64,000 nt of DNA, from the NCBI GenBank assembly GCA_038400315.1, contig CP151667.1, positions 1,437,174 through 1,501,173 on the forward strand, in the 5' to 3' direction. Source of the DNA: Isosphaeraceae bacterium EP7. GTDB lineage: Bacteria > Planctomycetota > Planctomycetia > Isosphaerales > Isosphaeraceae. The position numbers and the translations under genes are program-made. Below the pieces are notes generated by a model. The model was not told the DNA's origin. It saw only the letters and a list, made by a program, of their open reading frames with translations, and made no database searches. Below, one piece after another: positions 1 through 64,000 of this stretch (position 1 is the first letter of the stretch; every line of letters starts with the position of its first letter).

Positions 1-204
1 GAGGAGTCGGCCACGACCTTGACCCTCAAACGGGCCGAGGGGGCCGTCGATCTCGTCCCTCGCGCCCAGATCGAGGAGGTCACCTCGACGGGCCTCTCGC
101 TGATGCCCGAGGGGCTCGAGAAGGGCCTGACCCAGCAAGATTTCGCCGACCTGATAGGCTACGTTCGAGGTATCCAGGGACCCGTGCCGGCCGCCACCAA
201 GTAG
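1..204 (+). CDS. C-terminal fragment of a heme-binding-domain (putative membrane-bound dehydrogenase-like) protein
   Basis: The window opens inside a reading frame that continues from position 1 to the TAG at 202-204. Only the last 67 codons are present. The segment with TLKRAEG, then IEEVTSTGLSLMPEGLE and ADLIGYVRG, matches what I know of the C-terminal end of planctomycete proteins that combine a dehydrogenase-like propeller, HEAT repeats and a cytochrome c-like heme domain. In those families this end follows the CxxCH heme site and its distal Met, probably the Met of LMPEGLE here. The protein is probably exported. The heme motif itself lies outside the window, so the family assignment rests on this tail alone. 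Confidence 0.65.
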   Translation, partial: EESATTLTLKRAEGAVDLVPRAQIEEVTSTGLSLMPEGLEKGLTQQDFADLIGYVRGIQGPVPAATK

Positions 205-637
205 TCTTCCAAGCTCCCGGATGGCGTCGCAAGTCGTTCCTCTGGCACGGCCTGCGGCGCGCCGGGTTCGTTTCGTAATTTCGATTCGGGCTGGATTATC
301 GGACCCATCACCGACTTGATCGAGGTTTGGATCGCCCGTGTTCTTCCGGATTGTCAAAGAGCGCGAGGGGGCCCTGGCCGACCTGGGTTGGTCGGGTCTG
401 AACTTGCCGGGGAGATAGTTGCGATCTCGGCGGATTTCCGGCAGGATTTCTGCGAGTGTCTCGAAAAAACGACATGCACCGAGGACCGGCGGCCTGACGG
501 CGAGCAGTCGGAGGTTGCGGGTCGGCGGAATTGAAGCGTCGTCGACAATTCGGTTGGGCGTTTCGAGCTGGATATTGCTCTTACGTCTGGTCGATGACTC
601 GAATTGGTGCACTCGATTGACCGGCCGAGGATGCTCG
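205..637. other. Intergenic region with one copy of a dispersed GC-rich repeat
   Basis: 433 bases between the first fragment and the esterase. Small frames on both strands have no supported start and no recognisable product. A copy of GCGCCGGGTTCGTTTCG lies at 259-275 and recurs near 48.1 kb. The esterase promoter is presumably here, but I see no convincing -35/-10 pair. Confidence 0.4.
259..275 (+). repeat. Short dispersed repeat, copy 1
   Basis: The 17-mer GCGCCGGGTTCGTTTCG is intergenic here and occurs again exactly at 48109-48125 and 48144-48160, with a variant at 48176-48193. All copies are on the + strand outside genes. Its function is unknown. Confidence 0.6.
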
Positions 638-1747
638 ATGAGACGGCTTGCTTGGATCGGACTCTGGCTCCTGGCCGCGACGCCAGCGTATGCGCAGCTC
701 GGCAACCACACCAACCTGAATCGGCTCAATCGCCGAATCTGCGGGCGGGTCGTCGACTACACGCAGAACCACGGGCAGGACAACCGGATCCCGTCGGCCG
801 CGTTGGGTATTCCTCGCGACCTGTACGTCTACCTGCCGCCGGGGTACACGCCGACGAAGGCGTATCCGCTGGTGCTCGACATGCACGTCTCCTACATCGA
901 CGAGCACACGTTCGTCGCGCTCGGCCGGGTGTCCGAGATTGACCAGCTGATCACCTCAGGTCAAATGCCGCCGACGATTGTCGCCTGCGTCGACGGCCTG
1001 GTCGACGGGAAGAACAGCATCTTCAGCGTCCACTCGTTCTTCCTGGACGGAGTTCGCGGACGGTTCGAGACGCATGTGCTCCAGGAAGTGATCCCGTTCC
1101 TGATGACGCAATACTCGATCCGTCCCGAGCCGCAAGCCCACGCGCTGGTGGGGGTGTCCGCGGGCGGTTTTGGCGCCATGAGCATCGCGCTTCGGCACCC
1201 CGAGCTGTTCGGCGCGGTCGCCGCAATCGGGGCCCCCTTGAACCTGCGATACACGACGTGCCGAGGTCGTTATTTCGATAACTTCGACCCGTCCACGTTC
1301 CGCTGGTCGGAGGTGTACGACCCCAACATGGTCATCGGCAAGGCGTACTTCAGCCTGCGGAAGACGAGGGCCAAGGCCTTCATGGCCCCCGTCTTCGGCG
1401 ACGGCCCCGACGTGGTGAGCCGGGTGAAGGCGACCAATCCGGCCGACATCATCGCCCGCCCCGACTTCCAGCCCGGTCAGCTGGCGATGTACATTGCCTA
1501 CGCCGGCCGCGACAACTACAACTTCGACGCCCACGCCGAGTCGTTCCTCTGGATTGCGCGCCAGCGGGGAATCGCGGTCGACGCGGTGGTCGACCCGTTC
1601 GCCAACCACGGCCTCAGGTTCTTCCGCGAGAACCACATCCCGGCCTACCTCTGGGCCAGCCGCCACATCCTCCCCCCGGTCGACCTAATCATCGGAGCAC
1701 CTGCGATCGTGCAATCCGACCGGAACCTGGACGGTGCGACTCGCTGA
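638..1747 (+). CDS. Exported alpha/beta-hydrolase, putative esterase (esterase D-like)
   Basis: 369 residues. The ATG at 638 is preferred over an upstream in-frame start because it begins a classic signal peptide (MRRLAWIGLWLLAATPAYAQ), so the enzyme should act in the periplasm or outside the cell. The nucleophile elbow is GVSAGG; a later YAGRDNYNFD supplies a likely Asp and FANHGLRFF the catalytic His. The order and spacing fit the putative-esterase (Esterase D / feruloyl-esterase-like) branch of alpha/beta hydrolases. The substrate cannot be told. The stop is followed after 28 bases by a nitrilase-family gene, so the two may be cotranscribed. Confidence 0.75.
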   Translation: MRRLAWIGLWLLAATPAYAQLGNHTNLNRLNRRICGRVVDYTQNHGQDNRIPSAALGIPRDLYVYLPPGYTPTKAYPLVLDMHVSYIDEHTFVALGRVSEIDQLITSGQMPPTIVACVDGLVDGKNSIFSVHSFFLDGVRGRFETHVLQEVIPFLMTQYSIRPEPQAHALVGVSAGGFGAMSIALRHPELFGAVAAIGAPLNLRYTTCRGRYFDNFDPSTFRWSEVYDPNMVIGKAYFSLRKTRAKAFMAPVFGDGPDVVSRVKATNPADIIARPDFQPGQLAMYIAYAGRDNYNFDAHAESFLWIARQRGIAVDAVVDPFANHGLRFFRENHIPAYLWASRHILPPVDLIIGAPAIVQSDRNLDGATR

Positions 1748-1775
1748 CGATCTCTGTCCTGAAGGACGAGCCAAC

Positions 1776-2741
1776 ATGCGCGACATCCGGGTGGCCGCGG
1801 CCCAGTTCGAGCATCGGGACGGCGACAAGGCCTATAATCTGAGCCGGATTGCCGAGCTGACGGCTCGCGCCGCGGCGAAGGGGGCGGAGGTCGTCTGCTT
1901 CCACGAGTGCAGCGTCACCGGCTACACCTACCTGCAAACCCTCGATCGCGACGGGCTGGACGCCGTGGCCGAGCCAGTGCCGGGGGGCGAGTCGACCCAG
2001 GCGCTCATCGAGATCGCCCGAGCCTCGAACGTCGTCGTGATGGCGGGCCTGATCGAGCGGGCCGCCGACGGCCGTCTGTTCAAGTGCTATGCCGCGGTCG
2101 GTCCCGAGGGATTGCTGGCCAGATTCCACAAGCTGCACCCGTTCATCAATCCGCACCTGACGCCCGGCGAAGGCTACTGCGTGGCCGAGATTCGCGGGGT
2201 GAAGTTCGGCTTCCTGATCTGCTACGACAACAACCTTCCCGAGAACGTGCGGGCCACGACCCTGCTGGGCGCCGAGGTCATCGTGATGCCCCACGTGACC
2301 GGCTGCACCCCCTCGCCGATGCCCGGCCGGGGCGCCGTCGACCCGATCCTGTGGGACCGCCGCCACGAAGATCCCGCCCGACTGCGCCAGGAATTCCAGG
2401 GCCCCAAAGGCCGAGGCTGGCTGATGCGATGGCTTCCCGCCCGAGCCTGGGAAAACGGCATCTTCGCCGTCTTCAGCAACCCCATCGGCCGGGACCACGA
2501 CACGATCAAGCCCGGCCTGGCGATGATCCTCGACCCCAGCGGCGAGGTCCTCGTCGAAAGCCACGAGCTGGACGACGACGTCGTCATCGCGCTCCTGAAG
2601 GCCGATGCCCTGGACGATGCGCCCGGCCGTCGCTATCTGCGAGCCAGACGCCCCGAGCTCTACGACACGCTGGTCGAGCCGCATCCTCCGGGGCATCAAC
2701 CGGTCACGGCGCCAGGATGGAAGCGGACCTTCGAGGGCTGA
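1776..2741 (+). CDS. Carbon-nitrogen hydrolase (nitrilase superfamily amidase)
   Basis: 321 residues, no signal peptide, so cytoplasmic. The start at 1776 begins MRDIRVAAAQFEH, the usual first strand of the family, and follows a GAAGGA Shine-Dalgarno sequence. The Glu-Lys-Cys triad is visible: Glu44 in HECSVTGY, Lys119 in FHKLHPF and Cys149 in FLICYDNNLPE. The family hydrolyses carboxamides, carbamoyl groups or nitriles; the N-carbamoyl/aliphatic-amide branch is plausible but not proven. An insertion around residues 180-225, rich in Arg, Gly and Trp, may shape substrate access. A second member of the superfamily lies at 28010-28846. Confidence 0.85.
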   Translation: MRDIRVAAAQFEHRDGDKAYNLSRIAELTARAAAKGAEVVCFHECSVTGYTYLQTLDRDGLDAVAEPVPGGESTQALIEIARASNVVVMAGLIERAADGRLFKCYAAVGPEGLLARFHKLHPFINPHLTPGEGYCVAEIRGVKFGFLICYDNNLPENVRATTLLGAEVIVMPHVTGCTPSPMPGRGAVDPILWDRRHEDPARLRQEFQGPKGRGWLMRWLPARAWENGIFAVFSNPIGRDHDTIKPGLAMILDPSGEVLVESHELDDDVVIALLKADALDDAPGRRYLRARRPELYDTLVEPHPPGHQPVTAPGWKRTFEG

Positions 2742-3485
2742 GATCGAAGGTCACGAGTCGTTGAATCTTGAATATCAGAACGCGAATCTTTCTCAGCTTC
2801 GGCCGACGGCGGACCGTGGATCGACCACGGGACGATGCCATTCAGCCTAGCAGACTGCGGGAATTTCGAGAGCCTTCGATCGAAGCAGACGAACCGAGCC
2901 TTCGGGACGAATCGGTGCCAATCGAGCGAGGCCGCGAACTGAACCGCCTCAATCGCATTGATGTGCCAAGCAAGTCGAGCTCGACCGATGAGATTTCAAG
3001 CTGCGACGAGTTGATTCGCACCAAGCCGGATCATCGTGAGGCGTCGCGACCTAAGGTCTCCGAGGGATTTTTCGCGGAGCTGGGCTGATCGCTCTCGTGA
3101 CGCGAGGCCAGTTCGCACCTTGCTCGCGGCGTCAGACACAGTTCAATTTCGGTCATCGAGGAGATGTCGACTTCCGACTTCGGATGCGCGAATTTCTCTC
3201 GGGCGATGGATTTCCGAACTCGTCGTGACAACACTTCACGAGGGCACTCGGGCACATCGACGGTCAAGGATCGTAGCTCTGATAAGGTTACGGGTCATTC
3301 CGATTTCCGGATCGACCTCCCGAGGCCGCCCAGGCCATCACCGGCGTTCAACTCGGAAAACCAAGCTCTGGGCTCGGCGACGCGCGGACAGCCTGTTGGT
3401 TTTCAACATCGAAGTGGCCGTCACACCATGGTGCGTCGGTCCGTCATGTTGAGAGCGGTCGTATGACGACATCCAGGAGCATCGC
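2742..3485. other. Long region without a convincing gene
   Basis: 744 bases with visibly lower GC than the flanks. Frames at 2768-3088, 3036-3452 and 3164-3466 (+) and 2842-3024 and 3031-3267 (-) have low-complexity Arg/Ser-rich translations, no Shine-Dalgarno sequence and no recognised domain. I see no tRNA, repeat array or strong hairpin. It could hold a decayed gene or a regulatory RNA, but the sequence gives no positive support. Confidence 0.4.
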
Positions 3486-4274
3486 ATGCCAGGCATCGAT
3501 CCCACCGAAATCACCGAGCAGATGCGGACGTTCCACGCCCAGGACACGGCCGAGCAGGCCGGATGGATGCTACATAGTCCGATGTGGCGCACGATCTCGG
3601 CTCGCTTCTACAATCTGCACCACATCGACCTGCGCAAGCACGTTAAGTCGATCGTCAAGGTGAACCCGACGATCAACGCCGGCTTCGACTTCGTGGCGGT
3701 TGATGCCGAGAAATGGGCTGAAGCGCTGCAGCACGGGGGGTTCCAGCCGGACTCGCGCGAGCGGATTCTGGGAATCCTTCCGTCGGTGGGCAGCATCGCG
3801 GCGCTGGCGACGCACGGGCAGGGGTATCGGGAGAATTCCGAGCCGAGCCTGCATTGCGCGGTGGCGAAGGATTACTGCAACGTCCACCTCGACAATGTCG
3901 GCATCCGCCTGGGCAGCTACAACGCCAACGCGCCGCAGCACATCGCGGACGAGCTGATCTGGCAGGACAAGATCCTCCCGGCGATGCTGAAGATCGGCAT
4001 CTCGTCGCACTTCGTCGATATCCTGCGACGCGTTCACCCGATTGTGCCGAATCTCCGGCAAGTGACGGCGGTGACGAAGGAATGGCAGCCTCGCATCGGG
4101 GTCGAGCTCGATCTCGCCCGGGTGCGCAGCAAGGACGCGTCCAAGCAACTGCGGGTCTACATCGACTTCTCGCACGCGTGCAGCAACTCGACCTGCAAGC
4201 TGCTCAACAACATGCAGGGCAAGACGTACAACGATGATCGCGTCATGTTCACGATCGAGGTGACGGGCCTGTAA
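3486..4274 (+). CDS. Conserved-looking protein of unknown function
   Basis: 262 residues, cytoplasmic by composition. The ATG follows CCAGGAGCATCGC, a good Shine-Dalgarno sequence at normal spacing. The protein has no signal peptide or transmembrane segment. Noticeable elements are HSPMWRTISARFYNLHHID, a Cys-containing stretch (AVAKDYCNVHLDNVG) and IDFSHACSNSTCKLLNN near the C-terminus, whose two Cys might pair or bind metal. Codon use matches neighbouring genes, so it is a real gene. I do not recognise the family. It stands alone after a long empty region and converges on the next gene. Confidence 0.7.
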   Translation: MPGIDPTEITEQMRTFHAQDTAEQAGWMLHSPMWRTISARFYNLHHIDLRKHVKSIVKVNPTINAGFDFVAVDAEKWAEALQHGGFQPDSRERILGILPSVGSIAALATHGQGYRENSEPSLHCAVAKDYCNVHLDNVGIRLGSYNANAPQHIADELIWQDKILPAMLKIGISSHFVDILRRVHPIVPNLRQVTAVTKEWQPRIGVELDLARVRSKDASKQLRVYIDFSHACSNSTCKLLNNMQGKTYNDDRVMFTIEVTGL

Positions 4275-4377
4275 AACTCGATCGCTCAGGGACGTCTCGC
4301 TCGGCGAGGCGAGCTGAGTCTTCGGCTTCATCCACGTCCGAAGGCCTGTTTCGCTCGTCACTCATGCGTCCCTCGCA

Positions 4378-5088
4378 CTATTTGGGCTTCCGACAAAGCC
4401 CGCAATCGCTCTTGGGAATGAGCTGTGGTGGGACGATCTTGATCGGGTAGCGGCCGAGACCGAGTCTCTCGATCAGCCACGAGTTCTCGTACTGATATTG
4501 ATCGAATTGGCTTCGCATCATCATCTGCCTGGCGATGTAGCGACTGGCGGGCTTGCCGATCCGGATCAGGGGATAATGGTTGCGCCCGAGCTGGGGATCG
4601 ACCGCGGCGACGGCGTGGATGCAGTCGCTGATGAGCATGTCCCGCCCCGAGCTGATGGCACGATACTGAGCGGTCCCGCTCTCGGCGACCTCCCGCACCC
4701 TCAGCGACCGTTCGTAGACCTGCGGGGCGATGACGAACGGCCCCCACATGGTGACGCTCTCGCCCTCGGAATAGACGAAGTTGAGCGACTGTTCGAGGTC
4801 GAAATTGACCCCTTGCTCGGGCTTCAAGCTCCAGACTCTGACCTTCAGCGTGGCGGGCAGCCAACTGATGGTGTTGACTTCGAGGGAGTAGGTCGAAAGG
4901 TCGGGGCCTTCGCCAACGGCCCTCACGAACGTCGCCCACGTGTGCGTGCGGCGGAGGACCTTGGGGGACGACTGCGACCCGAAGATCAGGAGGAAATAGC
5001 GGTCATCCGCACGCGCGGTCGCGGCAGAAAATCCCACCAAGAGCAGTGCGACGATCGACGCGGATCGGAGACGTGAGACGGCGCGCAT
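4378..5088 (-). CDS. Exported protein of unknown function with C-terminal CxxC
   Basis: 236 residues when started at 5088, which places a clean signal peptide at the N-terminus (SIVALLLVGFSAATARA); an in-frame ATG ten codons upstream is possible. The mature region includes YFLLIFGSQSSP, a WATFVRAVGEG segment and a C-terminal SDCGLCRKPK with a CxxC pair that could bind a metal or form a disulfide. I do not recognise the family with certainty; it resembles small planctomycete exported proteins. It is convergent with the preceding orphan gene. Confidence 0.6.
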   Translation of the reverse strand: MRAVSRLRSASIVALLLVGFSAATARADDRYFLLIFGSQSSPKVLRRTHTWATFVRAVGEGPDLSTYSLEVNTISWLPATLKVRVWSLKPEQGVNFDLEQSLNFVYSEGESVTMWGPFVIAPQVYERSLRVREVAESGTAQYRAISSGRDMLISDCIHAVAAVDPQLGRNHYPLIRIGKPASRYIARQMMMRSQFDQYQYENSWLIERLGLGRYPIKIVPPQLIPKSDCGLCRKPK

Positions 5089-5408
5089 CGGCGAATCTCC
5101 GGCCACGTTGGGAGCCAAATCTGAAGGATACGCGACAGGCCATGGCTGGGTCGAGCATCGATCGATGGACGCGTGTCGGTGGCGACGGAGGCATCGGCAG
5201 GGGAGATTGGGTCGCTCGTGCCGGGCGTCAGGATGGATTAATTCGGACTGATGAACGATTGGCGAGGATCTTCAGCGATTGCCCGATCGAGGATCTCAGC
5301 CCAGGAGAAGGAGTTGGGATCCATCACGAAACTCTCATGCGAAAGAGGCCGGGGAGAACTTGCGTTCTCCCCGGCCTCGATGGTTTATTGGGCTAGTTCC
5401 GTCGCGGA
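5089..5408. other. Intergenic region holding the prc terminator
   Basis: 320 bases between two minus-strand genes. Apart from the perfect hairpin at 5345-5378 I see no gene. The frame at 5046-5396 (+) has no start context and no recognisable product. The promoter of the 4378-5088 gene should lie in the proximal part. Confidence 0.4.
5345..5378 (-). terminator. Strong hairpin, terminator of the Prc-type protease gene
   Basis: A perfect 15-bp stem (arms 5345-5359 and 5364-5378) with a 4-base loop lies about 30 bases downstream of the minus-strand stop at 5409. Read on the minus strand it is followed by only a short T stretch, so it is an I-shaped or weak intrinsic terminator, or an mRNA 3'-end stabiliser. 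Confidence 0.75.
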
Positions 5409-7487
5409 TCAGGGCTGGGCGGCGGCCTTGATGGGGATGGAGGCTAGCTTCTCGGAGCCGAGGGTGAGGTAGTCGGAGACGATCTTGAGGATCTCGTCGT
5501 TGTAATAGTCGGGCTCCCAGACCGTTCGCTCGCCGTAGCGCTTCTTACGCTTCTTTTCCTTGGTCTTCTCGTCAACCGCGTCGTGGCCTTCGGCGTCCTC
5601 GTCGGGGACGAACTCGGCGCGGAACTTGTCTTCGTTGAGCGAGATCGAGTGGCGGGCCTTGCGGTCGATGGCCTTCTTGATCTGCTCGTCCTGCTTGCGG
5701 AACTTGTCGCTGCCCTTGCGCCGCTCCAGGGACTTCACCTCGATGGAGGAGACGAGCTCCTGGGAGAGCTTGTTGAAGTTGTCGTGGGGCAGGGGGGCGA
5801 CGCGGTCGAAGGCGAGGGCGTTATCCATCTTGCCCTCGTTGATGTCGGCGACATCGCGGAGGGAGGGGATGTGGATGTCGGACTTCACGCCGTTGATCTG
5901 GGTGCTCTCGCCGTTGGCCCGGTAGAACTGCTGGATGGTGAGCTTCAGGGCGCCCAGGTTGGGGCTGCGGCGGCCGAGCTGCTCGTTGATGGGTACGATG
6001 CTCTGGACGGTGCCTTTGCCGTAGGTGCTGGCGTCGCCGATGATCAGGCCCCGGCCGTAATCCTTGATCACGCCGGCGAAGATCTCGGAGGCGCTGGCGC
6101 TCAGGCGGTTGATCAGGACGACCAGGGGGCCATCCCAGGCGGTGCCGGCGTCTTCGTCGTCGAGGTGCTTGACGCCCGAGGCTTCCTTCACCTGGACGAC
6201 CGGGCCGTTGTCGATGAACAGGCCGGAGAGGGTGATGGCTTCCAGCAGGAGTCCGCCGCCGTTGTCGCGGAGGTCGACCATGACGGCGTCAACGCCCTGA
6301 GCCTTGAAGCCCTTGAGGAGCTTGCGGCAGTCTTCGGTGGCGGAGACGGCGTCGGGCTCGTTGCGATTCAGGGCACCGGTGTCGCCGTAGAAGGCGGGCA
6401 GGCCGATGACACCGATCTTGAGGGGCTTGCCGTCTTCGGACTTGGTCTCGATGATCTGGCCCTTGGCGTGAGCTTCGGCTAGCTCGATCTTGGCCCGGGT
6501 CAGCTCGTAGATCTTGCGTTCCTTGGTCTCGGCCGGCTGGATGATCAGGCGGACCTTGGTGCCGGCGGGGCCTCGGATGTCGCGGACGACGTCGGAGAGC
6601 TTCTTCTCAACGAAGCTGATCTCTTCGCCATCTTCCTTCTGGATGCCGAGGATCTTGTCCTCGGGCTGGATCCGGGCGTCCTTGTCGGCGGGGCCGTTGG
6701 GGACGAGTTCCTTGACCACCGCGTAGCCGTCCTCGGACTGGAGCGACGCGCCGATGCCCTGCAGCGAGAGGTGGAGCTGCTGGGTCATCATGTCCTCGAG
6801 CGTATTCGGGCTCATGTAGCTCGAATGCGGGTCGAAGGTCTTGGTCAGGCTGCTGAGGAAGAATTCGAGCAGGTCGCTGCTGCTGAACTGATGGACGGCG
6901 CGGTTGCGGTCCTTGTACTGGATGCCGATCTTCTTGAGGGCCTCGGCGGGCTCGATCTTGGCGACCTTTCGCTCGAGCAGTTCGAGCTTGAGTCGCTTGC
7001 GGAGCCGCTCCTTGGCCTCGGCGGCGTCGGCGGGGTACTCGGCCTTCTCGGGGTCGTCGACGTAGGCTTCCTCGACCTTGAAGTCGGGAGTTTCCTTGAG
7101 CAAATCAACGACGTCCTTGTACCGCTCGTCGGAGCGCTGGACGTAGCGTTCCATCACTTTCTTGGCCCAGGTGATGTCGCCTTCCTTGATCTTGTCGTCG
7201 AGGGTGGTTTCCTCGGCGAGGAACTCGGCGACGTCGGACTTCAGGAAGTTGTATTTCTGGGGGTCGAGATCCTTGATGAAGGTCTTCGCCCATTTCTTGG
7301 CGGTTTCATCGTCGATCTTGGGCTTGGCCATGTGGCTTTGCTCAAGCAGCTTGACGACGATCTGGGCCGTGACCTGGTCGGTGGCCGTGGGGCTGAGCTG
7401 CGGCTGGGGCGCCTGGGCGCCGATGATCGCGGCCGAGGCGCCGACCAGCGCGAACAGGGCAAGTGGACGGAAAGCGAGTCGCGGCAT
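5409..7487 (-). CDS. prc: Carboxy-terminal processing (tail-specific) protease, S41 family, Prc type
   Basis: 692 residues, close to the length of E. coli Prc. An N-terminal signal sequence (ALFALVGASAAIIGAQA) sends it to the periplasm. Domains in order: alpha-helical N-terminal domain (about 35-230), PDZ domain (about 240-330, with GIGASLQ and IQPEDKILGI), the S41 core, and a C-terminal helical region rich in Lys. The catalytic dyad is the Ser of SASASEIF near residue 465 and the Lys of YGKGTVQ near 491. The family trims or degrades periplasmic proteins from their C-termini. A second, shorter S41 protease lies at 21137-22816. A strong hairpin follows the stop. Confidence 0.93.
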   Translation of the reverse strand: MPRLAFRPLALFALVGASAAIIGAQAPQPQLSPTATDQVTAQIVVKLLEQSHMAKPKIDDETAKKWAKTFIKDLDPQKYNFLKSDVAEFLAEETTLDDKIKEGDITWAKKVMERYVQRSDERYKDVVDLLKETPDFKVEEAYVDDPEKAEYPADAAEAKERLRKRLKLELLERKVAKIEPAEALKKIGIQYKDRNRAVHQFSSSDLLEFFLSSLTKTFDPHSSYMSPNTLEDMMTQQLHLSLQGIGASLQSEDGYAVVKELVPNGPADKDARIQPEDKILGIQKEDGEEISFVEKKLSDVVRDIRGPAGTKVRLIIQPAETKERKIYELTRAKIELAEAHAKGQIIETKSEDGKPLKIGVIGLPAFYGDTGALNRNEPDAVSATEDCRKLLKGFKAQGVDAVMVDLRDNGGGLLLEAITLSGLFIDNGPVVQVKEASGVKHLDDEDAGTAWDGPLVVLINRLSASASEIFAGVIKDYGRGLIIGDASTYGKGTVQSIVPINEQLGRRSPNLGALKLTIQQFYRANGESTQINGVKSDIHIPSLRDVADINEGKMDNALAFDRVAPLPHDNFNKLSQELVSSIEVKSLERRKGSDKFRKQDEQIKKAIDRKARHSISLNEDKFRAEFVPDEDAEGHDAVDEKTKEKKRKKRYGERTVWEPDYYNDEILKIVSDYLTLGSEKLASIPIKAAAQP

Positions 7488-7727
7488 ATAGGTTCCGTTC
7501 CGTGCGGTTGTGGGAAGGAGGTCGCCACGCCGAGCCCGGTCACATCATTATGATGATAGGCCGGGGGCCGGGCAGAAACAAGCAAAGGGGCCGAGTCCGT
7601 TCAGGCCGCCGCCGGCCGGTCATCTCCTCCTTCATCGGCAAGAGTCATTCAGGTTCTACGCCCGGCGCCGCAGTAAGTTCGGAGAGGATCGCTCCAGGCC
7701 GATCTGTGGCACCGTCTCGAGTTGGTT

Positions 7728-8990
7728 TCAGTCGATCCAGGTCGCTTTCAGGGGGGCGAGCATCGCCTGCGGGCTGGTTGCGGCCCCGATCTGAACGGGC
7801 ATGGGGACGAAGTGGTAATAGGCGTGCAACGCCTTGGGTCCGGGCGGGGGATTCTCACCGTTGCCGGCGAAATCGCGCCAGAGGCTCAGCCGGCCCGAGG
7901 CGTCGACCTCGATCCGATCGCGGGCGGTCAGGCCGAAGTCGGCGAGGGCGGCGGCGGTGCAGCGAGCGTCGTCCATCACATGCGCCCACCCTTCGGCCTT
8001 GCCCGCCAGGCCCGCGGTACCCGCCGGGGACTGGGCGAACGGCGTCTTGCTGCCGAGCTTGCCGTGGGTAACCCGCCAGACGGGCTCGCCGTGCCCGAGG
8101 CCCGGCGCCTGGCCCGACTCCAGGGTCATCCGCTCCGACGGGCCGAGCGTGCCGTAAATCGTGCTGGGGCCACCGAAATCGACGAGTGCTCGTTTGCCTT
8201 CCAGGAGCAGGTCGAGTTCGATGCCAAGGCCCGCGACGAGTCCCTGGGGGTCGTCAACCTGCCAGGTCATGTCGATCCATGACTTGGACGCGGGGCAGGT
8301 CATCTCGACGCGGGACTCGACCCGACGCTCGCCACGAAGGGCTTCGGTGGAGTCGAACCGGAGGCCGACGGCGAGCGGCCCTTTGCGCAAGACGGTCGCC
8401 CGCGTGGGGATTCCGCCGGGGCCGAAGCCGCCAACCCGATAGAGGATGTCGTCGCGGTAGCGGATCCAGAGGCCCGCGGATCGAGGCTTGAGGAACGCCA
8501 GCCCGGAGTTGGAGACCCCCGTGAGCAGGCCGAGGAGGTTCTCGGGAATCTCGTAGGCTAAGGTCCGGCCATTAGTGACGCGGAAGAGGCCGGGCGACTG
8601 TTCCAGGCCGATGCCCGACGAGGGGACGGGACCGGGCTCGATGTCGGGCCCCTGGACGAGCAGATAATCCACGGTCTCGCCGGGGGCGTGGCTGACGTTG
8701 AAGTCGAGCCGGACGATCGGGGGTGCGGAACCCTCGGCGTCCTTTGAGGTTGTGAATTGCGCCGGGACCGGCTTTCCGTCGAGTTCCAGGCGGAATTTGA
8801 AGGAGGGGTCGGCGTCGGGGACGATCAGGTGGACCGGGTAGCCGAAGCGGCGGAGGCCGGCGGTCTCGGCGATGCGGAGCGTCCGCCGCGCGGGGCGCGG
8901 CGGGGCGGATCGGGCCGTCGACGCGGCGAGGGCGGCCATCGACGCGGCGGCGGCCAGGGCATGTCGGCGGCTGATCCGGTCAGTCGGCAT
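7728..8990 (-). CDS. Exported protein of unknown function, coupled to the GH29 fucosidase
   Basis: 420 residues. The N-terminus (DRISRRHALAAAASMAALAAS) has a twin-Arg followed by a hydrophobic stretch, so Tat or Sec export is likely. The body looks all-beta, with segments such as WIRYRDDILYRVGG and ESRVEMTCPASKSWIDMTW, resembling beta-sandwich proteins of carbohydrate metabolism, but I cannot name the family. Its start overlaps the end of the fucosidase gene by 11 bases on the same strand, so the two are translationally coupled and probably act on the same glycan. Confidence 0.7.
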   Translation of the reverse strand: MPTDRISRRHALAAAASMAALAASTARSAPPRPARRTLRIAETAGLRRFGYPVHLIVPDADPSFKFRLELDGKPVPAQFTTSKDAEGSAPPIVRLDFNVSHAPGETVDYLLVQGPDIEPGPVPSSGIGLEQSPGLFRVTNGRTLAYEIPENLLGLLTGVSNSGLAFLKPRSAGLWIRYRDDILYRVGGFGPGGIPTRATVLRKGPLAVGLRFDSTEALRGERRVESRVEMTCPASKSWIDMTWQVDDPQGLVAGLGIELDLLLEGKRALVDFGGPSTIYGTLGPSERMTLESGQAPGLGHGEPVWRVTHGKLGSKTPFAQSPAGTAGLAGKAEGWAHVMDDARCTAAALADFGLTARDRIEVDASGRLSLWRDFAGNGENPPPGPKALHAYYHFVPMPVQIGAATSPQAMLAPLKATWID

Positions 8991-10329
8991 CGGCGGCCAG
9001 CTCCAGCACGAGGATGGTGTCGATCGGGTCGGCCTTGATCCCCTTGAGCGAGAGGATCAGGCGATCGCCGAGGATCTGGTGCGCGACGGGCGCCTTGTCC
9101 CAGGTGTGGATCGAGGCCACCTTGCCCTGGAAGCCGGCGATGGAGAGTTCATCGCCCAGGGATTCGCGATCGAGCAGGTGGAGATAGACGCGCCTGCGGA
9201 TCGGGTCGGCAGTGGAGACGCCCCAGGCGGCTGCGGTTGTGGGACCGGAGCGAGTGCCGTAAATGGACTCGCCATGGGTGTTCAGCCAGGCCCCGACGGC
9301 CTTGAGCCGCTCGACGGCCTGGGGCTGGATGGTGCCGTCGGGTCGGGGCCCCACGTTGAGCAAGAAATTCGCGTCGGCCCCGGCGGCCCTGACCAGGGAC
9401 TGGATGAGTTGCTTGGGGCTCTTGAAGGTCTGGTCGGAAGAATTGTAGCCCCAGGCCCGGTTGATGGTCTCGCAGCTTTCCAGTGGCAGAGTCCCGACCG
9501 CATTGTCGGCGTTCAGGCCCGAATCGTTGCGCCCCGGAAGGTCCTTCTCGAACATCTGGATGTCTTCGCCCGGGAAGGGCTTGCGGTGATGGTTGTTGCC
9601 GACGAGCGCGCCAGGCTGGAGCCTGTGGATGAGCGCATAGGTGCGGTCGAGACGCCAGTCGGCCGCGGGCTTGTCCCACCAGCCGTCGAACCAGATTCCC
9701 GCGATGGGCCCGTAGCCGGTGAGCAGCTCGGTGAGCTGGGCATCCAGGTAATCCAGGTAATGGTTCCAGTCGCCTGCCTCGGCGCGGCCGGTGTTGCGTC
9801 CGGTCAGGCCCCTGGGGAAATAGTCCGGGTGGTGCCAGTCGAGGTGAGAGTAATAGAGGAAGAGCTTGATGCCCTGGAGCTGGCACTCGGCGGCCAGCTC
9901 CTTGATGATGTCGCGCCCGCCGGGGGTTCGGTCGACGACATCCCAATCGGTCTGCTTGGAGTCGAACAGGCAGAAGCCGTCGTGGTGCTTGGCGGTGACG
10001 GTGATGTATTTCATGCCGGCGGAGCGGGCCAGGTCGACCCAGTCCTTGGCGTTGAAGGCATCCGGGCACCAGGTCCCGGCCAGCGGCTCATAGTCGGCGG
10101 TCTGAATCTTGTGGTTATTCAGCACCCACTCGCCGTCGGCGAGCTGGCTGTAGACGCCCCAGTGGACGAACAGGCCGAAGCGGTCGGCCCGGTACCGGGC
10201 GCGAGCAGTGGATTGCGCCTCGGTCGGCGGTTTCAGCTCCGGGACCGCCTGAGATCGGACCACGGCGGGCATCAGGATCAACCCGAAAGCCGCGATCAGG
10301 GGCGCAAGTCGAGATTGCCGTCGGGTCAT
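8980..10329 (-). CDS. Exported alpha-L-fucosidase, glycoside hydrolase family 29
   Basis: 449 residues from the ATG at 10329, chosen because AAGGAG sits 9 bases upstream and a signal peptide follows (APLIAAFGLILMPAVVRSQA). Family landmarks are RFGLFVHWGVYS near the N-terminus, KYITVTAKHHDGFCLFDS, DIIKELAAECQ and GPIAGIWFDGWWD, in which Asp215 is the expected nucleophile of the retaining GH29 mechanism. It should release terminal L-fucose from fucosylated polysaccharides such as fucoidan or plant glycans. A GH29 member with other specificity cannot be excluded. It is followed in an 11-base overlap by an exported protein. Confidence 0.92.
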   Translation of the reverse strand: MTRRQSRLAPLIAAFGLILMPAVVRSQAVPELKPPTEAQSTARARYRADRFGLFVHWGVYSQLADGEWVLNNHKIQTADYEPLAGTWCPDAFNAKDWVDLARSAGMKYITVTAKHHDGFCLFDSKQTDWDVVDRTPGGRDIIKELAAECQLQGIKLFLYYSHLDWHHPDYFPRGLTGRNTGRAEAGDWNHYLDYLDAQLTELLTGYGPIAGIWFDGWWDKPAADWRLDRTYALIHRLQPGALVGNNHHRKPFPGEDIQMFEKDLPGRNDSGLNADNAVGTLPLESCETINRAWGYNSSDQTFKSPKQLIQSLVRAAGADANFLLNVGPRPDGTIQPQAVERLKAVGAWLNTHGESIYGTRSGPTTAAAWGVSTADPIRRRVYLHLLDRESLGDELSIAGFQGKVASIHTWDKAPVAHQILGDRLILSLKGIKADPIDTILVLELAADAD

Positions 10330-10756
10330 CGTCGGAACTCCTTGGGCGACGACAGCCGTTGAGATCGCCCGAGGTGCGGGATCTGCGGAATTTAACACCG
10401 CCCGGTAGTGGCGACAACCCCCGCGGAAACCCGTCCGCGACGCGGCTGGTGGAAGGAGAGTCGGAGTTCGAGTGAGTGAGGCGACTCGATGGAAGGAGCG
10501 TGCGCCGGTCGAATCGGCGTCCGGATCTCTCTGATTTTGATGCGAGTCCGGATGAATTCATGGCACGTCCTTCGCATTCGGAATAACCCGACTCACGTTT
10601 CACGGCCGCGACCCTTCCGCATGGGACGACCGCGACGTGCGGCCCGGCCGACTGTGGCCGCGGCAATGCGTCGCGCGGCGGGCGACAAGGCCGCCGAGGT
10701 TGCGGGCGAGTCCCAGGACGGGCGGGCGGCGAGTTCCAGCGAGGGGAATTCCACTG
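10330..10756. other. Divergent intergenic region
   Basis: 427 bases between the fucosidase and an exported protein transcribed the other way, so both promoters should be here. The fucosidase Shine-Dalgarno sequence AAGGAG is at its left edge. Small frames (10489-10986 on +, 10392-10577 on -) look like chance products. I see no clear operator or riboswitch. Confidence 0.4.
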
Positions 10757-12013
10757 ATGACGACCAGGACCTTGCGAATCGGCGGACTCGCCACACTGCT
10801 GGGCCTCGCGGCCCTGACGTCGGCGAACGCGCAAAACTCGGTGGGAAACGGAATCAGCGGCACGGCCGGCGGTCAGGGGGCGACCGGCACCGCGACCGCG
10901 CCGAGCCTCCGCGGGACCGATCAGGGCAACCCGCGCGAGACCATCGGCAGCACCGGCCAGGAGGTTCAACCCGGGACCCGCGATGACGCCGAACAGGGCG
11001 TGGATCGTCGCCGCTCCGGGCTCGGGGCGGTTCCGGGACAGCGCCGCGAAATGAGGGGCGCCAATGCCAACTCGTACGCGGAACGGGCGGTGATCGGGCA
11101 CGCGGTCTCCATGGCCATCGAGGCGTCCGGCCTCAAGGCTTGTGCCGAATTGGCCGGAGCCAAGGAGATTGATCAGGCGCAAGCCCAGAACGATCGCCAG
11201 GGCGGGGCCGCCATGGATCCAGCCCAGCAGCTGATGATGCACGCACGACAGGCATTCCAGGATAGTCAGACGTTGCTCGGCTCGGCGGGCGGCGACATCA
11301 TCGGTCGCGACCAGCTCCAGCCCGCGACCGACCGGAACCCCGGGGACAAGCGGATCTATCAGGCGGCCGGCGGCTACATCTCCACCCTGACGGCCCTCTC
11401 GGGAATGAATTACGGCCGCCCGGGGGCCAATCCAGACCGAGTGGACGCGTCGCAGAAAGTCATGGCGATGAGCCCGCAGGACAAGGCGACCGTCGCGCTG
11501 ATCAACCATTCCGTGAAGGAAGTCATCGACGGGACACACATCGTCCAGGCCTCCGGTGAAATGCAGGGCGCGAGTCGCGCGACCGAGGCGTTGCTGCGTC
11601 ACGGCCGCGACATGCAGACCAACGGCACGCAGACCCTGATGCGACTCGCCGGCAATCAGGCCCCAGGCGACCGCAAGCCGGGCGAGGCCTCCGTCATGGC
11701 GCTGGCCCAGCACGGCCGCGAGCTCATCGAGGCTTACGCCGTGGCCGTCCCGCGTGGCGGCGAGATGCTGCGTGAACCGGCCGGCCGCCGAGAGGGTGCC
11801 CCGGGCGCAAATCGCAGGGTCCGCGATGAGAACCTGGACGACGCGACACCCGACGCTCGTCGTCCGGAGAGGGATGCGACCCCCGAAGCTCGTCGCCCTG
11901 ATCGGGACGCCGGCGAAGACGCACCCAAGGCCCGCCGCCCAGCCGCCGATGAGCCCGAGGGAGGAAGCATCCTCAACGGGACCGCCCCTTCCACCAAGGA
12001 AAACCCTCGCTGA
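10757..12013 (+). CDS. Exported Ala/Gly-rich protein with charged C-terminal repeats, unknown function
   Basis: 418 residues from the ATG at 10757, which gives a signal peptide (RIGGLATLLGLAALTSANAQ); the frame extends 40 codons upstream but that part lacks gene-like features. The mature N-terminal 70 residues are Gly/Thr-rich and low-complexity. The centre (about 100-330) is probably helical with His- and Gln-rich stretches such as PAQQLMMHARQAFQDSQ. The tail carries three imperfect repeats of about eleven residues (TPDARRPERDA, TPEARRPDRDA, APKARRPAADE). I do not recognise the family. A terminator hairpin follows immediately. Confidence 0.65.
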   Translation: MTTRTLRIGGLATLLGLAALTSANAQNSVGNGISGTAGGQGATGTATAPSLRGTDQGNPRETIGSTGQEVQPGTRDDAEQGVDRRRSGLGAVPGQRREMRGANANSYAERAVIGHAVSMAIEASGLKACAELAGAKEIDQAQAQNDRQGGAAMDPAQQLMMHARQAFQDSQTLLGSAGGDIIGRDQLQPATDRNPGDKRIYQAAGGYISTLTALSGMNYGRPGANPDRVDASQKVMAMSPQDKATVALINHSVKEVIDGTHIVQASGEMQGASRATEALLRHGRDMQTNGTQTLMRLAGNQAPGDRKPGEASVMALAQHGRELIEAYAVAVPRGGEMLREPAGRREGAPGANRRVRDENLDDATPDARRPERDATPEARRPDRDAGEDAPKARRPAADEPEGGSILNGTAPSTKENPR

Positions 12014-12040
12014 GATACGTCAGCGACCGAGCCGATCGAA

Positions 12041-12080
12041 GGCCGCGAGGGATCAAACTCCCTCGTGGCCTCGTCTTTTT
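12041..12080 (+). terminator. Rho-independent terminator
   Basis: A 12-bp stem with one G-T wobble (arms 12041-12052 and 12059-12070), a 6-base loop, then a T-rich stretch ending in TTTTT at 12076-12080, 28 bases after the stop of the exported repeat-tail protein. Confidence 0.85.
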
Positions 12081-12191
12081 CGAAGAATCGTGTGAGATGG
12101 CCGTCTTGTGCTCAAGTCCCACCTCGAGGAATGCCGAATACCGAAATACATCGAATTGAGGTCGCACCCGGGATCGTCGGAGTGTCCCCCA

Positions 12192-12725
12192 ATGGACCAG
12201 CGGGAGATGGCGGCAAGTACGGCTCTCAGCGTCGTCATCGTGGCGGCCGTCGCGATCTTCCTGCGCGAGCCCGATGTCGCGCGTCGCCAGTCGAGATTGA
12301 GCAGATCCGAGCCGCGTTCGAAGGCCCTCGCCGATCAGTCGGCCCTCGTCGAGGCCCGGGTCGTCAAGCCATCCCTGCCTCGCGGCGTGATCGGCCTTTC
12401 GCCCTCCAGACCGACGGTCGTTGATCCGGGGCCGAGCCACGCCGTTGCGGCATCGACGCTCGCCCAGGTCGAGGGGCCCGAGCAGCGTCCGGTGCGTGAC
12501 AAATCAGTGGATCGGGTGGCGGTCGTCTCCAGGAGACGGTCGATCAGGCCGACGCAGGCGCGGGGGGCGTTCACGACGGTCGAGCAGGGCGAGAGCCTGG
12601 CCGACGTCGCGGAGCGGGTCTATGGGGACGAATCGGCGAAGGAACGCCTCTGGGCGGTCAATCGCGACGAGCTCCCGAGGCGAGACTCCCCGCTCAAGGC
12701 CGGGACCTTGTTGCGGACACCTTGA
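12192..12725 (+). CDS. Membrane-anchored LysM-domain protein
   Basis: 177 residues from the ATG at 12192; an in-frame ATG 28 codons upstream precedes a poorly structured extension. The N-terminus has one hydrophobic segment (STALSVVIVAAVAIFL), followed by an Arg/Pro-rich linker and a C-terminal LysM-like module of about 50 residues (FTTVEQGESLADVAERVYG, then LWAVNRDEL and LKAGTLLRTP). LysM modules bind peptidoglycan or other GlcNAc polymers. A membrane anchor, a flexible spacer and one LysM fit a small cell-envelope protein. It converges on the PEP-CTERM gene. Confidence 0.7.
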   Translation: MDQREMAASTALSVVIVAAVAIFLREPDVARRQSRLSRSEPRSKALADQSALVEARVVKPSLPRGVIGLSPSRPTVVDPGPSHAVAASTLAQVEGPEQRPVRDKSVDRVAVVSRRRSIRPTQARGAFTTVEQGESLADVAERVYGDESAKERLWAVNRDELPRRDSPLKAGTLLRTP

Positions 12726-12783
12726 ATGGGGAGTTCAGCGCCGGGAAGCGCGTCGCGATAGGCAGGATTCGTTCGCCGGTGTG

Positions 12784-13515
12784 TCAGATCGTCCGGCGAC
12801 GGAAGCGGCCGAGGCAAGCCAGCGTGGCGATCGCCGCGCCGCTGAGCATCAGGCTCGACGGCTCGGGCACCGGAGCCGACAGGATAATCCGCCTGTTCGA
12901 GCTGTATCCCACCACTTGCCCGTTGAAGAGCACGTTCAGGACATCGGTGCCGGCATTGGCCAGGACGGTCCCGGCCGACGGCGGAAGGCCATCGAGTGTC
13001 GCCGAGAAGGAGAATGGCACGGCCGGGTCGGTGTAGAGCATCGCACCGGCCGCGGGGCCGCTGGTAATCGCGAGCCCGAAGCTGGCGCCGCCGAAGATAA
13101 GGTTGCCCGAGACGAAGCTGGACGCCTGGCCGGTCGCGAAGCCCGGGTCATTCGGATCTTGCACGACGTCCGTGATGCTCCCGCCGAAATCCGAGGGGGT
13201 GAGCGGCGGGATGCTGCCGAAGGTGTAACCCCCGATATTCGGGTTAAACCCGGTGAAAAGCCCCGACGCCGTGCTGATGGTGATCGTGTTGCCGACCTGA
13301 GTGTCGCGATTGAGCATGATCCCGCCGACGCCGCTGATCTCGAAGGTGACGTCCGAACCGGTCGGATTGAATGCCGAGTTGGCCAGCAGCGTGATGTCCT
13401 GGATCGCGGTGCCCGCGAGGAACGTCGAGCCGGCAACGATCGGCTCGGCCTGCGCCGACTGGACGGCCAGGACTGCGGCACTCAGCAGGGCCAGCTTGAG
13501 CGGGAGACGAGGCAT
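12784..13515 (-). CDS. PEP-CTERM sorting-domain protein
   Basis: 243 residues from the ATG at 13515, where a signal peptide begins (LPLKLALLSAAVLAVQSAQA); the longer frame upstream is unsupported. The C-terminus is a textbook PEP-CTERM signal: VPEPSS, a hydrophobic helix (LMLSGAAIATLACLG), then RFRRR. Such proteins are recognised and cleaved by an exosortase and displayed on the envelope or released into an exopolysaccharide matrix. The mature region is Gly/Ser/Thr-rich beta, including DVTFEISGVGGIMLN. No exosortase gene is in this window. Confidence 0.88.
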   Translation of the reverse strand: MPRLPLKLALLSAAVLAVQSAQAEPIVAGSTFLAGTAIQDITLLANSAFNPTGSDVTFEISGVGGIMLNRDTQVGNTITISTASGLFTGFNPNIGGYTFGSIPPLTPSDFGGSITDVVQDPNDPGFATGQASSFVSGNLIFGGASFGLAITSGPAAGAMLYTDPAVPFSFSATLDGLPPSAGTVLANAGTDVLNVLFNGQVVGYSSNRRIILSAPVPEPSSLMLSGAAIATLACLGRFRRRTI

Positions 13516-13822
13516 GAAGAGGACTCCGTGCGAGGGGATGCAAGAGTACGGATAGACCGATGTGAAGAAATATGTTCGTCGATCATCGATCTTCACGTTG
13601 GCGGGAGGGAGTAGTCTTGGCGGCAAGCATGGCTCCTTGCAAGGGGCTAGGCCTCCAAATTGGCCGATCGGCTCGCCGCGCGAATCCTCGGAGAACGGCC
13701 CCTCCCGCCCGGGAGGTCCGTTGCGGGGGCCTGCCGGTCCTTTTATCATCCGCCTGGGCGCCGAACGGCGTGGGTCATGTGGCTACGTCATCGCCCTGGC
13801 GGGGTTTTCGGAGGAGCGATCG
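13516..13822. other. Divergent intergenic region
   Basis: 307 bases between the PEP-CTERM gene (-) and an exported protein gene (+). The right edge holds GGAGGAGCG, the Shine-Dalgarno sequence of the rightward gene. I found no convincing gene or palindromic operator here. Confidence 0.4.
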
Positions 13823-14542
13823 ATGGGTTCATCCCGCGTGTTTCGATCGGTCGGGGCCTGCGCCAGGCTTCTGGTCGCGGGCCTGGCCGCTTTGATCTCG
13901 GTCCCCGCCGCGTGCCTGGCGGAGCAATTCGTTCTGTTCGACGTCACGTTCGCCTATTCGAAGGACGACGCGGAGACGTCCAAGCCAAATAAATCGCATT
14001 ATTATGTGAAGGGAAAAGACATCAATCCGGACAGGCCGAAGGACTGGACGGCGCCGGTGGATTATCGCAACGGCACGGTGCACCTCCGCGCCGAGGTCCT
14101 GGAGAAGCCCGCCGGGGGCGAGCCGACGACCTGGACGATCTGCTACATCCCCAACAAAGGCAAGGGGAACGGCTACGGCTGCACCGGGACCGGGCTGTAC
14201 ACCGAGGCGGGCGTCTATGAGAAGGACATCTCGATGACCTCGTTCTGGGAGAACGACTCGATCGTCTGGACCGAGGGGATCAAGCAGATGGACCTGATCA
14301 TCAAGGACAACAGCGGGGGCCGGGGTCACGCCCACAAGCGGGCGGACGCGGAGAAGTTCTTCCCGACAAGGATGAGGATCACGGCGGTGCAGGTTTCCGC
14401 CGGCTCGAAGTACGACCCGAGCCTGGTGCCCAACCTGCCCAAGGACGAGAAGAAGCCCGAGTCCGGCAAGCCGAAGGCCGCCGCGATCGGGCCGAAGGAC
14501 ACGGCCGGTTCCAAGGCCGAGTCTTGCTGCGCCTGCGAGTGA
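13823..14542 (+). CDS. Exported protein of unknown function with Cys-rich C-terminus
   Basis: 239 residues. The ATG at 13823 is 7 bases after GGAGGAGC and starts a signal peptide (ARLLVAGLAALISVPAACLA); the longer upstream frame is unsupported. The body from EQFVLFDVTFAYSKDD to FFPTRMRITAVQVSAGS looks like one beta-rich domain, with ICYIPNKGKGNGYGCTGTG in the middle. The last 45 residues are Lys/Pro/Ala-rich and end in ESCCACE, a compact Cys cluster that might bind metal or cross-link. Family not recognised. Confidence 0.65.
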   Translation: MGSSRVFRSVGACARLLVAGLAALISVPAACLAEQFVLFDVTFAYSKDDAETSKPNKSHYYVKGKDINPDRPKDWTAPVDYRNGTVHLRAEVLEKPAGGEPTTWTICYIPNKGKGNGYGCTGTGLYTEAGVYEKDISMTSFWENDSIVWTEGIKQMDLIIKDNSGGRGHAHKRADAEKFFPTRMRITAVQVSAGSKYDPSLVPNLPKDEKKPESGKPKAAAIGPKDTAGSKAESCCACE

Positions 14543-14593
14543 CACGGAGACGCCTTCGGGGAAGCCTGTCGAGCCCGAAAGGGGTTGGCATGC

Positions 14594-14623
14594 TTGACAG
14601 GGCCGAGGGGTGGGCCGTCTAAT
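14594..14623 (+). promoter_or_regulatory. Sigma-70-like promoter
   Basis: TTGACA (14594-14599) is a perfect -35 element, separated by 18 bases from TCTAAT (14618-14623), one base from consensus. It lies about 80 bases upstream of the small exported protein start at 14705 and supports that start. Confidence 0.6.
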
Positions 14624-14704
14624 CGAAGGACATCCCCTCGGTTTCATCGGACGGATGCATTTCGAGGCCTAGCCCCGTTGAACTGGCGCCTTCGTGTCAC
14701 CAGC

Positions 14705-15073
14705 ATGGTCCTGCCGGCACTGGCCGGATTGATCGCCTTGTTCGCCCCCGAGGGGCGGGCAAACGCGATGGGATGCCATGCGCCCGATCGGCCGATCTTC
14801 GGGCTCTCGTCCGGCTGGGAGCGGGTGGACTCGAACGGGGTCGGCGAAGGGATCGTCGCGGTCGGCTCCCATCAGGTGCGGCCGACACCCTGCGATCGCG
14901 GTGTCCCCGGCGAGCCGTCGAGGCGCATTCCGACGACTCCGGTGATCACCTTGAATGAGGGCTGGATCGAGGTCGAGGCCGGTCCGGCCTCGCTCGATTC
15001 GAGGCGGCCCGTGGAGTCAGATCGAGTCGGAGCCCCTCCAGCCGCGTCCACGCCCGATCGGCCTCCGCGCTGA
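14705..15073 (+). CDS. Small exported protein of unknown function
   Basis: 122 residues if started at 14705, which puts a signal peptide at the N-terminus (LPALAGLIALFAPEGRANA). The mature part contains APDRPIFGLSSGWE, a Cys in CDRGVPGE and a Pro-rich end. Support for coding comes from the signal peptide and the good promoter about 80 bases upstream. No Shine-Dalgarno sequence is evident. The end of this gene is crossed in another frame by an upstream extension of the next gene, which I did not accept. Family not recognised. Confidence 0.5.
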   Translation: MVLPALAGLIALFAPEGRANAMGCHAPDRPIFGLSSGWERVDSNGVGEGIVAVGSHQVRPTPCDRGVPGEPSRRIPTTPVITLNEGWIEVEAGPASLDSRRPVESDRVGAPPAASTPDRPPR

Positions 15074-15152
15074 AGGCCCTTCGTCGGCGAGAGTGCCGAT
15101 GCCGGTCTCGCGCGTCTCCGATTGCCCGTTCGCCGTCCCGGTGGGTCCGTCC

Positions 15153-15773
15153 ATGATCGAATTTGCCTTGAGGAAGGCCCCGCGCCGCGTTGCGCGTGGG
15201 GTGTCGGTGCTGCTCGCTTCGCTGGCCCTCGCCTGCGGCCCGGCGGTTCCCGCGCGGCCGATCGTCTCGCCCCCCAAGGGCTGGACCCCGATCGGGGCGA
15301 AATCGAAGCCGCTCATCGCTCCCGGGCGGATGATCGCGGGATGGGACGGGCCCGGCGGTAGCTCGCTCTGCGTCTATTCGACGCTGCCGATTGCCCGTCC
15401 TGACCCCGAAGCGCTGGTGGTTGAACTGGCGACGCGGCTGACCAACATGCCGGGCCTGACGGTGTCCCGTCGCGAGGTGGTCAAGCTCGGCTCGACCTCG
15501 GCCGCGATGGTCGAGGTGACCGCGCCCGGCGACGGTCGGTCGCTGGCGCCGACGGGGCTGGGAAAGCCCAAATTTGGCGACGACCGTCCGCAGCGGCCCA
15601 CCCGCCAGCGGACTTATACGATCCCGGCGCCCGGGCAGACGATCGTGCTCGCCTGGCACTCGCCGGCGGAGCTCGCCGCGTCTATCGAGCCCGATCTGGC
15701 GGCGACGCTGGCGACCCTGCGACTGCCATCTTCTACCGCGACGACATCCTCGTCCTCATCCACTTCTTATTGA
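15153..15773 (+). CDS. Exported or lipid-anchored protein of unknown function
   Basis: 206 residues from the ATG at 15153; an ATG at 15099 in the same frame is an alternative. The N-terminus has basic residues then SVLLASLALACGPAVPA, which may be a Sec signal with a weak lipobox Cys. The remainder, including PPKGWTPIG, LVVELATRLTNMPGL and a VSRREVVKLGST segment, resembles small periplasmic proteins whose job is to damp or measure solutes, but no family can be named. The tail is a Ser/Thr run. It lies 59 bases before the multiheme cytochrome gene, in the same direction. Confidence 0.6.
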   Translation: MIEFALRKAPRRVARGVSVLLASLALACGPAVPARPIVSPPKGWTPIGAKSKPLIAPGRMIAGWDGPGGSSLCVYSTLPIARPDPEALVVELATRLTNMPGLTVSRREVVKLGSTSAAMVEVTAPGDGRSLAPTGLGKPKFGDDRPQRPTRQRTYTIPAPGQTIVLAWHSPAELAASIEPDLAATLATLRLPSSTATTSSSSSTSY

Positions 15774-15832
15774 ATCAATGATCTTCGGGACGGTCGGAGC
15801 GCCGATCGCCCGAGGCTTCCGGGGCACCGACG

Positions 15833-18800
15833 ATGGCAACAACCACCACGCAGCCGGCCGCCCGCGACCGGAGGGGCCGGGCCTATATCCCGGCGGTCGG
15901 GCCGAGACAACGCCCCTGGCTCTGGATGGTCCTGGGGGGCTTCGCGCTCCTCGGCGCCAACGGGGTCTACCTGGCGAGCGTCACGGCGATGACCTGGCTG
16001 AAGGGGGCGACCCAGGCCACGTCCTTCTACATGCTGATGGTCGGCCTGCACATCGCGCTGGGCCTGGCCCTGATCGTGCCGTTCGTGGTCTTCGGGCTCG
16101 TGCACCTCGCGACGTCGTGGAAGCGGCCCAACAAGGCGGCGGTCGTCTATGGCCTGATCCTGCTGGCCGCGTCGATCGGCATCCTCATCTCGGGGATCGT
16201 GCTCGTACGCATCGGCTGGTTCGAGGTGCGCAACCCCGCCGTGCGCGAGGCCGGCTACTGGCTCCACGTCGGTCTCCCCTTGCTGGCGATCGCCCTGTAC
16301 GTGAAGCACCGGCTGGCCGGCCCGATGATCCGCTGGTACTGGGCGCGGCGGCTGGGCCTGGCCGTCGGGCTGGGCGTGGCGGCGATGGCGTTCCTGCATA
16401 CGTCGGACCCCAACGTCCTGACGGCCAGGCAGAACAAGGAAGGGAAGAAATACTTCAGGCCGTCGAGCGCCATCACGTCCAACGGGCAATACATCCCCGC
16501 GCAGGCGTTGATGATGGACCAGTACTGCCTGAAGTGCCACAAGGACGCCTATGACAGTTGGTTCCACTCGTCGCATCACTTCAGCTCATTCAATAACAAG
16601 GCCTACATGGCCAGCGTGCGCGAGACGCGGCAGGTCTCGCTGGAACGCGACGGCAACACGCGAGCGGCTCGCTGGTGCGCGGGATGCCATGACCCGGTGC
16701 CGTTCTTCTCGGGAGAGTTCGACGACCCGAATTACGACGACGTGAACACTCCGTCCAGCCAGGCGGGGATTACCTGCACGGCTTGCCACTCGATCACCCA
16801 CGTGGCGAGCACGCGCGGGAACGCCGACTACCGGATCGAGGAGCCGACGCACTACCCGTTCGCGTACAGCGAGAATCCGGTGCTCCAGTGGATCAACAAC
16901 ACGCTGGTGAAGGCCAAGCCCGAGCTGCACAAGAAGACGTTCTTGAAGCCGGTGATCAAGGACTCGAAGTTCTGCTCAACGTGCCACAAGGTGTCGCTGC
17001 CCTACGAGCTGAACAAGTACAAGGACTTCCTCCGCGGGCAGAACCACTGGGACACGTTCGCACTCTCGGGCGCGTCCGGAGGCGGGGCCCGGAGCTTCTA
17101 CTATCCGCCGGTGGCGAAGGGGAAGTGCATCGACTGCCACATGAACCTGACCTCCTCGGATGACTTCGGGGCGAAGGACTTCGCCGGGACCGGCGATCGG
17201 TCGATCCACAACCACCTGTTCCTGGGCGCGAACACCGGGCTGGCCGCGCTGCGGGGGCGGGCCGACGTGGCCGAGGCCCACGCGAAATACCTGAAGGACG
17301 CGAAGGTCCGCATCGACCTGTTCGCGTTGCGAGAGGGGGGCGGCGTCGAGGGCGAGATGCTCGGCCCGTTGCGGCCGAAGACGCCGACCCTGGTGCCGGG
17401 CAAGTCATACCTCGTCGAGACCGTCGTGCGGACCGTGGCCCTGGGGCACCCGTTCAGTCAGGGGACCGTGGACTCCAACGAGATCTGGGTCGAACTGATC
17501 GCCAGGGCCGACGGCAAGGTCATCGGCCGATCGGGCGGGATCGACGACCGCGGCCAGGTCGACCCCTACTCGCACTTCATCAACGTCTACATGCTCGATC
17601 GCAACGGCAAGCGGATCGACCGGCGGAACCCGCAGGACATCTTCGTGCCGCTGTACAACAAGCAGATCCCGCCGGGAGCCGGCCAGGTGGTGCACTTCGG
17701 CCTGACCGTGCCCGAAGGGACGAGCGGGCCGATCACCCTGGAGGCGAAGGTCAACTACCGGAAGTTCGACCGGACCTATCTCACCTACCTCTTCGGCAAC
17801 GAGAAGTTCCCCGAGCTGCCCGTGGTGGTGATGGCCTCCGACTCCGTCGCCCTTGCGGTGCAGGGGGGGCCCGCGGCCGAGAACAAGCCTTCACCGATCA
17901 AGGAAGGCTGGCAGCGATGGAACGATTACGGCATCGGCCTGCTGCTGGAAGGGCCCGACAAGGGGGGCTCGAAGGGCGAATTGCTCCAGGCCGAGCGTGC
18001 GTTCAAGGAGGTCGTCGAGCTGGGCAAGGCCGACGGCTGGGTGAACCTGGCCCGCGTCTATCAGAAGGAAGGCCGCATCCCCGACGCCCGCGAGGCCCTG
18101 GCCAAGGCCGCCGCCCACAAGGAACCCGCGCCCCCCTGGGTCGTCGCCTGGCTGACGGGCCAGATCAACGAACGCAACGGATACCTCGACGAGGCGATCG
18201 CCAATTTCGAGAGCGTGCTGGCCACCCGAGTGCCGGCCCGGAAGCTCGATTTCAGCGGCGACTACGAGGTGATCAACTCGCTGGCGACGGCGCTCTATAG
18301 CCGATCGCAGCAAGAAAAAACGGGCAGCCCCGAGGCCGCGGCGTTCCTGGCCCGTTCGATCGAGCAGTCTCGCAAGACCCTCTCGATCGACAGCGAGAAC
18401 GTCCCCGCCCACTATGGACTGGGCCTGGCCTATGCCAAGCTGGGGCGAGGCCAGGCGACGGTGGAGACCCCGATCGACCCCAAGACTCCGGCGCTCGTCG
18501 AGTCCATCCCGGCTCTGGCTCAATCGATTAGCAAGCCGGGGGTGGACAAGGTCGAGACCTTGAAATCGCTCCGGGGGATGATCGGGGCACTGGTCAAGGG
18601 GCCGCCGCACGAGTCGGCCTCGCGGATCGATCCGATCTTCGAGACGGTCGAGGCGCTGGCCACGGCCTATGATCGCGAGGTCGACGTCGCGGCGAAGGCC
18701 TCGCTGGCAGCGACCCTCTCGGTCGCCCACAGGTCGCTACACGGCTTGTTCAAGCCCGACGAGAATGCCGAGGGGCGGGCGATCGCCATTGCCAGGCGCG

Positions 18801-18940
18801 ACAGCAAGGCGGCCGACCAGAATGCTCAATCGATCGTGATCCATCCGATGCATCGCCCGGGGGCCCCGGGGATCGATGCCGAAACGAAGGCGGCCCAAGC
18901 CGACGCGGCTCCGGCCAAGATTCGGGGAGACGGCGAATGA
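15833..18940 (+). CDS. Membrane-bound pentaheme cytochrome c with TPR domain
   Basis: 1035 residues. The N-terminus has about four to five transmembrane segments (roughly 28-200). A periplasmic region then carries five CxxCH heme-attachment motifs: CLKCH (232), CAGCH (282), CTACH (315), CSTCH (381) and CIDCH (432), like cytochrome c-554-type multiheme modules. Residues about 470-660 form a beta-rich domain, and from about 680 TPR-like helical repeats follow (WVNLARVYQKEGRIPDA, then VPAHYGLGLAYAKLG). It should carry electrons across or along the inner membrane. Its stop overlaps the next ATG as ATGA, so it is translationally coupled to the UnbV lipoprotein. The ResB/CcsA pair at 43-48 kb could mature it. 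Confidence 0.85.
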   Translation: MATTTTQPAARDRRGRAYIPAVGPRQRPWLWMVLGGFALLGANGVYLASVTAMTWLKGATQATSFYMLMVGLHIALGLALIVPFVVFGLVHLATSWKRPNKAAVVYGLILLAASIGILISGIVLVRIGWFEVRNPAVREAGYWLHVGLPLLAIALYVKHRLAGPMIRWYWARRLGLAVGLGVAAMAFLHTSDPNVLTARQNKEGKKYFRPSSAITSNGQYIPAQALMMDQYCLKCHKDAYDSWFHSSHHFSSFNNKAYMASVRETRQVSLERDGNTRAARWCAGCHDPVPFFSGEFDDPNYDDVNTPSSQAGITCTACHSITHVASTRGNADYRIEEPTHYPFAYSENPVLQWINNTLVKAKPELHKKTFLKPVIKDSKFCSTCHKVSLPYELNKYKDFLRGQNHWDTFALSGASGGGARSFYYPPVAKGKCIDCHMNLTSSDDFGAKDFAGTGDRSIHNHLFLGANTGLAALRGRADVAEAHAKYLKDAKVRIDLFALREGGGVEGEMLGPLRPKTPTLVPGKSYLVETVVRTVALGHPFSQGTVDSNEIWVELIARADGKVIGRSGGIDDRGQVDPYSHFINVYMLDRNGKRIDRRNPQDIFVPLYNKQIPPGAGQVVHFGLTVPEGTSGPITLEAKVNYRKFDRTYLTYLFGNEKFPELPVVVMASDSVALAVQGGPAAENKPSPIKEGWQRWNDYGIGLLLEGPDKGGSKGELLQAERAFKEVVELGKADGWVNLARVYQKEGRIPDAREALAKAAAHKEPAPPWVVAWLTGQINERNGYLDEAIANFESVLATRVPARKLDFSGDYEVINSLATALYSRSQQEKTGSPEAAAFLARSIEQSRKTLSIDSENVPAHYGLGLAYAKLGRGQATVETPIDPKTPALVESIPALAQSISKPGVDKVETLKSLRGMIGALVKGPPHESASRIDPIFETVEALATAYDREVDVAAKASLAATLSVAHRSLHGLFKPDENAEGRAIAIARRDSKAADQNAQSIVIHPMHRPGAPGIDAETKAAQADAAPAKIRGDGE

Positions 18941-20730
18941 CCCGGCAGTCGAGGAACGCGGCATCCACCATGATTGCCGCGGCGGCATTCGCCCTGGTCG
19001 CGGGCTGCACCAAGCCCGTCCCGCCGCCGGTGCTGCCCAAGGCCGAGGCGCCCGTGGCCCCCAAGATCACCGAGCGCGCGACGTTGCCGACCGTGACGTT
19101 CAAGGACGTCACGGCGGAGTCGGGCCTCCATTTCATCCACGTGAGCGGGGCGGCCGGCGAGAAGCTCCTGCCCGAGACGATGGGTTCGGGCGTCGCCGTG
19201 CTCGACTACGACGTCGACGGCGACCAGGATCTGTTCTTCGTCAACTCGATGAACTGGCCGGGCGCGAGCGAGAGCGCCGCACCCAAGCCGATCCAGGCGC
19301 TCTACCGGAACGACGGGAAAGGGAACTTCGAAGATGTCACGGTTGCCTCGGGCCTGGACGTCACGCTCTTCGGCATGGGCGCGGCCGTAGGCGATTACGA
19401 CAACGACGGCGACCCCGACCTGTACGTCACAACGCTCGGCGGCGGTCACCTCTACCGCAACGACGCGGGTAAATTCGTCGACGTGACGGCCGCGGCCAAT
19501 GCCGGCGCGGGGACGGGCTGGCTGACGAGCGCGGGGTTTTTCGACCTGGAGAACGACGGCGACCTCGACCTGTTCGTCTGCAACTACGTGAGCTGGACCG
19601 CCGCCTATGACCGGGGTCAGGATTTCCAACTCGTCGGGACCGGCCGCGGTCGAGCCTATGGGCCGCCGACGATGTTTGGGGGTGCCTTCTCGGTGCTCCT
19701 GCGCAACGACGGCGGGACGTTCACGGACGTGAGCGAGAAGGCCGGGATCCAGGTGCGGACGCCGGGGTTGAAGGACCCCGTCGGGAAGTCATTGGGGCTG
19801 GCGCCCTATGACGTCGACGGCGACGGGTTCGTCGACCTGGCCGTGGCGAACGACACGGTCCCCAACTTCTTCTTCCACAACCTGAAGGACGGCACGTTCG
19901 AGGAGATCGGCGTCACCAGCGGGATCGCCTTCGACCAGGCCGGCGCGGCGCGTGGAGCGATGGGCATCGACTGGGGGCACTTCAAGAACGACGAAGCGGT
20001 GGGGCTGGCGATCGGCAACTTCGCCAATGAGATGACCGCGCTCTACGTGAGCGACGACCCCACCACGATGCAGTTCTCCGACCTGGCCAACTTGTTCGGC
20101 CTCGGCGCCCCCACGCAGCCGCCGCTCAAGTTCGGGCTCTTCTTCCTGGATTACGACCTGGACGGACGTCTCGACCTGCTCTCCGCGAACGGGCATCTGG
20201 AGAGCGACATCGCCAAAGTGCAGCGGTCGCAGACCTACGAGCAATCGGCCCAGCTCTTCTGGAACACGGGCCAGCCGGGCCGGATGCTCTTCGCGCAAGT
20301 GCCCCCCGAAGTCGCGGGCCCCGACCTCTTCAAGCCGATCGTCGGGCGCGGAAGCGCCTATCTCGACGCGGACGGCGACGGCGACCTCGACGTGGTGCTG
20401 ACCGCCAATGGCGGGCCCGCTCGCTTGTTTCGCAACGAGGGGGGGCCAAATCACAGCTTGAGGCTCCAACTGGTCGGCAGCAAATCGAACCGAGACGCGA
20501 TCGGGGCGAAGGTGGAAGTCAAAATGGGCGAAGAACTCCATCGCCGGCAACTCTTCCCTTGTAAGAGTTACCTCTCCTCGGTCGAGCTTCCGCTGACGTT
20601 CGGATTGGGGAAGGCCGAGTTCGCCGAGAAAGTGACGATCCGCTGGCCGTCGGGGACCACGTCCGTGTTTGAAAATGTCCACGGTGGCGGTCTTCGCAAC
20701 ATTGACGAAGAGAAGGGTTTGCGGGAATAA
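18937..20730 (+). CDS. FG-GAP/ASPIC-UnbV (CRTAC1-like) lipoprotein
   Basis: 597 residues, starting at the ATG of the ATGA overlap with the cytochrome gene. The signal ends in LVAGC, a good lipobox, so it should be a lipoprotein on the periplasmic side. At least six FG-GAP/VCBS calcium-binding loops are visible (DYDVDGDQDLFFVN, DYDNDGDPDLYVTT, DLENDGDLDLFVCN, PYDVDGDGFVDLAV, DYDLDGRLDLLS, DADGDGDLDVVL), forming a beta-propeller. The C-terminus is an ASPIC/UnbV domain (LRLQLVGSKSNRDAIGAKV to VTIRWPSGTTSVFENV). Coupling to a multiheme cytochrome suggests an extracytoplasmic complex, but the role is unknown. Confidence 0.9.
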   Translation: MTRQSRNAASTMIAAAAFALVAGCTKPVPPPVLPKAEAPVAPKITERATLPTVTFKDVTAESGLHFIHVSGAAGEKLLPETMGSGVAVLDYDVDGDQDLFFVNSMNWPGASESAAPKPIQALYRNDGKGNFEDVTVASGLDVTLFGMGAAVGDYDNDGDPDLYVTTLGGGHLYRNDAGKFVDVTAAANAGAGTGWLTSAGFFDLENDGDLDLFVCNYVSWTAAYDRGQDFQLVGTGRGRAYGPPTMFGGAFSVLLRNDGGTFTDVSEKAGIQVRTPGLKDPVGKSLGLAPYDVDGDGFVDLAVANDTVPNFFFHNLKDGTFEEIGVTSGIAFDQAGAARGAMGIDWGHFKNDEAVGLAIGNFANEMTALYVSDDPTTMQFSDLANLFGLGAPTQPPLKFGLFFLDYDLDGRLDLLSANGHLESDIAKVQRSQTYEQSAQLFWNTGQPGRMLFAQVPPEVAGPDLFKPIVGRGSAYLDADGDGDLDVVLTANGGPARLFRNEGGPNHSLRLQLVGSKSNRDAIGAKVEVKMGEELHRRQLFPCKSYLSSVELPLTFGLGKAEFAEKVTIRWPSGTTSVFENVHGGGLRNIDEEKGLRE

Positions 20731-21136
20731 ACCGGGCGGACCGGGAATTGCATTCAAGTCGGGCCGCGGTCCTCGAAAATGCCCTCCCGCTTGTGCGGGA
20801 CTCGTGTGATATATTCAAGTCCAGAGCGATCCTCGACCGGGTGGCCCCGGGGTTGCTTTAAGTGACGAGCGTGGGGTGCAAACGCTCCCAGCGTGGCGGT
20901 CACTTGCGACACGCGTCGCGACTTCTCACGAGCTGAGCGGCATCAACGAGATAGCATCCAGGGAGCGTGTACCGGCGGTGGGCGTGGGCGAGAATGCTGG
21001 CCGACCCGAAGTGGCCAGATCTCCGCACGCCGGTCGGGCGAGATCGGGACGACCGCGAGACCCTTGACGGGTGCGGCCCACCGGCGAGCCTGGCGTCACA
21101 CCCGCCGGTTGCTCCTCTTCGAGAGGGTCGATCGCA
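20731..21136. other. Intergenic region upstream of ctpA-like protease
   Basis: 406 bases with no accepted gene. TGATATATTC near 20810 is a possible -10 element without a clear -35. The frames on either strand here are parts of a very long antisense frame that I reject. Confidence 0.35.
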
Positions 21137-22816
21137 ATGCAAGCCTCGGCGACGCGATCCGCAGCCTGGCTCCTCTCGGCCGCACTGGCCTGGGGCCTGC
21201 TCTCGCCCTTGAAGGCGGAGACCCCCGCGACCGGCGGCCTCCCCCCTGCGGCGGCACCGGTGGTCGACCCCGACACTGCACTCCGCCGCGGGCTCGACCT
21301 CGAACGCGAACGGAACTGGCAGGGCGCGCTCGACGTCTACGACGATGCGGCCAGCCAGTGGCCCAGCCGCGCCGAGTTCGGCCATCGCCGGCGGCTCTGT
21401 GAGATCCACCAGAAGCTGACCAAGCGTTACCAGGATCAGAGCTTCCGCTCGGTCCTGCTGAAGCTCTCGCACGATAAGTCGCTGGAACTCTACGACGAGG
21501 TGCTCGAGCGGATCGACTCCCAATATGTCGATCCCGTCCCCGTGCTGCCGCTGCTGCGCAGGGGGCTGGATAACGTCGAGGTCGCCCTCCGCGATCCCGA
21601 GTTCCTCAGCCTCAACTCCCCACAGATGAGCCGCGAGAAGATCGACGGGCTGAGGTCGGCCTTGCGGGCCCGACGCGATCACCTGACCGCGAACGACCGA
21701 CTGGGCGCCCGGGCCGAGGCCGACGCCGCGTGCGAGATCGCCCGCACATGGCTTGGCATCGCCCCAGCCGCGATCGTCCTGGAGTTCATCTATGGCGCGT
21801 GCGACGCGCTGGATGACTACACCGCCTGCCTGACTCCCGACAAACTCGATGACCTTTACGCGATGATCGACGGCAACTTCGTCGGCCTGGGAGTCGAGCT
21901 GAAGAAGGACGACTCGGGCCTGAAGCTCGTCGGCGTCATCCGCGGCGGGCCCGCCTGGGAGGCCGGTATCAAGGTCGGAGACCGGATCACGGCCATCGCA
22001 GGGTTGTCGGTGAAGGGGCAGAGCCTCGACCAGGCGGCCAACAGGTTGCAGGGGAATGAAGGGACATCCGTCGAGCTGGATTTGCTCCGCGTGGACGGAT
22101 CGAGGAAGCTGCTCAAGCTCGTCCGTCGGCCTGTCGAGGTCGAGAGCATCGCCCAGGCCCGGATCGTCGAGCCGACGCTCGGGATCGGCTATGTCCAGCT
22201 CACCGGGTTCCAGAAGACCTCGACCGAGGAACTTGAGAAGGCGATCGCCGACCTTCAGAAGCAGGGGCTGCGATACCTGGTCCTCGACCTGCGAGGCAAT
22301 CCCGGCGGGCTCCTGAACGTGGCGGTCGAGATGGCCGATCGCTTCCTGGGCTCGGGCGTGATCGTCTCGACCCGCGGGCGTGCCTACGGCCAGACCCAGG
22401 TCTATCAGGCGTCGGGCCGGCCGGTCTGGACGTTCCCGATGAGCGTGCTGGTCGACCGCGACAGCGCCAGCGCGAGCGAAATTCTCGCCGGTGCGCTTCA
22501 GGAGCTGAGGCGTGCGACCGTGGTGGGCGAGCGGAGCTACGGCAAAGGGTCGGTCCAGAGCATCTTTTCGCTGAGGACCGTCCCCGCAGGCCTGAAGCTG
22601 ACGACCGCCAAATTCTACTCCCCGACGAAGCGGGCCTACAGCGAGCAGGGAGTCACCCCCGACGTCGTGGTCTCCGTGCGTGCCCGTCCCGTGGCCGACC
22701 GGACCCGGGACGTGGAAACTGCGACCGCCGCCAGCGACTTCGGCCAGCCTGACCGCGATCAGGTGCTCTCGCAGGCGATCACGCAGGCCCGACGAAGGCT
22801 GACCGCAGCCCGCTGA
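21137..22816 (+). CDS. S41-family carboxy-terminal processing peptidase with PDZ domain
   Basis: 559 residues from the ATG at 21137, preceded by GAGAGG; upstream in-frame codons precede the signal peptide (AAWLLSAALAWGLLSPLKA) and are unlikely. After a helical N-terminal region comes a PDZ domain (about 240-330, VGLGVELKKDDSGL to IKVGDRITAIAGL), then the S41 core. The Ser of SASASEIL near 445 and Lys470 of YGKGSVQ keep the 25-residue spacing of E. coli Prc. It is closer to short CtpA-type enzymes than to the larger Prc-type protein at 5409-7487. It should be periplasmic. Confidence 0.9.
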   Translation: MQASATRSAAWLLSAALAWGLLSPLKAETPATGGLPPAAAPVVDPDTALRRGLDLERERNWQGALDVYDDAASQWPSRAEFGHRRRLCEIHQKLTKRYQDQSFRSVLLKLSHDKSLELYDEVLERIDSQYVDPVPVLPLLRRGLDNVEVALRDPEFLSLNSPQMSREKIDGLRSALRARRDHLTANDRLGARAEADAACEIARTWLGIAPAAIVLEFIYGACDALDDYTACLTPDKLDDLYAMIDGNFVGLGVELKKDDSGLKLVGVIRGGPAWEAGIKVGDRITAIAGLSVKGQSLDQAANRLQGNEGTSVELDLLRVDGSRKLLKLVRRPVEVESIAQARIVEPTLGIGYVQLTGFQKTSTEELEKAIADLQKQGLRYLVLDLRGNPGGLLNVAVEMADRFLGSGVIVSTRGRAYGQTQVYQASGRPVWTFPMSVLVDRDSASASEILAGALQELRRATVVGERSYGKGSVQSIFSLRTVPAGLKLTTAKFYSPTKRAYSEQGVTPDVVVSVRARPVADRTRDVETATAASDFGQPDRDQVLSQAITQARRRLTAAR

Positions 22817-22873
22817 CGGCCTTACCGGCATGGGCCGGGCCTGCTTGCTTTCCCCCGGTCCGAGGCTGCACCC

Positions 22874-24850
22874 ATGGCCGACGTCGCGACCAGGTCCGCG
22901 TCCAACTCCAAGCTCGACCCTTCGACGGCCTGGACGGCCGTCACCGACCTTCCCTTGAAGGGCCTGAGTCTGGCTCGCGAGGCCGGTCGGCTGCTGGCTT
23001 GGGACGAAGGGGGGCAGGTCTCGATCTACGGCGTCGACGGCGAACTCCAGGCGACGACCCGGATGCCCGAGACGATCATCGCCGGGGCGATCAGCGACGA
23101 CGGATCGCTGATCGCACTGGTAGGTGCTGGACAGCGGCTCTGGCTTCTCGACCGAGCGCTGGAACGGACCACCGATCGCGGCACTGTGCCCGACCCCTCG
23201 TGCCTGGCGATCGATCCGCACGGCCGATACGTGGCCGTGGCATCGAAGATCAATATCACTCAGATCTACAACCGCTACGGCAAGCACGCGGGGAAGTTCG
23301 AGACCCGGCAGCCGCTGGCCCACCTTCTGTTCGTGCCCGATCGGCCGTTCCTGATGGGCACCGCGGCCTACGGCACGATCGCCGGGATCGACCTGGGCGT
23401 CCGGGGGGGGAAGCTCGATCCCGAGGTCCAATGGCAGGAGAACCTCACCTCGAACGTGGGGAGGCTGGCCTGCACGGGCGACGGATCGATGATCCTGGCC
23501 GCGTGTTACACGCACGGGATCCAGAGGTATGACCTGCGAGGACATAACGATGGGTCGTACCATCTGGGGGGCTCGACCTCTCACGCCGTGCCCGACTTCG
23601 CCGGGACCCTGATCGCGGTCACGACCCTGGAGAATGAGCTGGCGGTCCTGAGCGCGGGCGGGGCCGTCCGCTGGCGTACCGAGCTTCCCAGGGCGGCCAA
23701 TGCCCTGGCGGTCGACGCCCTTGGTTCCTACCTGATTTATGGCCTGCCGACCGGCGAGATCGTCCGTCTCGACTTGCGTGGCGGCATCAAGTCGGACGTC
23801 GGCATGGGCGAGCCGGGGACCGACGAGCGTCCGGCGGCGGCGCCGGCAGTCCGGGCGGGCGGGGGATCGGTGCGTCGGCCCGACTGGCTTGAGCCGGTCG
23901 TGCCGACGGTTGAGATGGCCGAATTCGCCGTGGTCGCGGTCGTCGACGATCCCCTCCGAATCGGCGTCATCAGCCCGCAGAACAAGCTGCAACTTTACGA
24001 CGCCGCGGGCCATAAGCTGGGGCAGGCCCCCGAGATCCATGGGGTCGGGCGCATCCTCAGGTCGTCGAAGGGCTGGATCGCGGCGGCCACCGATCGGAAC
24101 CTGGTGCTCTGTGACCTGGTGGCCAATACCGCCCGTCGAATCGACCTGGACCTGGTCGAGGTCACCCACCTGGCGATCGATCCCGACGACTTCGGACTGG
24201 CGATCGTCCAGGAGCGAGACAGGATCGGGCGAGCGACGCCCGCGGGGCGCTGGATCTGGAAGCACGAGCTGAAATCGGCCGTGGAAGATCTGGCGGTAGG
24301 CGTCGGGGGCGAATGCGCGATCTCGACGGACAACGGCCGCGTGACGGTCTATGACGCGGCCGGAGAGCCGGCGGGCGTTTATGCGTCGGCCCCCTCCGAG
24401 CCGCTCTTCCTGCTCGCTGCGCCCGACGGATCGCCCGATGGGACCGCCTGGCTGACGCTCGCGCGTCGCGCCCAGGTCGCGCGCGGGCACGATCGCATCG
24501 GCAAGGTGCTCTGGGAGCTGCCCGTCCCCTGGGAGGCCTGGTCATTCCAGAAGCTCGGGGCGATCGCCCTGGCCCTGGCCCCCGACGGCCGGGCGCTGGC
24601 GATTGACGGATCGGGCCGGGTGCGGGGACAATCCAGGGCGGCGGGGACCAATCGAGACGTCTTCCAGGTGGGTGCCGACGGCCAGGTCCATCGGGTGACC
24701 GCGCAAGGAGTCCACCTGATCTGCTCCGATCTCAAGGGCCAGGTTCGATGGCGCGCGGTGACCGATGCCCCCATCGGGCCGATTTCCGCGGGCCGCGGCG
24801 GGGTGGCAGTCATGCTAGGCCGGTCTCTCGCATGGTTTGGCGTAACCTGA
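22874..24850 (+). CDS. Cytoplasmic WD40-like beta-propeller protein
   Basis: 658 residues with no signal peptide. The whole chain is made of short repeats of the form hydrophobic-small-D/DG, for example LSLAREAGRLLAWDEGGQV, AIDPHGRYVAVASK, LAVDALGSYLIYGL, LAIDPDDFGLAIVQ and ALAPDGRALAID, which predicts two seven-bladed WD40/PQQ-like propellers joined by a Pro/Ala-rich linker around residues 315-340. Such proteins are scaffolds or sensors. It starts 57 bases after the protease gene and may be cotranscribed with it, but no partner is obvious. Confidence 0.75.
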   Translation: MADVATRSASNSKLDPSTAWTAVTDLPLKGLSLAREAGRLLAWDEGGQVSIYGVDGELQATTRMPETIIAGAISDDGSLIALVGAGQRLWLLDRALERTTDRGTVPDPSCLAIDPHGRYVAVASKINITQIYNRYGKHAGKFETRQPLAHLLFVPDRPFLMGTAAYGTIAGIDLGVRGGKLDPEVQWQENLTSNVGRLACTGDGSMILAACYTHGIQRYDLRGHNDGSYHLGGSTSHAVPDFAGTLIAVTTLENELAVLSAGGAVRWRTELPRAANALAVDALGSYLIYGLPTGEIVRLDLRGGIKSDVGMGEPGTDERPAAAPAVRAGGGSVRRPDWLEPVVPTVEMAEFAVVAVVDDPLRIGVISPQNKLQLYDAAGHKLGQAPEIHGVGRILRSSKGWIAAATDRNLVLCDLVANTARRIDLDLVEVTHLAIDPDDFGLAIVQERDRIGRATPAGRWIWKHELKSAVEDLAVGVGGECAISTDNGRVTVYDAAGEPAGVYASAPSEPLFLLAAPDGSPDGTAWLTLARRAQVARGHDRIGKVLWELPVPWEAWSFQKLGAIALALAPDGRALAIDGSGRVRGQSRAAGTNRDVFQVGADGQVHRVTAQGVHLICSDLKGQVRWRAVTDAPIGPISAGRGGVAVMLGRSLAWFGVT

Positions 24851-24903
24851 TGCGTTGATGCGCGAGAACCGGTTTGAGTGAGTGTTCCTGCATCCTTAGT
24901 TGC

Positions 24904-24933
24904 TTGCGGCCTCCGGAAACGATCCGGTATACT
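24904..24933 (+). promoter_or_regulatory. Possible sigma-70-like promoter
   Basis: TTGCGG (24904-24909) and TATACT (24928-24933) are separated by 18 bases, in the gap before the gene at 25100. The -10 is good and the -35 weak. Confidence 0.4.
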
Positions 24934-25099
24934 CAGCTCTCCAAATTCGGTTGTCGCCTGGTCGCCGAGTTGGGACAGGGATGGTGGCGGTCCGGGTGCG
25001 ACGGGATGGATCGACGAATCGCACGACTGGCGGGTGGCCGATCCAACGGCCTTCGCCGCAGTCGTCGGGCCGGGGAGCCCTCACGAGAGGGAGTCGCCG

Positions 25100-25561
25100 A
25101 TGTGTCAGGTCAACTCGTTCGCCCTTGCCGTGGCCCCGCCGTCGCATCGGCGGAGCCTCCACGATCAAGGGATCGAGGAAGCCGAGCGGCACAAGTGGAT
25201 CCAGAGCCAGAAGGCCGGCCATGACCTGGGCGTGGCGGCGATCCGCGAATGGGTGCGGATGCACTGGAACGGATTCCTGCGAGATCGCTGGATCGAGCAC
25301 CTCGAGGGTGTCAGCTACTGGATCGAGCTGGACCACATCGACTTCGGCCTGCTGCGTCAGGATTTCCACGACTCGCCGCTGCTCGACGAGATCTTGCGTC
25401 GGGTGAAGTCGGGCCAGGAGAACCTGGAGGTCATCAACTGGGCGATCGTCGAGGGTCACGACTCCAATCAGGTGTTCGAAATCCTGCTGGCGCTCGACAT
25501 CAACGGCCGGCGGATCGAGTGTCAGCTGGAGCACCGGCTGTCGGCGGGAGGCTGGGCCTGA
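25100..25561 (+). CDS. Small conserved protein of unknown function
   Basis: 153 residues from the ATG at 25100, which follows GAGAGGGAG; the longer upstream frame crosses the likely promoter. The sequence is helical and charged (IEEAERHKWIQSQKAGHDLG, EWVRMHWNGFLRDRWIEH, LDEILRRVKSGQENLEVINW). It has no signal peptide and is likely cytoplasmic. The blocks resemble a short planctomycete conserved protein in my memory, but I cannot give a function. Confidence 0.65.
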   Translation: MCQVNSFALAVAPPSHRRSLHDQGIEEAERHKWIQSQKAGHDLGVAAIREWVRMHWNGFLRDRWIEHLEGVSYWIELDHIDFGLLRQDFHDSPLLDEILRRVKSGQENLEVINWAIVEGHDSNQVFEILLALDINGRRIECQLEHRLSAGGWA

Positions 25562-25603
25562 GCCCGATCGCCACCGATCGACAGCCGGCGATGTCCACTC
25601 CAA

Positions 25604-27085
25604 TCAGCCCTTCGCCGATGTCTCCAGCAGGGTAACCAGGGTGCGGACGAAGCAGCCGGTCCCGCCGCAGTCGCGGGTCGCGCTGTCGTTATCGGCCCAG
25701 CTGGGGCCGGCGATGTCCAGGTGGACCCAGGGTACGCCGCCGACGAATTGCTCCAGGAATTTGGCCGCGGTGATCGCCCCGCCCCACTTGCCCCCGACAT
25801 TCTTCAGGTCGGCCACCGGGCTCTTGAAGAGCTCCTTGAAGTCCTCATCCAGCGGCAACCGCCAGGCCCGCTCGCCGGTCGCCTTGCTGGCGGCCAGGAC
25901 GTCGTTCGCCAGCGCATCATCGTTGGAGAAGAGGCCGGCGTACTTCGTCCCCAGGGCGACCATGCACGCCCCGGTCAGCGTGGCCAGGTCGATCACACGC
26001 GCGGGCTTTTGTTCGGCCACGTAGCTGAGCGCATCGGCGAGGATTAGGCGCCCTTCAGCGTCGGTGTTCATCACCTCGACGGTCTTGCCGTTGCGCATTG
26101 TGAGCACGTCGCCCAGCTTCATCGCGCGGCCCCCGGTCATGTTCTCCGTCACGGCGAGGTAGGCGTCGACATTGACCTTCAAGCCGAGCTTGGACGCCGC
26201 CAGGACCGTCGCCAGGACCACGGCCGACCCGGTCATGTCCGACTTCATGTCCTCCATCGAGGAGCTCGGCTTGAGCGAGAGGCCGCCGGAGTCGAATGTT
26301 ACCCCTTTGCCCACAAGGGCCAGCACGGGGTCCTCTCCTCCCTTGCGGTAACTGATCCGGACGAACGCAGGGGGTTCGTCGGACCCCGCGGCGACGGCCA
26401 GCAGGCCACCGAACCGTTCATCCTCCAGGCGAGCTTCGCCCCAGACCTCAACCTCCAGGCCCGCCTCCTCGGCCAGCACCTTGGCGCGGTCCGCGAGGAT
26501 GTGTGGCGGCTTCTCGGCGGGCGGTGTGTTGACCAGGTCGCGGGCCAGGTTCATGGCCCAGCCCACCGTCCTGCCGCGTTCAACGGCGAGGGTCAGGTCG
26601 GCATCGGCGAGCGATCCGGCGGGGACCGCGACGATCAACTCTCCGGGTTCATGCCTGGACGGCTCGCTCTTGTGCAGGCCCGGCCCGCGCGTCCCGACGA
26701 TGAATCCTTCGACCCAGGCGGAGATGATCGAGGGTGCCAGACCCTCACCTGGCAGGGCCAGCGCGATGCGATCTCGCTTGCGGCCGGCCAGCTTCTTGCC
26801 CAGGGCAACGCCGGCGGAGAAGGCCGCCCCCGCGTTGAACGCCGCCTTGGTCCCCAGCCCCACCAACGCCGCCGATCTGGCCGGCATCGACCAGTCGCCG
26901 TGCAGCAGCGAGACTTCCCCGACCGCCGTTCCCAGGTCCTTCGACTCCAGCAGGCGCCCGACCAGCACCCCGAGCACATTGGCCTCAAGCCCCGCGGGTG
27001 GGCCGACCTGGTCCTCGAAGACGCCGACGGCGAGCCAGGGAGAGTCGACCTGATCCGGGCCCAGCCGCTCGATCCGCACGTCCAT
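25604..27085 (-). CDS. pepA: Leucyl aminopeptidase, M17 family (PepA)
   Basis: 493 residues from the ATG at 27085. Metal and catalytic landmarks of the M17 family are all present in the C-terminal half: LVGKGVTFDSGGLSLKP, DMKSDMTGSA, the signature NTDAEGRLILADAL, and the Asp/Glu of the two-metal site. The N-terminal half is the divergent macro-like domain. The enzyme removes N-terminal residues, preferring Leu, in peptide turnover in the cytoplasm. Some M17 members also have DNA-binding or glutathione-related roles. It is divergent from the PEGA lipoprotein. Confidence 0.95.
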   Translation of the reverse strand: MDVRIERLGPDQVDSPWLAVGVFEDQVGPPAGLEANVLGVLVGRLLESKDLGTAVGEVSLLHGDWSMPARSAALVGLGTKAAFNAGAAFSAGVALGKKLAGRKRDRIALALPGEGLAPSIISAWVEGFIVGTRGPGLHKSEPSRHEPGELIVAVPAGSLADADLTLAVERGRTVGWAMNLARDLVNTPPAEKPPHILADRAKVLAEEAGLEVEVWGEARLEDERFGGLLAVAAGSDEPPAFVRISYRKGGEDPVLALVGKGVTFDSGGLSLKPSSSMEDMKSDMTGSAVVLATVLAASKLGLKVNVDAYLAVTENMTGGRAMKLGDVLTMRNGKTVEVMNTDAEGRLILADALSYVAEQKPARVIDLATLTGACMVALGTKYAGLFSNDDALANDVLAASKATGERAWRLPLDEDFKELFKSPVADLKNVGGKWGGAITAAKFLEQFVGGVPWVHLDIAGPSWADNDSATRDCGGTGCFVRTLVTLLETSAKG

Positions 27086-27390
27086 AGGTCGCTGCCTCTC
27101 GTCACACCGTCCGAAAATCGTCAAGTCTCGCGGCCCCCCTGGGGCGGGGCGATTCCATCATCGGTCGGAGAAGACGGTGCGCCAAGCGGAGGAAGACGCC
27201 TGCAACCTTGTGAAGCCGGGTTGTCGGGCGTGGCGGTCGCGGCTATAGTCCCGCCCGAATCACCCGGAACCCGGCGTCTGAATCCGTCTCGACTCCTCCT
27301 GATTGACCCCGACGGCAGACCCGGAACGCCCGGCCCATTCGACGGGCCAGGGCTGCCCGTGCACCCCGCGTCGGGGAGGAGAAGAAGGAC
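27086..27390. other. Divergent intergenic region with a rightward promoter
   Basis: 305 bases between pepA (-) and the PEGA lipoprotein (+). It holds the promoter at 27221-27249 and the Shine-Dalgarno sequence of the lipoprotein. The small frames here are not convincing genes. Confidence 0.45.
27221..27249 (+). promoter_or_regulatory. Sigma-70-like promoter for the PEGA lipoprotein
   Basis: TTGTCG (27221-27226), a 17-base spacer, and TATAGT (27244-27249) match four and five of six consensus positions. Transcription would start near 27256, giving a leader of about 135 bases. Confidence 0.6.
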
Positions 27391-27852
27391 GTGAGCCACG
27401 TTCCGAACCGCATTCGCGTCCAGTTCATCGTCGCCCTCGGGCTGCTCGCCGCCTCAACCACGGGGTGCGTCGAGCGGCGGTATACGATCCGCACGGACCC
27501 GCCCGGTGCGCTCGCGATCGTCAACGGCGAGGAGATCGGGGCCACCCCGGTGTCGCGCAGCTTCGCGTTCTACAACGACCGCGAGATCACGCTGATGGCC
27601 GACGGGTACCAGACGATGAAGGTCATCCAGCCGGTGAAAGCCCCCTGGTATGACAATATCTTCACCGAGTTCTTCTCCGAGAACCTGGTTCCGGTCACCC
27701 TGCGCGACGAGCGCGACTTCTATTACAAGCTGACGCCGGTGTCCGTCCCAGAGTCGGGCGACCTGGTGGGCCGGGCCGAAGGGCTGCGGGCCGAGGCCCT
27801 GGTGACACCTCCGCCGAAGCGTGGCGGGATCCTGGGCTTCTTCGGGTTCTGA
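27391..27852 (+). CDS. PEGA-domain lipoprotein
   Basis: 153 residues with a GTG start at 27391, well placed after GAAGAAGGAC. The signal ends in LAASTTGC, a good lipobox, so it should be lipidated. Residues about 30-75 form a PEGA domain (YTIRTDPPGALAIVNGEEIGATPV then MADGYQTMK, each piece shown in part), a small beta fold common in surface proteins. The C-terminus is Pro/Gly-rich and ends in GILGFFGF. Role unknown; the conserved combination of lipobox and PEGA is frequent in planctomycetes. Confidence 0.8.
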   Translation: MSHVPNRIRVQFIVALGLLAASTTGCVERRYTIRTDPPGALAIVNGEEIGATPVSRSFAFYNDREITLMADGYQTMKVIQPVKAPWYDNIFTEFFSENLVPVTLRDERDFYYKLTPVSVPESGDLVGRAEGLRAEALVTPPPKRGGILGFFGF

Positions 27853-28009
27853 GCCGATTGCTCACGGATTGGCCTTCTCAGGCGGGTCCGTCGAGGGTAC
27901 GTTCCGCGGCCATCGGGCAGGATGCCCGCGTGGCGACGGGCGATCGGGCGGCGTCGGCGAAGTTTGCCGACGCCTCGCGCGTCCCCCCAGGGATGGAGGG
28001 TGACTGGCC

Positions 28010-28846
28010 ATGAACCTGCGCGCCGCCGCGATCCAGATGCAGTCCGAGCCGGGCCGCACCGGGGAGAACCTCGATCGGGCCGATGCGTTCCTGCACCGGG
28101 CCTTCGACCAGGGGGCCGAACTCGCGGTCTTGCCCGAGATGTTCAACACCGGCTACTGCGCCTCGCCCGACTTCTTCAGCCTGGCCGAGGACCGCGACGG
28201 CCCCACCATCCGCCTGATGCGCGAGCGCAGCAGGCTATGGGGGATGGCGATCGCCGGCGGGTTCGTCGAGGGAGCCGGCGGGCATCTTTATGACTCGATG
28301 TTTTATTGCGAGCCCGACGGCGGCGTCCAGGTCTATCGCAAGCAAAACCTCGTCTTCTGGGAGAGCTCGAAGTTCCGGCGGGGGGCCTCTCCGCTCGTCG
28401 TCGAGACTCGCTGGGGCCGGGTTGGGTTTGCGATCTGCGCCGACATGATCTATCGTCGGGTCTGGGATGCCTACCGTGGCGCCATCGACCTGGCGATCGT
28501 CGGGGCGGCCTGGCCGAATTTCGGCGACCGATCCACGGGGCGCGGGCACTGGCTGCTCGGGCAGGTGGGCCCGCTGGCGGGTCAGATTCCGGCCATGGTC
28601 GCCGACGACCTGGGGATTCCCGTCGTGTTCGCCAACCAGTGCGGGCCGACGCGGACGAAGATCCCGGTCATGATGACCCGCCTGAATGACGCATTCGCCG
28701 GCCGGAGCGCCCTGGCCGACGGCCCCGGCGGCTCGAGGCGGGTGGCCGGGATCAATGAAGAGATGATCCTGGGTGACCTGACGATCCGATCCGAGAGAGG
28801 ACAGCGCCCGTGCCCTATTACGTACCCCTCGGCGTCCGTGGCCTGA
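28010..28846 (+). CDS. Carbon-nitrogen hydrolase (nitrilase superfamily)
   Basis: 278 residues, cytoplasmic, starting MNLRAAAIQMQ. The Glu43 (LPEMFNTGY)-Lys111 (YRKQNLVF)-Cys143 (FAICADMIY) triad is intact. This is the second member of the superfamily in the window and is distinct from the one at 1776, with shorter loops. The direct neighbours are a tiny overlapping gene and then asparagine synthetase, so an amide- or ammonia-related task is possible, though that is inference from order alone. The stop overlaps the next start by 37 bases. Confidence 0.85.
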   Translation: MNLRAAAIQMQSEPGRTGENLDRADAFLHRAFDQGAELAVLPEMFNTGYCASPDFFSLAEDRDGPTIRLMRERSRLWGMAIAGGFVEGAGGHLYDSMFYCEPDGGVQVYRKQNLVFWESSKFRRGASPLVVETRWGRVGFAICADMIYRRVWDAYRGAIDLAIVGAAWPNFGDRSTGRGHWLLGQVGPLAGQIPAMVADDLGIPVVFANQCGPTRTKIPVMMTRLNDAFAGRSALADGPGGSRRVAGINEEMILGDLTIRSERGQRPCPITYPSASVA

Positions 28847-29019
28847 TCATGAACCTGGGCACCCACTTCATCGGCACGCTGGGCGGCCTCCGCTATCGGT
28901 CATCGCTGCGAGTCCGCGCCCGCCGCGCCTCGTCCATCCCCACGCCCCACTTCCGCCTGGACTCCGTCCGCAAGGCCGCGCCGGCCGAGAACGCCGCTCG
29001 GGGCCGAGAAGGGTCCTGA
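28810..29019 (+). CDS. Small overlapping protein, unknown function
   Basis: 69 residues with a GTG start at 28810, inside the end of the nitrilase-family gene (37-base overlap) and preceded by GAGAGAGGACAGC. The first half (YYVPLGVRGLIMNLGTHFIGTLGG) is hydrophobic and the second half basic (RYRSSLRVRARRASS). It could be a small membrane-associated protein. Support is the good Shine-Dalgarno sequence and the sensible order before asnB; against it are the short length and lack of a known family. Confidence 0.45.
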   Translation: MPYYVPLGVRGLIMNLGTHFIGTLGGLRYRSSLRVRARRASSIPTPHFRLDSVRKAAPAENAARGREGS

Positions 29020-29063
29020 GCCGGGGGGCGGATCGCCACAGTTCGAACCACGAGGACAGGTTT

Positions 29064-31037
29064 ATGTGCGGCATCGCCGGTGCGTTCGACCTGACCGGGA
29101 CTCGCGAGTTCCCCCGCGAGCGACTGCTCGCGATGACCCAGGCCATCGTCCATCGCGGCCCCGACGACGACGGCTTCCACGTCGAGCCCGGCGTGGCGTT
29201 GGGCGCTCGCAGGCTCTCGATCGTCGACCTTGCCGGCGGCCACCAGCCGATCGCAAACGAGGATCGGTCGATCTGGGTCGCCTTCAACGGCGAGCTGTTC
29301 GAGTACCCCGAGCTGCGCCGCGACCTGCTGGCCAACGGCCACACGCTGTCCACCCGCTGCGACACCGAGGCGTGGGTGCATCTGTACGAGGAGAGCGGCC
29401 TGGGCATGTTCGACCGGGCGCGTGGGCAGTTCGCCGTCTCGCTCTGGGACCGGACCAACCGCAAGCTCGTCCTGGGCCGCGATCGCGTGGGGATCTGCCC
29501 GCTCTATTACGCCGAGCGCGACGGCTGGCTGCTCTGGGGCTCGGAAGTCAAGGCGCTCCTGGCGTCTGGCATGGTCAAGGCCGAGCCCGACGTGAAGGGG
29601 ATCGACCACCTCTTCTCGTTCTTCTGCGCGGGGACCACGCGGACCTTCTTCCAGGGGGTCAAGTCACTGGCCCCCGGCTGGTTCCTTGAGGTCGAGGACG
29701 GCCAGATCAGGCCCAAACGCTACTGGGATTTCGAATTCCCAGACAAAGGCCAGGAGCGTCGGCTCGACGACCCGGCCCCATTGATTGACGAATTCGAGGG
29801 GCTGCTCCAGCAGTCGATCGAGCGTCGCCTACGCGGCGACGTGCCTGTGGTCAGCTACATCAGCGGCGGGCTCGACTCGACCGTGGTGCTTGGCCTGGCC
29901 ACCCGGCAGATGGGCCGGCCGGTCCCCTCGTTCACGATTGGCTGGCTGAACAAGGCGGGCCCCGACGAGCGGGCAGAGGCCGCCGAGAGCGCCGAGGCGC
30001 TCGGTTCCCCGCTGACGACCGTCGAGATGCGCAAGTCGGACATCTCGCGGGCCTTCCCCGAGCTGATCACGGCCGCCGAGGGGCCCGTGATGGATACCTC
30101 GTGCGCCGCCCTGATGCGGCTGGCGCAATCGGTGCACTCCGAAGGCTACAAGGTCGCCCTGACCGGCGAAGGGGCCGACGAGGCTCTGGCGGGCTACGTC
30201 TGGTACAAGTCGCGCAAGTTCTGGGACGGCCTGGAAGATCGGTTCGGCGGCGGCCCCGGCTCCAGGCTGAGGAATCTCGGCCTGAAACTCGTCGGCGGCG
30301 GCGACGCCCATCGCCCGCCCCGGTTCGTGCTCGGAGAGCCGAGGACGGCGCAGCAGGACATGTACGAGCTGATCGGCCAGGCCAGGCCCGTCCTGTTCAG
30401 CGACGCGATGTGGGACCGGATCGCCGAGAGCACTCCTTACGCCGATCTGGGCCTTGACGTCACGCGTATGGAGCGTTGGGCGCCGCTCAATCGTTCGCTG
30501 TACGTCGGCTACAAGGTGATGCTCGCGGGCCTCTTGATGATCGCCAAGGGGGACCGGATCTCGATGAACGCGTCGGTCGAGACGCGTTACCCGTTCCTCG
30601 ACGACGACGTCATCAAGTTCTGCTCGGAGATCTCCCCCGACTACAAGCTGCGTGGCTGGAATGAGAAGTGGATCCTCCGCCAGGTCGCGGCCAGGACCTT
30701 GCCGCCGGCGATCGCCAACCGGCCCAAGACCATGTTCCGGGCCCGAATGGCGCAAACCTTCCTCGGCGACGACCGGCCGCACTGGGTCGACCAGCTCCTC
30801 AGCCCCGAGAGCCTGCGGAAGACCGGCTATTTCAACCCCGAGATGGTCGCGCGGGAGCGCCTGATCCAGACGAGCATCCCCCGGATCACGCCCAGGCGAT
30901 TCGTCTTCGACGTCGCCCTGACGTGCGTGGTGACGACCCAGCTCTGGCATCACATCTATTGCGGCGGCGGCCTCTGCGACCTGCCCACCTGGCAGCCGCC
31001 GGTTCCCGCCAACCTCGAAGCGGTCGGGGTCGCCTGA
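29064..31037 (+). CDS. asnB: Asparagine synthetase (glutamine-hydrolysing)
   Basis: 657 residues. Cys2 directly after the initiator Met is the N-terminal nucleophile of the class II glutaminase domain (MCGIAGAFD), followed by [26 protein letters not shown] and FNGELFEY. The synthetase domain begins near 230 with the PP-loop SGGLDS at 267-272. It converts Asp, Gln and ATP to Asn. The class also includes amidotransferases of polysaccharide or natural-product pathways. The stop overlaps the dtd start by one base (TGATG). Confidence 0.88.
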
Positions 31038-31486
31038 TGAGGGCGGTGCTCCAGCGAGTGACGTCCGCGTCGGTCGCGGTCGGCGATGAAGTCGTCGGCG
31101 CGATCGGCACGGGCTGGCTGGTCCTCCTCGGGGTCGCCCGGGGGGACACTGACGACGACGCGGTGAAGCTCGCCGCGAAGGTCGTCGGCCTTCGGGCCTT
31201 CGAAGACGACGCGGGGAAGATGAACCTGAGCGTCGGAGAGGTCGCGGGATCGGTGCTGGTCGTCAGCCAGTTCACGATCATGGGCGACTGTCGGGCCGGT
31301 CGGCGGCCGAGCTTTATCGACGCGGCCGAGCCGTTCGAGGCCGAGCGGGTGTACGAGCGATTCGCGGCCGAGGTTGCCGCCGCCGGCCTGACGGTGGCCC
31401 GCGGCCGGTTCCGGGCCGACATGGCGGTGGCCCTGGTGAACGATGGCCCCGTCACGCTCTTGCTCGACACCCGCAAGGCGTTCTAA
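31037..31486 (+). CDS. dtd: D-aminoacyl-tRNA deacylase
   Basis: 149 residues, the usual length for Dtd. The start is the ATG of the TGATG overlap with asnB. Diagnostic segments are [16 protein letters not shown] at the N-terminus, the SQFTIMGD site and [13 protein letters not shown] near the C-terminus, which carries the Gly-Pro used for chiral proofreading. It hydrolyses D-aminoacyl-tRNAs, and Gly-tRNA(Ala), in the cytoplasm. Coupling to asnB is unusual, but both touch amino-acid supply. Confidence 0.95.
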
Positions 31487-31576
31487 GCTCTGTCCACTCG
31501 TCGGGTCGCCGGGGGCCTTGGTCGTGCAGGCCCCAGACCCGGATCGGGCACGCCCGACACGCTGTTGGAGGCCGCG

Positions 31577-33088
31577 ATGGCCCAAGGTCCGTTCCTGCTC
31601 GGCCTCGATGTCGGGACCCAGAGCCTCCGCGCGGCTCTCGTGAATCTGGAAGGCAAGACCGTCGCCTATGGCGTCGCTGCCATTGAGACGACTTACCCTC
31701 GGCCCGCCTGGGCCGAGCAGGCCCCGGAGCGCTGGTGGCAGGCCGCCCGCGAGGCCCTGGCCGCGGCCCTCTCCAGCGGCGAGGTGAAGCCCGACGAGAT
31801 CGTCGGCATCGGCCTCGATTGCACTGCATGCACCGTGCTTGCCTGCGACCTCGACGGCAAGCCCCTGCGGCCCGCGTTGCTCTGGATGGACCAGCGGTCG
31901 TCGAAGGAGGCCGATGACATCGGCGCGACGAACGACCCGATCCTGCGCTACGTCTCGGGCCGGGTCTCTCCCGAGTGGATGCTTCCCAAGGCGCTCTGGC
32001 TCAAGCGCAATGAACCAGAGACCTATCGCAGAGCCGACCGGATCATCGAGTGCACCGACTGGATGATGCACAAGCTGACCGGCGACTGGACACTCTCGCT
32101 CAATCATGTCGCGGTGAAGTGGAACTACGCACGGCCCGACGGCGGCTGGCCGCTGGCGATGATGGCGGCCGTCGGTCTCGACGATCTCCCGACGAAGTGG
32201 CCCACCTCGATTGTCCCGCTTGGTGCGGGCGGCGCCACCTTATCCCGGCAAGCGGCCGCCGAGCTTGGTCTGCGCGAGGGAACTCCGGTCGCGCAAGGGG
32301 GGATTGATGCTTACCTGGGTATGCTCGGGCTGGGTGCGACCGCGGCGGGCGACGTGGCCGTGATTGTCGGCTCCAGCACCTGCCACCTGGCGCAGTCGGC
32401 CGTGGGGGTCTTCGGCTCGGGGGCCGCCGGCTGCTATCCCGACGCGACGGTCGAGGGGCTCTATACCGTCGAGGCGGGGCAGACCGCCACGGGCTCGATC
32501 CTCGACTGGTATCGCCGCCACTTCGCAGGCCATGAGCAGCGGCTCGCGGAACAGCGGGGAGTCAACGTCTACCAGGTCCTGGATGAGCAGGCCGCCGCCA
32601 CACCCCCGGGCGCCGATGGGCTGCTGGTGCGCGACGACTGGCAGGGGAATCGTTCGCCCTACAAAGACCCCGCGGCACGCGGAGCGATCGTCGGCCTTAG
32701 CCTGTCGCACGGCCCCGGCCACATCTTCCGGGCACTCTACGAGGCGACGGCCTGCGGCACGCGGCACATCCTGGAAGACGCAGCGGCACACGGGCTGGCG
32801 GTCGAGCGGATCGTCGTGGGCGGGGGTGGGGCCAAGTCGCCGCTCTGGCTCCAGGTTCACGCCGACATCCTCCAGAGGCCCATCACGTTGACCCGCGAGA
32901 CGGAGTCGTGCGCACTCGGCTCGGCGATGGCCGCGGCGATCGCAGCCGGATGCGCCTCCGGTTTCGACGAGGCCGCCGAGCGCATGGTGAACGTCGAGCG
33001 TGTCGTCGAGCCGAACGCGGCGCATGCCGGGATCTATGACGACCTGTTCGGCCGCTACAAAGAGCTGTACGGCCGCCTCAAAGCCTGA
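31577..33088 (+). CDS. FGGY-family carbohydrate kinase
   Basis: 503 residues from the ATG at 31577, right after TTGGAGG; the TTG at 31565 is part of that ribosome-binding site. The first domain begins LLGLDVGTQSLRAALV (phosphate-binding) and the second carries GGGGAKSPLWLQVHADIL (adenosine site), the FGGY hallmarks. IVGSSTCHLA and AGQTATGSILDWY are typical of the ribulokinase/xylulokinase side of the family. The substrate, a pentulose or similar sugar, cannot be fixed from sequence. The end converges with glmU with three bases between stops. Confidence 0.88.
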   Translation: MAQGPFLLGLDVGTQSLRAALVNLEGKTVAYGVAAIETTYPRPAWAEQAPERWWQAAREALAAALSSGEVKPDEIVGIGLDCTACTVLACDLDGKPLRPALLWMDQRSSKEADDIGATNDPILRYVSGRVSPEWMLPKALWLKRNEPETYRRADRIIECTDWMMHKLTGDWTLSLNHVAVKWNYARPDGGWPLAMMAAVGLDDLPTKWPTSIVPLGAGGATLSRQAAAELGLREGTPVAQGGIDAYLGMLGLGATAAGDVAVIVGSSTCHLAQSAVGVFGSGAAGCYPDATVEGLYTVEAGQTATGSILDWYRRHFAGHEQRLAEQRGVNVYQVLDEQAAATPPGADGLLVRDDWQGNRSPYKDPAARGAIVGLSLSHGPGHIFRALYEATACGTRHILEDAAAHGLAVERIVVGGGGAKSPLWLQVHADILQRPITLTRETESCALGSAMAAAIAAGCASGFDEAAERMVNVERVVEPNAAHAGIYDDLFGRYKELYGRLKA

Positions 33089-33091
33089 CGA

Positions 33092-34366
33092 TCAGGACCT
33101 GCCGGCCCGGCTCGCGATCGGCCGGGCCGGCACTCCGACGACCGTCTGGCCGGGCTCGACGTCACGACCCCGTGTGACGACCGCGCCCGCGCCGACGACG
33201 GCCCCTTCGCCCACGCTCACCGGCGCGACGAGCACGACCCCGGAGCCGATGAAGGCGTTCGGGCCGATCTCGGTGGCCCCTTTCGACTGGCCGTCATAAT
33301 TGGCCGTGACGACGCCCGCCCCGATGTTTGCACCGGCCCCGACGTGGGTATCGCCCAGGTAGGCCAGGTGGCGGACCAGCACTCCCGCGTCGAGGGTCGA
33401 CCGATTGACCTCGGCGAAGGCGCCGACCTCGGCGCGATCGCCCAGGACGGTACCGTCTCGAAGGTGGGCAAACGGGCCGACGCGGCAGCCTTGGCCGATG
33501 CGTACCGTTCCGGTCAGGACGCTAAACGGGAAGATGACGGTGTCCTGGCCGATCTCGGCGCGGCCGTCGATGTAGGTGTTCCGGGGGTCGACGATGTGCA
33601 CGCCGTCGGACATCAGGCGGTCCTGGATCCTGGCCTGCATCGTCGCGTGGGCCTGAGCAAGATGCTGGCGGGTGTTAATCCCGAGCACGTCGTCGGGGTC
33701 CAGGCAGGGGACGGCCACCACCTTGTGGCCCATCTCGTGCAGCAGCTCGGGGGCGTCGGTCAGGTAGTATTCCCCCTGCGCGTTGCCGGTTCCCAGGCGG
33801 TCGAGCGCGTCCCAGAGCACGGGAAGCTCGAAGACGTAGCAACTCGGGTTCACCTCGCGGATGGCGGCCTCCTCGGGGCTGCAATCGCGCTGCTCGACGA
33901 TCCTGAGGAAGCGTCCCGAGGTGTCGCGCAAGATCCGCCCGAAGCCGGTCGGGTCGGGCATCATGGCGGTGCCCAGCAGCGCGGAGACCCCTTCAGCCTC
34001 CTGGCGACGGAGCAGGTCGACCAGCGGCTCGGGCCGGATCAAGGGCTCGTCGCCGACCAGGACCAGGGCGGGACCGCGATAGTCGCCCAGCACCTGGCGG
34101 CATGCCTTGACGGCGTCGCCGGTCCCGAGCTGGTCTTTCTGCACGGCGAAGAGGATGTCGGGCTCGCCGGCCAGGGCGGCGCGGACCTGGTCGGCGCCGT
34201 AGCCGACGACGACGACGATGGTGCGGGCTCCCGCGGCACGGGCGGCGTCGACGACGTAGCGGATCATCGGCCGGCCGCAGAGATCGTGCAGGACCTTGGC
34301 CTTCTCCGACCGCATCCGCTTGCCGTGTCCCGCCGCCAGGATGATCGCCAGAGGCCCGGATACCAT
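33092..34366 (-). CDS. glmU: Bifunctional N-acetylglucosamine-1-phosphate uridyltransferase / glucosamine-1-phosphate acetyltransferase
   Basis: 424 residues, slightly shorter than the usual 450-460. The ATG at 34366 follows GGAGAG; upstream codons are not conserved-looking. The N-terminal uridyltransferase has IILAAGHGKRMRSEKAKVLH, the GTGDAVKA site and GNAQGEYYLTD; the C-terminal left-handed beta-helix has RHLAYLGD (His333 matches the catalytic His363 of E. coli GlmU), then ANIGAGVVTANYDG. It makes UDP-GlcNAc, precursor of envelope glycans. Both activities look intact. Confidence 0.93.
   Translation of the reverse strand: MVSGPLAIILAAGHGKRMRSEKAKVLHDLCGRPMIRYVVDAARAAGARTIVVVVGYGADQVRAALAGEPDILFAVQKDQLGTGDAVKACRQVLGDYRGPALVLVGDEPLIRPEPLVDLLRRQEAEGVSALLGTAMMPDPTGFGRILRDTSGRFLRIVEQRDCSPEEAAIREVNPSCYVFELPVLWDALDRLGTGNAQGEYYLTDAPELLHEMGHKVVAVPCLDPDDVLGINTRQHLAQAHATMQARIQDRLMSDGVHIVDPRNTYIDGRAEIGQDTVIFPFSVLTGTVRIGQGCRVGPFAHLRDGTVLGDRAEVGAFAEVNRSTLDAGVLVRHLAYLGDTHVGAGANIGAGVVTANYDGQSKGATEIGPNAFIGSGVVLVAPVSVGEGAVVGAGAVVTRGRDVEPGQTVVGVPARPIASRAGRS
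33100..33132. terminator. Perfect inverted repeat between convergent genes
   Basis: Arms 33100-33111 and 33121-33132 form a 12-bp perfect stem around a 9-base loop. It overlaps the 3' end of glmU and begins 12 bases after the FGGY kinase stop. It could terminate the kinase transcript; it has no T-tract. Confidence 0.5.
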
Positions 34367-34579
34367 GTCGCTTCTCTCCACGTCGAGGTTGAAGTTTGGC
34401 CGGCGGCCGTCCCGGACGCACACACCCATGATCTTACGGCGTTGCCGTCGAGGCCGTCAAACGTCATGGGCCGCTAACCTTGAACCCGGGCGGGGCTTCT
34501 GGCACACTGGTCGCCTCGACCTCCGACCGTTGCCGCGACGCGCGGTGTTGACCCCACGAGCATGCCCAGGCGAGTCCGA

Positions 34580-34870
34580 ATGATGGCCCTGACACCCGAC
34601 GAGGTGGCGAAGGTCGCCCTGCTGGCCCGGCTCCGCCTGAGCCCCGACGAGTTGCAGACTTACACCGGCCAGCTCAACTCGATCGTCGAGTTCGTCGCCC
34701 AGCTCCAGGGGCTGGACACCGCCGACGTCGAGCCGCTGGCGCACGGCGTCGAGGTCCGCAACGTCTTCCGCCCGGACGTCCGGGGCGAGTCCCTGTCTCG
34801 TGAAGACGCGCTGGCCAACGCCCCCAAGCGCAACCGCGAGGGCTTCCTCGTCCCGGTCGTGCTGGAATAA
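34580..34870 (+). CDS. gatC: Aspartyl/glutamyl-tRNA amidotransferase subunit C
   Basis: 96 residues from the ATG at 34580 (34583 or 34562 also possible). The sequence MALTPDEVAKVALLARLRLSPDEL, LNSIVEFVAQLQGLDT and the RPDVRGESLSRE tail are typical of GatC, the small subunit that wraps GatA and GatB. First gene of the gat operon; no separate promoter is evident upstream. Confidence 0.92.
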   Translation: MMALTPDEVAKVALLARLRLSPDELQTYTGQLNSIVEFVAQLQGLDTADVEPLAHGVEVRNVFRPDVRGESLSREDALANAPKRNREGFLVPVVLE

Positions 34871-34963
34871 TCCGGGCCACGCTGCCCGACGCCGACGAGC
34901 CTCAACGACGGACCCCTGGGTGCACCCTCGCACCCTCTCCCCTTTGACGCGCCGAATTCACCC

Positions 34964-36460
34964 ATGATCGACCCGACACGCGTCACGGCCACCGGCCTGA
35001 TCGACCAGTACTCGTCCGGCGCCGTCACTGCCGAGGAGGTCACGCGCGCCTACCTCGACCGCATCGACCGCTTCGACGACCGGCTTCACGTCTTCCTGCA
35101 TCGCGACGCCGAGGCGGCGCTCGCCAAGGCGCAGGATGTCGACCGTCGTCGCAAAGCGGGCGAACCGCTGGGGGCGCTCGCCGGCGTGCCCATCGCCATC
35201 AAGGACGTGCTCTGCACACGCGGCGAGCCGACCACCTGCGGCAGCAAGATGCTGCAGAATTTCAGGCCGCCTTATGACGCGACAGTCATCAAGAAGCTGC
35301 ACGCGGCCGACGCGATCCTGATCGGCAAGACGAACATGGACGAGTTCGCCATGGGCTCGTCGACCGAGAACAGCGCCTACGGGCCGACCCGCAACCCTTG
35401 GGATACCGAGCGGATTCCCGGCGGCTCCTCGGGCGGCTCCGCCGCCGCCGTGGCCGCAGACTTCGCGCCGATCTCGCTGGGTTCCGACACCGGCGGCTCC
35501 ATCCGTCAGCCGGCCGCGCTCTGCGGGATCGTCGGCCTGAAGCCGACGTACGGCCGGGTGAGCCGCTACGGCCTGATCGCGTTCGCCAGCTCGCTCGACC
35601 AGATCGGCCCATTCTCGCACGACCTGGCCGACACCGCGCTGCTGATGAAGGTGATCTCGGGCCGAGACCCGATGGACGCCACCAGCGTCGACGAGCCCGT
35701 GCCCGACTACCCGGCCACGCTGAACACCCCGCCGAAATCGCTCAGGATCGGCCTGGTTCGCGAGTTCTTCGGCGAAGGGCTCGACCCCGAGATCGAGACC
35801 GCCGTGCGCGAGGCGATCAAGGTCTATCAGGCGGCCGGCGCCACGATCCACGAGGTCTCACTGCCCCACTCCAAGTATGGCGTGGCCGCCTATTACCTGG
35901 TGGCCCCGGCCGAGTGCTCCAGCAACCTGGCCCGCTACGACGGGACGATTTTCGGCCATCGCGCCGAGGACTTCTCGCCGAAGTATCCGGGCGAGGAAGA
36001 GATTCCCCCGTTGATCCGGATGATGATGGCCAGCCGCGCCGAAGGGTTCGGCCCCGAGGTCAAGCGCAGGATCATGCTGGGCACCTTCGCCCTCTCCGCC
36101 GGCTACGCCGACCAGTACTACAACCAGGCCCTGAAGGTCCGCCGCCTGATTCGCAACGACTTCGACGCCGCATTCAAGGAGGTCGACGTCCTGATCGGCC
36201 CGACCACCCCCTCTGCGGCGTTCAAGCTCGGTGAGAAGACGGCCGACCCGCTGTCGATGTACCTCTCGGACATCTACACCATCACCACCAACCTCGCCGG
36301 CATCCCCGGCCTGAGCATCCCCTGCGGCCTCACCGGGACCGGCCTGCCTATCGGCCTCCAACTGCTCGCCCCCGCCTTCGCCGAGGAGAACTTGCTCCGG
36401 ACGGCCAGGGTCTACGAGAAGATGACCGACTGGCATTTCCGGCGGCCCGGGTTGGTATAA
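34964..36460 (+). CDS. gatA: Aspartyl/glutamyl-tRNA amidotransferase subunit A
   Basis: 498 residues. The amidase-signature catalytic triad is intact: Lys80 in VPIAIKDV, cis-Ser155 in GGSSGGSA and the nucleophile Ser179 in SDTGGSIRQPA. GatA releases ammonia from Gln and passes it to GatB. Its TAA overlaps the next ATG (TAATG) of a small HEPN-like gene instead of gatB, which in this operon is 822 bases further down. Confidence 0.97.
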   Translation: MIDPTRVTATGLIDQYSSGAVTAEEVTRAYLDRIDRFDDRLHVFLHRDAEAALAKAQDVDRRRKAGEPLGALAGVPIAIKDVLCTRGEPTTCGSKMLQNFRPPYDATVIKKLHAADAILIGKTNMDEFAMGSSTENSAYGPTRNPWDTERIPGGSSGGSAAAVAADFAPISLGSDTGGSIRQPAALCGIVGLKPTYGRVSRYGLIAFASSLDQIGPFSHDLADTALLMKVISGRDPMDATSVDEPVPDYPATLNTPPKSLRIGLVREFFGEGLDPEIETAVREAIKVYQAAGATIHEVSLPHSKYGVAAYYLVAPAECSSNLARYDGTIFGHRAEDFSPKYPGEEEIPPLIRMMMASRAEGFGPEVKRRIMLGTFALSAGYADQYYNQALKVRRLIRNDFDAAFKEVDVLIGPTTPSAAFKLGEKTADPLSMYLSDIYTITTNLAGIPGLSIPCGLTGTGLPIGLQLLAPAFAEENLLRTARVYEKMTDWHFRRPGLV

Positions 36461-36909
36461 TGGCGGGTGAACAGTTTGCGTCGAGATCAGGCGCGACGCT
36501 CAAGGATCTACTCCTCGCGCTCGAAGACCGTCGCCTCGACGCGGAAGCCCTGGTCGCCGCCGGGCGGTTCGTCTCCTCGATCGCGATGGGCGTCTATGCC
36601 CTGGAAATCTGCCTGAAGGTCACGATCTGCCAACGACTCGATCTCGACTATCTCCCGAAGGGTTTCGAATTCCATCACCTACCAGGCCTGCTGACCCTGA
36701 GCGGACAAAGTCGGAGGCTGGGCAAAGACCTTGCCATGAACACGCACTGGAGAATGGCGGAGATCTACGCGGATAAGCTCAGCATTCTCCGATACTCGCC
36801 GCAACCGGGAATCGATCGAAAACAAGCAGAGTCCTTCCATCACTCCATGTTCGATCGGACGGCGGGATTGATCCCATGGTTCAAGCGACATCTGCCGAGG
36901 AATATCTGA
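36460..36909 (+). CDS. HEPN-like small protein, inserted in the gat operon
   Basis: 149 residues, starting at the ATG of the TAATG overlap with gatA. Helical; DAEALVAAGRFVSSIAMGVYALEICLKV closely resembles the first helices of HEPN-domain proteins in my memory (AEALLAAGR then GYAVECALK), and HHLPGLLTLSG resembles their HDL-LL motif. An R-x6-H (RKQAESFH) is present near residue 125, which fits the loose R-x4-6-H catalytic pattern of ribonuclease HEPN toxins but is not diagnostic. The next gene overlaps it by 34 bases. Assignment is from motif resemblance only. Confidence 0.6.
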   Translation: MAGEQFASRSGATLKDLLLALEDRRLDAEALVAAGRFVSSIAMGVYALEICLKVTICQRLDLDYLPKGFEFHHLPGLLTLSGQSRRLGKDLAMNTHWRMAEIYADKLSILRYSPQPGIDRKQAESFHHSMFDRTAGLIPWFKRHLPRNI

Positions 36910-37250
36910 AGCGGGTGTCGGGAGCCCTCGACGAACTCGCCGCGGGCGAGGGGTGGAAGCCCGGCGAGTATCATGTCTTCGCCAAGATCGACGAAGAATG
37001 GGAGAGGATCAACGTGGTCTTCGTCGTCCCCGCGTCGAGTGGGGTTGATGACACCATGAAGAAGTGGGGCGGCGTTTATCCGGACGGCAACGTCCCGCTC
37101 GCTTCCATCGTGAAGTGGGGGGGTGGCATGGATGTCGGGGAACTTCTCGATCATGTCTCAGTCTCGATGTTCACGACGGACGAATATCGTCAGGGCGGCA
37201 TTTACGCCCTCGATCCTGGTTACCGTCCGATCGACGAATACCTGAAATAA
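36876..37250 (+). CDS. Unknown protein paired with the HEPN-like gene
   Basis: 124 residues from the ATG at 36876, which lies inside the HEPN-like gene (34-base overlap), so the two are translationally coupled. It is soluble, with segments YHVFAKIDEEWERINVVFVV, VYPDGNVPLASIVKWGGG and TDEYRQGGIYALDPGY. I do not recognise the family; it does not look like a MNT nucleotidyltransferase or a common antitoxin fold. The arrangement with the previous gene could be a toxin-antitoxin-like pair, but this is speculative. Confidence 0.6.
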   Translation: MVQATSAEEYLKRVSGALDELAAGEGWKPGEYHVFAKIDEEWERINVVFVVPASSGVDDTMKKWGGVYPDGNVPLASIVKWGGGMDVGELLDHVSVSMFTTDEYRQGGIYALDPGYRPIDEYLK

Positions 37251-37282
37251 CGCCTTGACGTTCTCTGGGAGCGGCCCTTCGC

Positions 37283-38758
37283 ATGTCGTATACCGTCATT
37301 ATCGGCCTGGAAGTGCACGTCCAGCTCAGCACGGAGAGCAAGATGTTCTCGGCCTGCGGGACCGAGTTCGGGCTGCCTCCCAACACCCAGACCGACCCGG
37401 TCTCGCTGGGCATGCCCGGCACGCTGCCGGTGATGAACGCGAAGGCGTTCGAGCTGGCGCTGAAGACCGCCATCGCGCTTGACGCGACGATCACGCCGTT
37501 CACCAAGTGGGACCGCAAGAACTACTACTACCCCGACCTGCCCAAGAACTATCAGATCAGCCAGTATGACCTCCCCTTCAGCACCGGCGGGTCGGTGCCC
37601 ATCCCGACGCGCAAGGACGGCGGCGGCGGTGGCTCGGTGCGGCTGGTGCGGGTCCACCTGGAAGAGGACACGGGCAAGCTGATCCACGGCACCGGCGGGT
37701 TCTCGGAGGTCGACCTGAACCGCGCGGGCATCCCGCTGCTGGAGATCGTCACCGAGCCCGATCTGCGGTCGGCCGCCGACGCCAAGGGCTGCCTGGACGA
37801 GCTGCGGCTGGCGTTGCGCTACCTGGGCGTCTCCGATTGCGAGATGCAGGAGGGGTCGCTCCGGTGCGACGCCAACGTGAATGTTCACGTCGAGAAGGAC
37901 GGCAAGACGATCGCCACGCCGATCGTCGAGGTCAAGAACCTGAACAGCTTCAGGTCGGTCGAGCGGGCCATCCAGTATGAGGCCGAGCGGCAGTACGCGA
38001 AGTGGCAGAAGGACGGCCTGACGATCAAGGACGCCCCCAAGGAGACGCGAGGCTGGAATGACCCCGACGGCGTCACGAAGCTCCAGCGCAGTAAGGAGAC
38101 GGCCGCCGACTATCGCTACTTCCCCGAGCCCGACCTCGTCCCGGTGGTCGTAGACCAGGCCTGGATCGACCGCCTGAAGTCGGAGATCGGCGAGCTGCCC
38201 GCGAAGCGTCGCCGGCGGTTCGAGGCCGATTACGGGCTCTCGGAATACGACGCAAACGTGCTCGTCGAGCAGGGTCAGGACGTTGCCGACTATTACGACG
38301 CGGTGGCCGGTGCGACCGGCGAATACAAGCTCGCCAGCAACTGGGTCCAGCAGGACGTGTTGCGCGTGATCAAGGAGAAGAAGCAAACCCTGGCCGACTT
38401 CCCTGTCGGGCCCGCGGCACTGGCCGACCTGATCAACCGGGTGAAGCGGGGCGAGCTGAACACGAACCAGGGGCGCGAGGTGCTCGGCAAGATGATCGAG
38501 ACCGGCGAGCCGGTCGCGAAAATCATCGAGGCCGGGGGCTACCAGATGGTCTCCGACCGCGACGAGATCGCCGCCGCCGTGGACGCCGCGATCGCCGCCA
38601 ACCCCAAGGCGATGGAAGACCTGAAGGGGGGCAAGAAGAAGCCCGACGCGGTGAAGGGGTTCCTCCGCGGCCAGGTGATGAAGCAGACCGGCGGCAAGGC
38701 CTCGCCGGCGCTCGTCGGCGAGATCCTCGACGTCAAGCTCGCCGAGCTCACGGCCTGA
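37283..38758 (+). CDS. gatB: Aspartyl/glutamyl-tRNA amidotransferase subunit B
   Basis: 491 residues. MSYTVIIGLEVHVQLSTESKMF, the KWDRKNYYYPDLPKNYQISQYD block, HLEEDTGKLIH, and the C-terminal YqeY-like region (VLGKMIETGEP and GFLRGQVMKQTGGKA) are all classic GatB. It activates Glu or Asp on misacylated tRNA with ATP and transfers the ammonia. A GGGAG Shine-Dalgarno sequence precedes the ATG. The stop overlaps the convergent GT39-like gene by 11 bases. Confidence 0.97.
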   Translation: MSYTVIIGLEVHVQLSTESKMFSACGTEFGLPPNTQTDPVSLGMPGTLPVMNAKAFELALKTAIALDATITPFTKWDRKNYYYPDLPKNYQISQYDLPFSTGGSVPIPTRKDGGGGGSVRLVRVHLEEDTGKLIHGTGGFSEVDLNRAGIPLLEIVTEPDLRSAADAKGCLDELRLALRYLGVSDCEMQEGSLRCDANVNVHVEKDGKTIATPIVEVKNLNSFRSVERAIQYEAERQYAKWQKDGLTIKDAPKETRGWNDPDGVTKLQRSKETAADYRYFPEPDLVPVVVDQAWIDRLKSEIGELPAKRRRRFEADYGLSEYDANVLVEQGQDVADYYDAVAGATGEYKLASNWVQQDVLRVIKEKKQTLADFPVGPAALADLINRVKRGELNTNQGREVLGKMIETGEPVAKIIEAGGYQMVSDRDEIAAAVDAAIAANPKAMEDLKGGKKKPDAVKGFLRGQVMKQTGGKASPALVGEILDVKLAELTA

Positions 38759-40433
38759 CCGAGTCGGGCGTCCGGTAGATCAGGATCGTCCGATCATCGG
38801 TCTGGGCGACGGGCCGCAGCCTTTTGAGGTCGTCGAAGTAGCCGGCAGGGCCCCAGGGGCCGTGGATCAAGGAGGTCGAGACAGCCAGATAGGGCGTCTC
38901 GGCCTCCAGTCGTTCGGGCAGCCCGGAATGGATGTCGTCGGCGTTCACGACGATCCGGCGGCCGACGACGCCGTAGAAGCCGGGGTCGGTGTCGCCGAAC
39001 GCATAGAAGGTCAGGTCGCGATAGGCGGGCTCGGCCAGCTGGAGCCGGGCCAGGGACCGGGCCCCCTGGCCCCAGTCGAGGTTGGAATCGGCCAGGATGA
39101 TCATGCCCCCCATGGGGCCGCCGGCCGCGACGTTGAAGAAGGTCAGCTCGTGCGGGTGGATGCTCGCCACGGCAAACGCCTGGCCGGCCAGCCCGATCAG
39201 GGTCAGGCGGCGGATCAGGCGCGAACGCTCGGCCAGGCTCGAAAGCCCCACGATCGCCGCGGGGGCCAGCGGGAACAGGTACCTCAGCCCGTAGTTCCGG
39301 CTCGAACCGAGCGACGTGAGGACCAGGAACGCGACCAGCGTGACCGGGATCAGGAGGTCTCCGCTACGCAGGGCGGGCCTGCGGCCGATTGTGAGCCTGA
39401 CCAGGGCCAGGGCGAAGACACTCAAGGGGAGCTTCACGGCCAGGGCAATCAGATAGTAGGAACGCCAGCCCCAGAGGCTTCGTTGACCGAGAAGGTAGCT
39501 GGCGCCGCCGCCGCTCTGGTGCCGACCCTGGATGGCGAAGCCGACCCAGTCTGCCGGGATCGGAGTCTCCAACGCGAACGAGAAGAGGCGGGTGGCGCGG
39601 GCGCCGAAGCGGGCCTCGAACTTGGGGTGATGGTCGACCTGCTCGCTCAGAGGGAGGGTGGCTCCCGCGGTGATCACGAGGTCGGCGGCGAGCAGCACAA
39701 GCACATAACACGCCATCGAGGCCGACATCCGCGCGAGCATCTTCCAGCCCTCGATGCCGCCCCGGCGATAACGCTCGGACGCCCAGGCAAGCGCGAAGAG
39801 TGGCGGGAACAGGATGGCGGTGAACTTACACGAGAAAGCCAGGCCGCCGACCATCGCCGAGGTCCAAAAGGAACGCGACTCGTCGAACCTCAGGAACCTC
39901 CAGAACAGCCAGAACTGGATGGCCGAGGCGGTGACGAGCGGCTGCTCCATGGTGACGAGGCCGGCGTGGGCCAGCAGATTCGGGCTCAGTGCGTAAAGCC
40001 AGGCGGCGAAGGCCATCGCCCGCGGGCCTTCAGCTTGCCTCGCCCAGGTGGCCACCGCGATCAGGCCCAGGATCCAGATCCAGAGGGAGCCGATGCGCAT
40101 GTGGGTGAGCAGCTCGGCCTGGTGGCCGATGGGGTCGTCGATCCAGTCGGAGTGCCCGGTCCGGTCGAGGACCGCCAGGACGGGGGCCTGCTGGAGCTTC
40201 CAGAATGTGAGCGGGGAGCCCATCCTGGTGATGCGCTCCTGGTCGCCGGTCCGCCACCAGCGGCAGCCGATCTCCAGATAGGAGACCTCGTCATAGGTGG
40301 CCGAGCTGCGCGGCGACGCGTCGACGATCAGCCATCCGCCGACGAGCGCGGCCAGCGCGACGGCCGGCAGGCACCATCGCGTTGCCTTTGTGCCGATCGG
40401 CGCCGGTGGGGTCACAACAAGGGGCGCATCCAT
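38748..40433 (-). CDS. Integral-membrane glycosyltransferase, GT39/ArnT-like
   Basis: 561 residues from the ATG at 40433; the frame runs on upstream but that part is antisense to the oxidoreductase. Ten or so transmembrane segments are predicted by eye, among them WCLPAVALAALVGGWLIVDA and SLWIWILGLIAVATWA. SATYDEVSYLEIG near residue 45 has the first-loop acidic residues typical of PMT/GT39 enzymes using polyprenyl-phosphate sugars. The C-terminal ~150 residues are soluble. Follows the Gfo/Idh oxidoreductase by 14 bases; a surface-glycan job is plausible. Confidence 0.7.
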   Translation of the reverse strand: MDAPLVVTPPAPIGTKATRWCLPAVALAALVGGWLIVDASPRSSATYDEVSYLEIGCRWWRTGDQERITRMGSPLTFWKLQQAPVLAVLDRTGHSDWIDDPIGHQAELLTHMRIGSLWIWILGLIAVATWARQAEGPRAMAFAAWLYALSPNLLAHAGLVTMEQPLVTASAIQFWLFWRFLRFDESRSFWTSAMVGGLAFSCKFTAILFPPLFALAWASERYRRGGIEGWKMLARMSASMACYVLVLLAADLVITAGATLPLSEQVDHHPKFEARFGARATRLFSFALETPIPADWVGFAIQGRHQSGGGASYLLGQRSLWGWRSYYLIALAVKLPLSVFALALVRLTIGRRPALRSGDLLIPVTLVAFLVLTSLGSSRNYGLRYLFPLAPAAIVGLSSLAERSRLIRRLTLIGLAGQAFAVASIHPHELTFFNVAAGGPMGGMIILADSNLDWGQGARSLARLQLAEPAYRDLTFYAFGDTDPGFYGVVGRRIVVNADDIHSGLPERLEAETPYLAVSTSLIHGPWGPAGYFDDLKRLRPVAQTDDRTILIYRTPDSVRP

Positions 40434-40447
40434 CGCCGGGTTCGTCC

Positions 40448-41458
40448 TCAAGCGTCGGATCGGGACCCCCTGGCGTCGGATTGGGCCCTGAGGCTTGCGA
40501 CCAGGTCGGTCACGACCAGGGCGTCGTCCCATGACGGGGCCAGGGTCGGAAGGCCGCAGACCAGGCGGTAGAACTGGTTGTTGAGCAGCTCGCCGAACCC
40601 GGGTTCCAGGGGGAGTCGTTCCTCGTGGGAGCCGTGCTCGTCGGTCCAGCGGATCCGGTCGGGCATCTCGACCCAGGCCTCTCCCCGCTCGGCCCTGATC
40701 CGAAAGCCAGGGGGGGGCGTGGGCTGGCCTGCGTCGCCTTCGAGGTTCGGTCGGGCGAGGCCGACGTTGACGCGGGCGAGCGCCCCGCCGCCGAAGTCGG
40801 CGTCGAATCCTTCGAAGTCGGGTTCGGCGGCCTGGTCGGGCATGGGCGGCCCCCATCGGCCTGTCATCGAGAGGGGCTCTCGACCGAAGAGGAAACGGCA
40901 CCAGTCGATGAGGTAGCTGCCGGGGTCGACCAGGAGCGGCGCGGGGGCCATCTGGGTGGTCGGGCCCGGCAGGCCGTAGCGGCTGAAGCCGGAATGCCAG
41001 GCCTGGCCCTGGATCTCGAAGGGGGGGCCGAGCGTGGTCGCCAGCAGTTCCCTGAGCCTGAGCGTGACGGGGTAGAACCGCCGGGCCAGCTCGGGCATGA
41101 AGGGGACCTTCGAGGCCTCCATCACCTCGCGCACGCGCGGCAGGTCGTCGCCCGCACCTGCGATGGGCAGGGCGCAGTAGATGGGCTTGCCCCGCTGCGC
41201 GGCCAGCTCGATCGAGCGGAGGCCGAACCACTGGGGGCTCAGCAAGTAGATGGCGTCGACGTCGGGAAGGTCGACCAGGGCGTTCAGCCCCAGCGGGGCA
41301 GCGCAGCCGAGCGATTGGGCCTCGGCCTGCGCCCGATGGGCCACCTGGTCGTAGACCGCGCGGATGACGAACCGATCCGAAAGGCGGGTCAGGGCGGGTC
41401 GGTGTCGGGCTTCCCAGAGCCGGCCGAGCCCGATGACGCCGACGCGGACACGGGCCAT
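40448..41458 (-). CDS. Gfo/Idh/MocA-family oxidoreductase
   Basis: 336 residues from the ATG at 41458, preceded by GGAGAG. VRVGVIGLGRLWEARHRPAL has the GxGxxG-like nucleotide-binding turn of a Rossmann fold, and the C-terminal portion resembles the Gfo/Idh/MocA second domain (WHSGFSRYGLPGP, DPGSYLIDWCRFLFG). The typical EKP motif is replaced by YCALPIA, where the usual catalytic Lys is missing, so it may be divergent or inactive as a dehydrogenase. It precedes the membrane glycosyltransferase in the same operon. Confidence 0.75.
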   Translation of the reverse strand: MARVRVGVIGLGRLWEARHRPALTRLSDRFVIRAVYDQVAHRAQAEAQSLGCAAPLGLNALVDLPDVDAIYLLSPQWFGLRSIELAAQRGKPIYCALPIAGAGDDLPRVREVMEASKVPFMPELARRFYPVTLRLRELLATTLGPPFEIQGQAWHSGFSRYGLPGPTTQMAPAPLLVDPGSYLIDWCRFLFGREPLSMTGRWGPPMPDQAAEPDFEGFDADFGGGALARVNVGLARPNLEGDAGQPTPPPGFRIRAERGEAWVEMPDRIRWTDEHGSHEERLPLEPGFGELLNNQFYRLVCGLPTLAPSWDDALVVTDLVASLRAQSDARGSRSDA

Positions 41459-41629
41459 TCTCTCCGCGGCCAAAGGGGCACCCTCCCGATCCTGGTCTGG
41501 CGGGCGGCATCGAGGCCGCCCTTCCTTCCTCATCTGATGTCGCGTGAATTCGACATCGAGCGTACCAGGCCTCGGGCTGATCGGCCACATCGGTTGGCCG
41601 ATGCATCGCCGCCCGCCCGGTTCGCATCG

Positions 41630-41635
41630 TATAAT
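41630..41635 (+). promoter_or_regulatory. -10-like TATAAT upstream of the DUF3754 gene
   Basis: A perfect TATAAT at 41630-41635, about 65 bases upstream of the ATG at 41703. No consensus -35 is visible at the usual distance, so it is a candidate only. Confidence 0.4.
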
Positions 41636-41702
41636 TGAGCGAGGCCGACGAATAGAGCGGGGCGGTTGCAGCCGCATCCCGACCCACCGACGGAGGCGCT
41701 TG

Positions 41703-42998
41703 ATGTCCGCGACGGGGTCAATTCCCGCGGCCGAAGATCCAGGCATCCCGATCAACCTGCCCGACATGGACGACGACCTGCGCGAGCGGGCCCTCCCCAT
41801 CCGGCCCGGGGACTTGCTCCGGCTCATCGGCTCAGACCCCGAGCTGACGCCCGAGGAGCGCACCAAGCTCTCCCACCTCGGCGAGATCGTCGGCGGCCTC
41901 TTCCATAGCGAGTTCTACGACCGCCTGCGCGAGCTCAAGGAGCTCTACGCGCCCATCGACCCCGACTCGGACTATCTGGCGATCCCCGACTGCAGCCGCG
42001 AGCCGACGCCGGAGGCCACCCAGCTCTTCTTCGACCAGTTCGCCGCCACCATGATCAAGGCGAACTACCTGGAGCTCGATCACAGCGTGCTCCGGCAGGC
42101 CATCGCCGCCCCCAACGAGACCGGCCTGAACTTCGTCTCCGATTTCGGCATGTTCGAGCACCTGCGCGTCTTCGCCAGGGGGTTCACCCACATCAACCGG
42201 GTGGCCCGGACGTCGAGGACCAGGTACCGCAAGCGGACGGTGGTGCTGGACGCCTATCAGCGGATGGTTGTCGTCATCAAGTTCAAAGAGGGGAAGAAGT
42301 TAGGCACGATGGTGCGGAGCGACGCGGTCTACATGAGGCTGTTCAAGGACGTCCCGCACGTCGACATGGAGATGCACCTGCCCGAGCAGAGCAGCAAGGT
42401 CCGGATGCGCTGGATCGACCGGGCTCAGATCGCCTCGCCGCTGGTCTTCGGCCTCCCGGCCCTGGCCTTGAAGCTGGCGACCATCTCATTCTCGCCCTAC
42501 ATCCTGGGCGGGATCATGGCGGGGCCGATCTCGGCGGGTGTGAAGTCGTTCTTCGGGTTCCAGCGGGCCAAAGAGAAGCACATGTCCTCGGTGATCCGCA
42601 ACCTCTACTACCTGACGCTGGCCAACAATGCCAGCGTGCTGACCCGCCTGATCGACTCGGCCGAGGAGGAGGAGTACAAGGAGACGATGCTGGGCTACTA
42701 CTTCCTCTGGCGGGCCTCCTTGCACGGCGGAGAGGCGTTGGGACGCGACCACCTCGACCTGCACGTCGAACAGTTCCTCAACGACCGAACGGGCGCCGAG
42801 ATCAACTTCGAGGTGACAGACTCACTCGAGAAGCTCGCCCGCCTCGGCCTTGCCATCAAGCGCCTGGACGGCACCTACCAGGCCACCCCCATCGACGAGG
42901 CGCTCGCACTTCTCGACGCACGCTGGGACGAGACCTTTCGCGCCGACAGGCACCCCAGCCGGACCAGGCAGGCGGCCAGCATGTTAAACAAGTTTTGA
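41703..42998 (+). CDS. DUF3754 (TMEM143-like) protein
   Basis: 431 residues from the ATG at 41703, after GACGGAGGCGCTTG. The blocks MFEHLRVFARGFTHINR, FKDVPHVDMEMHLPEQ and LYYLTLANNASVLTRLIDSAEEEEYKE (each partial here) match the DUF3754 family, which includes mitochondrial TMEM143. A hydrophobic region (PLVFGLPALALKLATISFSP, YILGGIMAG) near residues 240-280 should contact or cross the membrane. Function unknown in any organism. Confidence 0.75.
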   Translation: MSATGSIPAAEDPGIPINLPDMDDDLRERALPIRPGDLLRLIGSDPELTPEERTKLSHLGEIVGGLFHSEFYDRLRELKELYAPIDPDSDYLAIPDCSREPTPEATQLFFDQFAATMIKANYLELDHSVLRQAIAAPNETGLNFVSDFGMFEHLRVFARGFTHINRVARTSRTRYRKRTVVLDAYQRMVVVIKFKEGKKLGTMVRSDAVYMRLFKDVPHVDMEMHLPEQSSKVRMRWIDRAQIASPLVFGLPALALKLATISFSPYILGGIMAGPISAGVKSFFGFQRAKEKHMSSVIRNLYYLTLANNASVLTRLIDSAEEEEYKETMLGYYFLWRASLHGGEALGRDHLDLHVEQFLNDRTGAEINFEVTDSLEKLARLGLAIKRLDGTYQATPIDEALALLDARWDETFRADRHPSRTRQAASMLNKF

Positions 42999-43246
42999 AG
43001 ATTCTTCGCCTTTGCTCTTGCCCCCGTCCCGCCGTCATGGCCAGAATCATGTCGTCAATCCCGCCCCACCGCGAACCCTCGAGGCCGAGGCGAGCGTAGC
43101 AAGACTGTCTCGCGGCGCGCGCCGCGGGTCTGGTCCGGATCGTGCGATTCGACTAGACTGAGTCGAGATCGTGCCGCCTCGTGGTCGACGCCCACCGCCC
43201 CGACGCCCACCCTTGACGCGATCGCTCCCCCGCAAGGTGTGACCCC

Positions 43247-45352
43247 ATGGCGACCTCTATGACCGATCCGAAGACGGCGGCCCCGGCGCGCCCGGGAATG
43301 CTCAACTCCCTCTGGCTGGCTTGCGACGCTATTTATCGGTTCCTGGCCTCGCTCAAGCTGGCCGTCATCTCGCTGAGCTCGCTGTCCGCCGTGCTGGCGT
43401 ACGCGACGTTCTATGAGTCGTGGCACGGGACCGCGGCGGTCCAAGAGCAGATCTACCAGAGCGCCGGCTTCGCGGTGCTCCTGGCGTTCCTCGCGGCCAA
43501 TATCCTGTGCGCTGCCACCATCCGCTTCCCCTGGAAGCGACGCCAGGCGGGGTTCGTCGTGACCCACGCCGGGCTCCTGATCCTGATCGCGGGGTCTTAT
43601 TACAGCTTCAGGACGTCCAGGGAAGGGCAGGTCGCGCTCGAAGAGGCGACCCAGAGCAGCCAGCTCATGATCACCGATCACCCGATCCTCCGGGTCAGGC
43701 CGATCGACGCCCACACCGGGCAGGCGACCGAGGAAGTCGAGCTGGCGTTCCGCCCGGGCGTCTTCGCCTGGAAGCCGGGCCGGTTCGAAACCTTGACCCG
43801 TGAGAAGGATCCGTTCACGGTCGCCCTCAAGGCCCACCTGCCGGCCTCGCTGCCCAGCCGCGTCGTGGTCGATGCGACCGGCGGCTCGCCCTCGCTCAAG
43901 CTGCTCGCGCTGGCCAAGCCCCCCGGCGCGGCCGAGGCAGTGCCGATGTTCCGGTCCGAGAGCGAGAGCTGGTTCATGGTCGCACCCTCGAACAAGCTTT
44001 CGAGGGTCTCCAGGGTCGTCGGCCCCGCCCGCATCAGCTTCCAGTTCGTCACCAAGCCCGAGATGGTCGAGGACTTCCTCAACCCGCCCAAGGAGCTCGG
44101 CCCCAATGGTGCGGCCCGGTTCCGGTACAAGGACAAGACGGGCAAGGATCGGGTTTATGACCTGCCCGTCGACGGCAAGGGGGCGGCCAGCCCGTTCCAG
44201 CTCCCCGACAGCGACCTGACGGTCAGCTTCCAGCGGATGATCGAGTTCCCGACCGCCATCGAGGGGCGCGAGGAGGAGTCGAGCGAGTTCTACTCCATGG
44301 TCGGCGATGACGAGATCCCCATCGTCGAGTACAGCATCAAGAAGGGGGATGGCCCGGCGCTCCGTCACATGGGCTGGGGCATGCTTCCCACCGTCCCCAG
44401 CTTCATCCCCGATCCCGAGGACAAGTCCGGCACGACCGTGGGCCTGGCGGCGATCAGCTATTACTCGCTGCCCAAGCTCGACGGCTCGACCATGATGTCG
44501 CGTCGCGGGGTCATCGAGGTGATGGGCGACTCCGCCGGCAAGCTCTTCTACCGCACCTTCGGCCTGACCGAGGGGAACAAGGGGGTCGCCATCCGGGCTT
44601 CTGGCACGCTCCCGCTGGGCGAGAGCGTGCTGGGGATGGGGGGCGACAAGATGCCCATGACGCTCACCTTCAAGGCCGAGCGCTATCTCCAGACGGGCAT
44701 CGAGAAGACGGTCTGCGAGGAGCTGAATCTCCCCGTCGGCCAGAAGGGCAACGGCATCCCGGCCGCACTCGTCGAGATGAAGGTCAACGGCGTGACCCGC
44801 GAGTTCTGGGCGCGTCGTTCGATCAGCTTCGACCAGAACTGGCAGACGATCCGGTTCCCGGACCAGTCGTTCCAGGTCTGCTACGACTTCGAGCGCGAGC
44901 CGTTGGGCTTCCACATCGACCTCGACGACTTCGACGTCAAGTTCGACCCCGGCACCGAGCAGGCATCGAGCTTCACCAGCAAGATCCGCCTGACCGACGA
45001 GGCCAGGAAGATCAAGGATCGGCCGGTGACCATCTCCATGAATGAGCCGATGGAGCATCGCGGCCTGACGTTCTACCAATCCAGCTACATCCGGTCGGAA
45101 GACCCGGCCACGCTCCGGCCCACCGGCAAGTTCCAATCGGTCTTCCAGGTGGCGGAAGACCCCGGCCGCCGGATCAAGTACGCCGGCAGCCTGCTGGTCG
45201 TGCTCGGAACGTTCATGCAGTTCTACATGAGGTCGGGGGTCTACAACCTGACCCGTCGCCGCGTCAAGCCGGCGGACATCGGCGGTTCCGACGCGCCCGA
45301 CGTCAAGACGCCGAAGACCAAGCCGGCCGGCGAATACCTCGAAGACCTCTGA
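43247..45352 (+). CDS. resB: Cytochrome c biogenesis protein ResB
   Basis: 701 residues. Three transmembrane helices lie near the N-terminus (KLAVISLSSLSAVLAYATFY, FAVLLAFLAANILCAAT and HAGLLILIAGSYYSF) and one near 650 (LLVVLGTFMQFYM), with a large periplasmic loop between them, the ResB/Ccs1 topology. EHRGLTFYQSSY is a typical late motif. With the CcsA protein downstream it forms the System II machinery that moves heme to periplasmic apocytochromes. Start at 43247 supported by an acceptable upstream region without a strong Shine-Dalgarno sequence. Confidence 0.9.
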   Translation: MATSMTDPKTAAPARPGMLNSLWLACDAIYRFLASLKLAVISLSSLSAVLAYATFYESWHGTAAVQEQIYQSAGFAVLLAFLAANILCAATIRFPWKRRQAGFVVTHAGLLILIAGSYYSFRTSREGQVALEEATQSSQLMITDHPILRVRPIDAHTGQATEEVELAFRPGVFAWKPGRFETLTREKDPFTVALKAHLPASLPSRVVVDATGGSPSLKLLALAKPPGAAEAVPMFRSESESWFMVAPSNKLSRVSRVVGPARISFQFVTKPEMVEDFLNPPKELGPNGAARFRYKDKTGKDRVYDLPVDGKGAASPFQLPDSDLTVSFQRMIEFPTAIEGREEESSEFYSMVGDDEIPIVEYSIKKGDGPALRHMGWGMLPTVPSFIPDPEDKSGTTVGLAAISYYSLPKLDGSTMMSRRGVIEVMGDSAGKLFYRTFGLTEGNKGVAIRASGTLPLGESVLGMGGDKMPMTLTFKAERYLQTGIEKTVCEELNLPVGQKGNGIPAALVEMKVNGVTREFWARRSISFDQNWQTIRFPDQSFQVCYDFEREPLGFHIDLDDFDVKFDPGTEQASSFTSKIRLTDEARKIKDRPVTISMNEPMEHRGLTFYQSSYIRSEDPATLRPTGKFQSVFQVAEDPGRRIKYAGSLLVVLGTFMQFYMRSGVYNLTRRRVKPADIGGSDAPDVKTPKTKPAGEYLEDL

Positions 45353-45450
45353 GTCGCCGAGGCCAAGGCCCGACGACTCAACCCCGCATGTTCGCCCACC
45401 GTCAGACCCCTGCCGGCCCACACCGCCGACGACACTGGAGCGACCCACCG

Positions 45451-48012
45451 ATGCGACGAGTTCAATGGCCGGTGATGGGCCTCGCCCTCCTCTTGATCGG
45501 GGCCGATTCGCCCGGTCCCAAGCCGAACGGAGGCGGGCCGGGCTACGAGGCGGCCGGCAGCCTTCCCTTGATGCACCACGGCCGGGTCAAGCCGCTGGAC
45601 ACCATGGCCCGCGAAGAGATCAAGTCGATCTACGGCATCGAGACGATCAAGCTGAAGGGGCCCGACGGCGAGGTCAACCAGACCTGGAAGCCGACGGCCG
45701 CCTTCGTCGACATCCAGGCCAGGCCCGATGTCTGGGACGAGCTGCCGATCATCCTCGTCGAGTACCTCCCTTTGAAGCGGGTGCTCCTCGCCGGTGCCTT
45801 CGAGTCTCGCCTCAAGGCGATCATCGACAGCCCCGACTCGCCCGCCGCCGCCAAGACGATGGCCCAGGCGATCAAGCCCGAAGAGGTCAATGCCGACGAG
45901 CTGCGTGCCCTGGCCAAGGTGAAGGGGCTCGACGCCACCAATGCCAAAGGCCTGAACGACCTCGCCGACACTCTGGCCGAGGACCACAAGCGGCTGACCC
46001 CGCGTGAGCTCCAGGAAGGCCACGTCCACGTCGACGGCAAGCATCTGGACTTCGCCCAGTGGTGGCAGCAGCTCGCCCAGAAGAAGGGCGAGGCGATGGA
46101 GGACAACCTCTCCACGCTGGAGAGTAAGGCGGTCGAGGTCGGCGGCCGGCTGGCGGCCTACCAGATCATCCGCGACCGCCAGATCCGCTCGAATCCGATC
46201 CTCATCTTCCCGCGGCCCTTCAACGCCGCCGCGCTGAAGTTCACCGCCAAGGCCTACGACGCCGGCGTCAAGAACCGAGGGCAGGGCCTCAGCCCGCTCC
46301 AGATGGAGGCGGCCGAGTCGCTGCTGAAGTACTGGAACGACATCCAGATCGACGACCGGGCCGTGCCCGGTACCGACGCCAAGTTCGATGCCCGTTTCAG
46401 CGACTGGATGAAGGACAACTCCGCCTGGGTGCCGCTCAAGACAATCCTCGACAGCAAGCCCGAGGAGCTGGTCGAGGCCGGTTTCCCGGGCCCCCAGGTC
46501 GAGGCCTTCCGCGCCGCCTTCGCCGCCTTCGAGGAGGCCGAGCGTTCGAGCCCGGGCGCCGTCGCCCTCGAGCCCGCCAAGGCACTCATCGCCTCGGCCC
46601 GAGAAGTCGGCCAGGAGATCAACCCGAAGGCCTATCCGGCGATCGAGGAGGTCGGCCGCGAGCTGACCTTCAACGAGGTCGCCCCCTTCTACAAGGCCCA
46701 GTATGCCTACGGCCTCGGCCTGGTCCTGCTGATGCTGGCCCTGCCGATCAAGGCGAGCAAGACGATGGTGGGACGGCTCGGCCAGGCGCTCTACGGTGCG
46801 GGCATGGCCGGATTCCTGGCGGGCATCGGGCTGGAGATCTACGGCTTCTACCTCAGGGTCATGATCTCCGGTTGGGCGCCGGTGACGAACATGTACGAGA
46901 CGGTGGTCTGGGTGGCCCTGGTGACGGCGGTGCTCGGCCTGGTCTTCGAGCTGATCTACCCTCGACGCGTGGTCGCGACCGCGGCGACCGGCCTGGCCCT
47001 GCTGGCCTGCATGCTGGCGGCCAACGTCACGCTGCTCGACCCCAACATCAAGAGCCTCCAGCCAGTCCTGCGGAGCAACTACTGGCTCGTGATCCACGTG
47101 CTCTGCGAGGTGTCGAGCTACGCCGCGTTCGCCCTGGCGATGGGCCTGGGCATGATCGGCACAACCTACTACCTGACGGCCACCTACCGCCGCTCGCCCA
47201 GCTACAGCAGCCTGCTGCTCCCCCTGATCCCGGGCATCCCGCTTCTGGCCCTGGGCTGGACCGGCGTGCAGGCGGCCGGCGGCGCCTATGGAACCCAGTA
47301 CGTCAACGACGGGCTCGGCTTCTATGTGGTCCTGCTGACGGCGGTCGTTGGCGGAGTGCTGACCGGTGCAGGCGTATTCGCCCCGCTGGGCGAGCTGGTC
47401 AATCGGCTCAGGTTCCGAGACGACGTCGAGACGGGCGCCGAGCTGGTTGCCGGCGAAGGGCCGACACCGGGCACCCCGGTGGCCTCGACCAACCCGGTCA
47501 TCGCCGAGATCAGGGCCCGCGCCGCAGCCGAGGGGCCCGCGGTCAAGCTGGACTCTCGCGGCCTGGCGATGCAGGCGACGGCTTCGGTGGTGAAGCCGCT
47601 GGCCAACTACATCTACCGGACCATGCAGGTCGGCGTGCTCCTGATCGCCGCCGGCACGATCCTGGGCGGCGTGTGGGCCGACTACTCCTGGGGCCGGTTC
47701 TGGGGCTGGGATCCCAAGGAAGTCTGGGCGCTCATCACGCTGCTCATCTACCTAGTGCCGCTGCACGGGCGGTTCGCCGGCTGGGTGAACACGTTCACGC
47801 TGACGGTGGCGTCGGTGGCCTGCTTCATGTCGGTCTTGATGGCCTGGTACGGGGTGAATTTCGTCCTGGGCGTCGGCCTGCACAGCTACGGGTTCGCCGA
47901 GAAGGGGGGCCAGGGCGTCGTCATGGCCGTCTCCACCGGCATGCTCTCCTACTGCGCGGGTGCCGCCTGGCGTCGCCGCCTGGCCTCCGTCCCGCACCAT
48001 CCGGTCGCCTGA
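45451..48012 (+). CDS. ccsA: Cytochrome c biogenesis protein CcsA with large N-terminal periplasmic domain
   Basis: 853 residues from the ATG at 45451. The first ~410 residues form an extracytoplasmic region after a short hydrophobic leader, with the known PLMHHGRVKPLDTMAREEI motif of long CcsA-type proteins. From about 415 on, transmembrane helices carry heme-handling segments: the Trp-rich WGWDPKEVW near 751, and His residues in VIHVLCE and LVPLHGRFAGW. It works with ResB in the same operon. The hairpin at 48048-48073 should end the transcript. Confidence 0.9.
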   Translation: MRRVQWPVMGLALLLIGADSPGPKPNGGGPGYEAAGSLPLMHHGRVKPLDTMAREEIKSIYGIETIKLKGPDGEVNQTWKPTAAFVDIQARPDVWDELPIILVEYLPLKRVLLAGAFESRLKAIIDSPDSPAAAKTMAQAIKPEEVNADELRALAKVKGLDATNAKGLNDLADTLAEDHKRLTPRELQEGHVHVDGKHLDFAQWWQQLAQKKGEAMEDNLSTLESKAVEVGGRLAAYQIIRDRQIRSNPILIFPRPFNAAALKFTAKAYDAGVKNRGQGLSPLQMEAAESLLKYWNDIQIDDRAVPGTDAKFDARFSDWMKDNSAWVPLKTILDSKPEELVEAGFPGPQVEAFRAAFAAFEEAERSSPGAVALEPAKALIASAREVGQEINPKAYPAIEEVGRELTFNEVAPFYKAQYAYGLGLVLLMLALPIKASKTMVGRLGQALYGAGMAGFLAGIGLEIYGFYLRVMISGWAPVTNMYETVVWVALVTAVLGLVFELIYPRRVVATAATGLALLACMLAANVTLLDPNIKSLQPVLRSNYWLVIHVLCEVSSYAAFALAMGLGMIGTTYYLTATYRRSPSYSSLLLPLIPGIPLLALGWTGVQAAGGAYGTQYVNDGLGFYVVLLTAVVGGVLTGAGVFAPLGELVNRLRFRDDVETGAELVAGEGPTPGTPVASTNPVIAEIRARAAAEGPAVKLDSRGLAMQATASVVKPLANYIYRTMQVGVLLIAAGTILGGVWADYSWGRFWGWDPKEVWALITLLIYLVPLHGRFAGWVNTFTLTVASVACFMSVLMAWYGVNFVLGVGLHSYGFAEKGGQGVVMAVSTGMLSYCAGAAWRRRLASVPHHPVA

Positions 48013-48047
48013 TCCCGGTTCCAAGTCAGCCCAACGACCGCAACTTC

Positions 48048-48080
48048 GACGCCCGGGTTAACCCCCGGGCGTCTTCCTTT
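48048..48080 (+). terminator. Rho-independent terminator of the resB-ccsA operon
   Basis: A perfect 10-bp stem (48048-48057 with 48064-48073), six-base loop, then TTCCTTT. It lies 36 bases past the ccsA stop. Confidence 0.8.
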
Positions 48081-48107
48081 CGAACGGTGTCGAGGGGGCT
48101 TATTCTG

Positions 48108-48193
48108 GGCGCCGGGTTCGTTTCGTCATGGCGCCAGGTCGAGGCGCCGGGTTCGTTTCGTTTTGAAGAGTCCGGGGCGCCGGGTTCGATTTG
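48108..48193 (+). repeat. Cluster of three GC-rich short direct repeats
   Basis: GGCGCCGGGTTCGTTTCG occurs at 48108-48125 and 48143-48160, with a variant at 48176-48193 (one substitution, then GATTTG). Starts are 35 and 33 bases apart. The same core occurs at 259-275. No obvious dyad symmetry except the GGCGCC core. Confidence 0.75.
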
Positions 48194-48354
48194 TCTTCCC
48201 AAGTTGTCGGGGAATCGGGGCTATCGCTTCGACCCCTCAGCCAGGAATCAAGGTGGTGGCCGCTCGCCCTTACGGTAGGTCATTGCGGCCTGTTTTTCGG
48301 CGATCGGAGATCGTAACCCATTACTGTCAAGATAGTTTGCGAAAATCGCGGTGC

Positions 48355-48930
48355 TCACTTTTCGCCCGGTTGTCTGGCCAGACTTCCAGGCTCGATACGG
48401 AACTGGAACACGGGGCGGGCAAGACCGTCGCGGCCGGGTTCGTCGGCGATCGGGTGGTCGGCAAGGTCGCGGGCGAGCAGTTCCAGGCGGTCGAGATCGA
48501 GGCCGAGAAGAGTCGGGCCGACAGCGACTCGTGCGTCTCGGAAGGAATCGGCCGCACGTCGGGCGTGGGAGGCGACGCCGATCGGTCGGCCCTCACGTAC
48601 CTTGACGCCGGCGGCGGCCAGCTTGATGAGCCCCTTGACGACCTCGGCCACCGGGCCGGTCCGCCCTTGCGCATGCCAGTTGGCCTCCCACTCCTCGTGG
48701 GCCTCCCAGTAGTAGCCTGCGTTGAACAGGCGGCATGCACGCATGAAGTTCGGGGAGTCGTTCCAACGGTCAGCGACGATCGGACGGGCCACGGGACCGG
48801 GAACATTGCGAGAGTGGCCCAGCGGCGATGAGCGAGGGTGGGGCAGGCCCCGGCTGGGGATGTAGGTGTAGGCGGGGAATCCCTCGTCAACGCCCCCAGG
48901 CTCCTCATCGATTCCCGAGCGGTTGGTCAA
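48355..48930 (-). CDS. DUF309-domain protein
   Basis: 191 residues. The helical block RACRLFNAGYYWEAHEEWEANW, then GLIKLAAAGVKVREG and HARRAADSFRDARV (each partial), matches the DUF309 family with its conserved EAHE.WE motif. DUF309 proteins are small cytoplasmic proteins of unknown function. The N-terminal 45 residues look unstructured and may come from an overlong start; internal starts are possible. Confidence 0.75.
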   Translation of the reverse strand: MTNRSGIDEEPGGVDEGFPAYTYIPSRGLPHPRSSPLGHSRNVPGPVARPIVADRWNDSPNFMRACRLFNAGYYWEAHEEWEANWHAQGRTGPVAEVVKGLIKLAAAGVKVREGRPIGVASHARRAADSFRDARVAVGPTLLGLDLDRLELLARDLADHPIADEPGRDGLARPVFQFRIEPGSLARQPGEK

Positions 48931-49457
48931 CGCGAGTCATCCCCCTGGCAGCGGCCAGTTAATGTGTCGAGCCATCGATTCGCTTGAAGAGACTTGAGGC
49001 GAGAAAACTTCCCACGCTTGGTTGTGGGTCCTGCGGAGTGCAAGCAGACGAATGGAGGTGGGGTCCAACCCGGTTGCGGACGGCAGACGCCGAGTGGAAT
49101 GCGAGAGGCCTGCCGGTGGTTTACATCCGAAGAGATCGAGTCAGGCGTGTCGAGGCATAGGCCTCGCTCGGGGCGACGTCGGCGCTGTGACCGAATGTTC
49201 AAAAGCAGGACGGGCAGGAGACGGGATTCCATTCTAAACGACCGCGGAGAGCGCGGGATACGATCATGGCTCGCCAGTCCGTTATCAATAACTATGTAAA
49301 TATGCTTATGCTTAGTTTCGTTGAAGTGAGACCGATTTCGCCCGTCGGACTTCCGCCGGCTCGGGCTGCTCGACCGCGATGGGGGCGGATGTTAGCCTAT
49401 CTGGCGGGCTGCCACCCGGGGTGGCGGTCGCAGTGACGATCGGGTCGAGGGTTTTGC
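48931..49457. other. Gene-poor region with AT-rich patch
   Basis: 527 bases with no supported gene. Positions about 49280-49320 are strikingly AT-rich for this DNA (AATAACTATGTAAATATGC, then TTATGCTTAG), with a tandem TATGCT at 49301 and 49307. It may be a promoter region for the following gene or a decayed element. Frames at 48994-49299 and 49022-49237 (+) look like chance. Confidence 0.4.
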
Positions 49458-50855
49458 GTGGACCGTCCTTACGCTCCGATGATCGTGATCAACGCGGTGG
49501 GCCTCACTCCCAGGCTGCTGCCGCTGGCGCCCAGGCTCAATGCCCTGGCAACAGCCGGGTGGTTGCGGCCGTTGCGGGAGGTCTTGCCGGCGGTCACCTG
49601 CACGGCCCAGGCGAGCATGTTGACGGGCAAGACGGCGGCCGGGCATGGGGTGGTGGGCAATGGCTGGTACTTCCGCGAGACCGGGGAAGTTCGCTTCTGG
49701 CAGCAGTCGAATGCCCTGATCCAGGCCCCGCCAATCTATCAACTGGCGAAGCGGCAGGCCGAGGCTCGGGGTAAAAAATTCCGGGCGGCCAAGCTGTTCT
49801 GGTGGTTCAACCAGGGGGCCGACGTCGAGATCAGCGTCACGCCGAAGCCCTATTATGCGGCGGACGGGAACAAGGCGTTCGGCATCTGGGGGACGCCCGC
49901 GGGACGCACCGAGGCGCTGGAAGCGACGCTGGGGCCGTTCCCGTTCCGGACCTTCTGGGGGCCCTTGGCCGGCCTGCCGAGCACCGACTGGATCGCCCGC
50001 TGCGCCGCCGAGGTCGTGCGCGAGGATGCGCCCGACCTGACGATGGTCTACCTGCCGCATCTCGACTACGAGCCCCAGCGCAAAGGCCCGAGCGGCTGCG
50101 ACATGGCGAAGCTCGTCGGCGAGCTGGACGAGGCATGCGCCCCACTGCTGGATGCCGCGAAGGCCGCCGGGGCGCGGGTCTGGGTGGTCAGCGAGTACGG
50201 ACATTGCGACGTGTCGAGGCCCGTCTACCTCAACCGGATCCTGCGCCGGGAGGGACACTTTGCGGTGCGGCCCGGGCCGTTCGGCGAGGTCTTCGACCCC
50301 TTGACGAGCCGTGCGTTCGCGGTCTGCGACCATCAACTGGCCCATGTCTATGCGTCGAGGGCTGACGACCGGACGCGGATTAGGCGAAGGCTGGAGGCCG
50401 AGCCGGGGGTGGCCAGAGTGCTGGAAGGGGAGGCCCGCGCGGCCGTGGGCCTCGATCACCCGAGGTCGGGCGAGCTAGTCGTGCTGTCTGAGCGTGATTC
50501 GTGGTTCGCCTACCCGTTCTGGCTCGACGACGCGGCGGCCCCCGACTACGCGCGGACGGTGGACATCCATCGCAAGCCGGGATACGACCCGTGCGAGTTG
50601 TTCATCGACCCGACGTTGTCACTACCCAAGCTGCACCTGATGAGACGACTCTTGCAGAAGAAGCTGGGATTCCGCACGCTGTTCGACGTCACCCCGCTGG
50701 ACGCCAGCCTTGTCCGAGGCAGCCACGGCCTTGCCGAGCCCGACCCGCTGGACCGTCCCCTGCTCATCGGCGACGGGCCCACACCAGGCGCCGACCTGGC
50801 GATGACCGACGTGTTCGGCCTCTGGTGCGGGGCGCTGGGCGTCGAGCCGTCCTGA
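49458..50855 (+). CDS. Type I phosphodiesterase / nucleotide pyrophosphatase-like (alkaline phosphatase superfamily)
   Basis: 465 residues with a GTG start at 49458; 49479 is a possible internal ATG. The N-terminus PMIVINAVGLTPRLL and TCTAQASMLTGK, containing the active-site Thr, with later MVYLPHLDYEP and VSEYGHCDVSRPVYLN giving metal-binding Asp/His residues, fit the NPP family of alkaline-phosphatase-superfamily hydrolases. Typical substrates are nucleotides or phospholipid headgroups. No signal peptide, so probably cytoplasmic. Followed by the cupin gene after 45 bases. Confidence 0.82.
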   Translation: MDRPYAPMIVINAVGLTPRLLPLAPRLNALATAGWLRPLREVLPAVTCTAQASMLTGKTAAGHGVVGNGWYFRETGEVRFWQQSNALIQAPPIYQLAKRQAEARGKKFRAAKLFWWFNQGADVEISVTPKPYYAADGNKAFGIWGTPAGRTEALEATLGPFPFRTFWGPLAGLPSTDWIARCAAEVVREDAPDLTMVYLPHLDYEPQRKGPSGCDMAKLVGELDEACAPLLDAAKAAGARVWVVSEYGHCDVSRPVYLNRILRREGHFAVRPGPFGEVFDPLTSRAFAVCDHQLAHVYASRADDRTRIRRRLEAEPGVARVLEGEARAAVGLDHPRSGELVVLSERDSWFAYPFWLDDAAAPDYARTVDIHRKPGYDPCELFIDPTLSLPKLHLMRRLLQKKLGFRTLFDVTPLDASLVRGSHGLAEPDPLDRPLLIGDGPTPGADLAMTDVFGLWCGALGVEPS

Positions 50856-50900
50856 TCATTTTAAACGAAATCCATGACTTCTCACCAAGAAGGATCAACA

Positions 50901-51380
50901 ATGACCGAGCCGATTCGCAAGATGTCGCGGGCACTCCCCTGGACCCTGGCCGCCGGGCTGCTGGTGGCCTGGGGCTCGCGCGAGGCGCTGCACGCCCGCG
51001 AGCGGGCCGAGGTCCTGGGCTCGAAGACGATCACGCTCGCCGACGTGAAGATGACCCCGTTCGTGGTCGACGGCAAGCAGGTCGGCGAGCTGGGCATCTA
51101 CCTCGCCGGCGACACCCCGGGAAGCTCCCAGTTCGTCACGGGCCGCCTCGTCCTCAATCCCGGCGAGACGCCCCACCCGCCGCACGTTCACCCCGAGGAA
51201 GAGGTGATGGTCATCGAGCAGGGCGAGGGGGACATCGTCGTCGACGGCAAGGTGACGAAGGTCGGACCCGGCTCGGTGATGTACACGACCCCGAACGTGT
51301 CGCACGGCATCGTGAACACGGGCAAGGTGCCGATCGTGTTCTACTTCATGAAGTGGGTGGGGAAGGGAACGGGGAAGTGA
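50901..51380 (+). CDS. Membrane-anchored or exported cupin-domain protein
   Basis: 159 residues from the ATG at 50901, preceded by GAAGGATCAACA. The N-terminus is a signal-like segment (RALPWTLAAGLLVAWGSREALHA). The core is a double-stranded beta-helix with the cupin motif 1 TPHPPHVHPEEEVMVIEQGEG (shown in part) and motif 2 GPGSVMYTTPNVSHGI, containing the metal-binding His and Glu. Cupins bind small molecules or metals; the specific ligand is unknown. Same direction as the phosphodiesterase-like gene. Confidence 0.85.
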   Translation: MTEPIRKMSRALPWTLAAGLLVAWGSREALHARERAEVLGSKTITLADVKMTPFVVDGKQVGELGIYLAGDTPGSSQFVTGRLVLNPGETPHPPHVHPEEEVMVIEQGEGDIVVDGKVTKVGPGSVMYTTPNVSHGIVNTGKVPIVFYFMKWVGKGTGK

Positions 51381-51496
51381 CCTTGATCGGGGGCCGCATG
51401 CTGTCGTGAGCCCGTGAGACAAGCAGGGCGCCATGGCGGTTGGGGAGGATTTCTCATCCCCTTGATCGCTTCTCGCTGGGCCATATCGAATCTGAG

Positions 51497-51528
51497 GCGG
51501 TTGCGATAACGCAGCTTACCGCAACCGC
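51497..51528. terminator. Inverted repeat with long loop
   Basis: Arms GCGGTTGCG (51497-51505) and CGCAACCGC (51520-51528) with a 14-base loop that contains ATAACGCAGC, then TGTTT. Possibly a terminator after the cupin gene or part of a cassette boundary. Confidence 0.4.
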
Positions 51529-51578
51529 TGTTTACCCTTCGAGGGATAGGGATAACGAAGATCTACGTCTCGATGCTA

Positions 51579-51857
51579 TCAGGCGAGGGGAGTCGGTTGT
51601 AGCACCGTGTTGAGAAGTTCCAGGGAGACGACCTCTCGCAACTCACCTCGATTGAACGCAGCAAGGAGGGCCTTCTCCGCCCGGTACTTTTCCCAGAACC
51701 GCTCCCATAACTTCGGGTGCTTTGGCGAAGGTATGCGGATTTTCCAGTGAACGTACTCGCAATCGGACCGGCACATGGGACAGTTGAGCGAGGGCACGTC
51801 CTGCGAACGTCGATACGATTTGCGGCAAGATATGCACACCCAAGTTCGTTGACTCAT
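51579..51857 (-). CDS. Small zinc-ribbon protein
   Basis: 92 residues starting MSQRTWVCISCRKSYRR. Two CxxC pairs (CISC at 8-11 and CPMC at 27-30) make a zinc ribbon, followed by a helical, charged part ending in LLNTVLQPTPLA. It is cytoplasmic, of unknown function, isolated between lower-GC non-coding stretches. A similar planctomycete small protein is likely, but I cannot name one. Confidence 0.6.
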   Translation of the reverse strand: MSQRTWVCISCRKSYRRSQDVPSLNCPMCRSDCEYVHWKIRIPSPKHPKLWERFWEKYRAEKALLAAFNRGELREVVSLELLNTVLQPTPLA

Positions 51858-52003
51858 AGGTTGGCCTCGCAGCCGTCTGACCGGTGATTATTCGGAAGGA
51901 AGGTCGTGCCTAACCTAGCTGCCAGCCGCAATCGCCTATTGGTTATAACGCAGCGACGATCCCCAGAGCCATACGAGCCGAGGAATTGGCAAGTTGAAGT
52001 AAG

Positions 52004-52024
52004 GTAGGGTCCGCTGTGCGGACC
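52004..52024 (+). repeat. REP palindrome, left
   Basis: A GTAG head (52004-52007) then arms GGTCCGC and GCGGACC around a TGT loop. GTAG is the conserved tetranucleotide known from RAYT-associated REPs. Confidence 0.85.
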
Positions 52025-52032
52025 GTCAGGTT

Positions 52033-52596
52033 TCACTCGCCGGTGCCCTCGATCGGTCGGCTACCGAAGGACAGGGGCTCCTCGGTGCGTCCCCAGTCGG
52101 CCGGGTAGGCGCCGAGTCTCACGAACCGGTGAAAGGAGCTATAGGGCCAGTCTTTCGGGGCGGAGACCAGTCCGTGTTTCACGGGGTTATAGTGGACATA
52201 GTCGTAATGGCGTTCCAGGTCGCCTTCGTCCCCGATGGAATGCTCCCAGAAGCGCCGTTGCCACACCCCCCGTCGCCGGTTCTTGCCCCGTGATTCGCTA
52301 ACGACCTCCTCGGCCCCACCGCCAGCCACCCAAGCCTTCGTGAACTCCTTCTTGATCCACGCCCAGCGCACGGAGTACGCGGTATCACCCCGCGGCAGGG
52401 ACCAGACCGTGTGAAGGTGGTCAGGCAGCAGTACGATGGCCTCGACGCGGAACGGCCACCGGGACCGGCAGTTGAGAAACGCCCGCCGCAAATGGTCTCG
52501 CGCCGCTGGATCCGTGAGGAACGGCGCGCGTCGCTCGGTGACCAGAGTGAAGAAGAACATCCCTCCCGGTACGTAAGCCCGGCGGTAGTTCGGCAT
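52033..52596 (-). CDS. REP-associated tyrosine transposase (TnpA-REP / RAYT)
   Basis: 187 residues from the ATG at 52596, the start that gives MPNYRRAYVPGGMFFFT, the usual beginning of this family. The HUH motif is HLH (His60, His62) in LLPDHLHTVW and the catalytic Tyr136 lies in YVHYNPVKHGLV. It should nick single-stranded REP DNA and move or copy REP elements. The sequence is intact. It is an IS200-like Y1 enzyme, likely vertically inherited and domesticated in many hosts. Confidence 0.93.
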   Translation of the reverse strand: MPNYRRAYVPGGMFFFTLVTERRAPFLTDPAARDHLRRAFLNCRSRWPFRVEAIVLLPDHLHTVWSLPRGDTAYSVRWAWIKKEFTKAWVAGGGAEEVVSESRGKNRRRGVWQRRFWEHSIGDEGDLERHYDYVHYNPVKHGLVSAPKDWPYSSFHRFVRLGAYPADWGRTEEPLSFGSRPIEGTGE

Positions 52597-52637
52597 CGCG
52601 CCTGTGAACCTTTCGAGACAGCCCGCACGAAACATCT

Positions 52638-52658
52638 GGTCCGCACAGCGGACCCTAC
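52638..52658 (-). repeat. REP palindrome, right
   Basis: Perfect inverted copy of the left REP: arms GGTCCGC and GCGGACC around ACA, ending in CTAC, which is GTAG read on the minus strand. Confidence 0.85.
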
Positions 52659-52710
52659 TTTTATTCTCGGGTAGTTCCGTTAGTGCGAGAGGTTAGTTAT
52701 TCGGCTCACT

Positions 52711-53034
52711 CTACCGCTCGATGACCTCACCGTGATCGTACCGCTCTGTCACGTCGCAGAGATCCACCAAATTTACTTCGTCGAGGAAGAGGATTTCCCC
52801 ATTCTCCAAGGAATCGTCGAGGATGGAGATCTGGAGGTCGTAAAAGCCGTCGGGCAACTGGCCGGCGTGAGTGGAGACGGAGAACAGAAATCGCGGCGCG
52901 GTTGAGAGCCGCCAGGCTATAACATCGGCGTTCGCATCCAACGATGATCCGACCCATTGCAGGATACTGGGATCGATCCGCGCAGCGAGCGCCGTCGCCA
53001 GAAGACCAACGGACGTTGCACCGGGTACGGGCAT
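52711..53034 (-). CDS. Hypothetical protein, possibly exported or a remnant
   Basis: 107 residues if started at 53034 (MPVPGATSVGLLATALA); an upstream ATG at 53091 adds 19 residues. The rest is acidic (DGFYDLQISILDDSLENGE, DEVNLVDLCDVTERYDHGE) with FLFSVSTHAGQLP. GC is lower than in neighbouring genes. No family recognised; it may be a fragment or recently acquired gene next to the RAYT. Confidence 0.4.
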   Translation of the reverse strand: MPVPGATSVGLLATALAARIDPSILQWVGSSLDANADVIAWRLSTAPRFLFSVSTHAGQLPDGFYDLQISILDDSLENGEILFLDEVNLVDLCDVTERYDHGEVIER

Positions 53035-53091
53035 GGAACTAGGTCGCTCAACAGTGCTGAAGTGGAATAGTGGTTGTGGCCTACCACGCAT

Positions 53092-53435
53092 TCAGACATC
53101 TTCGCCAGACAATGGTACCTCGAGCCCAATATTCTGGACACATGAGCCGGAGCCTTGAGGGGCTGGCCGAATTAAGAGTACTGGAAATTCGGAACTCGTT
53201 AACCCGACAAAGGGATGAATCAACGAAGCACTCTCGAAAGAAGTCGCATGGGGGTCTTGCAGCCTACAAGATCAGGGCGTGTGCATCCGAACGTCTCAGG
53301 GGGCTTCGGATGCACCGCAGATTTGAGAGAGGACGGGGTCTTCGTGTTGCATGATGCCGGATTAAGGTGCCTCAGGCGGCTGAGGATCTCGCAGGCGCCA
53401 TGCTCGTGCAACGCACGAGCATGGCACCCGAGGGG
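53092..53435. other. Intergenic region with hairpins
   Basis: 344 bases before the end of the TIM-barrel gene. It has lower GC and the hairpin at 53397-53425. No gene accepted. Confidence 0.4.
53397..53425 (-). terminator. Hairpin terminator of the TIM-barrel gene
   Basis: A perfect 13-bp stem (arms 53397-53409 and 53413-53425), 3-base loop, right after the minus-strand stop at 53436. It has no T-tract. Confidence 0.6.
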
Positions 53436-54308
53436 TCAGAACTCGAGGATCTTGGACATGCGGGCGACGACGTCCTTCAGCTCGGTCACGTCGCCGTAGC
53501 CGACCTCGGCGGTGATCCAGCCCTTGTAGCCGACGTCGACGAGGGCCTGGCGGACGGCCGGCCAGTCGATCTCGCCTTCGCCGAGGGAGTAGGAGAACCG
53601 CTTCTGCTTGGCGTATTCCTTGATGTGGATCTTGGCGATCCGGTCGCCCAGCTCGTGGATCCACTCCTGGGGGTAGCCGTACTCGACGACGTTGCCGACG
53701 TCGAAGTAAGCCTTGACCCAGGGGCTCTTGAAGCTGTCGACGTAGCCGGCGAACTCGGGGGCGCTGAGGAGGAACTTGTTCCAGACCTCCTCGATCGCCA
53801 GGATGATGCCGTGCTTCTCGGCGTCGGGCAGCAGGGTCTTGATGGCGGCCTGCGACCGCTCATAAGCCTGGCGATGGCTGACGCCCTTGCCGACGACGGC
53901 CGGCACGATCAGGACGGTGGTGCCGCCGTAGGCCTTGCAGTCCTCGATCTCCTTGCGGATTGCGACGAGTCCGCGCTCGACGACGGCCTTGTCGGGATCG
54001 GCCAAGGTGTCCTTCCAGTGGACCGAGCCGGAAACGCCGTGGATGACAATTCCGGTCTTGTCGCGCGCGGCGAGGACCTCTTCGCGGTCGAGCTGATTGG
54101 GGCTGATCAGCTCGACGCCCTCGAAGCCGGCGTCCTTGAGCCGCTTGAAGTGGTCGAGGATCGGCCCCTTGGTGACGCCGCCCAGCATGAACGCCTTCTT
54201 CCAGGCGGGAGCCTTGGGCGCCTGGGGGGCTGCGGTCGCCAGGGCGGGGGCGGCGGCCAGCGTGACGCCGGCGGCTTTCAGGAATGAGCGTCGGTCGATC
54301 GGGGACAT
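53436..54308 (-). CDS. Exported sugar-phosphate isomerase/epimerase-like TIM-barrel protein
   Basis: 290 residues. The N-terminus has the twin-arginine motif DRRSFLKAAG before a hydrophobic stretch, so Tat export of a folded protein is likely. The body is a xylose-isomerase-like TIM barrel: FEGVELISPNQL, GIVIHGVSGSVHW, IILAIEEVWNKF with the metal-binding Glu, KAYFDVGN with Asp, KIHIKEY and GWITAEVGYGD with the last Glu. A secreted isomerase or epimerase acting on a sugar or polyol; substrate unknown. Confidence 0.85.
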   Translation of the reverse strand: MSPIDRRSFLKAAGVTLAAAPALATAAPQAPKAPAWKKAFMLGGVTKGPILDHFKRLKDAGFEGVELISPNQLDREEVLAARDKTGIVIHGVSGSVHWKDTLADPDKAVVERGLVAIRKEIEDCKAYGGTTVLIVPAVVGKGVSHRQAYERSQAAIKTLLPDAEKHGIILAIEEVWNKFLLSAPEFAGYVDSFKSPWVKAYFDVGNVVEYGYPQEWIHELGDRIAKIHIKEYAKQKRFSYSLGEGEIDWPAVRQALVDVGYKGWITAEVGYGDVTELKDVVARMSKILEF

Positions 54309-54435
54309 GGATCCCTCCTCGTTTGAGGACAGGAAATCAGGATGAGCCCGCCGGCCTGTCCGGGGGGAGATCCAGGCTATCGGTGCCGGGGCGGGGGTGA
54401 AAGGGCTCGACGCACCCGAGGATTGATCTGTCGCG

Positions 54436-54978
54436 TCATTTCGACGTCGTCTCGAGCCGGAACGGATTGTCGATCAGGTCTCGAAGCATCGGGGCCGGCA
54501 TGAACGCATTGAAGAGTCGATATGGATACTGCGACTTGCGGCCGTGGAAGCAGGTCGCGAGATAGGCGAAGTAGGCCGCATGCGTCAGTAAATCCTTCGT
54601 CACGATCTCGTCGCCCCGCGCGACCGGGTTTGTCAGCAGGCGGATCTGGTCGGGAGAGATCTCGCCAACCTGCTTCTGCCAGCGCGCGAGTTTCCCTGGA
54701 TTTGTGCCGTAGGAGATCTCGAAGTAGGCCCCTTCGGCGTCCCAGCTCGCTCGCTCGAATTCCTCGAGGGCGGCGGTCCCTTCGAGGAAACGTCTCGTCA
54801 CCTTGATGCCCTTGCGGCTGTTGATGTGGGGCAGGAGCTTCCAGATTCGTCGGCAGCAGGCGAGGCAATATTTCTTGACGAGCCGATCGAGATTGGCTTC
54901 ATCACCGGGCCAGTTTGCGCGGAGCCACAGCAGCATCCCCGCCGCATCGTCCGATCGCAGCCACTCCTCTTCGGTCAT
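54436..54978 (-). CDS. Planctomycete paralogue-family protein of unknown function
   Basis: 180 residues beginning MTEEEWLRSDDAAGMLLWLR, then CLACCRRIWKLLP with a Cys cluster, and ending in PMLRDLIDNPFRLE. This start and end are the hallmark of a family heavily expanded in planctomycetes and often next to ECF sigma factors or kinases. Cytoplasmic, unknown function. Confidence 0.8.
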   Translation of the reverse strand: MTEEEWLRSDDAAGMLLWLRANWPGDEANLDRLVKKYCLACCRRIWKLLPHINSRKGIKVTRRFLEGTAALEEFERASWDAEGAYFEISYGTNPGKLARWQKQVGEISPDQIRLLTNPVARGDEIVTKDLLTHAAYFAYLATCFHGRKSQYPYRLFNAFMPAPMLRDLIDNPFRLETTSK

Positions 54979-55035
54979 GCGAACGCTCGCGAGTCCGGCG
55001 TGAATCTTGATGGCTCGGAGACCCGGTCGGACGTC

Positions 55036-56034
55036 TCACCCCGGCAGAAGCTTGGCCCCGCAGGATGAGCAGAACTTGGCCCCCGGCTGGGTGGGTTGAC
55101 CGCATTCTGAGCAAAAGCGAGCGGAGCCGCCCGGCGTGACGGTCGGCGGTGCGGGCGTCGCGGGAGGGACGGGTGACGTTGGCGGTGTGCCCGAGTTCAT
55201 GGCCTCGCGGACCATGCCGGGGATCATCATGCCGAAGCCGGCCCCCATCCCGGCCTGCATGGCCCCGCCGGCGTTCCCCTGGTTCTGGGCGGCCTCGGTC
55301 AGGGCCTTGGCGGCCTGGAATTTGAGGTATTCGTTCATGTTGCCGACGACGGCCATGCCCGAGCGGGTGTCCATCATCGCCTGGACTTCGTCGGGAGGGG
55401 TGATGGCGCCGATGAATAGCTCGGTCAGCTCCAGGCCGTAGGTCCTGAAGTCGCTGGCGGTGGCCGCACGGGCGGCGGCGGCGACCTCATCGTAGTGTTT
55501 GGGCAGGTCGAGGATACTGGTGAGCGAGGTGCCGAGGACGTCGGTGAGGCGGGCGACGATCCGGTCGCGGAGGAAGTCTTCGATCTGCTCGGTCGAGTAG
55601 AGGCCCTGGGTGCCGACGACGCTGGAGAGGAACAGGCGCGGCTCGGCGACTCTCATGGCGAACTTACCGAAGGAGCGTAGCCTGACGATCGAGAGCTCCT
55701 TGTCGCGGAACGGGATCGGTTGCTTGGTCCCCCATTTCAGGTCGAGGAAGGTCTGCATGCCGACGAAGTAGACGGAGGCCTGGAACGGAGACTTCTCCCA
55801 GGGGAACGTCAGGATCCGGGTGAGGAGCGGGACGTTGGCGGTGGTGAGCGTGTGGCGGCCGGGTCCGAACTCGTCGTAGACCTGCCCCTCGCGGACGAAG
55901 AGGGCCCGCTGGGATTCCTGGACGAGGAGCTGGGCGCCGTACTTGATGTCGGTCGAGCCCTCGGGCGGGACGCGCCTGACGATGGTCTGGCCGGTGGGGT
56001 CGAAGAAGTCGATGACCTCGAGGCGATTGGACAT
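55036..56034 (-). CDS. SPFH-domain protein with C-terminal zinc ribbon
   Basis: 332 residues. Residues about 20-230 resemble the SPFH (stomatin/prohibitin/flotillin-like) fold of YdjI-type or virion-core-like proteins (FVREGQVYDEFGPGRHTL, LRSFGKFAMRVAEP). A Gly/Met/Ala-rich linker follows, then a C-terminal zinc ribbon (CSECGQPTQPGAKFCSSCG). No N-terminal membrane anchor. First of a set of three minus-strand genes with two small proteins; divergent from the zinc-ribbon kinase. Confidence 0.85.
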   Translation of the reverse strand: MSNRLEVIDFFDPTGQTIVRRVPPEGSTDIKYGAQLLVQESQRALFVREGQVYDEFGPGRHTLTTANVPLLTRILTFPWEKSPFQASVYFVGMQTFLDLKWGTKQPIPFRDKELSIVRLRSFGKFAMRVAEPRLFLSSVVGTQGLYSTEQIEDFLRDRIVARLTDVLGTSLTSILDLPKHYDEVAAAARAATASDFRTYGLELTELFIGAITPPDEVQAMMDTRSGMAVVGNMNEYLKFQAAKALTEAAQNQGNAGGAMQAGMGAGFGMMIPGMVREAMNSGTPPTSPVPPATPAPPTVTPGGSARFCSECGQPTQPGAKFCSSCGAKLLPG

Positions 56035-56071
56035 CGGTCGGTCTCCGTGGTCCTTGGCGGCGACGTTGAGC

Positions 56072-56551
56072 CTAGCGGATGCCCTGGAGGAGGAGGCCGC
56101 GCTCGGCGAGCTTGGCCTCGAGATCGCCCAGGTATTTGTCGATCTTGCCGTCGAATTCGGCGACGCCCGCCATGGTTTTCAGCTCGTCAACGCGCTCGAA
56201 GAGGGCGAGGTCGAGCGTGTGCAGGGTGTCGGCCTTGGGGTCGTCCAGGCGGCCCGCGCCGTAGAAGGCGTCGATCCCCGATCCGGCGGCCCTCAGGGAC
56301 TGGGCCAGCGACTCCAGCCGCCTGGCGGTGCGGTCGAGGGGGTCGATGGCATCGAGGTCGCCGGCCTTGGTCCGGTCGCGGATGAGCCGCTCGACGGCGG
56401 CCTTGGGCCCGGAAAGCTGGCCGGCGATGGCCTCGCGCAGGGCCTGGTCGGCGGTGCGGCGGGTCCCGCGTTCCAGGTAACCGCCGTAGCCAGGGATGTA
56501 CTTGGCGAGCTTCTCGATGATGGGGACGGGCTTGGGGACTTGCTCGCGCAT
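56072..56551 (-). CDS. Small helical protein of the SPFH gene set
   Basis: 159 residues, largely alpha-helical and charged (ADQALREAIAGQLSG, AAVERLIRDRTKAGD, RTARRLESLAQSLR). No signal peptide or membrane segment. It lies between the SPFH protein (37 bases) and a zinc-ribbon/YbjN-like protein (30 bases) in the same direction, which suggests a functional unit. Family unknown. Confidence 0.7.
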   Translation of the reverse strand: MREQVPKPVPIIEKLAKYIPGYGGYLERGTRRTADQALREAIAGQLSGPKAAVERLIRDRTKAGDLDAIDPLDRTARRLESLAQSLRAAGSGIDAFYGAGRLDDPKADTLHTLDLALFERVDELKTMAGVAEFDGKIDKYLGDLEAKLAERGLLLQGIR

Positions 56552-56581
56552 CGACGCGTCTCCGACGTTGGTTCGATCGGA

Positions 56582-57148
56582 TCAGTAGAGGTCGAGCCCG
56601 CGCGAGAGGCGGTCTTCCAGGCCGTCGGCTCGCTCGGCGATCCGGCGGACGAGGTCGGCCGGGTCCGCGCCTTCCAGGTGGTCGGCGTGGAAGTTCTGGA
56701 TCACGACGAAATATTCCTCGCCGCGGAGCACGCGGATGGCGAAGTGGCCCTCGACGGCCCGTGCATTCAGCTTGAGCAGGGCCCTGGCGTCTCGGTCGTT
56801 GGCCGGCCCGCAGATCGAGACGAGCGCGATGATCGAGCGACCTTGGGCGTCGTGTCCGGCCAACCCGGCGTAGACCGCCTGCTTGCGGTCGAGGGGGAGG
56901 GGGACGATCACCCGGTAGCCGTGCGACGAGGGGGTGACTTGCAGCCCGGTGCCGCCGACCCAGTTGCGCAGGGCACGGCTAGCGTCGGCATCGGAGGGGT
57001 CGGGGGGCTCGTAATCGCCCAGGGCCTCGCGTGCGACGTCGGCGTCGGGCCTGGGGATGCCGAGGGGAATCCCGCAGCCGGCGCAGAACCGGTCCGACTC
57101 GAAGTTGCCTGTGTCGCAGCGTGCGCAGGCGAAGGTGGTGTAGGGCAT
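56582..57148 (-). CDS. Zinc-ribbon protein with YbjN-like domain
   Basis: 188 residues from the ATG at 57148; the frame extends upstream but that part is antisense to the kinase leader. The N-terminus has CARC...CAGC, a zinc ribbon (FACARCDTGNFESDRFCAGCG). The C-terminal ~120 residues resemble the YbjN/type-III-chaperone-like fold (LLKLNARAVEGHFAIRV, VRRIAERADGLEDRL). First gene of the leftward unit, divergent from the kinase with 214 bases between starts. Confidence 0.75.
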   Translation of the reverse strand: MPYTTFACARCDTGNFESDRFCAGCGIPLGIPRPDADVAREALGDYEPPDPSDADASRALRNWVGGTGLQVTPSSHGYRVIVPLPLDRKQAVYAGLAGHDAQGRSIIALVSICGPANDRDARALLKLNARAVEGHFAIRVLRGEEYFVVIQNFHADHLEGADPADLVRRIAERADGLEDRLSRGLDLY

Positions 57149-57362
57149 CGCCGGGGGCTCGCTTCCGAGGGTCGTCGATCGCCGGGCTGTCTCGCCGTCC
57201 GGGTTTACGTCCGAGGCGCTGTAGCTTAATCGGCAGGGGACGGGCTTGGAAGCGGGCGGCGTCGACTCCGCATGTCCGCCCGGCCTGGTTCTGCTAGACT
57301 GGTCGAGGGGGCGGCCGGGCGAACCCGGGCGCGGCCGGACGGGCCAGAGAAGTGGGATCCGC

Positions 57363-60194
57363 ATGCAGGCGTCCTGCCCGCGCTGCTCCAAGGTCACGGA
57401 ATTCATCGGCGAGCCGCCGCTGTTCTGCGCCTATTGCGGCCAGCCCTTGCGCGCACCCGCCGGCCTGGACACGACCGCCAACTATTCCTGGCCGGCCGGG
57501 GTCCCGACGGGCCTGGAAGCGACCGCCGCGTTCTCGCCAGGCTCGCTGGCGGAGGCGAGGTCCGCCGAGGTCGTCCCGGAGCGACTGAGCAATTTCCGCC
57601 TGTTGCGCAAGATCGGCGCCGGCGGGATGGGCTCGGTGCACGAGGCCGAGGACGAGAGAAATGGCCGCCGGGTGGCGATCAAGCTGATCGCGCCTCATCT
57701 GCTGGCGTCCGACGTGGCCGTCGAGCGGTTCTTGCAGGAGGGGCGGCTGGCCAGCGCCATCACCCACCCACGATGCGTGTTCGTGCTGGCGGCCGACGCC
57801 TTCGACGGGCATCCGTATATCGTGATGGAGCTGATGTCCGGCTCGACCCTGAAGGACCTCGTCGAGTCGGGCGGCCCGCTGTCTCCCGAGGAGTCGGTCG
57901 CCAAGATCCTGGACGTGATGGAGGGGCTGGGCGAGGCGCACCGGCTGGGGGTGATCCATCGGGACGTCAAGCCATCCAACTGCTTCCTGGAGGCCGACGG
58001 CCGGGTCAAGGTGGGCGACTTCGGCCTGTCCAAGAGCCTGATCACCGGGCTGGACCTGACGCACTCGGGGTCGTTCCTGGGCACCCCGCTCTATGCCTCG
58101 CCCGAGCAGATCCGCGGCGAGGTGCTCGACTCTCGGACCGACGTCTATTCGGTGGCCGCGACGCTGTATTTCATGATCACGGGAAAGGCCCCGTTCGAGG
58201 CGAAGGGGAAGGATGCGGCGTCGACCCTGGCGATGATCGTCAGCGATGACGCGCCTTCAATCCGCCAGTTCCGGCCCGACGTGTCCAAGGCCCTCGATCA
58301 GGCGATCTTGAAGGGGCTGAGCCGCGAGCGGGGGCGGCGGTATCGCGACCTGGCCGAGTTCGCGCGAGTGCTGGCCCCGTTCCTGCCGAGCCGGTTGTCG
58401 ATCGGCGGGATCGGCCTGCGGATCGTGGCGTTCGTGCTGGAGATGTTCGGCGTCCGGTTCCTGATCTACACCTTCGTGGATATCGGCTGGGTGCTGTCGA
58501 CGGGCCGGCAGGACACGCTGCACGTCAACGTGGCGATCTCGCTGGCGTTCGATCTCTTCTATTTCGGGTATTTCGCGCTGCTGGAAGGGCTGTACGGGGC
58601 CTCGCTGGCCAAGCGGTTCTTCGGGCTGCGGGTTTATGACTCGCGACGGACCACGCCCCCCGGCCTGGGGCCCGCGTTGCTGCGCACGACCGTCTTCTTC
58701 GCCTTGACGACCCTTCCGGCCGACCTGCTCAGCCTTTACTCGGTCTGGCAGAGGGCCTATGCCCTGGATAAGTGGGTGCCGTTCCTGCGCATCCCGGGAC
58801 TGCTGCTCATCACGTCGACGATGCGAGCGTCCAACGGATTCCGAGGGCTGCACGAGCTGGTGAGCGAGACGCGGGTGATCCGCCTGCGTGGCCGCGACCG
58901 GTTCCGCTCCCGCATCTTCGACCGCGGGCAGGTGACTCCGGGCTCGCCCAGGCTGATGCAGCCGGGCGGGATCCCCTCGGAGCTGGGGCCTTACCAGGTC
59001 GAGGGGGCCCTGAGCTGGGACCCCGAGCCGCGGGTGTTGCACGGCAATGACGCGGGGCTGGGCAGGCCCGTCTGGGTCGTCCTCAGGGCGGTCGACGACC
59101 CGCCGGCGTCGGACGTGCGCCGCGAGGTCAACCGGATCGGCCGGCCCCGATGGATCAGCGGCGGAGAAGATGACGACCTGCGGTGGGATGCCTTCATCGC
59201 GCCCGGGGGCCGATCCCTGCCCGACCTGGTCAAGTCGACCGAACGGCTGACCTGGCGCGAGGCCCGGCCGATCCTGGAGACGCTCTCGGAGGAACTTGCC
59301 GCGTCGTGCGACGACGCGACGCTCCCCCTCGGGCTGTCCGTGGACAGCATCTGGGTGCTGCCCAACGGCCAGATCCAGCTGACCGACGTGCCCGCGGGGA
59401 AGGGGGCCCCGCTCGCGGAGGGGTCTCGCTCCGTGGCACTGACCTCGTCGGATCGGTCGCTGAGGCTGCTGTATGAAGCCGCGACCCTAGCCCTGACCGG
59501 CCGTCGTGCGGAGGAGGACGAGCCGTCTTCGCCGATCCTGACGGCCTTGCCGCTGCACGCGCGCGGGCCCCTGGACCGACTCTGCGGGGCCGGATACCGA
59601 TACGAGCATCCGAGGGCCTTCCATGACGCGCTGGAGAAGACGCACGACCGGCCGACCTGCCTGACGCCGATGGCGCGGCTCGTCAGCCTGGGGGCGTTCG
59701 TCGCGATCAGCTCGCTCCAGGCGTCCCTGATCCTGCTCCCGCTTGCGCTTGTGCGTGTTTATATTGCCTATCTGAAATCGCCCGAGGAAGGGTATGCGAC
59801 GAACCCCGAGCTGGTGGACTCGCTGACGCGGATGCTCGACCACCTGCTGAGGATCTTGCCGGCGGTGATCCCGCTGGGCTGGGCCGTCTGGTCGTGGGCG
59901 ACCTGCGGCGGCTTCACCCGTCGGCTGGCGGGGACCGCGGTCGTCAGGCTCAACGGTCGCCCTCCTTCGAGGCTCCAGCACGCCTTGCGCGAGGCGACGC
60001 TCTGGTCGATCTTCGTGATCCTGGCGGTCGGGCCGATCACACTGACCTATCAGCTCTCGCGATCGGAGGGGGCGCTCCGGGGCGCGGCGCTGGCGTCGAT
60101 CGCGATGCTGCTGGTGTACGCGGCTGTCGGGACGCTCTCGCCGAAGCGGATGCTGCACGACGTCCTCGCCGGCACGACGCTCGTCCCCAGGTAG
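57363..60194 (+). CDS. Zinc-ribbon Ser/Thr protein kinase with RDD, pseudokinase-like and second RDD domains
   Basis: 943 residues from the ATG at 57363. A zinc ribbon (CPRC..CAYC) is at the N-terminus, then a Hanks-type kinase: GAGGMGSV loop, Lys107 in VAIK, HRDVKPSN with catalytic Asp201, DFGLS with Asp219, all intact. From about 345 an RDD-type membrane domain (RFLIYTFVDIGWVL, KRFFGLRVYD). Residues about 540-690 look like a degenerate second kinase (LGPYQVEGALS, LPDLVKSTERLTW) without catalytic residues. A second RDD-like membrane domain ends the protein (RRLAGTAVVRLNG). Membrane signalling; the tandem arrangement looks like an internal duplication. Confidence 0.87.
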   Translation: MQASCPRCSKVTEFIGEPPLFCAYCGQPLRAPAGLDTTANYSWPAGVPTGLEATAAFSPGSLAEARSAEVVPERLSNFRLLRKIGAGGMGSVHEAEDERNGRRVAIKLIAPHLLASDVAVERFLQEGRLASAITHPRCVFVLAADAFDGHPYIVMELMSGSTLKDLVESGGPLSPEESVAKILDVMEGLGEAHRLGVIHRDVKPSNCFLEADGRVKVGDFGLSKSLITGLDLTHSGSFLGTPLYASPEQIRGEVLDSRTDVYSVAATLYFMITGKAPFEAKGKDAASTLAMIVSDDAPSIRQFRPDVSKALDQAILKGLSRERGRRYRDLAEFARVLAPFLPSRLSIGGIGLRIVAFVLEMFGVRFLIYTFVDIGWVLSTGRQDTLHVNVAISLAFDLFYFGYFALLEGLYGASLAKRFFGLRVYDSRRTTPPGLGPALLRTTVFFALTTLPADLLSLYSVWQRAYALDKWVPFLRIPGLLLITSTMRASNGFRGLHELVSETRVIRLRGRDRFRSRIFDRGQVTPGSPRLMQPGGIPSELGPYQVEGALSWDPEPRVLHGNDAGLGRPVWVVLRAVDDPPASDVRREVNRIGRPRWISGGEDDDLRWDAFIAPGGRSLPDLVKSTERLTWREARPILETLSEELAASCDDATLPLGLSVDSIWVLPNGQIQLTDVPAGKGAPLAEGSRSVALTSSDRSLRLLYEAATLALTGRRAEEDEPSSPILTALPLHARGPLDRLCGAGYRYEHPRAFHDALEKTHDRPTCLTPMARLVSLGAFVAISSLQASLILLPLALVRVYIAYLKSPEEGYATNPELVDSLTRMLDHLLRILPAVIPLGWAVWSWATCGGFTRRLAGTAVVRLNGRPPSRLQHALREATLWSIFVILAVGPITLTYQLSRSEGALRGAALASIAMLLVYAAVGTLSPKRMLHDVLAGTTLVPR

Positions 60195-60239
60195 GGCCAC
60201 GCGTCGCGCCGGGCTGCCGGACGCTTCAACGGAAAGGGC

Positions 60240-60866
60240 TCAGTCGAGTTCCTTGATCCGCACGTTGCGGAACCGGACGATCGACTTGGGGTCGTGGTTC
60301 TGCAGGCCGAGGTACCCCGACTCGCCGCGCGAGCCCTTGTACGAGTTGACCTGCCGACCATTCAGCAGGATCGTGTACTCCTGCCCTTTCACCCTGATCT
60401 CGTAGTCGTTCCACTCGCCCACCGGTCGGAGCGTGGGCTTGGCGTCGGCGGCCTTGAACGAGTAGACGGCGCCGGTGCGGTGCTCGGGGTCGGCGCCGTC
60501 GCAGATCTGGATCTCATAGCCCTCGTTGACGGCGTCCCAGGGGCTCTTCGGCTTCTTGGGGAAGCGGACGAAGACCCCCGAGTTGTTGCCGGCGTCGGAG
60601 AGCTTGTACTCGACGCGCAGGATGAAGTCCTTGAACGGCTTGCGGGAGTACCAGAGCATCCCCATGCCGCCGTCGGTGACGAGCACCCCGTCCTTCTCCT
60701 CGACGATCGAGCCGGGGCCGACCATCTCCCAGCCCTGCTTGGCAGGGTCGCCCGAGCGGTATAGCTCGGTGAACCCCTCGTCGGCCTTGGAGTCACCTTT
60801 GGGTGAGTCGGCCCCGGCCAGGGCCGCCATTAGCACCCCCAGCAGTGTCGCCGTTCGGAGCTTCAT
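60240..60866 (-). CDS. Exported DUF1080 protein (3-keto-disaccharide hydrolase-like)
   Basis: 208 residues with a signal peptide (ATLLGVLMAALAGADS). The DUF1080 fold (concanavalin-like) is shown by FTELYRSGDPAKQGWEMVG, FKDFILRVEYKLSDAGNNSGVFVR and YEIQICDGADPEHRTGAVY (each partial), with NDYEIRVKGQEYTILLNG near the end. Members hydrolyse 3-keto-glycosides or bind polysaccharides. It precedes another small exported gene. Confidence 0.9.
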   Translation of the reverse strand: MKLRTATLLGVLMAALAGADSPKGDSKADEGFTELYRSGDPAKQGWEMVGPGSIVEEKDGVLVTDGGMGMLWYSRKPFKDFILRVEYKLSDAGNNSGVFVRFPKKPKSPWDAVNEGYEIQICDGADPEHRTGAVYSFKAADAKPTLRPVGEWNDYEIRVKGQEYTILLNGRQVNSYKGSRGESGYLGLQNHDPKSIVRFRNVRIKELD

Positions 60867-60876
60867 CGGAGTCGCC

Positions 60877-61431
60877 TCACTTCTTGGTGACGTTCATGGA
60901 CTTGATGAGGGCGTCGAACGCCTTCTCGGCGTCGTCGATGGTCTTGGCCGGGCCGATCGTCTTGATGAAGTAGCCGGCGTCGTCGGTCTGGACGATGGCG
61001 CCCAGGAGCTGATAGCCGGGCTTCACGCCCGCCTTGGAGAAGGGGTCGAGGTAGCGGCCGGCGATCTTCACGCGGGTGACGTCGGTGTTCTTCCCCTTGA
61101 CCTTCTTGGACTCGACCTTGGGAAGCTCTCCGTCTTCGCTCTTGAACTGGCCCTGCCAGCGGCTGACGTTCGACTCGACCGAGCCGGCGCCGCCGGGGAA
61201 GACGAAGACGACCAGCTCGCCCGGGTCGTTGTCACCCTTAGAGGCGGGGATGCTGATCTGTGCCTTGCGCATGCTGGAGGTGGGCTTGCCCTCTTTCCAG
61301 GTGGCGGGGATCTCGAAGGTCAGGCCGCCGACGTCGACGGTCTTGGGGGGGGCGTCGGCCCCGAGGATCAGGGTCGCGGTCAGCGACAGGCCCAGGGCCA
61401 GCGCATGGATTCGTCGATTCTTCGTGGCCAC
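60877..61431 (-). CDS. Small exported protein of unknown function
   Basis: 184 residues with a GTG start at 61431, chosen because GAGGAGCG lies 5-12 bases upstream. The N-terminus (IHALALGLSLTATLILGADA) is a signal peptide. The mature part contains FEIPATWKEGKPTSSMRKAQ and RYLDPFSKAGVKPGYQLLGA (partial), as in planctomycete small exported proteins with a PsbP-like or DUF1795-like look. Family uncertain. It is immediately upstream of the DUF1080 gene (10-base gap) and they may be coexpressed. Confidence 0.6.
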   Translation of the reverse strand: MATKNRRIHALALGLSLTATLILGADAPPKTVDVGGLTFEIPATWKEGKPTSSMRKAQISIPASKGDNDPGELVVFVFPGGAGSVESNVSRWQGQFKSEDGELPKVESKKVKGKNTDVTRVKIAGRYLDPFSKAGVKPGYQLLGAIVQTDDAGYFIKTIGPAKTIDDAEKAFDALIKSMNVTKK

Positions 61432-61543
61432 GTCGATCGCTCCTCGGTTGTGTCGTCCGCGCCCCGGCACTACCATGCCGTGAAACCGGGGCGCCTCGCC
61501 TGCCCGCCGACGCCCCCACCATCACTCTCGGGAGCGTCCTCTC

Positions 61544-62344
61544 ATGCCCTTCGCACGCGTCATGGCCCTGTCCGTCTTCCTGGCTTTTGCGGGGATTTGC
61601 CCCGCCTACGCGCAGAAGAAGGCGCCCGACGGCGCGAAGGTGCTGATGCTGAGCGGAGGCGCCAGGCAGCACCACGGCTACCGCGACCAGGCATTTTACT
61701 TGGCCAACCTCCTGGAGGACACCGGGCGGTTCCAGGTCACCATCGCCGAGGACGCCGAAATCCTCGTCACCCCGGCCCTGGGCAAGTACGACGCCCTGAT
61801 CATGATGACCGATCGCCGCGACCCCGAGTTCAAGCTGACCCTCCCCCAGCAGCACGCCCTCCTCGATTACGTCAAGGCAGGCCACGGCTACGTCAGCCTC
61901 CACGGCGGGGACAACGCCGCCCCCGACTGGGTTCCCGAGTGGCGAGAGATGCTCGGCGGCGTGTTCTCGCACGACACCCAGGGGGGCAAGTACCCCGATT
62001 CCAAGACCCGCAAAGGCCAATATCGGATCAAGATCGCCAATCCCGATCACCCGGTCACGAAGGGCCTGACCGACTTCGACCTGTCTGATGAGCTTTACTA
62101 CAAGCTCCAGTTGGTGCCCGGCGGTATCCAACCCCTGGCCACCACCGAATTCGAGGGTCAGGCCTGGCCCGTCGCCTGGGTCCGCGAATACGGCAAGGGG
62201 CGCGTCTTTCATACCCCGCTGGGCCACCGCGATTTCGGCCCGGGCAAGGCCGATCCGCTGCATACGCCCGAGTTCGCCAGGCTCCTGGTCCAGGGGCTGA
62301 CCTGGACCGTGGATTCCTTGCCGAAGCCGACGGCCGCTCGCTAG
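61544..62344 (+). CDS. Exported ThuA-like domain protein
   Basis: 266 residues with a signal peptide (ALSVFLAFAGICPAYAQ). The ThuA/class I glutamine-amidotransferase-like fold is shown by AKVLMLSGGARQHHGYRDQA, DALIMMTDRRDP, GHGYVSLHGGDNAA and GRVFHTPLGHRDFG. ThuA-domain proteins in planctomycetes accompany carbohydrate hydrolases. It is divergent from the DUF1080 pair with a shared control region of about 110 bases. Confidence 0.9.
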   Translation: MPFARVMALSVFLAFAGICPAYAQKKAPDGAKVLMLSGGARQHHGYRDQAFYLANLLEDTGRFQVTIAEDAEILVTPALGKYDALIMMTDRRDPEFKLTLPQQHALLDYVKAGHGYVSLHGGDNAAPDWVPEWREMLGGVFSHDTQGGKYPDSKTRKGQYRIKIANPDHPVTKGLTDFDLSDELYYKLQLVPGGIQPLATTEFEGQAWPVAWVREYGKGRVFHTPLGHRDFGPGKADPLHTPEFARLLVQGLTWTVDSLPKPTAAR

Positions 62345-62451
62345 ATCGGATTGGCGTTGAGATCGGCTCGGGCTCGAGAACCCAGCGGAGCAGGGGAAGG
62401 GAAAGCTCCGCGTCGGGCGCCACGCGAACGGGGGAGGGTGAACGGTTGGGA

Positions 62452-62841
62452 ATGGTTGGACTTCGCGTCGCGATTGCGGCCATTGGCGTGGCGATCCACG
62501 TCGTCGGCCTGTCCCTGGCCAGGCGATCCTTCCGACTCTCGACATCGGGCATCCGGACCGTCGCGACCGTGGTGGCCTCCGAAGGCGACGGAGAGAGCGT
62601 CCCCGAGATGACCGTGGAGTTTGAAGGTCGGTTTGCCGGGGAGTGTCGTCGGGTGATATTGGTCTTCGGCAGCGGGGGGCCATCGGTCGGAGAGGCGATG
62701 GAGATCCTCTACGACCCGAATGACCCCGACCTTGCCTGCGGTGCGTCCTGGTCGCAGCTCTGGTTGCTGCCTGTCTTGTGCGCAAGTCTCGGCATCATCG
62801 TCGTGGTGGTGGCCTGCATCGGGAATCCAGGCGGCGAGTAG
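62452..62841 (+). CDS. Small membrane protein, DUF3592-like
   Basis: 129 residues from the ATG at 62452; a TTG two codons upstream is an alternative. Two transmembrane segments frame a soluble beta region: the N-terminal helix (LRVAIAAIGVAIHVVGLSL) and the C-terminal one (LWLLPVLCASLGIIVVVVA). The middle ATVVASEGDGESVPEMTVEFEG (partial) with LYDPNDPD is typical of DUF3592. Function unknown. Confidence 0.7.
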   Translation: MVGLRVAIAAIGVAIHVVGLSLARRSFRLSTSGIRTVATVVASEGDGESVPEMTVEFEGRFAGECRRVILVFGSGGPSVGEAMEILYDPNDPDLACGASWSQLWLLPVLCASLGIIVVVVACIGNPGGE

Positions 62842-62897
62842 GGCTCGCGGCGCAAATGATCGCTCGTCGCGAATCGCGATGCGACGATCAGTGCCGC

Positions 62898-63314
62898 TCA
62901 TTGCCCCGCGGGAAGTGCCCCCAACTGTGTCATCAGGCCGAACGTATCCATAAGGAACCGGGTCTCCGTGATTTTCCCGTCGTTCAGCCGGTCGAGGGCC
63001 ATGCCCGACACCGTGACCTTGCGACCCGTGGCCGGCACACCGAGGAATGGCCCGAGTTGGGTTCCGGTCCATACGAACCGGGTGAGCACACGGTCGCCGT
63101 CGACCATTTGCTCCTCGACGGACCACTGGAGGTCGGGGAACGCGACCCGGGCGCTTCTCAACATTTCCTGAAAGCCTGATAGGCCGGGATCTCGACCCGG
63201 GAAGGGAACGTGCTGGACCACGTCCTCCCTCATGAACCGGCCCAGACCGTCGAAGTCCCCCTGATTCAGGACCTCGTCGACGAATTGACGGACGATCGCC
63301 GCGTTGTCGGACAT
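62898..63314 (-). CDS. SnoaL-like / ester cyclase-family protein
   Basis: 138 residues. The NTF2-like fold is shown by VRQFVDEVLNQGDFDGLGRF, FPDLQWSVEEQMVDGDRV, TGTQLGPFLGVPATGRKVTV and DRLNDGKITETR (each shown in part), as in SnoaL-like polyketide cyclase or ester-cyclase proteins. Cytoplasmic; the substrate is unknown and many such proteins are not cyclases. It converges with the small membrane protein. Confidence 0.85.
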   Translation of the reverse strand: MSDNAAIVRQFVDEVLNQGDFDGLGRFMREDVVQHVPFPGRDPGLSGFQEMLRSARVAFPDLQWSVEEQMVDGDRVLTRFVWTGTQLGPFLGVPATGRKVTVSGMALDRLNDGKITETRFLMDTFGLMTQLGALPAGQ

Positions 63315-63377
63315 CGGTAAGCTCCCAGCTGGCGAGGAAAATGCACGTTCACCTTACCATGGTGGAGAGCACCGTCC

Positions 63378-63545
63378 ATGACCCGAATTGGGACATCGCC
63401 ACATGTCCCGGAGAGCCCATCCGAGATCATCTTTGCCGCGATCCTCTCGCCCTGCGCGGGGCACTTCGACTGGGCCGCGATCTTCCTTGGCGGCCCGATG
63501 ACGAACATGATTTGGGCCATCGCGGCAATCGCCGTTGCCGTTTAG
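63378..63545 (+). CDS. Possible small membrane protein
   Basis: 55 residues, starting MTRIGTSPHVPESPSEI and ending AIAAIAVAV, with one hydrophobic C-terminal segment (MIWAIAAIAVAV). Third codon positions are mostly G or C, like genes in this DNA, though there is no clear Shine-Dalgarno sequence. It could be a real small membrane peptide or chance. Confidence 0.35.
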   Translation: MTRIGTSPHVPESPSEIIFAAILSPCAGHFDWAAIFLGGPMTNMIWAIAAIAVAV

Positions 63546-63548
63546 GTG

Positions 63549-63573
63549 TCCGACGAGTGCTGCGCTCGTCGGA
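63549..63573 (-). terminator. Hairpin after the last gene
   Basis: Arms TCCGACGAG (63549-63557) and CTCGTCGGA (63565-63573) with a 7-base loop, 15 bases past the minus-strand stop at 63588. Confidence 0.6.
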
Positions 63574-63587
63574 TCAGGGCGACATGC

Positions 63588-64000
63588 TTATCCGAGAGTG
63601 ACCTCGATGCGGGCGATCTCGTTGGGGGTGAGGTCGACCAGGACGGAGTCGCCCTCGATGGAGAGGTCGACGATGGACTCGTCGTGATAGTCGACCTGCC
63701 GGGCCGAGATGGGGTTGCGGAAGGTGCGGAGGCGGCAGCGGATCGAACGGCCGGCAGTCTCGACGAGGTGGAAGACGAGGGCCAGGGGGGGCTCGCCTTC
63801 GGGGCGACGGGCGGGGGTGACGCTCGTGACCATGACGGAGGGGCTGTCGACCTGGAAGAACCAGCCGACGGGGCCGGTCCGGGGAATGTTCTCGACCGGG
63901 ATCACGTAGGGAGGCGTGACCATGTCCTGGGCCGCCGAGAACGGTTCTTCGAGGTCGAGGACCACGCCCAGGCGGAATTCGCGGGCGGTCTCGCGGCCCG
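63588..64000 (-). CDS. C-terminal fragment of a probable glycosidase (GH38 alpha-mannosidase-like)
   Basis: The frame runs off the right edge and ends at TAA 63588-63590, leaving about 136 codons. FFQVDSPSVMVTSVTPARR, then LALVFHLVETAGRSIRCRL and VLVDLTPNEIARIEVTL (each partial), resembles the final beta-domain of GH38 alpha-mannosidases, where this block of all-beta structure packs on the catalytic domain. The catalytic domain is outside the window, so the assignment is from this tail only. Confidence 0.45.
   Translation of the reverse strand, partial: GRETAREFRLGVVLDLEEPFSAAQDMVTPPYVIPVENIPRTGPVGWFFQVDSPSVMVTSVTPARRPEGEPPLALVFHLVETAGRSIRCRLRTFRNPISARQVDYHDESIVDLSIEGDSVLVDLTPNEIARIEVTLG

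Follow-up and report, generated by a model that had tools for sequence, protein, structure and literature searches.

An active kinase and a predicted ATP-free pseudokinase, each followed by an RDD membrane domain, in one planctomycete protein

A single gene of Isosphaeraceae bacterium EP7 encodes a membrane protein in which an active PknB-type Ser/Thr kinase (K1) shares one chain with a degenerate kinase (PK), each of them followed by an RDD domain. PK is predicted from its sequence to be an ATP-free pseudokinase with a protein-filled spine, and may control its active neighbor. The gene lies in a window of 64,000 nucleotides (contig CP151667.1), to which positions refer unless another contig is named, and its product runs, from N- to C-terminus, zinc ribbon, K1, RDD1, PK, RDD2. 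A preliminary description of this DNA had proposed that an intact kinase and a dead one each lead into an RDD domain, a layout that is borne out here and whose order is common to the protein's relatives. Its features are the following:

57363..60194, forward strand: whole gene (943 aa), an intact open frame supported by full-length relatives and alignment
57375..57437, forward strand: N-terminal zinc ribbon, C5-x2-C8 ... C22-x2-C25, all four Cys present in 20/25 sequences
57594..58382, forward strand: K1, active PknB-type Ser/Thr kinase domain (residues 78–340), by Pfam, invariant residues and PknB fold match; motif residues K107, E126, H199-R200-D201, N206 and D219-F-G221
58398..58877, forward strand: RDD1, four-helix membrane domain (residues 346–505) with hallmark R353 and acidic residue 360, by Pfam RDD
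58980..59666, forward strand: PK, pseudokinase domain (residues 540–768), by profile comparison and predicted fold
59058..59060, forward strand: L566 in PK, equivalent to PknB L33 of the presumed N-lobe dimer surface
59073..59075, forward strand: W571 in PK, replacing the VAIK alanine (adenine ceiling, C-spine), Trp in 24/25
59352..59354, forward strand: W664 in PK, replacing the β7 C-spine residue (F208 of K1), Trp in 24/25
59385..59387, forward strand: D675 in PK, equivalent to the DFG aspartate, Asp in 21/25 and not followed by F-G
59667..60191, forward strand: RDD2 (residues 769–943), R772 invariant, helix 1 without a conserved Asp, by Pfam

Domain order, the predicted fold of PK, its residue losses and tryptophan pair, and conservation are computed results, the last of these obtained from a set of 25 sequences comprising the EP7 protein and 24 others from Isosphaeraceae and distant planctomycetes, all with the same domain order. 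The zinc ribbon, already recognized in the preliminary description, consists of two CxxC knuckles whose cysteines C5, C8, C22 and C25 are kept together in 20 of the 25, and Pfam zinc-ribbon models reach E 0.16 at best. K1 is matched by Pfam Pkinase (E 2.4e-40, residues 79–286) and by the PknB structure (Z 31.2, 36% identity over 252 residues). Residues K107, D201 and D219 occupy the positions first assigned to them and are identical in all 25 sequences, as are G85, G87, G90, A105, E126, H199, R200, K203, N206 and G221, with F220 kept in 24. The features by which a Hanks-type Ser/Thr kinase is recognized, namely the VAIK lysine, the HRD and DFG aspartates and the glycine loop, are all found in 25/25, and judged by its sequence K1 is the sole catalytic domain of the protein. 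A model of the whole chain reached a pLDDT of 81.6 and a pTM of 0.74, the matches listed in a fold search with this model all being due to K1.

PK has no direct sequence match to K1, yet profile comparison and predicted fold identify the two as homologous. Cut out alone, PK matches nothing in Pfam or NCBIfam, blastp against K1 of the same protein gave no match at E 10, and a tblastn search with PK against plasmids was likewise without a match. A comparison of profiles, however, aligned PK with K1 across the entire domain (probability 97.1, E 6e-11), and a scripted repeat scored 66.7 for K1 and 10.1 for RDD1, while 30 column shuffles reached 19.1 at best. A similar comparison joins RDD1 to RDD2 (E 2e-10), so that the two halves, when aligned, reveal a kinase-RDD repeat well beyond chance. 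When the PDB was searched with the PK profile, PknA was matched (E 3e-6). AlphaFold2, applied to residues 525–785 with 24 relatives, returned a model of high quality (mean pLDDT 90.7, pTM 0.86) that encloses the segment, residues 530–700, singled out in the preliminary description. Foldseek with this model listed kinases throughout, headed by PknA at 1e-10, and VIA-align superposed it on PknB with Z 20.3 and an rmsd of 2.7 Å over 216 aligned residues. Thus, PK is predicted to adopt the two-lobed protein kinase fold, and a non-kinase fold for residues 540–690, named in the preliminary description as the outcome contrary to its proposal, is not what was predicted. MviN and EssB are absent from the fold matches listed for PK, but such an absence does not speak against their being related.

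The module had been described as degenerate and devoid of catalytic residues, and both the VAIK lysine and the HRD aspartate are indeed missing from PK in 25/25 sequences. The lysine position is filled by V, L, R, I, F, Q or H, the HRD histidine is a proline in 23 of the 25, the catalytic-loop asparagine survives in a single sequence, and the glycine loop is gone. With the loss of at least one catalytic motif PK falls within the definition of a pseudokinase, DFG being reduced to its aspartate in 21/25. Positions 571 and 664, aligned through K1 and PknA, correspond to the two catalytic-spine residues between which adenine is held in active kinases, and both are tryptophan even in the remoter members L153, L154 and L157. 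Among 49 comparison kinases drawn from the EP7 genome and other planctomycetes, neither spine position is ever Trp, and the lysine and the HRD and DFG aspartates are kept in 49/49. It is inferred that the two tryptophans stand in for adenine and fix PK in a closed, spine-complete state. Because the lysine, the HRD motif and the glycine loop are lost and a Trp pair occupies the adenine positions, PK is predicted to be unable to use ATP in the normal way; since the DFG aspartate is mostly kept, PK may still make some contact with metal or nucleotide. Other residues of PK are invariant (G542, R568, R591, R594, R596, W597, G616, W631).

An RDD membrane domain had been described behind the intact kinase, and in the whole-protein search Pfam RDD matches residues 348–458 (E 8e-15), RDD1 passing the PF06271 cut-off with 44.7 bits against 24.1. 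R353 is present in 25/25, and residue 360 is Asp in 24/25, with Glu in the EP7 protein. The RDD-like domain described for the second half also stands, since excised RDD2 scores 25.4 and 25.6 bits against the same cut-off of 24.1, but it does not retain the full Arg-Asp-Asp set: R772 is kept, the helix-1 Asp is not conserved, and D933 is kept near the C-terminus. In the whole-chain model the two domains share the order of two long helices, a short helix, a strand, two helical stretches, a short helix and a strand. Lacking a conserved helix-1 Asp, RDD2 may be an RDD-like domain degenerate to the same degree as PK. Earlier work presents RDD proteins as cation/proton antiporters or as associates of a membrane protease (PMC7568657), and describes a conserved site within the membrane that is open toward the cytoplasm (PMC12419801).

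How widespread this fusion is among planctomycetes had been posed as a question for a homology search, which finds it conserved in the family and extending to other families of the phylum. Among 45 genomes belonging to EP7's taxonomic family, 19 carry the second half (EP7 counted), and full-length relatives there share 36–45% identity. The named records retrieved with the pseudokinase profile comprise, among others, Tautonia sociabilis, Aquisphaera insulae, Paludisphaera soli and uncultured Isosphaeraceae. Across the phylum, 392 sampled genomes yielded strong matches (E < 1e-60) in seven genomes beyond the family, along with L153 and L154, two full-length members that are more remote. All have the kinase-RDD-pseudokinase-RDD order except L069, cut by a contig end, and L157 (1829-3454, forward strand), a protein of 541 aa in which the kinase is joined directly to the pseudokinase, with no RDD and no membrane segment. 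The kinase pair is thus conserved together even where the membrane part is absent, which favors, at the level of sequence, a direct relation between K1 and PK. Mean identity is higher in PK (0.379) than in RDD1 (0.309), and the pairwise distances of K1 and PK correlate at 0.844, the highest value among all domain pairs. A separate observation concerns L066 (7047-9928, reverse strand, genome G031), whose kinase-RDD and pseudokinase-RDD halves lie in two overlapping frames, either through a sequencing error or because the gene is truly split.

The preliminary description attributed the second half to internal duplication, a claim that stands in part. In the tree the K1 domains group in a single clade and so do the PK domains (100/100 for both), with a similar inner order, which fits joint inheritance since the family ancestor. 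The 7.2 Mb genome contains exactly two RDD domains, both within this protein, and since it holds no other, within-gene duplication of a kinase-RDD unit is the simplest account, one that fits the data but is not proven. Although the careful tree itself places PK apart from K1, a K1+PK clade is not rejected (AU p 0.146); in the quick tree PK lies far from K1, the constrained tree being better by 27 log units (p 0.838). As the constrained tree outperformed the quick one, the reading of origin relies on the careful tree and its test alone. The second half could instead descend from a different kinase-RDD paralogue fused to the first, a serious alternative whose probability falls somewhat below even. 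It draws on the separate position of the PK clade in the careful tree and on the higher scores that some other kinases attain with the PK profile, and is countered by the long PK branch, which makes its placement unsure, by the failure of either test to reject a K1+PK clade, and by the absence of a further RDD domain from the genome.

A possible contact surface is indicated by L566. Its counterpart in PknB, L33, is presumably a contact residue of the N-lobe dimer. Back-to-back pairing of PknB through the N-lobe is possible (PMC6333020). The position of L566 is Leu in 24/25 sequences and Ile in one, whereas the corresponding residue of K1 (residue 100, aligned with the PknB L33D mutant) is S, Q, T, H, F or N, and Leu in 0/25. 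This retention in PK and loss in K1 suggests that the dimer contact is borne by PK rather than K1. However, Leu is common at L33-type positions (23/49 comparison kinases), so that PK may have inherited it without any selection for dimerization.

Taken together, the PK fold, the K1 residues kept in 25/25, the Trp pair, conservation, the 0.844 correlation, L157 and the dimer-surface Leu support a model in which the RDD pair drives PK to control K1, either in cis or through the pairing of two chains, and to this model we give an even chance of being right. K1 would be the enzyme and PK a non-catalytic partner beside it at the membrane, held there by both RDD domains, its shape fixed by a spine filled with protein. 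On perceiving a change in the membrane (ligand, ion or lipid), the RDD pair would shift PK with respect to K1; PK, with its N-lobe dimer Leu, would thereupon either bind to K1 in cis or bring two chains together, and autophosphorylation of K1 would be switched. Four parts of this picture are inferred: that PK binds no ATP, that PK and K1 touch, what the RDD domains signal, and in which direction control runs. A precedent is MviN, a pseudokinase unable to bind ATP, with a pocket filled by bulky aromatics and a back-to-back dimer (PMC12599244).

Next in rank after cis control or chain pairing, PK may serve as a docking platform rather than a switch, recruiting proteins to the membrane where K1 or another kinase would phosphorylate the PK-RDD2 half or a bound partner. 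This is the known role of MviN, which recruits FhaA, and of EssB/YukC (PMC12599244), and the invariant R591, R594, R596 and W597 in the αC-β4 region resemble a binding surface outside the ATP pocket; even so, the close coupling of PK to an active kinase within a single chain, which persists in the RDD-less L157, fits control of K1 equally well or better, and a platform role is considered unlikely. Another catalytic activity in PK, by comparison with SelO (AMPylation) or SidJ (glutamylation), is highly improbable: pseudokinases with new activities exist (PMC12599244) and the DFG Asp equivalent is found in 21/25, but both adenine-contact positions are Trp, and the lysine and glycine loop are absent. 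Least credible of all is a functionless, decaying relic, which would agree with the lost catalytic residues and with the lack of Pfam or NCBIfam matches to PK alone, and is strongly disfavored by conservation, the second half being open and collinear in relatives from several families of the phylum, with invariant residues and a PK more conserved than RDD1.

The surroundings of the gene offer some observations in their own right. A divergent neighbor (56585-57406, reverse strand), which carries a zinc ribbon but matches nothing in Pfam, accompanies the kinase in six family loci (58–62% identity); its listed start overlaps that of the kinase, and the true start is probably later. With an SPFH/Band 7 protein carrying a terminal zinc ribbon (55036-56034, reverse strand), zinc ribbons occur in three genes of this stretch. 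Downstream (60240-62344) lie a 3-keto-disaccharide hydrolase, a conserved protein without a Pfam match and a ThuA protein, genes that recur near several relatives (L050, L053, L054, L056). Elsewhere in the genome, three of about 60 kinase matches contain one in-frame TGA each (L007, at G000:C1:348174-349046; G000:C1:921459-922280; and 937405-938232).

A survey of planctomycete kinases names neither RDD domains nor pseudokinases in its main text (PMC11032199), and a 2025 review of bacterial pseudokinases is silent on planctomycete families and on RDD domains (PMC12599244). Searches of the literature, with subscription journals and supplements outside their scope, found no work on pseudokinases and planctomycetes that concerns such a layout by title or abstract, and work joining RDD domains, planctomycetes and kinases only for another superfamily. 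The folds are therefore known, and for their arrangement in bacteria no earlier description was found in the literature searched. To our knowledge bacterial pseudokinases have hardly been studied, and an active and a dead kinase in one natural chain offer a direct handle on the effect of a pseudokinase upon a kinase, while the Trp pair provides a sharp, testable rule for closure of the ATP site.

Among known pseudokinases, ActPs3 (MviN/Rv3910) resembles PK in the loss or reduction of three catalytic motifs, a shortened activation loop, pocket aromatics and a C-terminal membrane part (PMC12599244). The pocket-filling principle of MviN equals that predicted for PK, with other residues, and the published account places no active kinase in the same chain (PMC12599244). 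PK does not carry the ActPs3 motifs of the published table, VALT and LSIDHPSR, having V-W-[IVL]-x and P-x-x-L-S-x-D-x-V-W (PMC12599244). The GLW pseudokinases share with PK a Trp near the β3 lysine position and a C-terminal transmembrane region (PMC12599244), but differ in replacing HRD by GLW, where PK has P-x-x; in PK the Trp replaces the VAIK alanine, and a second Trp lies in β7. PknB and PknA, Hanks-type receptor kinases of Mycobacterium, have the fold and motif set of K1 and the fold of PK; they possess one helix and PASTA repeats, in contrast to the RDD membrane part and the second, dead kinase of the EP7 chain. Both RDD1 and RDD2 pass the Pfam cut-off of the RDD family (SppI/YteJ, Halobacillus RDD), from which the EP7 protein differs in pairing RDD with kinase modules and in an RDD2 without the helix-1 aspartate. 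JAK kinases and GCN2 combine a pseudokinase and a kinase in one chain, the active kinase being regulated in cis. They serve here as a working analogy, homology being claimed for the kinase fold only, and in the EP7 protein the active kinase comes first, with RDD domains between and after. By this analogy, a membrane kinase held in cis by a pseudokinase with a Trp-filled ATP site, and equipped with RDD sensors, would be an independent counterpart of the JAK/GCN2 principle, a proposal advanced tentatively, its probability lying a little short of one half.
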